Assembly (NCBI GenBank): GCA_039111635.1
Contig: JBCAQO010000008.1
Location: 2,728,001 to 2,792,000, forward strand
Direction of reading: 5' to 3'
Origin: Heterobasidion occidentale
Taxonomy: Eukaryota; Basidiomycota; Agaricomycetes; Russulales; Bondarzewiaceae
DNA: 64,000 nucleotides
The translations under genes and the position numbers were made by a program. Below are positions 1 to 64,000 of this stretch, in pieces (within the stretch, counting starts at the first letter, position 1; every line of letters begins with the position of its first letter). The notes beneath the pieces are model-generated. The model worked only from the letters and a program-made list of their open reading frames with translations. It was not told the DNA's origin and made no database searches.

Positions 1-552
1 GTTTGCTCAAAATTTATCCATAGATCTAATGCTGATTCTTTTGGACACGAAATCATCAGGTAATCATTCTGGGATCACTGATCCCATGGAACTTTGCCCG
101 CGGTGTGCCCTTCTCTGCTCTCACTTTCGGTCACCGGCCAAAGTCGTGAGTCCTGGCGCGGAACGATCAGTCTCAATGTATCTCAGCTCGTTGACAGTAT
201 AATTCAGTCCGCCGTACCAGTGCCTTGGTCATATGTTCCAAAGTCTTAGGGTTTCAGCTTTGCTCATTTGAGCACGGTGAGTCGTAAAACATGAACTTGG
301 CTTTTGAGCACACTGATAGGACACCGACATGTTATGAGAGGTGAGATTAATACATTAAATCTGTATATACTGGTAATTAAACTGAATGAATGATTCATAG
401 GTGTTCATAAAGGTACATATAGTTATTGAGGGCATGACATGGCGTCTGTTGGCGAAAAGCAGAGTCAGTGACCAGCAGGGAACATCGATCAGAACGGAAG
501 CATGAACGCACCTTTGTGATCATATGGTAAATCGTCAACACATCCAGGTGGT
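1..552. other. no gene recognised
   Basis: No open frame with protein-like composition was seen on either strand. It lies downstream of the minus-strand gene that follows and probably holds its 3' flank. Confidence 0.4.
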
Positions 553-1784
553 TTACACAAATGCTCGCCGAGTCATAGTGGTCCTCATCGGGCTGGTCAT
601 CCTATCCCTCACCTTGAACTCTCGCTCTGCAAAATTCCTCTCGCGTTGCCTACCCCTCCGCTCCTCTGCGGTCTGCTTCAACTGGGTTTGGATCACCTTT
701 AGCCCCTCTTGCTTTCTCTCATCGACAAGGGCTTTCTCGTTTTCCACATCTACCTTCTTGTCATCTGTCGGGATCCCTGAACCCTCCTGTCCTTCTGCTG
801 AGTCTGGGATTTCCTGGCCTGTACTTTGCTCGGGAGGACAAATGGGATCACCTTCTTGCGTCTCGGCTCCTCTTCGTCGCTCCACTCTCCCTCGTCCACA
901 TGATCGATATCGACTGCCGACTCATAAACCCACCCTCTCGCGCGGGCCGCGCTGTCCTCTTCTTCGTTTTCGCCTATTGAACGCCGTCGATTGACGATGC
1001 GCCTCTTGAACCCGCGCGGGGTAGGTGGCGGAGTCGCTGGAGCACCAGAATAGACGTTGGACATGTCCCGGAATCTCTTTTTGATAGGAGAACCATTGGG
1101 GAAGAAGGCCGAATCTGGAGTGGCTGGTGATGAGGGCACGCTCCTGTACTCTGGGTCGCTCATGGAGAGGTACTGCGCTTTACTCTCCGTGATAACCTCG
1201 TTGACCTTCACCGCCCAGTCGTCAAGAATGTACAGCTTGTGCAGCAGCATCTTGAAGGTGAAGGGATAGCGCTTGCCTTGGCCTGAACTCTTCTCTCTCT
1301 CTCGCTCGTCGCCGTCAGAGTCAGTATGAACCTTCTCCTCATCATGAAGCATGGTGCTTTTCCCGTGGGCGGCGGCCAGTTTCTTTAGCAGGGGTGCGAG
1401 GTCTCTCGGGATTACCTCACCAACTTTCCTAGCGGAAGTGGAATCCGTCTTGTGCTCCGCGTCTTGCGCTTCGTCTTGTGCTATCGTGATCTTGGAGAAG
1501 AAATAGAAGAGCCTTGCAAACTCATCCTTCTTCTCTTCGTCCGTCATTGACTCGAAGTCGCGGCTTTTGAAGGGCTTGGCGGGGCCGTTGCCTTTGGGGA
1601 CTGAGAAGACGGGGGAGTCCATGCTGATGAGGTGGATGCGACGACCGTAGGAAGAAGGGTATCTCAGAGGATGCTCACGCGAGTGAGGTAAGTCGGACTC
1701 GAGCGATGGGCTTTTAATGAGTTCCCAGTGGTCCTGTGGCATTGGACCAAATGACATCTCCTCGGGTGGCATTCGACGGTTCAA
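553..1784 (-). CDS. unrecognised protein with acidic, serine/proline-rich middle and basic coiled-coil tail
   Basis: A 344-codon frame starts at 1784. It has an N-terminal half with short conserved-looking blocks, such as a hydrophobic 'FARLFYFFSKI' near residue 90 and 'KMLLHKLYILDDWAVKVNE' near residue 180. A low-complexity Ser/Pro region with basic patches and an acidic run follows. This frame stops near 750, but a second frame running to 553 carries a Lys/Glu/Arg-rich, helix-forming tail that looks like the true C-terminus. The two frames are offset as if one base were missing, or joined by a weak intron (a GTACAG donor near 824). I do not recognise a family. A nuclear, intrinsically disordered protein would fit the composition, but that is inference. 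Confidence 0.55.
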
Positions 1785-2273
1785 AGTCCGCCCCTTTGGC
1801 TACTTCAATCATAACGTTTGTCTCAATCAGTGTTCACAAACACGTTGGCACGACGCAAGGGCATGCATGTAGACAGGCCTGCCGTGGTTTCGGACGTGTG
1901 TATGATGCGTTTTTCTGTTGAGGCCTTGCATCGTCTCGCTAATGTGGAATCTCTGTTTGACGCAACAATATAGGCGACGGTTTGATATCTAGCTGCAGTG
2001 TCTCTATCTCGGGCCCTAATTCCGACTACTATCATCCTCCGAAAGTTGAAAAGGCGAAGTGGCAAAGACTTGTGTATTCACACGCACGTGACTACAGGCA
2101 GTCATGAATCAACCGTAAGCGACAAAAGCATACATAGTTCGAGGCTTGACTATCATATCTCCGCGCCATAGAGTCTTGGAAATAGCCTGCGCCAGACCAC
2201 ATCTTCAGCGTCCGATCATCAATTATAATATACCTGTCAATGCAGTCCACCTGATAAACTATCCATGACATCG
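1785..2273. other. intergenic, possible 3' end of the F-box gene
   Basis: No independent gene was seen. A minus-strand frame from 2388 to 2092 could be an alternative C-terminal reading of the F-box gene if its last intron or phase differs from my model. Confidence 0.3.
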
Positions 2274-3702
2274 TTACTGTGGCTTTCTTGCTGCTGTAAT
2301 CGTTCCAGCGTCCTTCCTCGATATCCAAACCGTTGCCCACGGGGGCCCCCGAACACTCTTCACGGGCGCAGTAAACCATGATGCCCACCGGATGCTCTCC
2401 AGACGCAGCATCTGCTGTGCTATCCTAAGGGACGCGAAGAGCTCGACTTGCCGTATGCTGTCGTTAGCGGCGGCGCAGACGCTACAAGCAGCGGATGGCT
2501 CGTCGACCGTATGCCCTCGAGCCTTGGATAAGCTGGGTTCTTTGCTTGTGCCGGCAGTGTTTGTCGAGGGGCTGTGGAACGACATCTTGCTTTGGCTCAG
2601 GACGTTCGAGGCTTCTGAAGTGGTCGCATACTCGTCCTCAAGAGAGGCCCAGTCAATGTCGCGTGACGGTGATGCACAGTCAATGTCTGTGTGACCTCGG
2701 TAGTTATCCCACATATGCCTGTCTAAGACCCTGTGGTGCGATAGGAAGATACCCAAGGAAAGCTGCCGCAAGTATCGAAGGCCTTTCAGAGGTCCAATGT
2801 AATACGCCTACACCGAAGTCAGAGGTCAAGCAACCCATTCACCGTATCGCTCCGTAAAACAGGTATTTACCATCAATTCCTCGTAGTTTCTGAATCCGTT
2901 TCCGATGGGCGAGTGCACCATTTGTTCGGCTGTGCGTCCAAGGCATTCCGTGCAGCATCCCCATTCAAATCCATCGCAGACAACCAGATCAAGCTTTTCG
3001 AGTTTCGCGCAGGACTCCGCTATCATAGTCAGAAGCTTCTTGGTGATATTAGGCAAACCGGTGAGTCTCAAGCTGACAAGAGTGCTTGGAATCTGCCCGG
3101 GGAGTAGAAGGGTGCGAGTGCGAAGCGACGATATAGTCTCCGTATGGAAAGAAATCTCAAGAAATGTGAGGTGCAAGTTCGTCAGCGTGAGTGATTTTGT
3201 GACCAGTATCATCGAGGTTGTCGTGAGGCGGCTACGCAGCATATTGAGCAAAAGAAGGCGCGGACATGCGCATATAGGCGCATATATGCAGCATATCACA
3301 TACCGTAGATGATGAGACCATTCAGAGGTGTCGTAGTCTTTCTATATCCCTGTTTCTTGTCACCAGAATGGACGAAAAATAACGCCGGAAAACGATTTGG
3401 CGCATATTGTGCGAGGCGAGGCTAAGATTTGCAATGGACGAGAAGGCATGATCAGAGGACTGGAGCCGTTCCTGGACTATTCGGTCCAAAAGTTCTGTGG
3501 GGAGGTGACGCTGGTGTTGTGATGCAACAATTAGTGGGCGTCTGAGACTCGTCTGAGGCATGAAGCTGAAGCTTTGAAGACTATGAAATAATACATTTTC
3601 TGCGTCATTAATTGTTCTAAACGGTAACGCGCAGGGCGAAACCAGCGCTTGGAACGAGTTACGAGAGTGGATCGGCATATTGCATATGGAGAGCTGCAAC
3701 AA
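2274..3702 (-). CDS. F-box/LRR protein of the agaricomycete type
   Basis: Three minus-strand exons read as one protein. The first (about 3702-3322) holds an F-box-like segment, 'LPTELLDRIVQERLQ', followed by a helical stretch ending 'RQIVFRRYFSSI'. The second (about 3299-2826) has leucine-rich repeats ('LPNITKKLLTMIAESC', 'LEKLDLVVCDGFE') and a Cys/His-containing segment ending in 'VHSPI'. The third (about 2771-2274) begins 'RQLSLGIFLSHHRVLDRH' and ends with 'LESIRWASWF', the usual order in the large mushroom family of F-box proteins that score LRRs. Such proteins are thought to recruit substrates to SCF ubiquitin ligases. The start codon and final exon are uncertain, and the reading frame at the 3' end may continue to about 2092. 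Confidence 0.7.
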
Positions 3703-3999
3703 GTGAGAAAACAGAGAATAAATCTATGTGGTTTTATAGTACAACTGAGTGAGCGAGACTGGATGGAAAGACAGGGAATACGGAGAGAAGCGAGCGCGAA
3801 TCGCGACCCAAATATGTGCACGTGCTAGATATCAGTAATCACGTGTCGCCCAGGCGAAAAAAGTGCACTGGAGGGAGGCGGGTCGGTAGTGACAGAAATA
3901 CAATGTCCATATACAAACAGAGTATGATGCTGGAAACGGAGTGAAACCCGAAAGAAGGTTCCTGTGGTGCGAGTGGTGTATGATGTATCAGTCGCGCGC

Positions 4000-4716
4000 T
4001 CACGCGCCAACTGAGACGTGAGAGGAAGTCTGTACAGCAGCGTATCGCTGCTTGCCCTCCTCCACGCTAACGTCTCCGGTGACGCCCTCTTCGATCCATG
4101 AGTCCCGAACGAACATGTCCCTGTCAGGGAACACCTCCGTGATGTCGCATTCGAAGCCGTCCATCGCCAAGATATAGCGCCGCCAGAGCTTCTGTACGTC
4201 ACCCCCGGCATCTTCGAGGCCGCAGTTGAGGAGCGCGAACTCGGGGACCTTGCCCACCTTGCGGAACATCTGGCCGATCGCGAACTTCTCGTCTAGAAAG
4301 AGGCGCTCGCAGTGTGGCGTCGTGATCGTGACTGTCGAAGTGGCAACACAGACGGTCTTGCGGTTGCAGACGAGATGAACCTCTCGCCTTTGAGTGAGGG
4401 GCTCTTCGAGGGAAGCGGGGTGGGTTCTAGGAGAGGTATGCGAGTAGATGGTTTTGATAGTGATGGTGCGGGCAAAAAATGCGCTAAATGGGCGTTCGAT
4501 CAGAATCGAATAGAAACATCTGATCGACGCAAGTACCTGAGGAGTCGTTGCAAATCGCCGTGGGCAGAGAGCATGATGCGCTCGAGACCAGTGACCTCCA
4601 CAGGCCATTGGAACTGTCGACAACAAGGCTTTAGTGTCAATCCGCCTGCTCTGAGATTGCGAGATGCTCACATCGACGCTGGTGGTGTTAGCCTTGAATG
4701 AATCGATGACGGCCAT
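4000..4716 (-). CDS. small protein resembling the chorismate-lyase (UbiC/DUF98) fold
   Basis: Three exons (4716-4672, 4613-4537, 4483-4000) join in phase at GTGAGC..CAG and GTACTT..TAG to give 201 residues. The uninterrupted 238-codon frame through the introns is an artefact: joining restores a smooth segment around 'VTGLERIMLSAHGDLQRLLS'. The core has a pattern I associate with chorismate-lyase-like proteins: a charged 'REVHLVC' strand, 'VCVATSTVTI', then 'KFAIGQMFR' and 'PEFALLNCG'. Bacterial UbiC makes 4-hydroxybenzoate for ubiquinone. Whether this fungal protein has that activity is unknown, and the C-terminal third, with many Asp/Glu residues, is not familiar. No targeting peptide is obvious. 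The gene model is strong and the functional call is tentative. Confidence 0.6.
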   Translation of the reverse strand: MAVIDSFKANTTSVDVSISQSQSRRIDTKALLSTVPMACGGHWSRAHHALCPRRFATTPQVLASIRCFYSILIERPFSAFFARTITIKTIYSHTSPRTHPASLEEPLTQRREVHLVCNRKTVCVATSTVTITTPHCERLFLDEKFAIGQMFRKVGKVPEFALLNCGLEDAGGDVQKLWRRYILAMDGFECDITEVFPDRDMFVRDSWIEEGVTGDVSVEEGKQRYAAVQTSSHVSVGA

Positions 4717-6730
4717 GGCTTAGATGTGGGGGGAGGCGATAGAATATAATGGTCACAGTCAATAATTGGTAAAGGCCTCTGGCTGGAACAGGGCGATGTA
4801 GGTTGGGTTTCCACTAATCTTGGGGGACCTTTATACATCATCGAATTGGCGAACCTTGCCACCGGTTCTCCCCTGATATGTAAACAATATCGGAGCGGGA
4901 AACTCTGGACGCTGGCAGGCATGCGCTACCGACGGATCTTATCGCGTAGGGAGGCTGTTATGCAAGAGCCAGGGAGGTGGACGTGTTTGCACATCTTCGT
5001 CTTACGTCCACCCGAAGCCGCGATGCAGTATCTGCGCGCATTCTTCGAATTTGGCGCGGTTGCATCGCCATCAGATCAACACCGCCTAATCGACCAAAGA
5101 GAAGATTAGACTGGACTGGGCGAGTTAGTGATCGTTCTTAAAAAAGTCAGGAAACGACCATGCATGACCGAGATCCTCCCCTGATTGTTGATGAAAAAGA
5201 CGTTAGAACCTAGACGATCTGGATACAGTACTCGGCTTCCTCGCTTTGCTGTGGTGGCGGCTCTGCCGTGCTGCGGCTCGACTCAAGCCACTGAAGCAGT
5301 CACGATCGAATGACGTCGACAGCGATGAGCTCGGGATTTCAAGATTGCGCCCGTGGAGATTGTTAGTGCTCATAAATGCCCAAGATGGGATCCATAGTAG
5401 CTCTCGGACGGAACTACAGCTTCTTAGATACTGTCACTTATCTTCCGGCCCAAGCGCATCAGGACTCAGGATTACTACATAGATGCGATAGAAAAGGTGT
5501 TTTACTTGTGTGCTTAGGTTCACGCCCGAGGGGCTTGAGCTTCCGCAATTTGACCCTTCGCATTTTGCATTGCTGCTAATATATGGTCACGGTTTCCGCG
5601 ACTTGTACGTGGTTCACAGAGCTGAGGATCCGAACGCTATCAGAGATACTACTCGTCAATGGTTCGCAACTTAAAGTTCTGGAGATCCGGAGATGAGTAA
5701 CTTACTGCGATTGTGAGCGTCAGAAGACCTCTTCCCATGCATAGCTCTATTCGGCATAAGTGAACGAGATAGAGTCCACGATTGCTCGTGGCGCAGGACA
5801 AACGCTACGCCATAACTCGACCTATCGCAGCCAATGAGCAAATATGAGCGCTAATAATTTAGATGGTAACGTACCGACTCGTATGAAATCACCGAGACCA
5901 TCAAAAATTTAATATTTATGTCACATAGCCGCTCGGACTCCAGGTCTCACGGTACCGTAGGTGTCGGGGAAGATGTCCGGCAGAAATCAAATATCTGAAC
6001 GCAGACAGTGAGCGGACAATACTCGTACAGTGAAGAGACACGACGAGTAGGTTGGACTCACCATGACCGAAGTCTCGGCTTCTCAAACTTTGACGTTCAT
6101 CGTGTCAGACGATGATGTGGGGGCAAAGAGGAAAATTGCGAAGGTGCCATACATACCGGCACTGGGTCAGAGATCGTCCGACTAGAGACGCCTCTGCAGG
6201 CGTTCAATTCACAGCGCCAATCAGAAGGTCGTTCTGGCAGACGCTAACAAGCTTCCACCTCGATTTTCCAACACACGCGCGCTGATATACGTGAAGCTCG
6301 CGTCATGTCGGAACCTGCGAACGTACACAGAAGACACATTGATATCATGGGATTTACCAGAGTAATTGTACATTGATCCAGCCAGGACGCGATATAAAAG
6401 TGACTAAAAAGCGAGTAGGAGACGGAGAGACAAGGTGAGGGAGAGATGGTTGCGAGCTCGAGATGAGTGGAGCAGTGAGATCTGATGAGAAAAGTATGTG
6501 GAGGATGTCCAAAGCAAGATAAATGAGCGATCAGACAGGAAGATGGGTCAGACGAGAGAAGCCAACCAAGACCCGGCAATAAAACGTGTACATAGATACT
6601 TTCAGTACTAGATAGCGGGAGCATCGTTGATACACGTGCAAATAACGTTGAAACCGTCAAGATTAACACCCAAAGTGGGCCACGACGGGCCAGGGCGAAC
6701 ACGGCATGGCCCCTAGGTTGATGAACGGGA
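4717..6730. other. 2.0-kb stretch without a recognisable gene
   Basis: Only short frames occur, none with convincing composition, domain motifs or exon joins. The promoter of the minus-strand gene ending at 4716 must lie in the left part. Confidence 0.4.
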
Positions 6731-7387
6731 TCACAGCCGAGTGACAGCCTTCGCGTCAAGCGGCATGCCTGAAATAGAATATATAAAGGAGAACCGACGG
6801 TCAAAATCACCATTGAATGCGCGGATATTACAGACGATAGTTGTTGTGCGTTCTCACCGGATGGGTCTATGCCATTCTGCGCAAGGATTCGATTGTGACG
6901 GATGAGCCGCGCCTGGTCGAATCTAGAGTGATAATGGACGATGTTTGAAGTGCACGTCAGTAACTACGCACTTGGATAACAATATAACGTCGCTCACTGC
7001 ACGCCTTCTCGTCTCATGATCTCCATGATTTCTCTTGTCCCCTGTTCGTCCAATCCCATCCTCGCGTCCCCCTCCCTGATATTGTCCGACTCAACGTCAA
7101 ATGTAGAGCTCGACATCCCTGCGGCAGCCTGGTCTGCGAAAGTTGAGAGAGGGGCATAATTGTTTGAAGAAGGATGCGAGAGGAATGAGCGCAAGCGCTG
7201 CGGAAAAGGAAGAGTAGAGCGGTAACGATACAACACTACGTGGTCATGTATGGATCGCACAGAAATAGGGGAAATGAGGGAAGAATTATGAGTGAGTGTC
7301 TCCTGCCAACAGCCGAGGAAAAGAAAGGGAATACGCACGCATTACCAGTAATGCTGTAAATGCTAGAAGAGAAAGGTAGAACAACAT
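6731..7387 (-). CDS. DUF2015 family membrane-anchored protein
   Basis: Four exons (7387-7346, 7197-6998, 6922-6858, 6768-6731) splice in perfect phase to 114 residues, the usual size of this fungus-specific family. The first exon encodes only 'MLFYLSLLAFTALL', a single hydrophobic anchor. The second carries 'AGMSSSTFDVESDNIREGD' and 'EIMRREGVQ'. The third reads 'FDQARLIRHNRILAQNGID', and the tiny last exon adds 'GMPLDAKAVTRL' and the stop. These are hallmark blocks of DUF2015 (Pfam PF09435, from memory). Family function is unknown; a small single-pass membrane protein is inferred. The three short 3' exons lie in a region that otherwise looks empty, so they are easily missed. Confidence 0.88.
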
Positions 7388-9076
7388 TCTGTGGACAGCG
7401 CGGTTTGTCAGTACAAGTGATTCTCGATTCGGGCGTTCGGCGGTCGCTAGGAGCGCCGTGCGGCGTCACGGCGGTGGCGGGCCGTGCGAAGTGGCGGGAG
7501 CTGCGACCGGAATGCCCTTAATCGCCTGCGACGATGTCGACAGCGGTGAAGAACGGTGTTTGCGCTGTGATATGTAGGTGAGTACGGAAATTTCTTTACA
7601 ACTTGCATGGCGATGGCTCACCGCCTTAGGCCAGAGCAGTGCTGATGTCGGGGCGCTGATCATCTTGTCTTTGATTTCACAGACACGATGCACGCCTGAA
7701 CTCCAATCTCACACAGGATCGTGAATACGCTCATAACCGTTTACCTCCTTGGAGAATAAATATGATCGAAATTTGTTATCCGATTGTCCTGCAACGGTAA
7801 GCTTGGCATTGGCATTTCTTTTTATTGAGAGAATCTATATTGTTCTATAGAGGGATGGCACTTTCATCACGCCTTGCATTTTTTTCATCTGTTATAGCTC
7901 GGGGGGCAACCCCAATTTGCGCCGCCGTTGCGGCTTCCTCGTAGGCACTCACACTTCCTCATTTCATGAAGAGTATGGGAGAGACAGATGTCGGGACCCG
8001 CTCACACACCAACGTAAGAGTCGAGTCGTGCCTCAGCCATCCACCCTTCTACCTCCACCACTCCCCCAAATCCTGCACTTCGCAAGGAGGACACGAGCTG
8101 ACTTCGTTGCCAATCTCTGAGAAGACACGTTGTACCGCTGATGTACCGTTCGTTCCCACAAAGTTGTGGTCGTGCCTTTTCTATTCAAATCCCCGGATGG
8201 CAACTGCATCTGTCACAGACTCTGACCATCTTCAGGCGCCACTGTCTACGCTCTGGGGATTATACTGCTTGTTGGCTATCGGCGGAGTTGACTTGATTCT
8301 TGGTTATTGAATCGGCATCACATTCTGGCAGGGCCTGGCACCTAGTCTTACCAATAGGCGTGTTGGATCGGAATTGGGCCCACCTTGAACGACCGCAGCT
8401 TGCCTGCTCGCCCTCTGCTCAAGGTCGGCGCGTCTGTGATTGCGTGGCTATGCACATATTCAGAATTCTCCTTGCTCTACTGGGTCTCATGGGAAAGCTA
8501 TTTGGAAACATTCATATACAAAACCACGCTTCCCTTCACCGATCACCTCTCGGGTGCTATTAGCCTTCATTCACAAACCACCTTCGCCGGGGCAGAGAAA
8601 GTGTGTCCCAGCTCGTCGATCGAAAACAAGTAGGTGATGTACCTATTCCGTTGTTCTTCGGTCCACATCCCCCCAAGAGTACCACTAGTCACCTGTTGAG
8701 CTCTTTGTTGTAGAGACGTCACCGGCATGCAGGAAGCTTACTCATATACATCGTTTTTTTGTTCTCTTTTCTTATGTGCGTTTCGAATGAAGTCTTGTAT
8801 TGTTGTGCAGCCTCGCATGCGTGCTCAGCGTGTCTGAACGAAGGCAATAGCCCACGAGGCGGCAAGCATGAAACAAAAACCGCTGACCGCCAGACTGACC
8901 ACCATCGTCTCGATGTTGGCCATCGGCATCCGCCGCCGTGCCAGCCTGTGCGTTGCAGTGCTGCTCCAAAGTTACTAGTACCAGAGCAAGCATCCAGCAA
9001 CGCTCAGGCTATTTGCCCTTACAAACTACCCCTCTTCCAAGATTCAGAACCCTATTCCTTATATTTGCAGCTAGAC
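7388..9076. other. intergenic between divergent DUF2015 and CUE-Smr genes
   Basis: The stretch contains the promoters of both flanking genes. Short plus-strand frames around 7966-8633 include a moderately hydrophobic segment (8385-8633), but I could not assemble a gene from them. Confidence 0.4.
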
Positions 9077-11308
9077 ATGCCTGTTGCGACATCAAAGCTA
9101 GCACTACAGGAAGAACTCCAGGTCCGTTTCTAACTATCTTCAATTTTTTGATCGACTTTAGGTTGAGCTCCTCATCTACCACGCGTATTCCAACATGCTC
9201 TCTCGCACTGTGCGATGAACTTAGGAGGAGTTCTGTGCGCTTGATACTTCACTCATCGCTGCGTTCATCGCCGACCTCGGTTCGGACCCGCCGTTTAAAC
9301 GCGAGGTCGACGATCTACGCCTCAGCCTCGCTCTCCTCGCCGCCGATGCAGAACAGCAGGCCGAAGAGGAGGATATCTTGCTGAATGAGGCATTCACAGA
9401 TGTACGAATCACGGACGACAGTGTTAGGAGCAGTAGCGACCCGTACGACGCTTCCAGCTCAGGGGCCACATCTACCTCTGCAACGACATCTCCGACCTCC
9501 AATTCACCGAAATCGGAGTCATCCAGTGTCGCATCCTTCACGTCTCCTCTGGGATTTCTTCAAGCTGCGTTTCCGCGTATACCTCGGCACCGTCTGCAAG
9601 CTGCACTAAACGATGCAGGATACACTTTCGATAATGTCGAGGACATCGATATCGTGACCGTCATTGAGGGGCTACTCAGCAAGGAATATGTCAAGGATTT
9701 GGAGGAGAGGGGGTTAGACGCACTGGACGATAATCTGGATGATTTGTCGCCTCGGACAAACGAGCGTCAGAGCTGGGAGACGGTGCAGAGCAAAAAGGCG
9801 GGGAAGAAGAAAAGAAAGGGGAAAACAATCGCGCTTAACGATGTTCGCCAACAGCATCATGTCCGCCCAGGCGTTTCTGGAAAGACCGGCGGTCCGATCC
9901 CTCCAAGCCTCCCGCCGCCCGATCCATGGACCCAAGTATCCTCTCTGTCTTCTCACCTCTCGAGCCTCGTCCCCTCACACCCGCCTTCGTTCTTTCAATC
10001 GTTCTTTCACTCTCCTGAATCCGCCACACCTGCTACAGCTATCCGTGCTGCCCTTGCCTCGATTGCGGGTGCCGATGACAACATTATCCCTGAAAACGCG
10101 CTCCTCCTCTTCAATATGCATGATTTCCTGCGCCTCTCCCCAGACTACGATCTCCTAGACGCCGAAGCACGCGACCGGCTCCTATCCGATACCGCACTTT
10201 GCCTCCGCGCAACGCAAGCCCAGCCCGACGAAGCGATGGAGCTCACATGGTTCCTCCGCGACCTCGACGCCGACGCCGAAGCAGAATGGGCGATAGGGCC
10301 CTACCATAGCGCTATCCCCCTCCCAATGACACCCCCGTCGAAACACGTCCAGAAGCTCCCCTCGGGTCCTCCGAGCGCAAAGCGCCCCGCGCCGGCACCC
10401 CGAGCGCACAGACCCATGATGACTATCGAGACATCTCCTATAGAACCACCCCCGCGTCCGCCGCCGCCTAACGCATGGATTACAGTCCCGACAAAGAAGC
10501 CGCTTCTGGGCCTCCATCCCCTTGTTGCCTCCATACCCGCGTACAATTCCCTCAACGGCGTCTCCGCCAAAGCCCGCGCCAAAGCCCGCGCTCAAATATC
10601 CGTGCCGGGCGACGTTGGCAGCATGCGTGCCGGCGCGAGGGAGGCAGCGGTCGTGCTGGGCTCGCTGGGCGGTATAGATGGCAAAGAGGCGCAAAAGCAG
10701 AAGCGGCGCATGGAAGAGCTGCGCGTGCGCCGCGCCGAGGCGATTCTCTCGGCGGGGCGGGCATGGCAGAAGGGCAATGCAAAGAACAAGGGAGGCGAGG
10801 TAGCCATGTTCTACGCAGAGCAGGTGCGTCTACTGTTCAATTCCTTAGTCTGTTTGTCACCGATCTCAGTATGTTCATCCTGAATTTGCCCGCTTTTTGC
10901 GTGCCTCTAGGCGAGGGAATTGCAGGAGCAGGTGAGGAAGGAGGCGTTGGTAGCTGCGAGGAGCAGGGTTGAAGCCAAAACGTTTGTTCATCTTATAAGT
11001 TACAAAATGGACATGTTCTGACTTTGATTTGTCTTGTGCGCAGTGTGACCACCGCGGTGGGAACCGCGGTCGACCTGCACGGCACGACTGTCGCCGAAGC
11101 TATCACCATCGCCCAGGAGGCACTCGCGGAGCACGGTGCCACGTCGGCGCAGCCGATGAAGTTCATCACGGGACGGGGGAATCACTCCGTCAACCGCGTT
11201 GGCGTGCTTGCACCAGCTATCAAGACGGCCTTGCTCGAGAACGGTTGGAACGTTTCCACGTTCGACGCGGGCATCGTGGTGAGAGGGCGTGCGCTTGGCC
11301 GGGCATAG
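9077..11308 (+). CDS. CUE-Smr domain protein, Cue2-like putative ribosome-rescue endonuclease
   Basis: Four exons (9077-9121, 9225-10823, 10911-10981, 11044-11308) join in phase to 659 residues. Near residue 110-150 there is a CUE-like helical motif, 'LQAAFPRIPRHRLQAAL', with 'VIEGLLS' after it. Long Ser/Pro-rich and basic linkers follow. A helical segment, 'RRMEELRVRRAEAILSAGR', leads into the C-terminal Smr domain, with 'VDLHGTTVAEAI' and the loop 'FITGRGNHSVN' that carries the usual catalytic or binding signature. In yeast, Cue2 combines CUE and Smr domains and cleaves mRNA at collided ribosomes (no-go decay). The same role is inferred here from architecture only; NEDD4-binding-protein-2-like functions are alternatives. 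The gene is intact. The start is the first ATG of a 15-codon exon. Confidence 0.82.
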
Positions 11309-11985
11309 TCCTCCAATCTTCTCGTCTCTTTGCGACTCTCCGACGACGCCAACGACGTCTTGCACGTTTTCCATCTCTTTTCGTCACAGGAACATCACGC
11401 ATCATTGTTCCCACTGCCCACGCTTCATCGAGCTCATTGACATCTTTCTTTGCTCTCGCCACGAATTTGCCTCAGCTCTCCCTCGGGTTTCTGCTTATCT
11501 TCAGCTGCGATGTCCTCCACCATCTTTCCTCGTATCTAAATTAGCTATCGCTTGTTTGGACGGATGCTATTCCTGTACGTTGCATTGTCCTTGTCTCGCT
11601 CAGTCCCTATGTTGTGCCACCACCAGATGTAGCCATTACATTCATGATCTATACCCTGTCGCGTCCTCTCTTCTCTACAGAATATTATTCGGATCGCCTG
11701 CCAGTGGTCATTCAGTGATTATTACTTTGGCTCGTCGCGTTGCTTGCCATGGGATGTTGTTGATCGCGATCATAACGTCAGCTATATTTGGTATGTTCGC
11801 TCTGTCTCCGGATTTATTTCAGACTGCAGTCAAGACTCGAATGTCAGACATTGTCAATTTGTTCGAATGCGACGAAGCCGACATGCTACATCCAACATTA
11901 CGTGCACCGATAGAGACCAACAGTAATAGACGCATCGTAACAGAAGGGCGAAGAGCGAAGAAGCCTCTCTTGTTTACATACATAT
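11309..11985. other. convergent intergenic region
   Basis: This is the 3' flank of the CUE-Smr gene and of the old yellow enzyme gene on the other strand. The 283-codon frame across it is low-complexity and overlaps both ends, so it is treated as chance. Confidence 0.4.
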
Positions 11986-13450
11986 TCATGCGATGCTGGC
12001 AATCTGGGGTTCTTCCTTGGCGAATGGATAGTCGGTGTAGCCAATGGGGCTATTCCTCGGCTGATAGAAAGTCTCGCGGTGGTATGGCGTCAGCAGAAGG
12101 TCCTTTCTCAACCGCAGCGGGAGGTCAGGCTACATCATGAAAATCAGACAACAACAAAAATCAGCTAAGGTTCATCCAGTCTCTCCGTATGGCCACGGCG
12201 CGTTCGGCAGTCCACATCACAGAACGCGAGCAGAACAAGTGTACATGTACTCACATTCGCGAGGAAATGCCTGCCAAATACGATCAGGCCGCCCTTCTCT
12301 TCGGCCGTCTTGATGGCGCTGCTTCGATTGTACCCCCCGGCGGTGAGGTACGGTCTGGGGCCCCACAATGCCCGGAAGATGTCGTTCGATTCTAGATCGT
12401 GTGGGTGCCCTGCATGGCTATCTCCGTCGCCCGAGATGCGGGGCTCGACGAGGTGCACGTAGCCAAACTCGGGGTGTCGGTCGCGAATCGCGGTGATCAG
12501 ATGAGAGAATGTGGGGATGGGATCCGCCATGCGCATGTCTAGGCTCCGGACAGCAGAGTACATGATCCGAGCCGAGTCACTTCTGATTAGCACGAGCATC
12601 TACGAGCATGCGCACGAGACACGATATTGCCGAAGAGAAGCAATTGCTCTCTCCGCGTGTGTATAGGCGATTTACAGTATGTACACACCTTGGAAGGGGG
12701 CCCATGGGCTGAAACGGATGCCAACGACCTTTTCACCCACTGCCTTTGCAACGGCGTCGACGATCTCGAGCGAAAATCTAGCTCTGTTCTCGATCGACCC
12801 TCCGTACTCATCCGTCCGATTATTGGCCGTGTCCTGTAAAAATTGATCGGGAAGGTACCCGTTACTGTTGTGGATCTCGACGCCATCGAAACCTGCTCTA
12901 TGGACGGCGTTGGACGCGGCCGTCGCGTACAGCTGGACGTATTCCTTGATCTCTGCGATCGTCAACGGCCGTGGAGGGTACGGGGCGCCAGTCATTTGGA
13001 TGTCGCCGGAGGACACGTACGGGAAAGAGGGGTCCTCTGCGGCGAGGATCGCAGGGTCCGCCGCACGTCCGAGGGCCCAGAGTTGAAGGTAAATGAACGA
13101 GCCCTTGGCATGAACTGCGTCTGTGGCCTGTTGAAACATTGTGTCCTGTTTGCTCTAGCGAAAGAAAAAATTTCCCCACCAACCTTCTTCCAAGCCTCGA
13201 CTTGCTCGTCTGACCAGATGCCAGGGACATTCGTGTTTCCACCTGCCTGAGGGGCGATGAATGTGGCCTCTGTGATGAGCAGCGTGCCCGGGACGCTCGC
13301 ACGCTGGGAGTAGTACTCCACGGCGTAGTCACCATGAACATGCTTTGCGTTAGCGCGACAACGCGTGAGTGGGGCCAATACGATTCGGTGTTGGAGGTTG
13401 ACGTTGCCAACACGGATTGGATGGAAGAGCTTGGGGTCGGCGGAAGACAT
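11986..13450 (-). CDS. old yellow enzyme family NADH:flavin oxidoreductase
   Basis: Four exons (13450-13184, 13127-12689, 12538-12255, 12129-11986) join in phase to 377 residues, the standard length. The protein opens with 'PKLFHPIRVGNVNLQHRIV' and 'LAPLTRCR', where the Thr contacts FMN. The active-site pair is in 'EIHNSNGYLPDQFLQD' (His and Asn bind the substrate; the Tyr is the usual proton donor). 'RTDEYGGSIENR' and 'IRFSPW' are typical, and the C-terminus has 'AGGYNRSSA', 'GRHFLAN' and 'YTDYPF'. Members reduce activated C=C bonds of enones with NAD(P)H, using FMN in a TIM barrel. The physiological substrate cannot be told from sequence. No secretion or mitochondrial signal was seen. Confidence 0.92.
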
Positions 13451-14153
13451 GTCTCGCAATAGGGATGTTGGAGTAGAGCCGTCAATATATACTTCCTGAT
13501 TCATTGAAGAGTGGAGTCGGATAACGCTTGGGGCAGTCAAATGCTATGTTGGGCGTCGGTGAATGCGTTCGTTATGATAACGACAACATTGCCCGCTCTT
13601 AAGAGCAGATATTGCGGTCAGTTCTGCTGAGAAAAGGTAACATGATATATGGATACATGTGTCATGGGAAAGAGTTTGCGGGAAATCCAGTTTGGAGCAA
13701 ACGCTTACCCTTTGACCATGCCATGATACTAATTTTCAGCCGTACGTGACACAGCGATGACATTCGAACCTTAGATATTATATTGACGAAGACCTAAATA
13801 AATCAAGTGACATGGAGTGCGACCCACTATGGTTTCTGAATCTGCATAAAGAAAGGCAATGAGCAGCACCCACACGCCTTGAGGTGGTTTAGAGCAAGAT
13901 CGGCGCCTCATCCAACCAGCGATTGTCGATTATGCCACGTGATGCACCTAATCCGTCGCGACCAAGTCACTCGACCTGCACGCCGTCCTTCCTGCAAACA
14001 TTACAATGCCCTCGATATCATGGTAAAAGCTGACTCTGACCACAGCAACTCTGGAGATGATGGGGCCTACGTCGAACCTCGCAGTGTACGGGGATCGTTG
14101 CGTTGCCTATCCCCACTGAGTTGACCGGGGATTCCCTTTTTTAGAGACGCACG
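13451..14153. promoter_or_regulatory. shared divergent upstream region
   Basis: About 700 bp separates the start codons of the old yellow enzyme gene (minus) and the acetyltransferase gene (plus), so both promoters lie here. No clear TATA box or repeat was identified. Confidence 0.3.
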
Positions 14154-15671
14154 ATGAGAAGCAAGCGCAGGAAAACTGCTTCAAGGCCCACAGTCAAAAA
14201 AAAACCATCACCGTCGCCTACGCCATCGTCGCCATTCACACTGTCTATCCAGCCGCTCCAGGATGCGCTCACCTCGCGCTACGCCGTCGAAGAGGCAATG
14301 GACTCGTCTTTCGATGATATCATGAGCCCCCTGTTGCCAGACTATATGCGGGTGAAAACAGAGATAGAGACAAGGAGTGAACGAGATGAACATGTGGGCC
14401 TGTGATTCAATCTTCATGATCAAGACCCTGAAGGAGATTCCAGGGGAGGCCGATCCTACTGCTGTCCCCTCAGGACGAGGAGGCGTTCATCGAGCGCCTG
14501 GAAAAGAGACGAGACGCGTCAAAGCGTGGTTTAGACGCAACGGACGCTCTCATCCTTCGCAAGCTCAAGCTTCAACGTGTGAGACACTCCTTCTTCTATT
14601 GTCGTCTCACTATCCATCGTGTCTTGTCGCATTGAAGATCCGTCGCACTCATGGACTCGTACACCCTGCCCTCCGTCCGACACTCCCACCGACACTCACC
14701 GCACTACCTCCTATCTACCGCGCGCCAACAGCCAATCCACAGACTCTCGACGCGCTCCACGCCATCAAAACCACCCCTTTCGAGGTTTCCTTCCTTTCGC
14801 GTCTGCACGGCGCGAGCTTTCCAGACGCATCAAATGTGGTTGCTGTAGACTGGGAGACCCGCGCGCCGTGGATGGAACTGATGGACGATGTCCGGGCACA
14901 CTATGCTATCAAATTGTCCGTCGTTTCCTTCGACGGCTCGTAATCGTACCCTTCCTGACTGCGGTCTTCCACAGTCCAGACAGAGAACTACCAGATATGT
15001 CTCCCGCAGCTATCGTATACGTCACTTTGCATGCGGAGCATCTGCCACAAGTCCATGATCTCTTGCATCGTATGTTTTGGATGGGCATTGACGGTTTGTT
15101 GCGCATATATGTGCCATCATCACTGCTTCGATACTGACCGTGTTGTGGACAACCAGTTACCGATTCCGTGCAGTATGACCGATCGCGGGCGACCATCATC
15201 GCGATCTACAAACGCTTGGTTGTCGGTTGCGCGTTTCTCAGCTCTCCGCAGGAGACCTACATCACCTACCTTGCCGTCCGTGCAGGATGGGAAAACGCCC
15301 AGATCGCAACGTAGGCCTCACTCTTCCTTCATTTTCGAAACAATAGAATTAACGGAAATGATACGCTTCAAATAAATACTTTATCCCTAACGAATCTAGA
15401 TCGATGCTCTACCACCTCATTACACGGAACCCACACAAAGATCTAACGCTGCACGTCTCAGCCAACAACCCTGCAATGGTGCGTCATCCCTACTTCCTAC
15501 TGTACCAGAGTGACGCGTGCCCAACGGAAACACGCGTGGGACCCTCCACAGCTCTTGTACAACCGCTTCGGGTTCAAGGCCGAGGAGTTCATCGTCGGTT
15601 TTTATGAAGACTACCTTGACCCTCAATCCCGCGCGTCCAAGAATGCCTTCCGTCTGCGCCTGCGCCGTTGA
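14154..15671 (+). CDS. GNAT acetyltransferase resembling KAT14/CSRP2BP
   Basis: Seven exons (14154-14351, 14444-14578, 14638-14915, 14975-15093, 15157-15310, 15400-15478, 15552-15671) join in phase to 360 residues. The N-terminus is basic and Ser/Pro-rich. The C-terminal 150 residues match my recollection of the GNAT domain of animal KAT14: 'LHRMFWMGIDVTDSVQYD', 'AIYKRLVVGCAFL', 'AGWENAQIATSMLYHLI', then 'LTLHVSANNPAMLLYNRFG' and a terminal 'FRLRLRR'. The acetyl-CoA loop (normally R/Q-x-x-G-x-G/A) is here 'RAGWENAQIAT', so it is degenerate but recognisable. Animal KAT14 belongs to the ATAC complex and acts on histones. A histone or nuclear substrate is inferred, not shown. The gene is convergent with the Sir2 gene. 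Confidence 0.85.
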
Positions 15672-15951
15672 GCATGCAAACCCGTGGATGTACCTGGATG
15701 TACCCTGTTCACACTACGCGAGGTTTCTTCGCTTCACGGGGTGCGTCGGCAGGCGGAGACGCAGTTGCGGATGGCGGCTCTGTCGGCGACCAAGAGAAGG
15801 ACTCTTGAGGTTTACTCTCCGCCTCCTCAGCCTGGAGAGTTTCAAGCCATTTCCCGCCTTCCGCGCCTTCGAACAACCAGATGTGGCTAAGGAGCGAAAC
15901 AACATCAGGCCCAGCGCATCTACCACCTATTGATAGTGTCTAGGACATGAC

Positions 15952-18340
15952 TCACTTGTTTCCTACGCGCTGTGGATGTGATTCGAGTGTTGATGGGTCC
16001 TCCAGTGGCCGTTTCCTGTCCTTTGGAGGTGTGATGGCGGGTTGTAGGAAGCTCCGACCGTGCACTGTGTCAGGAACGACGTCATTGTTGCGCTGAGTGA
16101 CGGGCGGCAGCGTCCACTGCAAACGGTCGCAGATATGTTGAATGATGGGATCCGCATTGCCGAGGAGAATGATCTGTGAAAGACGAATCATTTTCACGGC
16201 CCGTGTGGTCAGGGAGGAACAACGGAGGAGAGGATATCGCGACGCACGTCCGGATTGATGTGTTTTACAGGAGTTTTATTGATAAGAATCTGGTGCAGAG
16301 CAGAGCTGTGATAACGGAAAGATGTAACGGCGCGTCGTTCGTACCTGGGGCACGGAGTGTGGCATGTTTGCTAGGGGCGTTCTTTTATCAGCTCAGTTGC
16401 AGCGACGATGGAATGCAGACTCACTCAGGATCTCTGACACAGGGACACCTTGAGTGATGTGCCAATGACGAGGATCAAGTCAACCTCCCCCCTGTCCACG
16501 TGTAGAGCATCGTCAAACGCGTCTGTGAGTTTCTCACCGAAAAACGTGATATCGGGCTGGGCGTTTGGAAGATTGCTATATTTAACGAGTCGTGCGAGGA
16601 AAATGTTTTGCGATCAAGACGCCCACCTTGATAATCCACGGTGGAAAGCCAGACTGCTCTTCGTCGGAGTCGTCCTCGTACTCGTGGCGTTTGCCACCTT
16701 TCCGTTTGCGGGACCGCCCGGGCTTCTCTGTGCGTTGGACAGGTTGCTGCACTGCTTGCACTGCGGGACCTCGCCGTTCATGATCTCCGTCTCGATCTCG
16801 CTGCCCGGCATGCGGATGCGGCAGTGGAGGCACGACGCCGTCGCGAAAGAGCCGTGACATTGAAGGACATTGCGAACACCGGCGAGAGTTTCCAATGTGT
16901 CAATGTTCTGCGTGTAGTTCTGGGAGGACGAGGTCGGGGATGCTCGGCGAGGGATGATGTATGATGTAGAATTGTACTTACACGCAAAAGCTATGGAGCA
17001 AATGTCAGCGATCAAATGATTTGCGGAGATGAGGTGGGCTGTTGTGTACCTTGCCCTTGTCCTCGATTAGTTTGATGAACCGGTGACAGGGAGAGGGGGT
17101 AAAATTTGAGGGGTATATTTGTTTAGCAAAAGAGCTACGATAATTGAAGCTCAGCTTGCGACGCATCATGCCTTACGTGAGAGGACATACTAAAATACTA
17201 CGGAAAATGATGTGTCGACTCTCAGTATCTGCAAATGAATGAAGTAAAAAATACCCCACCGGAAGGATTTTCTTTGAAAAACTGTATATCGAACCTTCAA
17301 GACATGTCAGCGGATTTTGTCAACCGAGAGTCACAGAATGGAAGGACTAACATCTGCTGTGGATCATCCAATTCATATTCTCCTCTATCCTTCAAATTGG
17401 CATACAGTCCATTTTCTGATCGGAAGTCGGGGATGCCACATGAAACACCTGGTTTGATGAAAGGCTTCGTTAGATGGAGAAATCTGAGAACCTCAAAGAA
17501 ATGAGTGACACACTAATGCCTGCACCAGTGAGGATCAATATACGTTTTGAAACTTTGATCAAGTCGACAGCATCGTCTATGGTATTGTATTGGGGAAGCT
17601 TCTCGCGCATCTGAAGCCTGGTTGAACAGCGTCAGATCACATGTTGACTAGATTCGTAGTACCGTGTTCTCACTCCCGAGAAAGCGCAACTCGTAGGAAA
17701 TACAGAAGGGTCGCCGGCTGCTTGCTCTCAAGCTCATGCACTGGGGGAGGTAATTACACTTGTGCAATATTCGAAAACAGCCGACTCACAAGCACTATCC
17801 CGAACGCTACCAGAAGCTGGAAAACGGGAATAGCGCGCATGACCACATATTCCATGATAAAGGAGGACATTCCTTCATAAGGTGAGACGGATGTCAGAGC
17901 CACTCAATATGAGACGACTCACCCTTTTCTTTGAGATGATGTAGCATTCCTTTCACCTCGATTTTACTCCACAAATAAGATGCAACTCTGCGGGATATGA
18001 TGGCCGGCGAGGTTGAGGCAATTTGAGATTGATGATATGACAAGGGCGCACCTTCTCCACCATATAGGTAACGCTCAATGTCCGAAATTGTTTCTGCTTC
18101 GTCCACCTCGTCCGTGTTGTCGTCATTTAAACTTTCTATGTCATACCGAGGATCGTCGAATCCCTCTAGAATATCCTTCAAGATATCTTCGGTTAATTCT
18201 ACGATGTCCGCCGCATTTATGAACGCGTTGACTTGGGCTCTGTAGATAGCCAGGCGCCGCTTCTCAGCAAGGGCTTGGTCGAGCGAACCCCGATCGTCGA
18301 TCGGGGGCTGGGGAACAGCATGAGAGTTTGGAGAGCTCAT
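15952..18340 (-). CDS. Sir2 family NAD-dependent protein deacetylase (SIRT1-like class)
   Basis: The start is at 18340. Early exons (18340-18052, 17985-17923, 17872-17790) encode an acidic, helical N-terminal domain ('[18 protein letters not shown]'). Later exons carry all hallmark motifs: '[10 protein letters not shown]' for NAD, '[16 protein letters not shown]', '[10 protein letters not shown]', 'VLQCHGS' with the catalytic His, zinc cysteines 'CLHC' and 'CKQC', 'PPWIIK', '[10 protein letters not shown]', '[10 protein letters not shown]', and a final '[18 protein letters not shown]' before the stop at 15952. It would remove acetyl groups from histones or other nuclear proteins. Between the second zinc pair and '[13 protein letters not shown]' (about 16735-16690) the frame shifts by one base with no usable intron, so the copy as given is broken there. 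Whether this is an assembly error or a real mutation is open. Confidence 0.85.
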
Positions 18341-19388
18341 GGCCGTTCAATGCAACCATCGGCCTTGTTGTCGCAGCATGGGACTTGTCATTCCCACGGT
18401 CCCAAAAAGGTATCTATGAGATTTCAAGCGGTTTTCGCAGATTTTTGATCCCAGTATCTCGCAATGGACATCTTCAATCAACCTCCAAACAGGCGCGGTT
18501 TGCACAAAAACATGACCCGTGTTCTGCTTGCTTTGCACCCTCCACCGATACTCCGCACAAACTTTGCTCTGGATGCAAAGCGGTTGTCTACTGCAGCGCA
18601 CAATGTCAAAGAACTTCATTCATCTCCGATGTCGAGAGATCCTTTTGAACTGACTTACAATCAGGATCATCTGTGCAGGTTTCAAAAAGCAGCTAAGCAT
18701 GTTATCTGCGCATGCTGATGCTCACTCCTCTGCGTTCAACTCCGTTGGAACGCCTCATCCACGCGATGAATTCTTGCTTGTGAACCAGTTCGCTCGAACA
18801 CACCGAAGGACAATTGAGCAAGCCGCATACTCTGCCATCCGTCTGTCCGGACATACCATCGAAACATTCGACTTACTCTCTCATCTCCTCTCAATTCACC
18901 TCAAATACAGACAGGACTGGTCGGGCAACCCTGCCACTGCTTTTCAGGTTCTTGAAAGTCGATTGTTGCATCTGAACGTACTCAACCCTCAGATGAGAGC
19001 CCAATTTGACAAGTCCATTGCCTCTCGCAATGCAATGGTCGAAGTCGCCAAGAAGACTGTCGAGAATTTACCCGCAGTGGCAGGCCCGCTCACCATCTAC
19101 TGCACCTCGGGGAGCCTTGGCTGCTAGTCCATGACCACGATTTTCGTGATTCCACAAGTTCAAATTTTCCGCGACATGGGAATTCTACCCGATCCTCACT
19201 ATGAACAGTGGTTTCTCAGGCTCCGGACGATAGTAGACAAGGGTTATATACTTGTGAGGGCCGGCAGTGACGCTGATTGGTGGATTGGTCGGATGGAGAA
19301 GGTTGGATCTAAGTGGAAGGAGATCAAGTTATCAGACGAGGAATATCGGGCGTGTGGGTATCCTGAGCATCCTAGCCTTCTATATTGA
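18328..19388 (+). pseudogene. MYND zinc-finger protein, frame-broken as given
   Basis: A MYND finger is visible near 18510-18610: 'CSACF', 'KLCSGCKAVVYCSAQCQ'. The next exon (about 18680-19127) encodes a helical domain ('LLVNQFARTHRRTIEQAAYS', 'HLKYRQDWSGNPATAFQVLE') that follows the finger in a common mushroom family. The last part (19131-19388) contains 'GILPDPHYEQWFLRLR' and ends 'YPEHPSLLY'. The pieces are not in one frame: a segment with 'PWLLVHDHDF' lies in another frame at 19112-19160, implying one missing base near 19105 and a compensating shift near 19160. The start is unclear; ATGs at 18328 and 18378 are candidates. Function in these proteins is unknown beyond a protein-interaction finger. 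It may be a real gene with sequencing errors rather than a pseudogene. Confidence 0.6.
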
Positions 19389-21065
19389 GAAGGTGGGTTT
19401 CACTGCACATCAGCTCGCAAACCAGTATTTACATGCTCGAATGTTGCATACTATATCGCATATTTCACTAAGTCTATGATGCAACATACCTTTATTCGAC
19501 GGTAGATTAGTCCTCATCTCTGCCAGACAGAGATTTGACTCACTTGGACCTGGCTGTTCTTGTGTAGTAGCTGAAGCACGAGAAATAGACAAGGATTCGG
19601 AATGCCTGCGAACTATCTGCCTACACTTCACATTCACCGGTCACCAATTGCGGGGGACTGGCGCTCAACATCCCACTGTAGAAATCTACGAGTCTTGAGG
19701 GTTGTTTCCCGTCCAAATAGAGTGCAAGACCTGAGGGGTCAGAAGAGATTAGTCTATGTCGACAAGGCGTGTCGTGTGCATTTTTGGCCCCCGAAGTTTT
19801 GCTCCGGAAACGCTCTCAGCACAGAACTGTTAACGTCATGCGTGAAATTCAGTTCTATCACCCACGTTCGCCTACAGCGATAGCAATTCACAATGAGTCT
19901 TCAACGTGTTGAACCTTAACGAGATCGTGCCTCTAAGGCTATGCTTACAGCTCGAGGGTAATTGCACTGCGGCGGTACGATGGTGAAGGGCTGGGTGTTC
20001 TACCGCATCGCTTGGCGTACACGGCGCACTTCTTCGGCCCGCATCCAGGAGAAGAACAAGTCAGATGAAATCGTGACCATCGTGAGGCAGATAATTGTAT
20101 TCTACGAACCGGATCATGGCGAACTACGGCCACACGTCCAAGGATTGTGAGCGCTATAAGATTGGTCAAATATACGATATGAAATAGCGTCCCGCGTGTG
20201 AAGACGCCCTACACACGGATGTCCTGTGAAGGAGCGGGATCGAGAAGCCATTTATTCTGAGGCGTTTTGATGATAACGTTACACTTATCAAAGGCTTCTT
20301 TCTGAAAATGTTCGTTAGCGTTGGAAAACGGAAGCGCATCGAGCCTCTTTTGAGATCAAACTTGAGGGTCATTGAGCATCTGTGAGAAAATGCAAGTAAG
20401 ATGCATTGAACCCATTCTCTAGTCAAAGGTAGGTCACCGAAGGCGTGAGTCAGCATGTGCTCCCGGTTCGCGGCCTTCCACTGTTCCTCTTCACTTCTTC
20501 ACTGGATAGTTCGTACAATCCAGCACACAACCTGTATACCGTCATGGACGTGTAAATATCTAAATCTAAGCACACGGAATGATCACAGACGCAGGCGAGA
20601 TTGGCGCGGAAATTACATTGCTGAGCACGACTGGCGCCGGTTCTCGGGTAGACGGAGATCAATCAGCGCGCAAGTTGTCAGACAAGTTCTGAGCCTCAGG
20701 CTCAACACGAGTGAATATACATAGGCGCGGCGAGTCAAGCCCGGAAGCGCTCGAGCTAGGGGGAGTCACTCAAGGACAGCCAGATGTCGGAGGGAGAAGT
20801 ACGCAGTTCAGTCAGGATAGCCGCCATGGTCCGAATGATTGCTCGCTGCAAGATTCCAAAGATGCGGATGACGAGTGACGGAGAGGAGACGACGTTGGTT
20901 TGAAGGAAGTGAGGACGAAGGCGACGCGGGATCGAGATTTTGGCCCTGTCACGCGTTGGTGACGAGACCATGTTACATTGATTCACGCGAGTTCGCCTCG
21001 ATCAACAATTCGACGTCGAGCTCATCAAAGGTCCACACTGATATTCCCCGTACATCGACTCGATC
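19389..21065. other. 1.7-kb stretch without a recognisable gene
   Basis: Only short frames occur (the longest is under 110 codons), with no motif and no convincing exon joins. The Nup85 promoter must lie at the right end. Confidence 0.4.
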
Positions 21066-23748
21066 ATGGAAGAAATAACGTTATACCCTCCATTGTTTGA
21101 AAGAGGGCAAGAAGAGGAGTTTCTCGAGAGTGGTCGGGCTCTCTCAATAGCCGCTTCACCCCGGGACAACTCTCTGGCTGTGTTTGCAGGGAGTTCTGTG
21201 CGTGATCTTCCTTCTCAGCTTTATTGTTCGTTAAACAAATGCGTGCATTAGATTGAACCAAAAGTGCCTCATGATCTCGACTCAGAGTATCCCAAGCCAC
21301 AGGACGTATACACCGCGAGTACGGACCAGATACCCTCAGCAGAACATCGTTTGGTGTGTGGAAGTACATGTGCTTGGGCATTCGTACTCATATTACTTTT
21401 CGTTTCATTCAGTTTATATCAGAAACCTCTGTCATATTTTCCGCATTCCAAAACCTCATGAAAGCAACGCAGAACACCAGACCGTGCGTAGCTTGCTATA
21501 GTTCCAAGTCAGATGCTGAAAGTGCATGAATAGATTGCAAGACGAACCAACGCTTCAAGCAATAACGAAACTATGTGCAGATTACGTTGAGTTTATCAAG
21601 ACCTGTTGGGTGCACACGTCGGTAAGGGCTCTAGTCAATCTCGGCTCCAATTGTTTTGATATTTGATGCAGCGACAAATGGCAAGAGATGAACCCCTACA
21701 ATTCGATGCAGACCATTACCGGAGTCTCTACACGTGCTTTGACTTATTCGTGCTCTTGTACGCACCGGACAGTAAAGTCATAGATGTTCCGGTCGGAGAC
21801 GAGTTGATGGAGTGGCTTAACAAGCATTTCATTGAACCTTCAACAGAGGAAGGAGATCAACTCAGCTCACAGGATCGTCCATGGGAGGACGAATCGTTCT
21901 GGCCATATTTGATCAGGTATTTTTACGTCTACTTTGACTCGAACAGTCTGAAACCGATCATGCCTTGAACAGAACTGTGTTACGTGGGCTTTCGAAATCT
22001 TCATTGTTTTTTTGGAGGTTCTCTCTGCCCGACATCCTTCTTCACATCTGCAGAGCATGGCAGAACACCTCATGCCACTCGTGGAAACCCATCCACGTCT
22101 GAGCGACTACAACCTTGAGCGCGATTTTGTCATTGACTCGCGTAGATGGAAGGACCAAGTCAAGTCATTACGACTTGAGCTTGACCGCGTCCCCGAAGAT
22201 GCAAGGCAAGATGGTGGAGACAACTGGTGGGACTCGTTCAGCGACATCGTTGGTATTCTCGAAGGTCGTCCCTCAGTCATTCAACGGGTATGTCTTGATC
22301 TGGGTGCAGACTGGAAGGAGGTGTGCGCCGCCTGGGCCATTTTTGTTGACAATCGATTAAGAAGACATGAGTTGCCGTAGGTCACCTGTAGGACTCTTCC
22401 CTGACGCATTTGTCTAATGAGCTTTGTCGCAGTGAGGTGCTTCCAAAGATTCTGGACGAGATGCCACCCGACCCGACAAGTTCAGAAGACATGATCTATG
22501 TTTTTCTATGTGCTGGGAAGCCTGCTAAAGCATTATCCTACGCTGAAAAGTTAGATTTGTGGTTAGCGGCTCATCTGGCAGATATCATGGAGTCTGTAGA
22601 TCTATTGGATCCTAAGGTTGACGAAGAGTGCGTGTTGCAAGCATATTTTCGTTCATGCACTAAATTTACAACTCAGATCTGGGATGTCACGGAGGCAGCA
22701 GCATGTTCTTACATATGCTGAATACCTTCATTCAGATCCACATCTGTGGCGTATAACCGTTGACTACATGTACTCATGCGGTGTCATTGGTCAAGAAAGG
22801 GCGGATCAAACACTGATGCGTGTTCCGTTTAACCCAGCCCATCGAGACGGTACAGCGACTGCTCTCGTAGCGGGAGAGGATGAAACTTTGAATTCTGAAG
22901 CGATCGTCAACACCTTGAAGGAGATTAGTAGGACCTGTTTAGAACACAATAGGGAGTCAGTTCAGAGAACTGTCAACTCCGTAAGTTTCCTTCATTCTCC
23001 TCAGCAACATTGATGTCCATTCCGTCCTCAGTTGGGCGCTCAAACCTTCCTCAAGCAAAAAAACTACAAATCAGCTATATCTTACATGATCGCTGCCAAT
23101 GATTGGTCTGGTCTCGGTCGTGTTGTAGATTGTATTTTAGCTGAATACATCATGCATGGTCAGTAAATCTCTATGCCATGTCATCGCCCGTTGATCACTC
23201 TATGTAGGTCCCGAAACGTTCGCTCGCGTGGCTGCGACTGTTGCCTTCTCTCTCCAGGATCCACGTATACACCAGGGACCCAATGGCATATTCATTCATC
23301 GTTTGGCATTTGCTGTGCGATACGCTGAATATCACCAGAGACGCATGGACGGCGACTTCCAAGAGGCGGCCTTGGATCTCGTGTCGATGTTTCAAGAGGA
23401 GATCGCACCAAAATCATGGTGGGGTACACTACTTGTAGATGCAACGGAGCTTCTCAAACTTGGTGAGTGTGATTCGGTTGTCGGCTCCACCGGTTGGGAT
23501 CCCGATACTAATGGATCATTGTGGGTCAGATGGACGGATTGTTTTCCTCTTCTGGAGCTGTCGAGTTGCTGAAGCGCTTAGAAGAAGTCAATATTCGAGC
23601 AATTCAAGGCTCAGGAGAGGATTACTTATCTGTGCTGGTTAAGACGATGAAAAATGGGAGTCTCAAAGACGCTTTGCAGCGGCTCAAGGTGACACGGCTG
23701 GCCTTGGCTAAATATTATGCTAAGTGTACCGTGGTAGGCGCGACGTGA
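21066..23748 (+). CDS. NUP85: nucleoporin Nup85, Y-complex subunit of the nuclear pore
   Basis: About eleven exons can be joined: 21066-21197, 21252-21353, 21413-21483, 21534-21621, 21672-21916, 21973-22376, 22433-22627, 22677-22980, 23032-23158, 23208-23462 and a last one to 23748. The product is almost wholly alpha-helical. It has the Nup85-type order: 'LRGLSKSSLFF', 'RRWKDQVKSLRLELDRVP', 'MIYVFLCAGKPAKAL', 'LDLWLAAHLADIMES', 'YLHSDPHLWRITVDYMYSCG', and a C-terminal helix pair with 'SSSGAVELLKRLEEVNIRAI'. Nup85 holds Seh1 in the Nup84/107 scaffold. The frame slips by one base at a run of seven T (22007-22013), and phase also fails at the last intron. Both look like indels in an otherwise conserved gene. 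Confidence 0.78.
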
Positions 23749-24846
23749 GACAATGTGACTGTAACGTAGTGACGTAGAAATTGGAGAATTCATTTAATTG
23801 ATGATCCGCTGACGGCGACTGAAAACGTCTATGGCGAGTCTATGGCGCCTGTGATGGACGGGTATTCTGTGCAACTGCTACATCATGCATACGCTGGGCT
23901 GTCCGTGGTTTTGATCATCGATGCTTAACAAATGCATCGAGCGGAATAAAATTTCTCTCCTCCATTCCGTGGTGAGCCATGGGATATTCCACAAAAGGAA
24001 TAAAGCAAATGCAAATTTACCTGCAGTCTCTCTCCAGATCGTGTGGATAACCAAGCATAATTGTCTTGTCAGGCGCGACCTGCTGGCTGGCCTTCATGCT
24101 GTATCCTGTAGGCACTGGATGATGTAGTGCATTTTGAAACCGACCTCGTCACTGCCGGCGGCAGGTACTCGCCTAGGACCTGCATTCACCAGTGCCCTCG
24201 CATCCTCTCATGTGCGCTGAATGCTACCCCGTGCCCGCTCTGCCTTCGATGTGAAACGCACTGTCTCGGATTGAACTCGCCTTGTTGATTCCCGTTTTCC
24301 AAATTAAGGCTGCTCAATCATTCTTTCGAACCGTTCATAACGATCCAAACAGATGATCTCTAGGATCTGGCACGGCGAGATGGATACAGGCGCGTCTCAA
24401 TCACAACGTCACTGCATAAGGTTTCGGATTTTGGACGTCAATGATGGACAGGATCATGGCCTGCCGAGGAGCAGTCTCCGGGTCCTGATCGCTTGTAAAG
24501 GTGATCGCTTTCTTCTCAGTCTCCTTGTGCCAGCAGGCGCCCACTTCGATGCTGTCGAACCGGTCTGATAGCTATGATCGCGGAACGCATTCGCTTTGAA
24601 GGTGCGTGCCAGATACACCATTTTGTTTCCACTCCTCCGCCCGTTCATCTCTCAATCTGTTTTGGTTTCGAACGGGTACTCCGGAAGATGCAGAGATAAA
24701 TTGATGATCATTGCAGAACTGGCACCTACCGATGAGAACACAGAGGACATTTGAACGTATAAATGGATTCTACCTTCTCTCCATGTTTTACCGTCATTCT
24801 CCAGCGGACTCTCCAGACATCTCTCATCCTATAGCCATTTTTCACC
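23749..24846. other. 1.1-kb intergenic region
   Basis: No gene was recognised. The short frames at 24353-24648 overlap on opposite strands and have no family features. Confidence 0.4.
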
Positions 24847-25166
24847 ATGTGTAACCAAGTCCTCCTTATCCACCAATGCAAGAAATGTGGCTCGAGAACG
24901 CCCATTGGTTTACCCGTAATTCTTCGTCCAGGATCGCCCCCATAATTTTTATAACAACAATTCACAGGTGGTGACGTCTTGCAATAACCCACATTGTAAA
25001 CACAGCCCCTACCACGAGCGTGGGCCCCACAATTGCCTTTCTTTATGCTTCCAAGAGTACGTCCTCGCTCACTTTGGGTATTATCCAAGAGCTCTTACCT
25101 TCTATATGTAGATATCGCGTAACCAGGAATGTTGAAAGCATCGAGAGCTGCGCCAGATGCTCTTGA
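24847..25166 (+). CDS. 70-residue cysteine-rich, zinc-ribbon-like protein
   Basis: Three small exons (24847-24915, 24968-25056, 25112-25166) join in perfect phase through introns of 52 and 55 bp with good GT..AG ends. The product has nine cysteines, including a CxxC near the N-terminus ('CKKCGSRT'), a central 'SCNNPHCKHSPYHERGPHNC' and a C-terminal 'CARC'. The paired spacing suggests zinc binding. No signal peptide is present, so it is probably intracellular. Small proteins beginning MC and carrying scattered CxxC pairs are common but uncharacterised in basidiomycetes. I cannot assign a function. Each exon is below normal ORF cut-offs. Confidence 0.72.
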
Positions 25167-26384
25167 GCGCATTTTCTTGCATAGTCCCTGTGCTTCAAGT
25201 AATTGGCATCATACCATCCGACCGTCTAATTTTTCGCTGCCGAGCTATTATATCTTGATTATACTTTACTATATCATTAGGTAGCGTCCTGTTTCTGACG
25301 GATTTCTTGTATTTCTCTTTCGAGATGCGGTCATTGTAACACCACATAGTAGCAGCGCCCTAGACTTGTATCACATTTCTTGAAGAATCACACATCTTGT
25401 TGCTCATGACTTCAGACCAATATTTGAGTGTATTGCCTCTGAGATCAGATTGCGTGTTTCCAGAGTATATCCATTAGGATGCAAGACTTGTAGACGACGT
25501 CGTCATTGGAGACGTTGAAGATATCTCCAACTTGCCGCCATCGACTCGTGCGTCTGCGTATGATGCAGTCATATCTGGTCAGTTGGCGAGAGATTCATGC
25601 AGCGTTCCTTCCCGCCATGTGTAGGGGCTCTCTAGAAGACGAGGCGCCGAACAGCCGCATACCTACCAACGCGTGCAGGTGGACTTCGCGGGTCAAAGGA
25701 TAGCGGTTCAAATTTTATAAGGTTATTATCTTCACTATCTAGTAGATGCGGAAGAAACCTGCGCTGTAGCTTCCATAGGTGATATCAATGGTAGCGATGA
25801 CGGCACCGTTGAAACACCATGACAAGCGATGGATCTCTTGTACGGGCGATCAGAGAAGCGAGATGTGGCGAGCGCCGTGTCCCCACGTTCCAAGGACCAG
25901 GGAAGCAGACCGCGAAGCGCCGGGAACGGACGGGCGTCTAAAGCGAACGCCCATAGCCAGGTCGTTGTCCGGATGTACCGTGCAAGCGAGGCCGTACTCT
26001 GAGTGCCATAACTCGAAAGCCGACGTGATTAGAAGCCATGAAATGAGGACATCGGTGTGTCCAGGATTCCGGAAGGATAAGCTCCCGAGAAGGTAGATCA
26101 CAGAAGAGCAGTGAACGCGAATCGGCTATGTCAGTGGATGCCTTTCCACAGGCTTTTGAGCAGTCCTAGATCAATAAATCGGAGTCGAACCTTGTTTTAG
26201 ATTTGAAACTAGAGATCTTACAGAACCATAAGACCGTCTATGACTCGGTGAATGCACGCACTTGATATAAGCGGAGCTTCAACCACGACCTGCCTCCGTG
26301 CAGCCAGCACGAACAAGTCCACCACAGATACACCGCAGGCCACCATCTACTGTTCAGCTTCGATAATATTGGATAACGGCATAT
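25167..26384. other. 1.2-kb stretch, possibly upstream exons of the next fragment
   Basis: No frame here is convincing on its own. If the coding fragment at 26.4-26.8 kb is real, its 5' exons should be in this interval, but I could not place them. Confidence 0.3.
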
Positions 26385-26811
26385 GCAGTCGATCTTGATG
26401 ACCTGGTTTTGCTAGATATGATCTTAGCTAAAGAAGAAGTGATGCTGCAGGATGCTGAGGTTCAAGCGGAGTTCAAAAAACGCGTTTACAACGGCGAATC
26501 TGAACTGGAAAGGGGGCTCTCCTTCCAGTTCCAAAATCTAGAAGGGGGATCTCAAGCTCCGACAGAATCGCTCGTGCCGACGCGGCAACCAAGCCATCGG
26601 AAGAATCTGGCATTTAGAACTCGCTCTAAAGGCCTGTGGAAAGGCATCCAGTGTTCGACTCAGAGCTAACACGCCTAATCAAGTCGGAGGTATCTTCTGG
26701 TTCACAGAGGACTGCTGCGTGTATCTCAGACATCGAGTCCGATGAGGACGTCAGATATGAATCAACAGACGAGTCAGATAGCGAGATCTCGAATCGCGAG
26801 TAGAGAGGCGC
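26385..26811 (+). pseudogene. C-terminal coding fragment of an unidentified protein with acidic tail
   Basis: A frame from an acceptor-like ATATGCAG reads 'LVLLDMILAKEEVMLQDAE' and continues to about 26630. From about 26635 a second frame carries on plausibly ('ELTRLIKSEVSSG') and ends in an acidic serine-rich tail, 'ISDIESDEDVRYESTDESD', with a stop near 26802. The frames meet at an AAA triplet as if one A were missing. I do not recognise the family. It may be the 3' end of a larger gene or a decayed remnant. No start codon context was found. Confidence 0.4.
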
Positions 26812-27673
26812 TAAACGATAAGACTTACTCGACTCATGCCTAGTGGTGTTGGGCGGTGATTCATCCTCTCGAACGCGACCCTGCAGCTGCAAGTATTGCG
26901 TGTGGTTCAGAAGTATACTGAAACAACGCATTACGCACACAGTACATTCATGCCGTGCAATGGGCGAGATTGGCGTAGCAGCGTAGCTCCGTGCAAGTCA
27001 GGTAAATATAGATTATTGAATGACGAAGACAAACCTAGAAATTCACAAGCGTCTCAAACCGGTAAATGAGATCATCCGTTCACCAAATTAACAGGAGGCT
27101 ACCAAAACATCGGAACTTTAGACAACAGCTGCAGCCTGAACGTTAGACATCTGCGAGGTCCTACTAGATCAGTTTTTTGTACCGGCTATATCAGGTGTGT
27201 AACCAATATAAACCACGACGGCATTCCTTGACGGAAGGGTTGTAGAGATTTGTGACCTGTTTTCAATAGCATAGGCGCGCTTGAACATGATCAGACGCAC
27301 GACAGTCGTGGGAGTCAATCTAGACACTTCATCAACGCAATCCTCTTCAACGTTTGAGCCCTTCGTCGTGTCTAGCAACTTCAAAAGAGCCACTGACATC
27401 ATCTGGATGAAGGAGTACGGGTGCAGAGGCCGAACAGGCAACAATAGACACAGCTGAAGGACAAGTTGCACAGTGCGGAAGTTGCTGGCAGCTCGTAACT
27501 TAGCCGCAGCTCAGGCAGGGAAGTTGCCGAGGCAGGTTATCAATATGATTATCTAATCGCCCTGCTTTGGGCCTTCTCATCACCGAGCCCGTTTGCAACA
27601 GTGACCGCGGCAGCGTTGAGCAGCGACGACGGTGACGGCGACCACAACGGCATTATCGTGCTCGCAGGCATCG
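26812..27673. other. intergenic region upstream of the RhoGAP gene
   Basis: No gene was seen. A minus-strand 100-codon frame (27169-27471) has mixed composition and no motif. Confidence 0.35.
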
Positions 27674-30478
27674 ATGAATCCAACGATATCTGAAGATGGC
27701 TTCTCGCGGCACGCCAATGACAATACTGATTACCCAGAGCTGAGCTCTCCCGCGACCAGCTACAGTTCCCATCCTTTACCTGCTGGTTATCCACATTCAC
27801 CAATGCCACCATCCTCCAGTAATTTCACCACCCTTAACCCATCCGCGATACCATCCATGAACTCTATAACGTCCTCACCTCCGCGCGCGAGTACAGATAC
27901 AGAATCGACAGGTAGAACGTCTACTTCAAGGTGGCGGGATAGTGTATCCACCGCTGCGGAAAAGAAGCAGTCTGCCATGCCAGAACAGATGAGTGTGTTG
28001 AGCCAGGCTTTGATGAGACTGTTCTTCTTGCGCTGTGCGACTTGGATGTAAGTGGAAGGTGTTTATGCTACTTTGTCTGCGACTTATCTGCTTATGACTC
28101 CAGTGCGGTGTTCCCTTGCTACTTGATCGAATAAAGCAGAGTATGGTTTCATGTAGGGTACGCACATGTTCTTGTTTCTTGTTGTTCCTATGTCCCTTTC
28201 AATACCAGTCTTTGCTAGGAAGCGTCGGTCTTTTTCAAGAAACGAGCGGTATTGGAGGAAGAGTATGGAAGAGGCATGCAGAAGTTGGCGAAGACAACGT
28301 CGGAAGTATACTCAATGAATGACGGAAAAGCTGGGTACGCTTATTCATCGTGCTTTCCTTCCTGATCACTTCTGGAGATGAGAGATCCACAGCTCTTTCG
28401 TCAATTCCTGGCAGTCGATGATGAAGATCCACGAAATAATGGCCGAAAATAGAATACGTTTCGCTCAGAGGCTCAATGAGATGAGTGAGGAACTCGCTAA
28501 CCTTGCTAAGGAAGTCGATAAAAACCGAAAACAGGTGCGTCTCTGTTCTTCATACGCTCATTACTGACCAACTAAGGACGCATCCTTCCAGACAAAAGAG
28601 TTGGCTAGCCGCTACGAACGAAGCCTGCAAGAATCTGAATTGGCCACCGAGAAAAGCAAAAACCGATTTGATGTTAGTGTCGAAGAGCTCGAGCGAATCC
28701 TGGTCCAAAAGGAAGGTGAATCCCTCAAGGATACAGGTATGCAAGGTCGATCTCCAGGGGGAAAGAGGGCCATCGGCAAGGCTGTAGCCAAGGGTGGATT
28801 GCTTCTGAAGGGCAAGAACCCAGGAAATGTATGTCATTCTGCAAGATTTATGATGGACAATTTGTGCCAATCGTTACATTTGCACAGATTCAAAGGCAAG
28901 AGGACGACATCCGAGCGAGGGTGTCGACAGCGTCAGATTCGTATCGAAAATCCGTTCACGAGACTCAGGGCCTGCGACAAGAATACTTCAATTTTCAACT
29001 CCCGCGGATTCTACGTGTCGGTTCACTTTTGGAATAGTCAGAAATCCGCTTATTTGCTGACGAGGCATATGTCAGGCTCTGAAAGAATGTGCAGACGAGA
29101 TTGATCTTGGCACGCAGTATCATCTCACTCGATATGCTTTCTTGTTTGAAAGTATCATGCTCAGCGATGGCTCCACGCTGGCACCATCGGGAATCGAAGA
29201 TGGTACCTTCAATTTAGTTCGTCTCTGTTTCAGGTCACATCACCGATCGGCGGTTTCAGGTCCTGGGCTCAAAGCCACAATTGAGTCTATCGACAATCGC
29301 GCAGACTTCAAAGTCTATATGCAGCACTACGCTTATGCACACGGCGGCGTGCAACGCGGGCCGCGGCGCACAGGTCCTGAGCATGAAGGCTTCGTAAGCA
29401 ATGCTGGCCATCGCTTTCGCACAGCTCTCACTCCCACATGTTTCAGTTACCCCCTCTCCCGCCTCATAGAGACCATACGCAGCCCGTCGCGTACGCTCCG
29501 AACACGCCGAATGGCGGCACGGCAGCGTTGCCTGATCGTGGGCGCCCGTCCTTCGGGGTCGACCTCGCGGAGCAGATGACACGAGACAACGTCGAGTCCC
29601 GCCGCTGATGGTCAAGTGCTGCGAAGCGATAGAAAAGTACGGCCTATACTCTCAGGGGATCTACCGCATCAGCGGTACGATGAGCAAGATTGCGAAGCTC
29701 AAGGAACGGCTTGATAAGGGTGAGTTCGCTTTGTTCTGCTCGTCCATACCGAGTAGCCGCGTGCGGAGCGACGGCGGCTCGTGAAGTTCGTTTCGCTGAA
29801 TTGAGGCTCGGATGCGTGCGCGACAGATCTTGATACAGTAAACCTCGACGCGGACGAATGGGCGTCTGACATTAATAACGTGACAAGCGTGCTAAAGTTG
29901 TGGCTCCGGGAGCTGCCTGAGCCGTTGCTAACCACAGGCTTACACCAGGGGTTTCTTGAAGCTGCTAGTGAGTCATCCGTCTCATCACCCGGTTAAACAG
30001 CAGGGAGGCGGTGATAATGACATGATGCCGATGTGATCAACAACAGAGATCGAGAACGACCGTCTTCGGCACATACGGCTACACGAGCGCGTCAACGAGT
30101 TGCCTGATGCGAACTATGCGACGTTGAAGTACTTTCTAGGGCACTTGCACCGGTACGAGTCCCCGAGATATTGATCTCACAGTGCATGCGAGTCAAGGCT
30201 GACGCGCCGACTTTGAAACAGGGTAGCGCAGCTTGAGGCACATAATTCCATGTCCATATCAAATCTCGCGATCGTGTTTGGGCCAACACTGTTTGCTCAA
30301 GGCGCTGTCAACGGCTCAAACGGTGCGCCAATCATGGTCGACGCCGGGTTGCAAAATAAGGTGCGTCGTGAGCTCCTGTTTCGGCTGTGGGCGTGTGTTG
30401 ATACCTTGTTTACAGGCCGTTGAGACGATCTTGGACCACTATACAGATATCTTCATTGACGAAGGCGAAACATTATGA
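27674..30478 (+). CDS. F-BAR and RhoGAP domain protein (Rgd1-like)
   Basis: Thirteen exons (27674-28047, 28104-28157, 28219-28334, 28393-28534, 28592-28828, 28888-29016, 29076-29202, 29260-29393, 29447-29719, 29827-29967, 30047-30152, 30222-30360, 30416-30478) encode a Ser/Pro-rich N-terminus, an F-BAR domain and a RhoGAP domain. The F-BAR part opens 'CGVPLLLDRIKQSM' and includes 'FFKKRAVLEEEYGRGMQKLA' and 'SWQSMMKIHE'. The GAP part has the arginine-finger loop 'GLYSQGIYRISGT', 'LKLWLRELPEPLL' and 'SISNLAIVFGPTL'. Such proteins bend membrane and switch off Rho GTPases during polarised growth. Exons 1 and 9 are each one base short of phase (near 28000 and near 29591). The second break falls between the two domains. 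All other joins close exactly, so sequence error is likely. Confidence 0.87.
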
Positions 30479-31251
30479 ACTGTGTCTATCCCGCTCGCAT
30501 CTCAGGGCCCAGGTTTCATGATGACTCCACCGGCAACTATTTGCTATCACGGCAGCAGCTACTCACGATAACCCCGAGGCTCAATCATGGCTATCTTGTA
30601 ATATATATACCCTTCGTGTCCGCGGGCGCTTTAAACTTTTCAGCCCATCTTTTCTGGATTACCATTATTCTGCTATTCTTCCACACCCCATTCCATCCAT
30701 CTATTTCACCGCATCCACGATCCACCCCCGTCCCTCTTTCCGAGTATGTGTAGTCTATTCTATGATTCGGACATCTTTGGCATCGATACTTTATTCTGTT
30801 CGCGCGTCTTCCGTGGGTCCCCATGATGTATTCTCGTCGACGTGTTTTTCTTTTATCTTAAACTTGTAATTGTGCGATTGGGTATGGTATCGCGTCTATC
30901 AATATCCATGCACAGCGAGATAGCTACTAATGGAGCGGAATGTAGATGGAATTGAGCGCAATGGCCTCGAGCGAGGACGTGTTCAAGCATACAATACAAC
31001 AGATGGTGCAACAATATGAGTATGTGCAGTGCGCGGAAGATACAAATTTACGAAGAACGTCCATTGCACGATATAAGTAGGCCCAACAAGCGGGAAACGA
31101 ATAATCAAGTTGCGTGGGGTGAATCCAAAGAAAAAATTGGAAGACCAGCCTACACAGTGCAGATGTCAATGCAGGCCTGAAACTCGCTTCAAGAGCAGAA
31201 AGAGGAGTGATTTTGTCTCACCGATGGGATCGTGAGATCGGCGGCGGGTGG
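30479..31251. other. convergent intergenic region
   Basis: This is the 3' flank of the RhoGAP gene and of the minus-strand F-box gene. It is T-rich on the left side with no gene-like frame. Confidence 0.4.
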
Positions 31252-32733
31252 TCAGCCCTGCAATGGACGGCCGACGGCGACCGGCGCGTGCGACACCCAG
31301 ACATCGCTTTCCGTCTCGCGCGCCCACTCAGTTCCAGAAGGGAACACGATCTGGCAGAGGGACGAACATGCGCTTGCCCACGCGGCGCATAGCCGGCGCT
31401 CCTCCTCTTCCGCCGTGCCCGCTGCCCCGATGCCGCTGCCATCCACGGCGTGAGTGGGCGACAGGTCGAGCCTGCGGAGGGTATGGAACGCGCCGAGGAC
31501 GGGGGTGAGCGCTGCGAGGAGCCTCTGGCGGGGCGCACATGGGAAATGCAGAATGGAGGTTACGGCTCGTGATCGGACGAGGTCAGGGGAGGGAGGGTGG
31601 AGACTTACGATGCCCGAAAGCGCAAAGTGCAGGGTGTGTCGCAGGGCAAGGCGCACACGGAGATGCTCGACGTGTGGGAGATACCGCGAGACGTCGCGCA
31701 GGAGAGGGGGCGTCACCGAGACGCCGCCGAGGTCGAGCACGCGGAGCGGGGCGCTCGTGTGTGCCAGGCGGGCAAGGTCCGCGCTCGAGACGCCCCCGTT
31801 GCTGTTGTTTCCGCTGTTTCTGCTGCCTGTGCCACAGGTATCGAGTAGTGCGAGGCCTTGTACCGGCCGACCTGGGAGGAGGGCGGCAGCGGCGGCGATG
31901 GGTCCGCGAAAGGCACGGAGCTCCGAGAGAGCATGAGGTGGGAGCGATAGCGGCGATGCAGAGGGATCGGTGTCGGCAAGGTGGAGGTGTAAGAGATGAG
32001 GATTCACAAGGAGTATAGGTGATGGATCTCCAAGACCCCCGATGATGAGGCGGCGGAGCGCTGGGAGCGCCGGCGGCGGGGAGGGGAAAAGGTGGGCGAG
32101 GTCGGACGAGGAGAGGATCGAGGAAACTGGGAGGAGGAGTGAGAGGGAGGCGAGGGAGACGAGGGTGGGTAGCAGGGCATGCATGATATGCTGAGTGAGG
32201 AGGAGGATCGAGGTCGGGTGATGGGAGGAAGCAGACACGGAGGTATACCAACGAAGATGGAGGCGCCGGACGTAGAGGGAGAGGTGGGGGCGGTTGGCGA
32301 GGGTTTCGCAGCAGCGCAGCGTGCGCGGAGGAACATAAGCTGAGGCAGAGGCAGGGTCTACGGAGGGTGAGGAAATAGGCGCAGATGGGGACTTGGGGGA
32401 ACGCGACGGGAATGAGTGGGGAATGGCCTCGGAGATGACGACGGACTCATAAAGGGCGCGCTCGGCGACGGCATGCCAGCGTCGCGACACAAGGGCGACT
32501 TGCGCGAGGGTTTCTGGGGAGAGGTAGTCAAAGATTGCGCTGAGGGTCTCGTTCGGAAGCCAGATGCCTGCGGTCGGGGGAGAGGAGGACGATGGGGGAG
32601 ACAACTGCGTGAGTGTCCGATCTGTTCCCGGATGAGTGAGGGACGTCACGGAGAGTGCTGCATGGCCTGAGAGAAAGGGATCACTCGCGGAGGAGATTGC
32701 GTCGGCGAAGCTGGCGACGCAAGTGCGAGACAT
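31252..32733 (-). CDS. large F-box-like protein
   Basis: A single 493-codon frame with strong third-position GC, higher than its neighbours. An F-box-like motif lies near residues 57-95 ('LPNETLSAIFDYLSPETLA', 'LVSRRWHAVAERALYESVV'). After a Ser/Pro-rich spacer come Leu-rich segments with regular spacing ('LSLYVRRLHLRW', 'LRRLIIGGLGDPSPILLVN', 'LRVLDLGGVSVTPPLLRDVS'). These look like degenerate LRRs used for substrate choice in SCF ubiquitin ligases. The frame ends at a TGA just after 'VGRPLQG'; a small extra 3' exon is possible. Long overlapping frames on the other strand are shadows of the GC-rich coding sequence. Confidence 0.78.
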   Translation of the reverse strand: MSRTCVASFADAISSASDPFLSGHAALSVTSLTHPGTDRTLTQLSPPSSSSPPTAGIWLPNETLSAIFDYLSPETLAQVALVSRRWHAVAERALYESVVISEAIPHSFPSRSPKSPSAPISSPSVDPASASAYVPPRTLRCCETLANRPHLSLYVRRLHLRWYTSVSASSHHPTSILLLTQHIMHALLPTLVSLASLSLLLPVSSILSSSDLAHLFPSPPPALPALRRLIIGGLGDPSPILLVNPHLLHLHLADTDPSASPLSLPPHALSELRAFRGPIAAAAALLPGRPVQGLALLDTCGTGSRNSGNNSNGGVSSADLARLAHTSAPLRVLDLGGVSVTPPLLRDVSRYLPHVEHLRVRLALRHTLHFALSGIVSLHPPSPDLVRSRAVTSILHFPCAPRQRLLAALTPVLGAFHTLRRLDLSPTHAVDGSGIGAAGTAEEEERRLCAAWASACSSLCQIVFPSGTEWARETESDVWVSHAPVAVGRPLQG

Positions 32734-33485
32734 GGGAAGCGCGGCGCTGAAAGATCATGGGGGGAAGAGCTCGCCTTGTCGATGTCTGTCTTAAGCCAGT
32801 ATTCATCATCCGGGTCGATTACGGCTGGCGGCGACTGATGTGTCGGACTAATTGCGGAACATTTGCCTCGCCCATTCTCATGCGCTCCCATTCAGGTAGC
32901 GCGCGGGCCCAGCGAGCGGAGTACTCGCCATATGTATGTAACCGCCCCGACCTGGAAGGCCAGCAGTAGGCCAGCTTGCTTCTGTCCATGGAGAAATCAC
33001 AAACGACGCTGGGAACCGTCGCCAGAAGGACACGCAAATTATAGCCAGGCCTAAGCCAGGCCTCGCACGCCCGCCGCGTCTATTGAATGCTCGACTATGT
33101 CCTCGGAAAGCCAACAGCAAGTTTGGCTCGATAGGTGGGTCATGGGGCTCTGCCATTCCTCCGTGCTGTGTACCGCCGAACAACTAAACACTCTCTTATG
33201 GGCATATTTTTGAATCGCAGATATGGCCCGTCTGTCCCGACCTCCGAAGGACAACAAATCGTATGCTTCGCGAAGAGAAGCACAACTGCCGTGTTCCCCG
33301 CGTTTAGTACGGCCGTCGCCAGACTCTCAACGCTGAAGAAAAATCTGAATCGGCAGTCGGCAAGACTATACGCAGCACTCTGGGGTCTTCTGGCGGGACA
33401 TAGATAAGCTCGACAGTTCTCGGGAAACCGTGTATGGTGCACGCAGCAGGGGCGGCAAAAAACGCAGGCAACCAGATATCGCCCA
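32734..33485. other. intergenic region upstream of the large F-box gene
   Basis: Several overlapping short frames on both strands, none convincing. Confidence 0.35.
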
Positions 33486-33890
33486 ATGTCCACAGCGGAA
33501 CCCACGCACACCCCAGAGGTAGCCCTCATACCCGAGTCAAAGATCCTCGGGCCCTTCGCACATTACGACATTGTCCCGATCTACACTGCCTCATCCAGCT
33601 TCCAGACTTCCAAAGCCATCTATCAAAAGGCCAAAAGCAAGGCAGTCGACCGCCTGGGTGGGGTAATTCCCGCGCACGTTCTTCAGGCTAGAAGCACGCC
33701 GGGCCACCCGACGCGGTCTGTATTAATAGCCACTGCGAGGAAGAGCCACTCAAACCCATTTTGCTCTGTCTTAGCCAGAGATGAACGAGTAGAAGACCAG
33801 CTGGTCAAGGAGTTTCTCCGTGACGAGTCAGGTGCAGGGGCCAGAGGTACCGCAGACTCTTCCAATCTGCAAATCCCCTGCCATCTTTGA
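33486..33890 (+). CDS. hypothetical 134-residue protein
   Basis: One plus-strand frame has a composition more protein-like than its surroundings, with 'ILGPFAHYDIVPIYTASSSF' and 'RLGGVIPAHVLQARSTPGHP' near the start. I do not recognise it. It may be the start of a spliced gene, since the C-terminal third is weak. No neighbour suggests a role. A chance frame is a real alternative. Confidence 0.3.
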   Translation: MSTAEPTHTPEVALIPESKILGPFAHYDIVPIYTASSSFQTSKAIYQKAKSKAVDRLGGVIPAHVLQARSTPGHPTRSVLIATARKSHSNPFCSVLARDERVEDQLVKEFLRDESGAGARGTADSSNLQIPCHL

Positions 33891-35268
33891 TGGTTAACGT
33901 GAACCCTCGTTAATCAGTGCCACACGAGGTCGCGCAGGACCAACGCATAGGCCGTTGCTATACAGGCCTATGTATACCACCAAACAATCGAACCCGAATA
34001 GAGCCTCGAAGTCGAACGGTAGGCGAAGAAGACGCACCGATATGGCACATTCGACGGCTGAAGCATATTATGTGTGCGAACTTGATGCTTATCGCTGTTC
34101 TCTGCCTTGATTGCCTCTTAAAGGGTAGAAAATAGCGACTCGATGAATTCAAGGTGTTGCTACGATAAATCAATGCCTCAGATGGCGGAATGGCAGGGTC
34201 CGCTCACCTTCCTACAGCTCGATCCCGTTCTTCGAACACAGTGCCGTGGCATGCCGCAGACCCTGGGATCCAGACGTTCGTGGCTCCGTTCCGCTGACGC
34301 CCTTTCGCCTCGGCCAACGGATGAGGTGAGGATGCCAGGAACGGCAGATTGGGACAAGAGTGCCTGAGGAGAACGCCTTCCGTTTGCACCCCGATGATTG
34401 AGGCTATAGCGGGCGTGAGAGCTAACAACTCAATGGTTGGCGGGCATCCGCGTCGTCCCTATCGCACGTACGTATAGGAGCAGCGGGTGCACGGGTGCGC
34501 GAAACTGAATTGAAACCCTGGTCACGAGCAAACCAACAGCGCAAGGTCACAGGGTCCAAGGAGCGAATCGGAGAAGGTGTATTCTCCGCGCGACAAGAGG
34601 AAAGGCGGGGGATAGCCATCCAAACATAACAAGGAACCCAATATGCGATCGGGATCGTGAGCGATTGGTGCTCACAAAATCAGAGGAGATCATGTGGCTG
34701 AAACAAATAGAACGGATGAGGATCCACGAGGACGCGAGCCGCAGATCAGCCCGATATCATGGTATGAGTGACTCGCCTCTTAATGCATTCCTTTCCTATT
34801 GCAAGATCCAAGCCTCAGAAGATTAAGTAGCGATCGTGGATCGGCGTATTTCAGCGTAGCAGACCTCATCAGCGCGCTCGAGATTATCGCTAGCCCAGAA
34901 CATATCCTGTACAAGTCTCTGGGGTTCTGCGTTCTTAAGAAGATGGGTGCGTGAGCAAGATGGGAGAACAATTACAATCGCCACTTACGGAAGGATGCTT
35001 GAGCGCTGTCATATAGGCCCTTATATCTCTTCAATTTGTCTAGCGAGGTCGATTTGTCGCGAATTCGGTCCCGATATGGCTTCCCTTCCAGTTGTTGAAC
35101 AGTGCCTTCGAACAAGAGGTGCGAGATAGAAAGCCAGGTTTCTTATATTTCAGGGAGTGGGTAATGGCGACAGCAGTAACAAGCAATGACAGAACTGGGG
35201 ATGTACGATACCTAGACAGCAAAGTGGAGCAGGGTTTGTAAAGATGCCAAGGGGATTAGAAACAGCTA
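33891..35268. other. 1.4-kb stretch without a recognisable gene
   Basis: Only short frames on both strands; it includes the 3' flank of rhomboid copy 1. Confidence 0.4.
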
Positions 35269-37160
35269 TTATTCCGAGTTGATGGAGGGGGGAGCCTTGA
35301 ATGCGCCGGATGCTACATCCTTCTCATACTCCTTTTGAGCAAATATTAGCCAACGCTCAAACGGCCCCTTGTAATATGCATTCCACATATGCTTCATCCA
35401 ATGGTTCCACCATGGTACACCATAAACATAGTACACCGCACCGAACGCGGCGCCACCGATGTGTGCCCAGTGGTCAAATCGTCTGGTGATGAGTCATTGA
35501 GGAAGGACTTATCAGAGTCAAGATGTTATGGTCCGCACCTCCATCCGTAGAAGACGCCTAGGAAGTCAAAAAGTAAGGCTGCACTGAGACCCTGCTGGAG
35601 TCCGATGGATGGTATAGGCATGTTGCTGAACATAAGCTGCGCATCGGGGGCTGCAAGGACTGACAGAGTTGCAAGGGCATAGATCGGTCCGGATGCCCCG
35701 ATTGATACAGGTTGGGGCATATCTTTGACATGGCCTTTCGGAGCTGGTGTAAGATATCTGGATATCCGTAACCACAGTCGCGAGGGCAACGGAGAACGGA
35801 GAGCATTGCTGGGTATTGACGCATGAAGTTGAGACAGTGTACGACCATTCATCATGCGTCTCCATCCCAATGTCAAGAAAGCGATTTGCGAGATAGATAC
35901 AGACACAATGGACGCTGAGGAAATCCAGTATGAAGATGTGCAAGTATGACGCTACAAAGACTTACATACAGGAAATGATGAAAGCAAGCAAGTGGTATTC
36001 TGACGTTGATTCATATGTCGAAGGATTAACCCTGTCGTCTTGATGTTGAGTCATCCATGCAGCGATGGGAGTTCCTGGATCAGATGGACGTTCACAATAA
36101 GCATCGACACGATGAAAATTTTCAAGACTACAAACCAAAGCATGTCAGAGCAGAGCAGCTTACTACCAAGTGCACAATTGATCTATGGCTTTGAATGGGA
36201 ATGAGGTTAACGTTGACGTGAACATGACAAAAACTCAAGTACCTGAACATGCTCGTGACAGTAGTGTAGAACCGACCGTCGAGAGGGTTATGTGTGAACG
36301 CGTGATGCATGAACGGCCTCAACGGTGTTTTCCAAAGGAGCCAGAAGAAGCAGTTGGTCGCGCAGATAGTCCAACATACTCGGGTAGCATCTTCGGTCAT
36401 GAAGGTCCGTAAGCCCTTCAAAAAAACAATGAGGCCCTGTACGGTAACTCTCCGCCAGAGTACAGGCAAACGCTTCCACTTCTCGACAACATCTTCTTTG
36501 ATTTTCGAGAAAGCCTGTATGTGCGTGTGTTAACATTGCAATAGCAAAAATCTGAAACTGCGTACTCACCAGCAGGCGTCGGCGCAAGCGAATGTTCCGT
36601 AGTAGTTTGTTGGTCAGTTTCCGCAGATCGTCGGGTCCATGAAGTAGATATGACCGACACCATAACTCATACATCACGGTGGCACGGTCCGTGCGTACAC
36701 ATGCAATCTCGGTACATACGGTAACACCAAGCAGCATGCTCTTCAGTGGCGCATCAAATGATACATGTCAGTACAGGTCATGGTCACATTAGGATTTTTT
36801 TTAAACTCCTAGGAGTCGAACACATAGGCCCGAGTAATAACATGTGCCACAAGACCAACAACGATAGAATATCAAAAGAGCACTCACGAAGATCGTCCAG
36901 AACGTTGACGGTTTTTCAATGCGCTCTGAAAATGACTTCAAAGCCGCCCGTGATTGTGGATGACGCACGACCTCCTCCCGAGAAGATGCACCCGCGCCCT
37001 TAAAGCTCATCTTACCGACAGAACCTCCAGCGCTAATGCCGCGCACTCTACACACAGGTATACCCGCAATCGTTGGCCCATAGATGTACTGCGGACCGAT
37101 TCGGAGGCCTCGCAGCCGCAACGTGAGATGGCGGCGTGACAATAAAATCATGTTCAACAT
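35269..37160 (-). CDS. rhomboid family intramembrane serine protease, copy 1 (mitochondrial PARL/Pcp1-like)
   Basis: Seven exons (37160-36888, 36740-36570, 36514-36243, 36182-36136, 36074-35970, 35914-35539, 35482-35269) join in phase to 485 residues. The N-terminus 'MILLSRRHLTLRLRGLRIG' is basic and amphipathic, like a mitochondrial presequence. Transmembrane segments follow 'FFWLLW' and the 'AFTHNPLDGRFYTTVTSMFR' loop. The catalytic Ser is in 'GASGPIYALATL' and the catalytic His in 'FDHWAHIGGAAFGAVYYVYG'. In the second helix, where rhomboids usually have HxxxN, this copy reads 'IVHLVVS': the His is kept and the Asn is Ser. Yeast Pcp1 cuts Mgm1 in the inner membrane; that role is only inferred here. 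Exons 2, 4, 5 and 6 match copy 2 in length exactly. Confidence 0.88.
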
Positions 37161-39078
37161 GAACTGCGGTGCAGCGGAGGTCGGTATTGAGCGTGGTTGG
37201 GGTAGAGGTAAAGAAAGAGACTCTCTGATGCTCATGGGTCATGGCCATCCACATTTGTTGATGCCTCTTGAAAGCTTGAGAGCCCATTGCTGCATGTTCG
37301 CGGTAAGTTCGCCGCTGTCAATGGAGACGAACGCGTCAGTGCCATGCCGAGGGCTATTCGTGCGCACCTGCTGAAGCGCCGAATCACCAGATATCACCAG
37401 ATCGCTTCTTTTTGTCCGAGATTACCCAAACAGGAAGAGCATTGTTCCACGTGCAACACCCGTCGAGGATGAGACTAGCTGCCGAGACCTCAGACCATCC
37501 ATCGTGCCTCGAGCTGCCTTGTGTAAGTTGTGTCGTCTCTTCTTCTATACTGTATTCACTGATCCAACTCACCTTGCGGCCAAAGCCCGTTGAATTTATT
37601 GCGCTTGTATGCTCTATCGCGACCACCATCTCTTTCACGACCTTCGCTTATCACAACATCCAAATAATTCGGCAGCTTTGCAGTCGACTCATCCTGATGA
37701 GCATATAGCTGGCGGAGGATCGTAGACGGGATGTCCTAAATTCTCGAGGGAACTCGAGAGGATGGGAGCTTGAAGGGGTCAGAGATACGGAAGGAAGGGG
37801 CAGTCAATTTGGTGAGTTATCGGACTCCCACTATTCTTTGTTTTTGTTTTTGTTTATCTTAAAGATGGTCGCATCTGCGTACGCTCTGATGGGAGTGCAA
37901 TTTTGGGCCTAGTGGGACGAAGCTATGTAAATACTATCATAGAGTACATACAGCTACTCGTCTAGACATGCGGGCCGATGCGGCGCGCCGCCACTAGACG
38001 TTAATATACGACTTCCTTCACGCACACACACACAAATACTTAATGCTAGTGCCTTCGTGACAAAAAACGCCTCTTTTTTGCATCTATTTCGTGGCGATCG
38101 ACTTTCAACGTTTTGGATGATAAGGATCGTCACCCTGATCCTCTGCACACTTTCTCCCTTGTTCGTTCATGATCTTGTTTATTTTGATATCTTTATCCGC
38201 TGAGCAGGTTCGCATCTCACCACGTCTTGGTGCAGCTTGGTGCGCATCTCACAGCATCTTGGCGCGCCTCGCACCTCTGATCCTACCATCGTCACTCAAT
38301 CAGGAATCTGCTAGCCGCCAAGCTTGAGCGGATATCCCTGATCATTTCCGTTGCGTGCTTGCCAGATGAAGCCCAGCCTTTTTTTATGCCCTTTGACTCG
38401 AGCGGTTTGTGTCTGGCATTCGAAGACAGGTACATCTCTGGGGCAGTCTTTTGCACGGCACGTAGGCTACGTTATATGTATCAAATTTCAACTCAGAAGT
38501 GGGGAGTTCAGCGCTCACGGCCAAATACATGTTGTTGTCGCTTTACACACATTGTCGCCTGACAAAACGGTGCTATGAGCCAACAGCGGTTGCCTGCGTC
38601 ATTCATGCAATGTAACGACGTATCGATCTTCTTGAATTATGTACTGCGAAGGTGTTCTGATTACAGCCAAGTACTCGATGTAACAAGTGAAAAAGAGGTA
38701 GAAGAACGGGCCACGTGGTTGAGAGTTCAACTTCCGGGACCTGGACAAGTCATTATAACAACGATGAGCAACGCCTCTAAGAAGAGACCGAGACAATCTG
38801 AAAGTACTAATGGAATAGTAAGATGGTGAGAAGATGGATTGATCGAGAAGATAGCGTAGAATTGAAGAATCTGATCAGTCTCCTAAACGTAGCAACATTT
38901 GCGATTCCCCGCTGACCTCCGGTGAAACCTAATGGGAAGAGATATATGAGTTCTAGTCCTTATCGTCACTGTAAGATGGCCTTCTACCTGTATCATGGTA
39001 GTCCTAGCTAGAAACAAACTGTGATGATGAGTAAAGACCCGCCAACTCGGTCCAATGGAACGGTGCACACCCACAGTA
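37161..39078. other. 1.9-kb intergenic region with short repeats
   Basis: No gene was recognised. It contains a T/G-rich run near 37838-37855, a (CA)n tract near 38021-38033 and an imperfect direct repeat near 38210-38275. Confidence 0.4.
38210..38275. repeat. imperfect tandem repeat, unit about 25-30 bp
   Basis: The segment repeats the words GCATCTCAC and CTTGG(T/C)GC in alternation, giving roughly two and a half copies with substitutions. It lies in non-coding DNA. Confidence 0.5.
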
Positions 39079-39747
39079 TTAAACCCAACCCTCGAAATCA
39101 TCCTTGAGTTTGGCCCACTCGCATTTCCCAATCAATGATCCACGTTCGTCCGCCCGCTCTTCATATCGTTGGCTCTGAAACCGGTCATTTAAAGCATCGA
39201 AGACCAATCCGGCATACCAAAACCCTTGGTAGTCGTTCTCGTGGGGAGGATGCTTCTCAGAAGCGAATTCGAGGATGTTGAGAAGATCGACGTCTGTCGG
39301 GTGCTGTGAAAAATCGAGGCGAGACAGAAGAATGGGGCGCTGCTCGCCCCGCTCCTGGCTGACGAACTGCATGTAGTTTTGGTCGGGGGGAGGAATTGAA
39401 ATGCGTTCCCTAGCGAGAATGGAGGAAGGGAAGGAGGGGCTTTTGAAACCGGGAGCAATCAGGAAATCTGGGTAAGCGACGCGATCGATGAAGAGGACAG
39501 TGGGGTGTTTCTTGGGTCCGGTGTGGATGGGATGGTTGAGGTGGATGGCCAGGAATTCGTTACTGAAGCGGCCAGTGCACTTGAAGTGCTCAACTTTTGT
39601 GACGATAGCCGGAGGAGCGTCATTGAGACGCCTCTTGATCATGTCAGTCCAAAGAGCGACATCGAGACCTCGCACACCCCTTGTAATGATGGTATGCTCG
39701 GGATAACGATCCCAACTGCCATTTTTGCGAGTGGACATCGAGGGCAT
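39079..39747 (-). CDS. unrecognised 222-residue protein, single exon
   Basis: One uninterrupted frame with even, globular composition. Notable blocks are 'EHTIITRGVRGLDVALW', 'FKCTGRFSNEFLAIHLNHP', 'VLFIDRVAYPDFLIAPGF', 'ISIPPPDQNYMQFVSQE' and a C-terminal 'RGSLIGKCEWAKLKDDFEGW'. The many aromatic and charged residues and the absence of low complexity argue for a real, folded protein. There is no signal peptide or membrane segment. I do not know the family and give no function. Confidence 0.65.
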   Translation of the reverse strand: MPSMSTRKNGSWDRYPEHTIITRGVRGLDVALWTDMIKRRLNDAPPAIVTKVEHFKCTGRFSNEFLAIHLNHPIHTGPKKHPTVLFIDRVAYPDFLIAPGFKSPSFPSSILARERISIPPPDQNYMQFVSQERGEQRPILLSRLDFSQHPTDVDLLNILEFASEKHPPHENDYQGFWYAGLVFDALNDRFQSQRYEERADERGSLIGKCEWAKLKDDFEGWV

Positions 39748-41999
39748 CTAAAGGGAGACTGATGAATGGACGGAGGGATGGTTGGTGCCCTTGCAGTCAC
39801 AGTGCAGCTCAATTTAAGCAAGGAGGCGAGAGAGATGTAGTGGGCGCTTCGATGTCGGAAATCCTCGGTCGTAAGGAGCTGTTGGAGGTTGAGTTTAGTC
39901 CGCTGTTGGAGCGTCAACGCTGCAGGCCAATACACCTCTCGCATGGAGAGATTGCATCGCCCCACGGAAAGGGTCTACATGCGATAATTCACAAGATCTT
40001 GAACTGTATGTGGGCATTCGCAACTTCATCAGGTGGAAGAGACAGGCGCCTGGCGTGCTTGACGTCGATGTGTGATATTCGTAAAGCTATGATGCGGAAA
40101 GGCAATACCATCCGATCGCTCGGATGATCCCACTTCCCGAGCCCCCCGCGGGATATCCGCGACCCTGTACGGACTCACACCATCCCCTATCGACGAAAAC
40201 GAACAAAAACAAGCCGCAGCGCCGCGACGATACGGAACAGAGTATGTCAATGTCATGTCCATCATAAGAAAGAGGGTGTATGAGTGAAGTGGGCGCGCCT
40301 TCTAAAGGCAATTATCACAAAGCGCCTTCTGAGGCGCCTGTCACTCCACGGTATTTCCCGGCAATTTTTCAGACGTCGTTCGGGTCCATTGCCAACATTC
40401 CGCTTTGGTCCATGTGCCTGGTGAGACAACGGATTGATAATTTAGAGATATGGAACTCTATGACGGCGAGAGCATTCAAAGCTTACTTACGAAAGTGTTC
40501 AACGTTCAACGTTCAACGCTGTCCCCATGCTTTGGCCGATCTATGTCCACGCGTGGAGCTTGGGAGAGTCGAAACTCAGAGTGTCGTTCAACAAGTCTCT
40601 GGATAAAATAGAGTCCAAGACACGTAGAACTGATATTCGTTGGAAGTCGAAGGACAATTGATAAAGTTGCTGCTGTTGGGAAACTGTCCGCGGGCGCAGG
40701 GCGCCACATGAGTAGATGTACGATCTTTAGCGCTGGACCTTTGATAGGAAAAACATCCATGGGACTTGACGTACTAAGACTGTATGATAGGTGCTATTTT
40801 TGACCTGGAAGTATTCTTCCGTAACCCTGGAAAAACAGACCTCTACACTTAAATTATCGACGATGCTGTTCGAGAATTTCGAGGCAGCAATAGAATCACA
40901 TGGCTGCGACGACTTGTGAAGACTTTTGTCCGTGTCCTAGAACTTACATTCTCAGTTCTTGTCAAAGGAAAGGCATGCAAATGAGAGGTCGCGGAGCAAG
41001 AGCAAGAGCGTATTTCGTGGAATAGGGTCAAAGGATACTATTCTCTGGCTCGATAGGAGACACCTGAGAACACAATGCACGTAGTACTCAAAGACGAAGA
41101 TACGTACATTGCATCTCTTGTCGCGTCAGATCGCGGATGCGCCGCCCACGTTGTCTCCTCATTGTCCTCTTGATGTCTGCATTCCATGCAGCCGGCTGTC
41201 CATGTTGACAGAGCCGACACGGGATCAGTAACTGTAGACTGCTCGGCGTAGACGTCGGTAACGTGATATGAGGAGCGGAATGAGGCGGTACATGAGCTCA
41301 ATAGGCGGCCTGATAGAGGCAGAAACAGAAATAGACCTTTGCGGTGTCACCGGTCTGCGGGTTCCCATCCATTGCCGCTCGCGGAGGGCGTCAACAAGAG
41401 AATAGCATGAAAACAAGTCGGCTTCGTCGTAATGCATTTTCGAGCTCTTCAAGTTGAACCAGTTGTCATAGAAAAACGAAGACCATATACCGTAAATGCT
41501 GCATGCATTGTGTTCGACTTCGACGCTTCGTTGTCGACTTTGCCAGAGCTCGCCAGTCTCCAGAGTCATTCCGGGCCTTTGCGGGCACGTTGATCGCGAA
41601 TTTGTCAGATAGTCACTTTCTCACGTACGTACTTCAAACCTGCGGATGTTGCCGTCCTCATTGACAGCCTGTGATATTCGGATTGACCAGCTCGGATCCA
41701 AAAATTTGCATGCACTTGAACGCCCATCGCTCGAGATGACGGGCCCACGCAGAGATATACGGCGCCAAGGTACGCGTTCATGCATCAGTCACTCGAGGCC
41801 TCTTCTCCGATAAGCTCAAAGATTTGCGATGTATTTGGACTCGGAACTTCGTTCCTCTGTTTCAGGTACATGTGGTTCTGGGGACGAGATGTGGGGACAT
41901 TCCGAAGGGTTGCTTTTGGGCCCTAATAATCGGAGACATATCTGGACATGAGCACCGGCCTATAAACTGGTATGGCACGTCCATCGATCACAGTGTCTT
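39748..41999. other. 2.25-kb stretch without a recognisable gene
   Basis: Short frames on both strands. A minus-strand frame at 41225-41569 has several Trp/Tyr/Phe residues and may be an exon of something, but no joins could be supported. Confidence 0.35.
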
Positions 42000-42690
42000 C
42001 TATCTAAATGGATAGAAGGGGAAGGTGTTCCGTTGGCGCATTGCAGCATACTGCGCATCGAAGGCCCTTGATTTGTGTCTGCAATCGATAAAACACTGTA
42101 TGGCATCCACCTGTTCGCTTTCGTATAAGTCGTTAACGTGTTCTGGATAGCAGTATTCAGTGTACGCTTCGGGAGTCAGTCCTTTGCACATGCAACTAAT
42201 CAGCGTGCAGATGTCAAAATCAGCCTCCATGTAGCCCTATGGAGCTCGAAATCCGCGAGGCCATCCCGCAAATATATATCACACGCAGAACCACCCACAA
42301 ACGCACCATGTATGCTACAAGCCTCATGTTACTTCATTCTGCGACGGAACCTCTCATGCTCATTCATGAATCTCTCCCGCATTGCATCATGATACATATT
42401 CAAACTCTGCCGGCCATCTTCTATTTGAAGACAGGCGTGCTTGCAGCTGCATGGTCTCCGCATGTCCACCAGGCGATATCTCGAGCGATCTCGCATCGGA
42501 GTCTACATTCTTCCATCCCCAAATGCCGTGCCGTTTCCGAGGCGATCGAGATCAGGGCTTGGGGCGTATGCACTACTTATTCATTGAGGAGTTTACCTCC
42601 TCGGCGCCACGGAACCCCCGAATAACGTGATGAGTGCTCTGCCGCTCAATCAAATGTGTCGCTGTGGCAGAAGTGGGCATATCGAAGAAA
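42000..42690 (-). CDS. unidentified spliced gene, 3' part
   Basis: A last exon (42236-42000) encodes 'LTPEAYTEYCYPEHVNDLY' and ends 'NTFPFYPFR'. Upstream on the same strand are two coding-looking pieces: 'MYHDAMRERFMNEHERFRRR' (about 42420-42333) and 'ECRLRCEIARDIAWWTCGD' (about 42530-42425). They read as one protein only if one A is missing from the AAA run near 42423 and one G at the next donor (AAG/GTAACA). The 5' end was not found. It is rich in charged helices and Trp/Cys, and I recognise no family. It could be a decayed gene or a real gene with base-call errors. Confidence 0.45.
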
Positions 42691-42732
42691 TGGCGCTCAA
42701 GAAGAAGGATTCAACATCGCTAGGGTGCAGCG

Positions 42733-42746
42733 TTTTTTTTTTTTTT
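42733..42746 (+). repeat. homopolymer of 14 T
   Basis: An uninterrupted poly-T run, the longest in the window, in non-coding DNA between the unknown gene and the first DUF2235-WD40 gene. Confidence 0.9.
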
Positions 42747-43102
42747 GCCTGGCCTCCTGACCGATTCACACGCTTCATGTTTGCTAGGAGAGAGTTGATG
42801 GGAGGGATATACTGCCACCTTAGCCCAGTGACGGATCTCGGTGAAGGGTATGTTATGCTATGGCGGCTAACATTGCTATTACAGGCCGTGGAACGAGATA
42901 AATTTGGATGATCGGTGTGAGGGCATGTGATGGGTTCAGGAAATTCACGTCGGGCATCTAGGCTTGCGAAATGACTTTGCGATCAATCTAGGGAGCCTAC
43001 TTAACGCAAGTTTGACTGTGCGTCTCCTTGCCACTCCTGGCATTCAAATATCACACAAATCTCTCACAGATCTTACTATTTTCTCTCACTGTCTACAGTC
43101 CC

Positions 43103-46100
43103 ATGGAAGTCCAGACCCCGACTGATGAGACCGACTCCGTTCTGTGCGTCTCTGATTTCGACTCGTCATGTCAAAGTGCTCATCCAATGTTCGCTAGTGA
43201 TAGCATGCCTCGGCTGTGTATAGGCGCAGAGAACGAATCAGAGCACAGAGTAACATCTCCATCTTGCACATGTCACAAAACGGGACGAAACCTCATCGTT
43301 TGCATTGACGGAACTTCGAATCATTTCGCTCAAAAGGTACTTATCTTATGAATCCATATACTTGTTCACGCATCAAACACCGTGCTGCTAGAGCACCAAT
43401 GTGATGGAGATGTACCAGAATCTCGTCAAAGATGATAGCCAGGTGGCATGTTATATCAACGGCACTGGAACATTCACAAGACCATCATGGATGTCATTGA
43501 GTTTCTGGAAGCAGACTTTGTCTCACACGGCTGATCTCGCTTTCGCTTGGTGAGCAGACGTCACTCCTCTTTTTAGTCAGTTTAGTGTTGACATTGGATT
43601 GTCTCGAGGAAATTCAAAGGCACCATTATCAGCGCGTATCATTGGCTCTCGGAAAATTACACCGAAGGAGACCGGATTTTTCTATTTGGTGATTATATGA
43701 ACTGCGACATGTAGCACTTTCGTGCTGATTGTATGCCTTGCAGGTTTCTCTAGAGGAGCTTACGAAGTTCGCGCTTTATCTGCAATGATCGACAAGGTGG
43801 AGTTCTACGTCCAGTTTACCTCACCGTCTAAGTGACAATCTTGATCAGGTTGGGCTCGTGCACAAAGGCGATCGCGACCAAATCCCTCTGTTCGTGCATG
43901 CTGATCAATTTTCCTCGTCATCAATCGACTAACTTCGACTAACTTTAACGATAGCGCATACAAGCTGTATACAAGATCAGAGAAACAGGGCACACAATCG
44001 ACTGCCATGAACGACGATTTTGAGAAAGTACAATGGAAGCCAGGAGCAACACCACCAAATTCTGCAGACAGCTTCAAACGAACCTTTTCCAGAACAGTGA
44101 CGGTACATTTCGTGGGCGCCTGGTATGCATTGTTCGTATCTGTATTTTCTGAAGTCTCAGCCTTCCCAGGGAAACAGTGTCGTCTATTGGGGCGATCCGA
44201 CGCAAAACTGTGCCCGGTACGACCGATAGCATGAACGTCTGCTTTTTTCGACACGCTCTCGCACTTGACGAGCGTCGAGTCAAATATCTTTCGACTCTCC
44301 CAGAGTCGATAAGCACGACACATCCAAGCATCATACAAAAGAAGTTTGGTTCGATGGAACTCATTACGACCTGTAAGTCTATCAACGTTCTGCGCCGTAT
44401 AGTTTGGATTTCAGCTGTCAACAGAGGAGGCAAACACAACAAAGACACTACGATGGAACTCGGCAAGCCGCCTTTGCTGTGGATGTACCGAGAAGCCCAA
44501 TCTGTCGGGCTTCGTCTGTCAAATACGGACGCGAGATTGAACTGGAGCCCACATGACTATGTTTGTAAATCGCCCACCTCTCCCGAAGGTGCTTTCCGTG
44601 ATATGTCTATGAAGAGGCTGTCGCGTAAGGTCGTGCGCAATACGACAGCCTTGTAGGTCTCACCAGTCTCATTTATCAGCAACTACTTCTCAAAACTCCA
44701 CTTATAGCATTACCCGTAGCGCTGGACGACAAATACAGCTTGGACAAAAGATACATCCAACAGTATTCTTTCCCTCTGAATCGTGCAAGCCAGGCGTTCT
44801 CCCTCCGACACTGAGAGATGGCATCAATCCAACTCCATGCCTAGGCGAATCTCACAATCAGATTCCATTGCACAATGGTCATCATGGATAGACATGGATT
44901 TCCATGACATCGCACGAGCGATCATCAAGCATTTCGAGGGTTTGCCCACTAACCCTGTTTCGGGAGCGCGAGCTCTCAAACGTTTGTTCTCCGTTGGTGC
45001 GTGGAAATACACGCTCGTATTATTTCGTGCTCATAGGGTCCATTCGATCGATCTAGACGAAGGAGTTTCTGCTCTACGCGAGATACCAGAAGCAACTGAT
45101 TCTCTGTTATTTGCCTGGGAGAATTTGTGCGAGAAGGACTTCGAAATAGCTCGAGATGCTATTCGAGACGCGCTGGGAACGACAGAACAGATTATCGACA
45201 ATTTCAGTCGCTACGCAGCTCAAACAGCCGGTGTAACATCCACTGCGATTTCTCCGGACGGGACACTCATCGTCTCAGGGTCGATGGATCACTCTGTTGG
45301 AATATGGGATGCAATCACTGGCCATCTTATAGCGTCTTTCGAAAAGCACAGTGCTCCAGTCACCTCCGTTGCCTTTTCGTATGATGGGACGAAAATCGTT
45401 TCTGGTTCCTGGGATCAGACAGTGATCATCTGGGACGTCGCTAACGCCGATATTACGGGGAAACCGTTTAAAGGACACACGAACCGTATCACTTGTGTCG
45501 CTTTCTCACCAGACGCGAAATTCGTCGTTTCAGCTTCCGTGGATCAAACGATACGACTGTGGGATATACAAACGCGAGGAATCGTAAGAATTCTCGAACA
45601 GCCCTACTCGATCAATTCCGTCGCATTCTCGCCAGATGGGACTTGCCTTGTTTCAGCCTCTTTGGATCGAACGATCCGAATCTGGAATGCAAAGACTGGT
45701 CACCCTACTGACCAAATGTTCTCAGGACACACAGGCTCCGTTACTTGTGTCGCATTCTCGCCTGATGGACAGCGTATCGTGTCAGGATCTGTGGACCAGA
45801 CCATACGTGTCTGGGATGTGCCGTCTGGAACTCTCAGAACCTCACTGCAAGGGCATGCCGGCACCATCACGTCGGTAGCTTTTTCGCCTGACGAGAAACA
45901 CATCGTGTCCGGTTCTTCGGATCGAACTGTTCGAGTTTGGGAGGTCGATGCTGGCGTAGCCGTCGGCGATCCCTTCAAGGGGCATAATGGATACGTCACA
46001 TCCGTCATGTTTACACCCGGCGAGAGACATCTCATGTCCAGCAGTCTGGATGGGACTATCAAATTCTGGCGCGCCTACCCTTTCATAGGACACCAAGATA

Positions 46101-47097
46101 GCGTCAATTGTATCGCATTCTCGCCAGATGGAAGACGCATCGTTACGGGCTCGGGCGATAAGACAATTCGGATTTGGGATGCAGAGACTGGGACGCCATC
46201 GGAAAGCCATTGCAAGGGCACACCAACGCGATCTACTCGATCGCATTTTCTCCAAACGGAAAGCGTATCGTCTCGGGCTCAGGTTCTGTTGACAGAACGA
46301 TGCCTGGGGTCGATAGGACGATCCGCGTCTGGGACATGACAACAGGCGAGGTTGTTGGGAAGCCGTTCGGGGGGCACCGAGACGACGTGAACTGCGTCGC
46401 ATATTCGCCAGACGCGAAGTACGTCGTTTCGGGCGCTGGAGACAGAACAATCCGGTTCTGGAATGCGAGGACTGGCGAGGGTATTGGAAAGCCGCTGCAT
46501 GGGCATCGAAGCGGTGTCTTCTCCATCGCGTATACACTAGACGGAAAACGCATCTTTTCGGCATCTTGGGACGGAGCTATCTTGGCATGGGATGCAGCTG
46601 GCGCTGCGGCCGGTGGAGTCGTATGCAAACCCTTTATCGGACGCGCACGACTCGCTTCATGTATCGCCTACTCTCCTGACGGAGCGCGCGCTGTTTCGGG
46701 CTCCGAGGACGGAACCCTACGACTCTGGGATACTGAGCGTGGTGAGGCCGTCGGCGAGGCTTGGCAAGGACATCGAGGACCTGTCTCCTGCGTCGCTTTT
46801 TCCCCAGACGGCACGCGCTTTGTTTCAGGATCCGAAGATCAAACGGTCCGAGAGTGGAGTGCATCGACTGGGGAAGGGATCGGGCAGCCGTTGGAGGACC
46901 ACGGGATGGCCGTCTATTCAATTGCGATTTCGCCAGATGGAAAACGAATGGTGTCCGGTTCTAAAGATGGTTTCATCAATGTTTGGGTCAGGGGAGAGGG
47001 AGAGAGCACTGGCGCATTGTCCGCGGGGTGGCAGCCTCATTCTGCTTGCGTCGAATCCATCGACACGGCATCTCAGAAATCTTTGAAACACAACTGA
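43103..47097 (+). pseudogene. DUF2235 (Tle1-like lipase)-WD40 repeat protein, copy A, frame-broken as given
   Basis: Early exons (43103-43336, 43392-43549, 43609-43688, 43744-43796, 43849-43889, from 43955) encode a DUF2235 domain: 'RNLIVCIDGTSN', the nucleophile motif 'GFSRGAYEVRALSAMI', 'VHFVGAW' and 'CFFRHALALDERR'. The domain is an alpha/beta hydrolase known from type VI secretion phospholipases. A helical linker precedes 14 WD40 repeats (45220-47000), most ending in 'IRVWD'-like strands. Frame breaks are visible near 44305, near 44840 and near 46192, each consistent with one missing base. The segment equivalent to copy B's 'HSDVGGG' reads 'HYDL' followed by RGG, so the active-site loop has also diverged. 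I see no P-loop NTPase motif. It may be a decaying duplicate or a gene with errors. Confidence 0.72.
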
Positions 47098-48532
47098 CCG
47101 TGTAGGTTGGCAAGTATTCATATGAAGCAAGTACGAGGTCAGGTCTCTCAAATCCCTCATCGGCATGGATAATTGGAAACCGATAATCCTCCCTCTACAG
47201 CGTATATGTGTTTTCATTCATTCACCCAGCATGTCTTATCTATGCCCTCGCCTTTCCTTGACTTTCGTACATGTCATTTGGTGTAGTGACTCAAAGTTAC
47301 GGCTGAGACTGGCGTATTCACTGCGTACTCGATATCAGGACCCAAAGAATTGAATCCCAAAACTCGTGGAAAGATTTGAGCGCCTGGGGATTTCCCCTTG
47401 CAACAGCATCTAATAGGTGATGTTCAGCGCGATCTGTAGTCTGATACTCTGTGATTCCATTCATTCCTCCGATATAGGGAGAGATTGAAAGGACATTTTG
47501 CGAGACGTGACTTATCTCAAGAAGCGTAGCGAAGAAATGGCAAGATATGGCCGAGACAAAGTGGCCAAAGACGCGGAAAATGCCGCAAGATACTCGGGAG
47601 ATGCCGCTGATGAGCGCTGAGCGTCGACGACTCGATAACGATCGACCACGTTACAACTGCTGTTCCAAGCCTAAGCCCATTCAACATTTCGGTATCACTC
47701 CTTCTCGACTAGCTGCAGGCCGGCTGGATGGAAATGTTGCAGGGATAGTTGACTTCGTGAGTGTTGCTATTTCTCATTTCAATGCTCTCTTTCCTGACTC
47801 TACACATGCTAGTATATAATCGAAACGACCCACTATGAAGCTGCGAAGACTCTCGTCCTTGACATAAGTATCTTCAAGGCGCGATTTCCGCGTACATGGC
47901 GCTCTGTGATCTTTAATCTCACTCGCAAGCTTGCCACGCGCCTTCGGCACTCCCACTCGCCATAATCAGCACCAGACCCGCACCTACTCCTCGTGCAGCA
48001 CTGTTGACTGCTGCATGGCTGGCTACCTCGTTATCTTCTACGAGCAGGTCCGTGCACTTTGAGAAAAGGTCTAGAGTCACATAAGGACAAGATATGCGCG
48101 CCGTTGAGGCGTCTGTGTTGGCCCTCGTCGGAACAAGCGATCTAAGGTCAAGTTCGATAACAAAACATCACGACCTTAGTAACAGTCAACCCGAACTACT
48201 GCTACTTAGCTGCGCCAGCTCCAGCAGACCTGAATACGACCAAGCGATACCAGATCGGGTTCTCATTCCCCTCATCATCCCTTCATATGATCGAGTGTAA
48301 GGGACGGTTACATGTTGCATACTCTTCAAGGCACAAGCGTACTCTTGAGCTTCACTCACATCATCACATTAACCCCGTCACAGGCAAAGTCTGAATACCT
48401 ATCTTCCTTCAATTCAACGTCAGGAATATGACAGTATACTTGTGCACTACATAACCCCGCTGTCTTCTCTTTCCACTGCGACTTACTGTATCCCATGACA
48501 CTTCCTCCTGAGATTCTCAGTTCCATATTATC
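47098..48532. other. spacer between the two DUF2235-WD40 genes
   Basis: 1.4 kb with only short frames. No remnant of either gene was recognised by eye, so the copies are not overlapping duplicates. Confidence 0.4.
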
Positions 48533-51500
48533 ATGCAAAACCACGACACCTCTCAGCGCTGGTTAGTGTTCTCTTCTACCAGCTCAAAGTAATAGTATTG
48601 ACGGTCATTGCATCCTACAGGGACACTGGGCCAGATCGGTACAACTCGCCTCCTCCTGCATATATTGATTCAGAGCACGAGGCGAGGCCTTGCAAATGTT
48701 CGAGGAGGGGGAGGAATCTGGTCGTGTGCATTGATGGCACCCTGAATGAGTTTGGTCCAAAGGTGTTCCTGATTCCTTGATAACGAGTTCAAATTCTTCT
48801 CAATGCTTTTTTATCAGAACACCAATGTGATCGCTCTGCATGGTGATCTTGTCAAGGACGAAGACCAGATAACGTTCTATAGTAGCGGGATTGGAGCAAG
48901 CATTCAACCGCCGTGGCGGCCAGTCAGCTTTTTGAAGTTTGTCGACCCAAAACTTGACTCCGCTTTTGCTTGGTAATGAACATTTATCTACGTGTTTTTT
49001 TGTTCATCTCTCATCCTTGATCTGTATGCATAGTAACGTCGAAAAGATCGTCATCAAAGCATATCGCTGGCTCGCGGACAATCATAGTGAAGGCGATCAG
49101 ATCTTTTTATTTGGTAACTGGACATCATACTGTGACGTTTTTTAACCAACACATGTTTCATAGGATTCTCTCGGGGAGCCTACCAAGTCCGCATTTTGTC
49201 CGCAATGATTCACAAGGTAACGAGTCCATATCAGTCCACCGCTAGTCAGTCGACCGACGTCCACGCATCAGGTTGGGCTTATCCCAAGATGTGACGAAGA
49301 AGGAGCTTGGCGGTTTGTTCCCTTTGGTTATGCTCCTCCCTTCAAATGCCTAACTTTGTCAATAGTGCCTACAAATCTTATGTTGATTCCAGCCCGGACG
49401 GTTCGGAACCTGGTGGTGCTAGAGAATTCAAGGAAAAGTTCTCCAGCAAGGAAGTCCAGGTGCATTTTGTGGGTGCTTGGTGCGTAACATACGTTTTTGA
49501 AGCTATATATCTATTGAAACGTGAGCGTTAAAGGGATACCGTGTCTTCAGTGGGGGTCGGGCGAGGTAGGGTCCACCCTGGGACAACTGAGGGAATGCAA
49601 CATGTTTGCTTTTTCCGTCATGCTCTTGCGCTTGACGAGCTTCGCGTCAAGTTCCTACCCGAATATGCATGGGGCGGAGTGGCGCGACTCGATGGGCTGG
49701 ACGATTCAGATAACACAGTATCAACTTCTGCGAGTCCTCATACCAAAGAAGTTTGGTTCGCCGGCAGACATTCTGATGTGTAAGTGATCAATTTGATGTG
49801 CCGCCGTTGATGTCGATTGACTTGAAAACAGAGGGGGCGGGAGCAATAATAAGGATCTCAGCATCTTTCCTTTGCGATGGATGTCTCGAGAAGCCCAGCA
49901 GGCCGGACTTCGATTTCAAGCCTCAGGGAACGTAGCAATAACCGATAGGCTTCGCTTCGTCAACGAATCGCTCGCTTGGTGGAAGGTTTGCGAGTATCTA
50001 CCATTCCAACGGCTGATATATGGAGATACGAGCAGCACGACATACTCGTGAGTCTTGCTATTTCATGTTTCCGTCGACAGTCGCTCATATACTCTGCCTA
50101 TAGCTGGCATCGTGCCGCTGGACGACAAATTCAACCTGGCCAAAAGATCCATGCATCGGTATTTTTTTTATCGGACTCATACAAACCGCGAGCAGTTCTT
50201 CCAATAAATTCTCCTTCGCTGAGCGAATGGGAGGATCTGATCCCATCTCTAAACAAGGCGTCGTGGTCTTGTTCTCTCGAAGGCTGGTCCTCGTGGGTGG
50301 AATCAGACCTCTATGATATCTCAAGGGCAATCATCAAGGGCTTTGAGAGCCTCCCTGAGGATGCTTCCTTGGTGTCACGACAACTGAAACAATTAATAGC
50401 CTTCGGTGCGTGCAAAGAACACATGCGCCTCAAATGAATGCTCAATTGATATATCGTGATCTACCCAGATGAAGGAATCAAAGCTCTTTGCGAAGTGCCA
50501 GAAGCTATCGGCTCCTTATCTTATGCGTGGGAGAATCTGCGCGAATCAGAAACGGCATTCAAGACAGCACAAGACGCTATCAGAACTGCGCTGAAGAAGA
50601 TGGGAAAGATCGTTGACATAGCTGGACGATACGCGGCGCAACTTTCGGGAGTGACATCGCTTGCGACTTCTCCCGATGGGACCCTCACTGTCTCGGGATC
50701 CATGGATAACACCCTTAAAATCTGGAATACATCCTCTAGCCGATGTCCCATGAGGCACTCGGCTCCGATCGCCTCTGTTGCATTTTCACCCAACGGGAAA
50801 AGGATTGCTTCCGGCTCCTGGGATCACACCGTAATCATCTGGGATGCCTTCACTGGCGAAATGGTCGGAAAGCCATACAAAGGACACAAGCACCGGGTCA
50901 CTTGCGTCGCATTCATGCCAGATTCAAAATGCGTGGCTTCGGCTTCCCTCGATCGAACCGTACAACTGTGGGACACGGAAAAGAGAGAAGTAGTGTGGAC
51001 GATTAATCAAGCTACTTTCATCCATTATGTCACGTCTTCGCCGGATGGACGACGCATTTTTGGAGCTTCTTTGGATCAAACGGTCCGCGTATGGGACGCG
51101 GCGACAGGTGTTCCCATAGGCCAGCCATTCAAGGGACATACAGGCTCTGTTATATGCGTCGCATTCTCGTCTCTCGAGGATCGAGTGATATCGGGTTCTG
51201 TGGATGGAAGCATACGCATCTGGGACCCGGTAACTGGCCAATCTAGCAAAACATTCCTAGGACATGGCGGTGCAGTCACTTCAGTCGCCTTTTCGCGTGA
51301 CGGGAAGCATATCGTCTCCGGCTCTGTAGATCAAACGATCCGCGTCTGGGAGACGGATTCTGGTGAGGCCGTCGGCTTTCCGTTCACAGGACACACGGGA
51401 TCCATCACTTCTGTCATCTTTTCGCCTAACGAGAGGGAAATCATCTCCAGTAGTATGGATGGGAGCATTAAATGGTGGCGGGCCTGCCCTTTCGTAGGAC

Positions 51501-52472
51501 ACCGAGGCAGTATCAACTCTATTGCGTTCTCGCCGGACGGCAAACGCATCGTCACAGGCTCAGACGACATGACGATCAGGGTTTGGGAAGCAGAGACTGG
51601 CGAAGCTGTTGGGAAGCCGTTCGAAGGACACACCAGCCCAGTCCTCTCGGTTGCATATTCACCATGCCAAGAGCATGTTGTTTCGGGCTCGGGTTCTAAT
51701 AATAGAGCGATCCGTGGTGACAGAACGGTCCGAATCTGGAACGTGGAGACCGGAGAAGCCGTTGGGAAGCCCTTGAAGGGGCACAAGGACGCTGTGAACT
51801 CTGTCGCATTTTCGCCAGATGGCGAGCGTGTGGCCTCGGGCTCAGACGACAGGACGATACGACTCTGGGACGTTAAAAGCGGCGAGGCCCTGGGCAAAGT
51901 ACTAACAGGGCATCAATCCGGCGTCTTCTCTGTCGCGTATTCGCTAAATGGAAAGCGCCTTCTTTCCGCGTCTTGGGATGGTAGCGTTCTAGCATGGGAT
52001 GCTGTCGGTGCTGAGACGAGCACTGTATCTGGAAAACCACTTTTTGGACGCGTAAACCAAGTTTCTTCCATCGCATATTCCCCAGATGGAATGCGCGTCG
52101 TTTTGGGATCTGAGAATGGAGTAGTCCATTTCTGGGACACTGAGACTGGTCACACTATTGGAAGGCCATTGGAAGGACACCGACTTTCTGCCACCTGTGT
52201 CGCATTCCCCCCAGACGGAACACGTGTGGTCTCAGGCTCAGAAGATCAAACAATCCAAGAATGGGATGCACTAACGGGTGGACCTATCGGGAAGCCGATG
52301 GACAGTCGCGGTGGAGATTCTTTCCATTGCAATCTCGCCTGATGGGAAACAGATGGTGTCGGGTTCTCAAACGGGCCATATCGAGGTCTGGGACGTTGTT
52401 GAGAGCGGGGAATCATTGTCCGCTGGATGGCGGCGGCGTTCTTTCTGCGTTAGAACCATTGATACTCGATAG
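48533..52472 (+). CDS. DUF2235 (Tle1-like lipase)-WD40 repeat protein, copy B
   Basis: Early exons (48533-48561, 48621-48762, 48818-48972 and several more) splice in phase into a DUF2235 domain. It has 'GRNLVVCIDGTLNEFG', nucleophile 'GFSRGAYQVRILSAMI', 'FFRHALALDELRVKFLPEY' and 'VWFAGRHSDVGGG', so Ser, His and Asp positions are present. A linker of about 200 residues with helices ('WVESDLYDISRAIIKGFESL') follows, then a 628-codon frame (to 52342) of WD40 repeats. The last repeat continues in another frame to 52472 ('ISPDGKQMVSGSQTGHIEVW'), implying one missing base near 52305. Roughly 1,050-1,100 residues, no signal peptide, no P-loop. The layout, an effector enzyme plus a highly regular repeat sensor, is that of fungal non-self recognition proteins; the role is inference. 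Confidence 0.82.
50660..52472 (+). repeat. array of 14 WD40-coding units of about 126-129 bp
   Basis: Each unit encodes a near-identical core such as 'SVAFSPDGKRIVSGSDD' followed by a 'TIRVWD'-like strand and 'GKPFEGHT'. Repeat 7 is shortened, repeat 9 carries an extra dozen residues and repeat 11 has an 'ASWDGSVLAWDA' variant. The same peculiarities occur at the same places in copy A. Confidence 0.85.
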
Positions 52473-52948
52473 TCTTTTGCACGATACGCTCAACGATGCG
52501 GGTCGATCGTGATAGTTGTTATGTACAGTATCCAGCTTACCTCGAGTCACCAGGAACGTAGCATTTACACTCCTGTGTTGACCTTGATGAGTGTCTGAGA
52601 ATACCGCTTGACTTGAGATAATGCCTACGAGTTTTGTACTGCTCCGAATCCATATCCGACATGGAAGAACAGTCCCAGATTATCAGTAGGATATAACGAG
52701 GAAAGGAGATCATACTTGTCGAAAGCGGCGATTACGACAAACCGTCTCAAAACATAAAGGTGCACGTTGGAGACAATGAAGTTATCATCCCGATCCCTAG
52801 AAGCTAGATGCTCTTGCAAGATGTTTAACCCTTAGTGAGCGATCGCGAGAAAAGCGAACAAAATAGATAAAATTACAGTAGCAATACAGGAGTACACCGC
52901 AGCCTCGGCCACGCCACAACCATCAACGACAGATGCGGATAGAGAAAC
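52473..52948. other. convergent intergenic region
   Basis: This is the 3' flank of DUF2235-WD40 copy B and of the H4 gene. No gene was seen. Confidence 0.45.
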
Positions 52949-53390
<442 letters not shown>

Positions 53391-53780
53391 TGTTTATAAG
53401 ATGGGTATTTGTTAGATTGAAGCTTGGATTTGCTTGCGTTGCGCGAGAGGCGGAGCGCGAGGGTGAAGGTAGACACGAAAGATGTGGTAGGCGGAAAGCA
53501 AGGACACGCGTGGGTTATAAGTACCTCAGCCGGCGGTGTGGCGCGAGGCCCTATTGTTGTGCTTGTTTGTGGCTGTCGTGGCGGGGTGGCTGTGCCGCGA
53601 CGCGCATAAGGTTCTGTTGATTGCTGCTCGTTGACTGCACGTGACCCGCGTCGCGTCGCGTTGGGCCCTAGATAAATACCGCGCGGGCCCGCGTCCTCGC
53701 TCTCTTCTCAACCACCACCACCCATCCCTCACTTTCAAAACCTTTTCACATTCTCCACTTCAGTTCAAGCCTCACCTCAA
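53391..53780. promoter_or_regulatory. bidirectional H4/H3 promoter
   Basis: 390 bp separate the two start codons. A TATA-like GATAAATA lies at 53671-53678, about 100 bp before the H3 ATG. On the other strand a TTATAA-type sequence lies at about 53515-53520, some 125 bp before the H4 ATG. A pyrimidine-rich leader precedes H3. Paired divergent histone genes share S-phase control in fungi; that is known for the arrangement and inferred here. Confidence 0.7.
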
Positions 53781-54406
<626 letters not shown>

Positions 54407-56100
54407 GCGTGCGCTTCCTGTTCGCTCGGCTGTGTATATTGTGTGGGACGTCATTGGGGTGTACGCGGTAGCGTTGTATTCGACTGTACTATCTTAATTA
54501 TTTTTTCTCTTCATCTCTTTGAGCCTTCAAAGTAGTATGCGATCTATGATTCTTGGTGAATTATGTGCCGGTATACGAATGTATGATACTGCAAGACAGG
54601 AGAAAAAGATAGTCGTCCTTGATAATGGGGATCAGCAAGTCAAAGTAAGAGCAGTGCGCGATGAAGACATGGCCCCTAAGGCCTAATCACCTTCATCTCT
54701 GATGGTCAACAACCGTCATCCAGCTAGATCATAGGCGCTCGTGATCTCCAGATCAGAAATGATTAACATATACTCGGCTATAAAGAGATGTCTGGTTGCC
54801 TCGCTAAGAGGCTGGTCAATGCGTTGTGCTTGGAGACACGTCTTGTTCGAGTTTCCGCACATGAGATTCCGGTCCGCTGACGTCGATGACTCGTACGATG
54901 ACGCACCGTTCTGCGACAGGCTTACACCCGAGACATTTATCCAAGCGCGCCGAGCCAGATTCCGCCGAAGCCTGCACCCGTGCGCTTGTACGATGAGTGG
55001 GTCTGCGCGCCTACAAGCACCTCCTGACGTGCAGCCTCCTCGTTTTGCCCCACGCTGACGGCTGACAGACCTTCATGACCAACAACGGAACGCATGGGCT
55101 GCTCCAATTCCAAGCAGACTCTGACAGATCTGACGCCAGCTGCGAACAAATGATACAGGTGAGACTTTGGAGTTCTCAGCTGCCCGCCGAAACAGACTGA
55201 AAAAGTAGAAGAGAAGCCATTGATGTACCCCAGATGAACTGAGAGACTTCTGCATGCATGAATCCTTGCCTTGGAGCTAGACGAGTTGAGGCCGCGGCAA
55301 ACTATATCAGGAGTTTGGAGGACCGAAAATCTCCCAGACTCTCTGCCCAGACACCGAGCCATCGCATTTGGCTCTGGGACCGGACGCCGAGAAGGTTTGC
55401 TGGGCTGCGGAAGGCGCGCTCCTGCTGCGGACGACAATGACAAGCAGGTCAGCTGAGGCATCGTGCGCAGGCCTGCAATAAATGCGATGCCAGTGATAGT
55501 GGGCGACGAGCGAATGCGCAACGAGCCCAGGGTGAGCCACATTTATGTGTGATGACCCAACGGTGAAGGAAACAGAAGAACCCGTCCAAGACAGCCAAGG
55601 TGTGCTGAGCTGACACGCTGACTCCACCGGCATGACGCAGTGTAAGCAGACGGAAGCAAGCCCGACCAATCGGCTCTTTCGGCTTCTGGTTGATGTAAGA
55701 AAAGCACCGGATTTGCAGAGATTTACGGACGAAAGGGGCAGTTGGTTACCAAAAGCGGACGGCGGCAGAAGGCGGCCAGCCGGGATCGGAAGGCGGAGAG
55801 ATGGCTCGGCACTGGGCTGGCGACCACGATGACCACCGGCTACCTGCTCAGCACTTGTTTCCTCCTCTTCCTCTCTCCGCATCCTCCATCTTAAAATCTC
55901 CTTACAGACTCATAGCTGTGCAGGTCCGCAGCGTTCCCATTCCTGCACCGCCTCTCTCTCTCCTTTTCTATTCAATAAGTACTCTCTCATAATAGCATCT
56001 CCCCCTGATCTCTCCTACACCTTCCATCACCACCACACCACTACGACTACCACACTCTATCCTCCCCCCTTAGAATAACCCCCCTCGTATCCTCCTACTG
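54407..56100. other. 1.7-kb intergenic region
   Basis: A minus-strand 201-codon frame (54937-55542) and a plus-strand 105-codon frame overlap one another. Neither has motifs or typical codon bias, so both are treated as chance. The right end (about 55900-56100) is strongly pyrimidine-rich on the plus strand, as in many fungal promoters and leaders, and probably serves the protease gene. Confidence 0.4.
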
Positions 56101-58049
56101 ATGCGATTCGACTCACTCCCCCTTGCTCTCACCCTTCTCATCGGCGCCCATGACGCACTTGCAGCCCCTCGGGCGCCCCGCGCGCTCCACGTTCCTCTTG
56201 TCCGCCGCGCCGCTGCCGAGCGCACCGCAGAAGAGTGGGGCCTCTGGGCAAAAGAGCAGAAGAATGTCCTCGAAGGAAAATACAGCGGCGACGCCGCACG
56301 AAAGCGCGCCGAGGGCATGAATCTGTGCGTCCCCTGTCTGCTGCTGGCCCCCTATTTCCCGAATGAAGCAGGCTAACGACGACTCAATCTACGCAGCATC
56401 GTTAACCAGAATGCAGACTCGAGGTGCGTTCTACCCCTTACCCCTTTTATTTTATCCCTATCTTTGTTTGGTTCGCTCTGCGGCTGACTCCGGCTCCCGC
56501 CTTTCCGCAGCTACTACGGCTCGCTCGCCATCGGTACACCTGCTACTGCGTACAATGTCATCCTTGACACCGGCTCCTCCGACCTCTGGCTGGCCGACTC
56601 GGCGTGCACCACCGGTTGCGACCAGATCACAACATTCAACCCGGACAGCTCATCCTCATTCAAGAACCTGTCCACCGCATTCTCGATCACGTACGGGAGC
56701 GGTCAGGCTGCCGGCGTGCTCGGAACAGACGTCGTGCAGATGGCCGGTTTCGAGGTGAACGAGCAGGTGTTCGGTGCGTGTCGCGTCGTGGGCTTGCTTC
56801 TTAGCCCCTCGCTTCGTTAGCGGTGTGAAAGCGCGTGCTGACTGTCATTCTTTTGTTTTACCTGTCTGCGCGCTTCCTTCGTTTTGTTTCTGCTTCTGCG
56901 ATTTCTATCATCTTTTATCGTGAATGCGTAGGTGTATGTAGCGTCGTCTCCTCTGGTCTTCTCAACGAGCCCGTGTCTGGTCTGCTCGGCCTCGCGTGGC
57001 AATCGATAGCATCGTCTGGCGCGACACCTTTTTGGGAGAATCTCTACCAGAACAACGCTTGGGATCAGCCCCTCATGGCTTTCCAGCTGACGCGGTATCA
57101 GAACGACAGCCGCGCGGCTGCCCTTGAGCCCGGAGGAACGTTCACAATGGGTATGTCTTCCTCCGCCCCTCGCGCTTGCGTATATTTTGACAGACGCTGA
57201 CTCCAACCTGCACTGTGTGACGTGCAGGTAATGTCAACTCGTCTCTTTACACCGGCGACATCGACTTCCAAGACATTCCGACGAGCACCCCGACGTACTG
57301 GACGTTGCCGCTGAAGACCTTGACCGTAAACGGCAACTCAATAACACTCGCCTCTGGCTCGTCGTCGTACGCTGCGATCGACACCGGCACGACTTTGATT
57401 GGCGGCCCGACAGACCAAGTCGCCGCGATCTTCGCGCAGATTCCCAACTCGGCTGCTGGGACAGGGAATTATCAGGGGTATTACTTGTATCGTGCGTATC
57501 CTCTCGCGTTCTGTAAATCGCACATATCGATCTGACAATCGTGATTTCTCAATGCGGTCTGCAGCATGCGATACGACGGTGTCTGTCACCCTGTCGTTTG
57601 GAGGCAAGGACTGGTCAATCAGTCCCGCCGACTTCCAATTGGCACAGGTCTCTAGCAGTCAGTGCCTCGGCGCCTTCTTCGAGTTCTCTAGCTCGAGCTC
57701 CGCGCCGTCTTGGATCATCGGTGACACGTTCCTCGTACGTATCCCCATCATATCCTCGTCTCTCTCATCTCTTATCTATTTGTTTCTTCTTGCGCAGAAA
57801 AATGTGTACTCCGTATTCCGCGCGTCCCCTGCCTCGATCGGCTTTGCCGCGCTCTCCGAGACCGCCGTCGCGATGAACGGTGCCTCGGGTACTGTACCCT
57901 CGCCCACGATTGGCTCTGTTTCAGCGAGCGTCACGGGGTCTGGGCGGTCTGCGAGCGCCGGGCAGTCGATCGTGATGGAGCGCGGAGCGCGGGCGGCGGT
58001 GTTGTTGTCGGCGCTGATGAGCGCAGCGGTGGGTGTGCTCGTGTTGTGA
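56101..58049 (+). CDS. secreted or cell-surface pepsin-type aspartic protease (A1 family), probably GPI-anchored
   Basis: Seven exons (56101-56324, 56397-56423, 56511-56773, 56932-57150, 57228-57491, 57565-57734, 57798-58049) join in phase to 472 residues. A signal peptide ('LPLALTLLIGAHDALA') and a propeptide with a dibasic site ('LVRR') come first. The two catalytic aspartates are in 'VILDTGSSDLWLAD' and 'AAIDTGTTLIGG'. The flap contains 'ITYGSGQAAGVLGTD', and the last core block is 'SWIIGDTFLKNVYSVFR'. The C-terminus is a Ser/Gly-rich stretch followed by a hydrophobic tail ('AAVLLSALMSAAVGVLVL'), typical of GPI attachment. It likely cleaves proteins at the cell surface or wall. The gene is intact. 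Confidence 0.93.
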
Positions 58050-58777
58050 TCTGTTTAGGTCGACGCTTGGTTATTTGGAGGTTGAAGCTCTCTGAAAGAC
58101 GGATTCTCAGCCGGTGCGAACGGTGTACGAAGCAATCAAACCATCCCATCAATCAAATTGACCCCGAGAAATACTTGAACAACTTGAGGTGAAGCAGAGG
58201 AGAGAGCAGCTGTAGCATACTATTCCGAGATACTTACTCACGAGGTTTCATGTTTTCTGATTCATCGCCTTTTTTTTTCACTGCATCTCCCTCATCATCA
58301 CGCATTCACACTCAGCATCATACTTGGCTTTCCATCTGCTTTTTTCTTCTCACGTGCATTATTCCACATCAGCATCTACCTCAGGCTCGCACTCACGCTC
58401 CTTTCACTACACGTTACGTAGGGTCATTTAATGAACTGGACTCTCTCGAGGTTTGCCAGGTACGATAGGGTACGATGGACAGAATATCTCCATTTTCTTG
58501 AATGTATCTACTAGATTTGACAACAGAGCTTTGTCTGCTCACCTCATGGATGTGGATGACTTTGAGCTCCGACGGAGGTTTTGACTTCCGCGATGTTTGC
58601 TGAGATAGCCGTGAGCCCTGTTGACTTTCCACCGTTCCCCGGTATGATCGCGTCCGACCGCGCGCGCTGCAGTCAGCTTGCTCATCGTTCGATGCGACAT
58701 CAACGCCCCGGGGCCACTCAGCTCATCTCGTATAGCGCTGAATCTAGCCAGCCAACCAGCCAGCCGCTATCAGCACG
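58050..58777. other. intergenic region before rhomboid copy 2
   Basis: No gene recognised. The short frame at 58581-58907 overlaps the first rhomboid exon in another frame. Confidence 0.4.
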
Positions 58778-60726
58778 ATGCTTGGATGGACGTCACGACT
58801 GCGCTTTGCTAGCGTCTCAGGCTGCGCACCGTCACGGCACTGGGCGCAGTCGCTGCTCCTCGTCTGCAGACCGACTTTGGAACATTCGTTTCCTAATGGC
58901 CAATTGACTCGCGTCGGGAGACATGTCAGCGTCGGAAAGCGTAGTCTCGGGACTGACAGGAGTGGGAGGGTGAATTTGATGCCGCCTATGGCGTCGTTTC
59001 GCGAGCAGGTCGCGCGGGGTGCCCGTGTGAAGCCGTTTTCGGAGCGTATAGATCGCGCTGGGTTGATCTCTGGGATCGTTGTGAGTCTTCTGCTCTCCTC
59101 TTACCAGTCTCTCTGGAAGACTAGGGCTGTGGTGGATCGTTGCCAGACCTCGCCTTCACCCCGAACCAAACTGTCCCTCTGACCACGCTATACTTATCAG
59201 CACTCTGCATGGTATTCCAGGTTGCTTTTGTTGTACCTCCCGTGATATATGGAATTGCTAGCCTGCTCACGATGACGGACACCGTGAGGGTGAAAGTTGG
59301 TGTTGCGTGGGATTCACGCACAAAATCTAGTCAGCCGCGCCAGACCAACGAGATGCTACGCAACGTTTATGCTTTTCACAAGTCGAATGTGGTGAGTCCC
59401 TTCTGGCTTCCTCGCCGTGATTCATACTTCTCATGTCGATCGGTGTGTACAGCCGTGGATGCGACTCAACCAAAAAATCAAAGAGAAAGATATGGCCAAA
59501 CCCCGAATCTGGAGGAAAATAATTGCTCTCGCATACTTGCATGTCATGCGGAAATATTACCGCTCCGCAGAGGGTGCCAAGGTTTGCCTCAAAATCTGCG
59601 CCGCCAATGTGTTCGTCTGGTTGTTGTGGAAGGTGCCGTTGGCGCGACCGCTCGTAACGCGCTGTTTCACACACGATCCGCTCAAGAAATCGCGCTATAC
59701 ACTTATCACGAGCATGTTCAGGTATATAATTCACTCGTCACCGCGTGAGGACCGGTGGTTCAATGCACATTCTCTTGCCCTACTTTTGAAGTCATAGGTC
59801 GTTTGTGCATCTAGTGGCTAGTTGTGCAGCTTTGCCATGCTTTGGTATGGGAATTGGTGACATATCCGCCTACGACGGCTTATCATATGCATTTTTTGTC
59901 AGGGGCTGCTACCGCAAGTTGGATGAGCAGGCAGCAAGATCACCTTTCCAACAGGGGGGCCCCGGAAGCAACATCCAAATATCACCTTCTTGCTTTCATT
60001 TTAACAGGTACCTCCATTGTTCCCGTATGTGTCACTCCACTGACTCGCCGATTGCCCAAAGCCGCTCTCGTATCCAACGTCGTTTCGAAGACCATGTTTC
60101 TGACGCTAGGCTGGAGCCGTCTTATGAGTGGCCGGACGCCCTCTCAGCTTCATGCAATGCTGCCCGATGGGCTTGCCCATGGCTCGTGGCTCTCATCGCT
60201 CCGATTTCGAATATCCAGGTTCTTTGCACCAGCTCCCAGGGGACAGTTCAAAGATATGCCTGGCCCTGTTTCGTTTGGCACGTCTGGCTCCATCTATGCT
60301 CTCGCGACAGTGACGGCGTTCGCATACCCTGATCTACGAGCCTCGTTCAACTGGATGCCAGGTCTGAGCATTGGAGTGCAGCACGGCCTCAGCGGAGCCT
60401 TGCTCCTTGATGCGATAGGCGTGTTTTACGGATGGAGGTGCGTCTTATATCACGAATCTTTCGCCCACATTGCAAAGCAAAACTCCATCACTGAACTCTT
60501 ACAAACCCTCACGAACAGACGATTCGATCATTGGGCGCATATTGGCGGCGCGACATTCGGTGGACTATATTATGTGTATGGCGCAGAGCTGTGGAATGGT
60601 CTAAGGCGAAAGCTCGGACCTTTGTGGCTATATCACCTTATGGGGGATGTGTATCTCGCATTGCTCAAGGATGGTCTGTCGAGGAAGGATGAGAGCTCTA
60701 GATCACGCAAGTCGGGGCAATCATAG
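58778..60726 (+). CDS. rhomboid family intramembrane serine protease, copy 2 (mitochondrial PARL/Pcp1-like)
   Basis: Seven exons (58778-59080, 59221-59391, 59453-59721, 59798-59844, 59903-60007, 60062-60437, 60519-60726) join in phase to 492 residues. The start gives a basic N-terminus without acidic residues, as in mitochondrial presequences. The catalytic Ser is in 'GTSGSIYALATVTAF' and the His in 'FDHWAHIGGATFGGLYYVYG'. The second-helix motif is 'FVHLVAS', with the His present and the oxyanion Asn replaced by Ser, as in copy 1. The loop before it lacks the Ser-His seen in copy 3. Exon lengths 171, 47, 105 and 376 are shared with copy 1, so the two descend from one spliced ancestor. It presumably processes inner-membrane proteins. 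Confidence 0.9.
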
Positions 60727-61125
60727 TTCCTCTCATCAGTGGCCGTATGTCTTGATTTTGCCTTCTTATAGCTGTTTTGATGTCCAAATTCGACCAACAC
60801 TCAGTTTCCGCCATCTGTACTGCATGCTTCTGTCAATTCTTGTTTCTATCGACATATCAGGTATTGTTCGGAATGCACACCGATCCCGTGCGTTTTATCC
60901 TTACAATATACCCCTTGCATTTGTAGCACCCATCTTCGTGCAGTAATCAGAGCATTCAATAAATCATGCTCATTTCATCGACTATTTATTCGTACATGAC
61001 CGGACTGGCGTGACGCTCTCAAAAAGCGAAGATGAGGATAGCCTGGGTTGGAATATATGAGTATATGTACTAGACGTTTCCATTCGAAGTTTGACTCACT
61101 TGAGAGAACATTCAGACAGCGAAAA
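60727..61125. other. convergent intergenic region
   Basis: 3' flanks of rhomboid copy 2 and the small secreted protein. No gene seen. Confidence 0.45.
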
Positions 61126-61518
61126 TCAAGGGGTCGGCGCAAAAAGAGCAACGGTAGCACACGTGGCGGAGCACCTTGAATGTCCGATGAGACCCATCGA
61201 CGAAGGCAAAGCAAGAGAGCCCTCACGTTCCTAGCGCGGCGTTGCAGGCCAGGATGGTCGCAGGCGCCGCGACGGCGGCAACTACAGTCCCGAACTGGAA
61301 CCCGGCGGCTGCGTAGCACGCAACCGCCATAGTGTTGCAACCTGATATTGCGCCCAGCGGAGCAGAGGGAGAGGACAGCAGTCAAACATCGCAGTGACCT
61401 GTGAATCAACACGGGAAAACATACCAGTCTGGCAGAGTCCGTATGCGATAGGCCCCCCGGCCACAAGTGGGATGACAGAGAGCAGGGAGAGAGCAGCGAG
61501 GGATGTGATGCGGACCAT
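61126..61518 (-). CDS. 85-residue small secreted cysteine-containing protein
   Basis: Three exons (61518-61425, 61341-61227, 61174-61126) join in phase to 85 residues. The first 20 residues form a clear signal peptide ('ITSLAALSLLSVIPLVAGG'). The mature part has six cysteines in a hydrophobic, Ala-rich context: 'GPIAYGLCQTGCNTMAVACY', then 'ACNAALGTCSATCATVALFA'. I recall basidiomycete proteins with the same pattern annotated as zygote-specific-like, but that name implies no known function. It could be a small effector-like or wall protein. All exons are short, and the last carries only 16 codons. Confidence 0.78.
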
Positions 61519-62539
61519 GGTGTCAATGGCGAGGGGCAATTGGTATGGGGGAGCGAGGGTATTCCGATCGCCTGTGCCTTTATGTACTCCGTGCAATGCT
61601 TCTTTTGACGTGAGAAACGAAAGGAAACGGTGTCCATAATGGGAAATAAGCATTATCTTCTGTGACACAAGACCAAACACGCTACAAATTTAACGGCACC
61701 AGTTGTCTGGTTCGTCTGATAACGCCAGCCCCAAAATGAAGAAACAAAGGACCACGGAAGGAACAATTTATGCAAGGAGGTTTCCCCTAGAAACCAGGCA
61801 GTCTAGGGAAATAATACGGTCGAACTTACCATTCGAAAACCGAAGCTAAAACCCAGCGAAAGTCGAGCGGAGCGATGGTTGCTGACAAGCGCTCAAACGG
61901 TCCTTTGTGACTAGTGGCAAAGGAGGCCCGATCAACAGAATCAGCCACCTATACATTAGACTCATCCGTCACACTACTGCGGATACTGACATGACTTACC
62001 ATAAGGGAAGCACGGTGATAAGTCGGAGCATCTTCTCATCACCATCCCGCAGCAATGCCCCGTTTGCAACCACTCATGCAGGCAATCGCGAGGATAATTG
62101 TATCACAGTGTGCATCCTAGCACGAATTAGGTCAAACATGCAACATGTCGACGCCTGTCTTCGAGGCCAAGTGTCAACCTATACGCTGATGGAGTTTTCC
62201 ACCTCAATGCATCAGTGCTTAGGTGCCCTCGGTACTTGACTTGAGCACACCTTGCGGATCGTCTCCGATGCATTAGTGACACGTTCTTCAAGTGCACTCG
62301 TCGTTTTTTTCTGCTCTACCTTCCACACACCCTGGCCCGTATTTCCTCTCTCTTCGACACTGATGTCGCCACAAATGGCATCTCCTCTTTACCCAAACAG
62401 ACATCTGTCATCGAAACTGGATATTGTCGATCTGCGAGCATTGTAGGCTAGCCGTTTATAGAAGATGGGGTAGGCACGGCACTATGTTCATGGGCATTCG
62501 CAGTTGTCCGCAGGAGCCTCAAGGTATGCTGTCGTGTGC
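61519..62539. other. 1.0-kb intergenic region
   Basis: Promoter side of the small secreted protein. No other gene was recognised; plus-strand frames near 61907-62446 are short and without motifs. Confidence 0.4.
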
Positions 62540-62900
62540 AATTCGGGCGGCAAGCTGAGAACACCTGTCACGATCAGGCGATGGGCAAGGAGCACGACTG
62601 TAACGTGGTCAGTAAAGCTACTTCGAGCGTCCTATGGGATTCGGCAATGACATGCAGAGTCAGGGACTACTCACCTTTCTAGTGCAGGAATGATACTGTT
62701 GCTGATAATAGCTTCAAACTAGATTACAGCAAATAGCAGTAGAAACAGAGCTGTCGCAACCGTACATAGGTCAAGGATGGACAATAGTCAAGCATCGCAG
62801 TAACCTGCTCATAACCCGAAGAATGCTTCCCGGTGTCAGTGCTACAGGAGACCCCGACTACGAGGTGGCCCCTTGCGAACATTCAAGTGCTGACGACACC
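62540..62900 (-). pseudogene. possible decayed copy of the small secreted protein gene
   Basis: The stretch around 62780-62815 (AGTCAAGCATCGCAGTAACC) closely matches intron 1 of the gene at 61126-61518 (AGTCAAACATCGCAGTGACC). Flanking words such as CGCAACCG and GAGGTGGCCCC sit at similar distances. No open frame survives. The match is short and made by eye, so this is tentative. Confidence 0.35.
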
Positions 62901-63108
62901 GCAGAGCCACGCTGGAAAGGGGAAGAGGTGTCGCTATAGAGGTAGGATGAGTATACAATGTACTTGAGTTTGTAGCCTGAAGAGATGGAGCGGTCCAAGA
63001 CCTGGAAGTAAAGCAGATCAGAGCAGATCAGTGGATTTGACAGAGATTCCCACGGCCCGGCACGCCGACCGCGACGCGTTTGCTGCCGCCGTTCTCCAAT
63101 TTGTGGCC

Positions 63109-64000
63109 ATGATTTGGCTTCATCGTGCACGAACATATCATCCTCCTCTGGCAGGAGCTCATCAGTTTCGCTCTTTTACCATCAACCAGAGGCTCCAGCT
63201 TCCGCGCTTCGCTCAAACTTTGAGAAATGAATACACACCGAAGAACGCTGTCCCGTCGTTTCGTGAGCATGTCGCGCGCACGAGTCCGGTCAAATCCTTT
63301 GCGGACTCTGTGAAGTACCCAGGAGTCCTGAAACACATTTTTGTGAGTGAATTTCTCTGTCTCATGTGGTTGTGCTCACTGTGTCTCCAGTTTGCTTTGG
63401 GCGGTTCAGCATTGGTGTATGGTATGCTGCACAGAACACGAATTCCGTCACCGACATATACACCCGCTATTTCCGACAAGTTACGCAGGACTCTATCGTC
63501 GGTCAATCCAAAGGTCTCCAAACTCTGCTGAAATGCACTATGTGCGCGATGTGCTCCTCGTCAAGGCAAGTCGCCCGATGCCCTGCTCATCCTGTCAGTA
63601 AAAACATCCCGCTTTTCCAGAAAGTCCAAAAGCAAGTCGACAATCTCGGCGAGTTTGTTTCGGGCTTGCCTGCTCTTATGAAGCAGGTCGTGGTGTACAC
63701 ATATGCATCGCTCGGGCAGACGTACGTTTCGTCATCGGAGGGGCGGCGCGCTGGCTGGGCGCTTTGTGCTGTCAATGTTGCAGTGTGGGCCGCATGGCAG
63801 ATACCTCGGCTGAGGCCGTTCATGCACATGCACTTCGCGCACAATCCGCTAAGCGGTAAGACCTATACGATGGTTACGAGCATGTTCAGGTAAGCGAATC
63901 GTACCTTCTTATGTGTATGGGCTAGACGTACAGGATTGATGGTCGCCGTAGCCATGCTTCCATCATCCATCTAGTCTTCAATTGCATGGCTCTTACGAGC
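63109..64000 (+). CDS. rhomboid family intramembrane serine protease, copy 3, cut by the window end
   Basis: Exons 63109-63342, 63391-63513, 63621-63889 and 63952 to beyond 64000 join in phase. The N-terminus 'MIWLHRARTYHPPLAGAHQF' is basic. Exon 3 is 269 nt, the same as in copy 2, and contains 'HMHFAHNPLSGKTYTMVTSM'. The next exon begins 'SHASIIHLVFNCMALT', which keeps the full rhomboid His and Asn of the HxxxN motif that copies 1 and 2 have lost. The catalytic Ser and second His lie outside the window. Exon 2 is shorter than in the other copies (123 versus 171 nt). Confidence 0.82.

What the first reader, a model, noticed from the sequence alone, without database searches (positions are those of the whole stretch)
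43103..52472. Tandem DUF2235-WD40 genes: a lipase domain joined to a repeat sensor without an NTPase
Two adjacent genes share one architecture: an N-terminal DUF2235 alpha/beta hydrolase (GFSRG nucleophile, 'RHALALDE', 'HSDVGGG' in copy B), a helical linker and 14 very regular WD40 repeats. Fungal STAND/NLR proteins place a NACHT or NB-ARC switch between effector and WD40 sensor; no Walker A motif is visible in the linker here. An effector directly wired to a repeat sensor could be a simpler non-self recognition or regulated-cell-death device. The architecture may already exist as database entries, but I know of no characterised function.
Basis: partly seen in the sequence, partly recalled or inferred. 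Interest (0 to 1): 0.78.

Follow-up and report, generated by a model that had tools for sequence, protein, structure and literature searches.

The report
Mushroom lipase-WD40 sensor gene pair
Two neighbouring fungal genes join a bacterial-toxin-like lipase directly to a WD40 sensor with no ATP-driven switch between them, and relatives of these genes show the repeat-shuffling pattern of fungal self/non-self receptors, so the family may be a simple, untested class of mushroom immune receptor.

Summary
Copies A (43103-47097) and B (48533-52472) each encode a Tle1-type lipase domain (PF09994, formerly DUF2235), a helical linker and 14 WD40 repeats; no NTPase was found. Neither array lies in one open frame. 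Some near-identical duplicates in this assembly differ by more small indels than substitutions, so pseudogenes cannot be told from sequence errors.

The window is fungal. Its genome has at least seven such genes, all found on one contig arm, near NACHT-WD40 NLR genes. In five the second propeller is homogenised. In the four tested, pooled variation concentrates at sites 8, 9, 10, 12, 28, 30 and 37 of the 43-residue repeat: the spacing of the high-dN/dS sites of Podospora HNWD allorecognition receptors, with dN/dS 2.3. A and B do not show this. Homologues do: in seven of eight close pairs, effectors 91-96% identical carry WD40 arrays only 64-80% identical.

Best reading: NOD-less receptors in which a hypervariable WD40 face senses and a phospholipase acts. 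Ligand, activity and cell death are inferred. No held paper has both DUF2235 and WD40. Protease-repeat proteins (Q2L) are a precedent, so this is a new variant of a known kind.

The parts
43103..47097 (+). Copy A, DUF2235-WD40 gene; frame changes near 44.3 kb (before the His motif) and 46.19 kb (WD40), and perhaps in the linker near 44.8 kb
43103..44376 (+). Copy A lipase (PF09994-like) exons: 43103-43336, 43392-43549, 43609-43688, 43744-43796 (GFSRG), 43849-43889, 43955-44122 and from 44170; Glu at the catalytic-Asp position (start of exon 7); GTHYDL His motif in another frame near 44.34 kb
44783..45202 (+). Copy A helical linker
   Evidence: matches the linker of B
45203..46990 (+). Copy A, 14 WD40 repeats: 1-8 in one frame (45203-46200), 9-14 in another (from 46201)
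48533..52342 (+). Copy B, DUF2235-WD40 gene, 11 exons, 1083 aa; exons 48533-48561, 48621-48762, 48818-48972, 49034-49113, 49164-49216, 49272-49312, 49366-49479, 49534-49779, 49832-50047, 50104-50405, 50469-52342
48712..49892 (+). Copy B PF09994 (T6SS_Tle1-like catalytic) domain, aa 41-307, with Ser (GFSRG), Asp (WDTVSS) and His (HSDVGGG) motifs
50180..50641 (+). Copy B helical linker, aa 385-517; no Pfam family, no Walker A
50621..52342 (+). Copy B WD40 repeats 1-13 in one frame (two propellers inferred; junction between repeats 7 and 8)
52287..52472 (+). Copy B repeat 14 and tail, in a different frame from repeats 1-13

Best explanation
A and B are members of an Agaricomycete family of NOD-less receptors. 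A constant N-terminal Tle1-type alpha/beta-hydrolase (probably a phospholipase) is tied by a helical linker to one or two WD40 propellers. In many members the repeats of a propeller are kept alike by exchange between repeats, while the residues of one face vary under diversifying selection, as in Podospora HNWD receptors. Proposed action: the propeller face binds a variable partner (an allelic self protein, or a molecule of an invader or of a fused cell). Binding frees or clusters the lipase, without ATP-driven assembly, and the lipase damages the cell's own membranes. Shown: architecture, no recognisable NTPase, Tle1 fold of the effector (modelled on a homologue), repeat homogenisation and diversifying selection in paralogues and a matching protein-level pattern in homologues, lineage-specific expansion. 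Inferred: that the variable sites form the binding face, ligand binding, activation, phospholipid cleavage, cell death. A and B are a diverged branch whose arrays are not being homogenised, and whether they still work cannot be told.
Against: The repeats of A and B keep their individual identity (same number 0.68 against 0.52-0.53 within a gene), so the pair in the window shows no concerted evolution. All seven DUF2235-WD40 arrays read in this genome are frame-broken. Copy A has Glu for the catalytic Asp. B departs from 7 of 80 near-invariant lipase positions; 116 homologues have median 0.5 and maximum 8. The strict high-internal-conservation threshold (85% over 100 aa) is met by 2 of 75 homologues, by 1 of 5 NACHT arrays and by none of four paralogues. 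One paralogue, L042, fits weakly: its eight most variable sites include only three of the seven. One close pair, P0049/P0062, has near-equal effector and sensor identity (0.94, 0.88; HV sites 0.86), though over only 128 aligned sensor residues. The seven sites are poorly conserved in diverged WD40 repeats too; it is their contrast with homogenised neighbours and the dN/dS that counts. No ligand, activity or death phenotype is known.
Confidence: 0.6

Rival explanations
1. The two copies in the window are non-functional relics (pseudogenes) of the family.
For: Frame changes in both arrays and in the lipase exons of A; Glu at the Asp site of A; relaxed lipase domain of B and its long branch (1.16); TCP-1 genes of the same assembly show no clear frame break (by eye).
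Against: In two of six near-identical duplicate pairs of this assembly small indels outnumber substitutions: L041/L043 8 indels and 6 substitutions in 2.8 kb; L024/L025 3 and 0 in 3.5 kb. So frame breaks may be sequencing errors. The lipase and linker exons of B are intact and 13 of 14 repeats are in frame.
Confidence: 0.35
2. A regulated but ordinary lipid-metabolising or membrane-remodelling lipase with WD40 repeats as a scaffold for fixed partners.
For: Ser and His motifs in nearly all listed homologues (120 and 117 of 120), Asp conserved; repeats of A and B each keep their own identity, as fixed-partner scaffolds would.
Against: Lineage-specific expansions: 85 rows of 22 multi-row species need only 29 label changes, minimum 21. 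Diversifying selection at the seven sites; near-identical effectors with very different sensors.
Confidence: 0.15
3. An exported or delivered anti-competitor toxin, the fungal counterpart of T6SS Tle1.
For: The domain is Tle1-type; a review of polymorphic toxins infers transfer of this domain to fungi (PMC3482391, passages).
Against: The predicted B protein starts without an obvious hydrophobic signal peptide (by eye; no predictor run); WD40 repeats with NLR-like variation in relatives. Delivery genes were not searched for.
Confidence: 0.07

Closest known systems
HNWD (HET-NACHT-WD40) allorecognition NLRs of Podospora anserina (PMC12222747; passages and section 17 read)
   Same: C-terminal WD40 arrays kept alike by concerted evolution, a seven-site variable pattern with the same spacing (their 10, 11, 12, 14, 30, 32, 39; here 8, 9, 10, 12, 28, 30, 37), and two propellers inferred.
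   Different: No NACHT and no HET domain; lipase effector; here only the second propeller is homogenised, and not in A and B. The register offset of 2 is inferred from the spacing, not from an alignment with HNWD sequences.
Fungal gasdermin-activating Q2L proteases with ANK, TPR or WD40 repeats (PMC10197012, passages)
   Same: An effector enzyme next to superstructure-forming repeats; only a subset are said to belong to the NLR family.
   Different: Effector is an S8 or CHAT protease acting on a gasdermin encoded nearby; here a Tle1-type lipase. A gasdermin neighbour was not looked for.
Tle1/TleB phospholipase effectors of bacterial type VI secretion (PDB 9j3f, 6sjl; 4o5p is named uncharacterized in the PDB, its Tle1 identity is recalled)
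   Same: Catalytic domain family PF09994, fold and Ser-Asp-His motifs.
   Different: Bacterial and secreted, with an immunity partner (recalled); not fused to WD40 repeats in the records seen.
Fungal patatin and SesB lipase NLRs (PMC4986451 and PMC12881547, passages)
   Same: Lipase effector plus repeat sensor.
   Different: Different hydrolase families; a NOD sits in between. DUF2235 has 0 occurrences in the main texts of the four surveys or reviews searched for it.

Membership tests
NLR / STAND receptor | Central NACHT or NB-ARC nucleotide-binding switch | tested here: not met
   Linker of B: 0 Pfam families; Walker A-like strings in 120 homologues only of the WD40 type AxxxDGK(S/T) and none in B; NACHT profile best E 0.17 over 121 proteins; linker region of the homologue model helical
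NLR / STAND receptor | N-terminal effector and C-terminal repeat sensor | tested here: met
   PF09994 and WD40; 14 repeats
HNWD-type hypervariable WD40 sensor | Repeats homogenised by exchange, in paralogues L039-L042 (repeats 9-13) | tested here: met
   Same-number identity 0.74 against 0.71-0.72 for different repeats
HNWD-type hypervariable WD40 sensor | Repeats homogenised by exchange, in the window's own copies A and B | tested here: not met
   Same-number identity 0.68 against 0.52-0.53
HNWD-type hypervariable WD40 sensor | Diversifying selection at the seven sites, in paralogues L039-L042 | tested here: met
   dN/dS 2.30, 1.76-3.17; spacing equals the seven sites used in PMC12222747; register inferred; A and B not tested for this
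HNWD-type hypervariable WD40 sensor | Internal identity of 85% or more over at least 100 aa (threshold of PMC4986451, section 13) | tested here: not met
   Best three-unit identity 0.56-0.80 in four paralogues; met by 2 of 75 homologues and 1 of 5 NACHT arrays
HNWD-type hypervariable WD40 sensor | Allelic repeat polymorphism that decides self/non-self reaction | not testable with these tools
   No strain data for this species; indirect only:
Tle1-like lipase (PF09994) | Profile match, GxSxG nucleophile, Asp and His motifs | tested here: met
   B. Copy A has Glu for Asp and its His motif in another frame
Tle1-like lipase (PF09994) | Phospholipase activity | not testable with these tools
   Inferred from family only
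Q2L protease-repeat protein | S8 or CHAT protease domain | tested here: not met
   PF09994 covers aa 41-307 of B; of 64 Pfam families 25 were shown, none a protease
Q2L protease-repeat protein | Gasdermin gene within 10 kb | not tested
   Not searched

The most novel reading that the evidence does not exclude
Mushroom-forming fungi carry an expanded class of NOD-less allorecognition or immune receptors in which a phospholipase of the bacterial Tle1 toxin family is controlled directly by a hypervariable WD40 face. The same recognition code as in HNWD NLRs would then work without any NTPase switch, in one- and two-propeller forms, with the second propeller as the evolving part.
Probability: 0.4. 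Interest if true: 0.85.

Novelty: new variant of a known kind. Interest (0 to 1): 0.7.

Why it matters
Surveys of fungal immune receptors start from NACHT or NB-ARC and so would miss this family. A 2014 survey attributes 60-70% of highly conserved repeats in Dikarya to NLR-like proteins (PMC4986451, section 13); this family is a candidate for part of the rest. If right, a variable sensor can control a lytic effector without a nucleotide switch. Intracellular non-self recognition in basidiomycetes, where the molecular basis of somatic incompatibility is little known (recalled, not searched), then becomes directly testable: the repeat sites to follow and the catalytic serine to mutate are named here.

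Tried and rejected
Rejected: a NACHT, NB-ARC or death-like fold in the linker (the linker's fold was not searched on its own, so 'new fold' is not claimed). Pseudogene claim: at first, 7 of 7 frame-broken arrays against 1 of 5 NACHT arrays looked like decay. Two of six near-identical duplicate pairs then showed more small indels than substitutions, many at homopolymers, so I withdrew it; the other four pairs did not (L014/L018 19 substitutions and 6 small indels, L022/L021 43 and 0, L019/L016 73 and 2, L045/L047 16 and 1), and TCP-1 genes show no clear break (read by eye). A run of 128-nt repeat spacings in L041 first looked like gene conversion of a deletion; the same context in A and L043 makes a systematic sequencing error as likely. 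Repeat exchange between NACHT-WD40 and DUF2235-WD40 arrays: consensus repeats differ (for example Tyr against Phe at site 16), so no recent exchange seen (by eye). Linker search in the protein database: 197 candidates, none at E<=0.001. Telomere pattern: 0 matches in the whole assembly, so 'subtelomeric' is not claimed. The first structural model (P0003, mean pLDDT 70, first propeller poor) was used only to confirm a propeller. Single-sequence search of the PDB with B gave no Tle1 hit (best E 0.32, unrelated); the profile did.

Faults in my own steps: adjacent-repeat values of 0.04-0.33 were artefacts of the aligner setting and were replaced. In one search the L041/L043 alignment slipped by a repeat (115 substitutions); one search is used instead. 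In one search only forward frames were read: the NACHT profile rests on the 8 of 17 loci that gave stop-free rows, and 7 of the 9 control loci lie on the minus strand and were not read properly. Alignment A4 holds P0082 twice.

Rows dropped before counts: L043 (near copy of L041); 1 of 24 DUF units and 3 of 53 NACHT units that failed the W/Ser filter; the extra unit of L041 and a stray first hit of L042; homologues with an over-long effector segment or no His motif from the tree (116 of 120 kept, plus B).

Full report
WHAT IS THERE. The window lies in an unnamed 45.05 Mb assembly of 159 contigs at G000:C8:2728001-2792000. The genes have short GT-AG introns (50-63 nt in B) and the named best homologues are Agaricomycete proteins (placing of the species recalled). 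Copy B is an 11-exon gene, 48533-52342, that reads 1083 aa without a stop. Pfam gives T6SS_Tle1-like_cat (PF09994, formerly DUF2235) at aa 41-307, E 1.6e-66, and WD40 at E 4.8e-128; the linker alone gives no family at E<=1. The six introns read in copy A (43103-47097) match introns 2-7 of B in place and phase. Both arrays hold 14 WD40 repeats, with a short 108-nt spacing after repeat 7 that recurs in all seven paralogous arrays read; this fits two seven-bladed propellers. B leaves its frame in the last repeat. A changes frame before its His motif and between repeats 8 and 9, and in the linker unless an unproven intron is allowed.

NO SWITCH. Walker A-like strings in the 120 homologues are all of the WD40 type AxxxDGK(S/T) (by eye). 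A NACHT profile built from eight of this genome's NACHT exons scores no better than E 0.17 on 120 homologues and B, and 3e-58 and 2e-6 on the two control loci that were read in the right strand (7 further control loci were not). In the P0045 model the region after residue 456 has helices and no strand of three or more residues. In this genome the linker of B, searched with its first repeat attached, matches at the seven DUF2235-WD40 loci; the only other two of 11 matches cover WD40 sequence alone (150 of 208 candidates scored). In the protein database it has no match at E<=0.001, so it seems to evolve fast.

THE FAMILY. 738 proteins score E<=0.001 among 7997 scored candidates; the best 120 are listed. 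Of these 97 have two or more WD40 repeats, 66 exactly seven, two have 14 and 23 have none by my profile. Nine carry other Pfam repeats by precomputed accession: seven ARM-type, one HEAT, one TPR (names of accessions recalled, not all sure). A tree of 117 lipase domains shows species-specific clusters: 85 rows from 22 multi-row species need 29 changes, where 21 is the least possible. Nearest to B is P0003 (branch support 85), which has 14 WD40 repeats in one frame. Its contig is only 3824 nt for 1170 aa, so I infer a spliced transcript.

IN THIS GENOME. One search lists 41 exon matches to PF09994 in about 19 loci (my grouping). Seven have WD40 arrays, all on the right arm of C8 (2.771, 2.777, 2.880, 2.889, 2.957, 3.059 and 3.153 Mb of 3.175 Mb). 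This is a lower bound: the WD40 search scored 150 of 840 candidates, and the other loci were not fetched at full length. NACHT-WD40 genes lie on the same arm, the nearest NACHT 5.4 kb outside the window (C8:2722103-2722579), and in a cluster on C10.

REPEAT EVOLUTION. In paralogues L039-L042, repeats 1-7 keep their identity: same number between genes 0.64, different repeats 0.51. Repeats 9-13 do not: 0.74 for the same number, 0.72 within a gene, 0.71 for different numbers. That is the pattern of exchange between repeats. L043 (near copy of L041) is also homogenised there; L042 is the weakest case. For A and B the values are 0.68 (same number) against 0.52-0.53 in both halves, so these two arrays are not being homogenised.

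HYPERVARIABLE SITES. In 23 units of four paralogues, pooled, the six most variable of 43 sites are 12, 9, 28, 10, 8 and 30; site 37 is eighth. L042 alone fits less well (three of the seven sites among its top eight). Podospora HNWD repeats are classified by sites 10, 11, 12, 14, 30, 32 and 39 because of their high dN/dS; the same paper's introduction speaks of four codon positions under diversifying selection (PMC12222747, passages). The spacing is the same with an offset of two; I did not align HNWD sequences. Mean entropy is 1.79 at the seven sites and 0.53 elsewhere; none of 100000 random seven-site sets reaches it (I had seen the data before the test, but the list is the published one). 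dN/dS is 2.30 at these sites (bootstrap 1.76-3.17) and 0.33 elsewhere. In five NACHT-WD40 arrays of the same genome it is 1.74 (1.47-2.05) and 0.31. The diverged first propellers show a weak contrast (normalised entropy 0.62-0.79 against 0.46-0.53), as do A and B (0.67-0.73 against 0.42-0.46); the second propellers show a strong one (0.71-0.78 against 0.13-0.35).

HOMOLOGUES. Of 69 homologues with four or more canonical units, 56 are at least 0.35 more alike outside the seven sites than in them. The clearest, P0094 of Galerina marginata, has 0.87 against 0.39. I compared 15 close pairs chosen from the tree. In all 15 the WD40 part is less alike than the effector. Of the 8 pairs with effector identity 0.91-0.96, 7 have WD40 identity 0.64-0.80 (for example P0012/P0026 0.93 and 0.70; P0017/P0021 0.94 and 0.66) and one, P0049/P0062, does not (0.94 and 0.88). 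Units could be paired one to one in 4 pairs: HV identity 0.21-0.26 in three and 0.86 in P0049/P0062. The strict threshold of 85% over 100 aa is met by only 2 of 75.

FRAMES. None of the seven DUF2235-WD40 arrays read lies in one open frame; 4 of 5 NACHT-WD40 arrays do, as far as fetched. I do not read this as decay. Six near-identical pairs were compared (substitutions and small indels): L041/L043 6 and 8 in 2795 aligned nt before the arrays (indels of 1-5 nt); L024/L025 0 and 3; L014/L018 19 and 6; L022/L021 43 and 0; L019/L016 73 and 2; L045/L047 16 and 1. In two pairs indels outnumber substitutions, often at homopolymers, which points to residual sequencing error in some duplicated regions. 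Whether A and B are affected cannot be told; 40 TCP-1 exon matches show no clear break (by eye).

MECHANISM. Most likely the WD40 face reads a variable partner and the lipase is the output. Without a NOD, activation would be by release from, or clustering by, the propeller, which is inference. The patatin NLR PLP-1 is the nearest characterised lipase receptor (PMC12881547, passage). A hint of a defence role: DUF2235 is named among upregulated domains of Armillaria ostoyae in the mycoparasite stage with Trichoderma (PMC10269595, passage); the passage does not say which architecture.

WHAT IS KNOWN. In the held library no paper has both DUF2235 and WD40, none has Tle1-like, fungal and WD40, one has DUF2235 and basidiomycete, one has DUF2235 and mycelium, and 14 have DUF2235 and fungi, of which I looked into two by passages. 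DUF2235 does not occur in the main texts of two NLR surveys, an NLR effector survey and a cell-death review. A polymorphic-toxin review names it Tox-ABhydrolase-1 and infers transfer to fungi; 'WD40' does not occur in the part of that text held. Q2L proteases with ANK, TPR or WD40 repeats are the precedent for an effector wired to repeats outside the NLR plan (PMC10197012, passages). So the architecture exists as database entries, and the recognition signature reported here seems undescribed within these searches.

Noticed in passing
G000 contig C10, about 510-680 kb against 890-950 kb: The NACHT-WD40 cluster appears twice in mirrored order, with equal or near-equal match scores; four mirrored pairs differ by 0-73 substitutions in 3.5 kb. 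Real inverted duplication or assembly artefact not decided.
   Followed up: partly
L041 (C8:2957 kb, minus) against L043 (C8:3153 kb): Inverted near-identical gene copies; L041 has one extra WD40 unit, an exact copy of its neighbour, and several 128-nt spacings instead of 129.
   Followed up: partly
Homologues P0007, P0009, P0027, P0032, P0046, P0064, P0096, P0107, P0112: The same lipase domain is joined to ARM-, HEAT- or TPR-type repeats instead of WD40, so the sensor type seems interchangeable.
   Followed up: no
C-termini of P0005, P0014, P0039: A shared C-terminal stretch with a core like LFPYLxYFxPxD in lipase proteins without WD40 (alignment); identity of this module unknown.
   Followed up: no
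G000 contigs C33 and C14: A TCP-1 family gene is present in two nearly equal copies on C14 and the small contig C33, so some haplotype duplicates may remain in the assembly.
   Followed up: no
window 31252-32733 (-), 57399-58049 (+), 59824-60726 (+): F-box protein; aspartyl-protease exon; weak rhomboid match below the curated cut-off.
   Followed up: no
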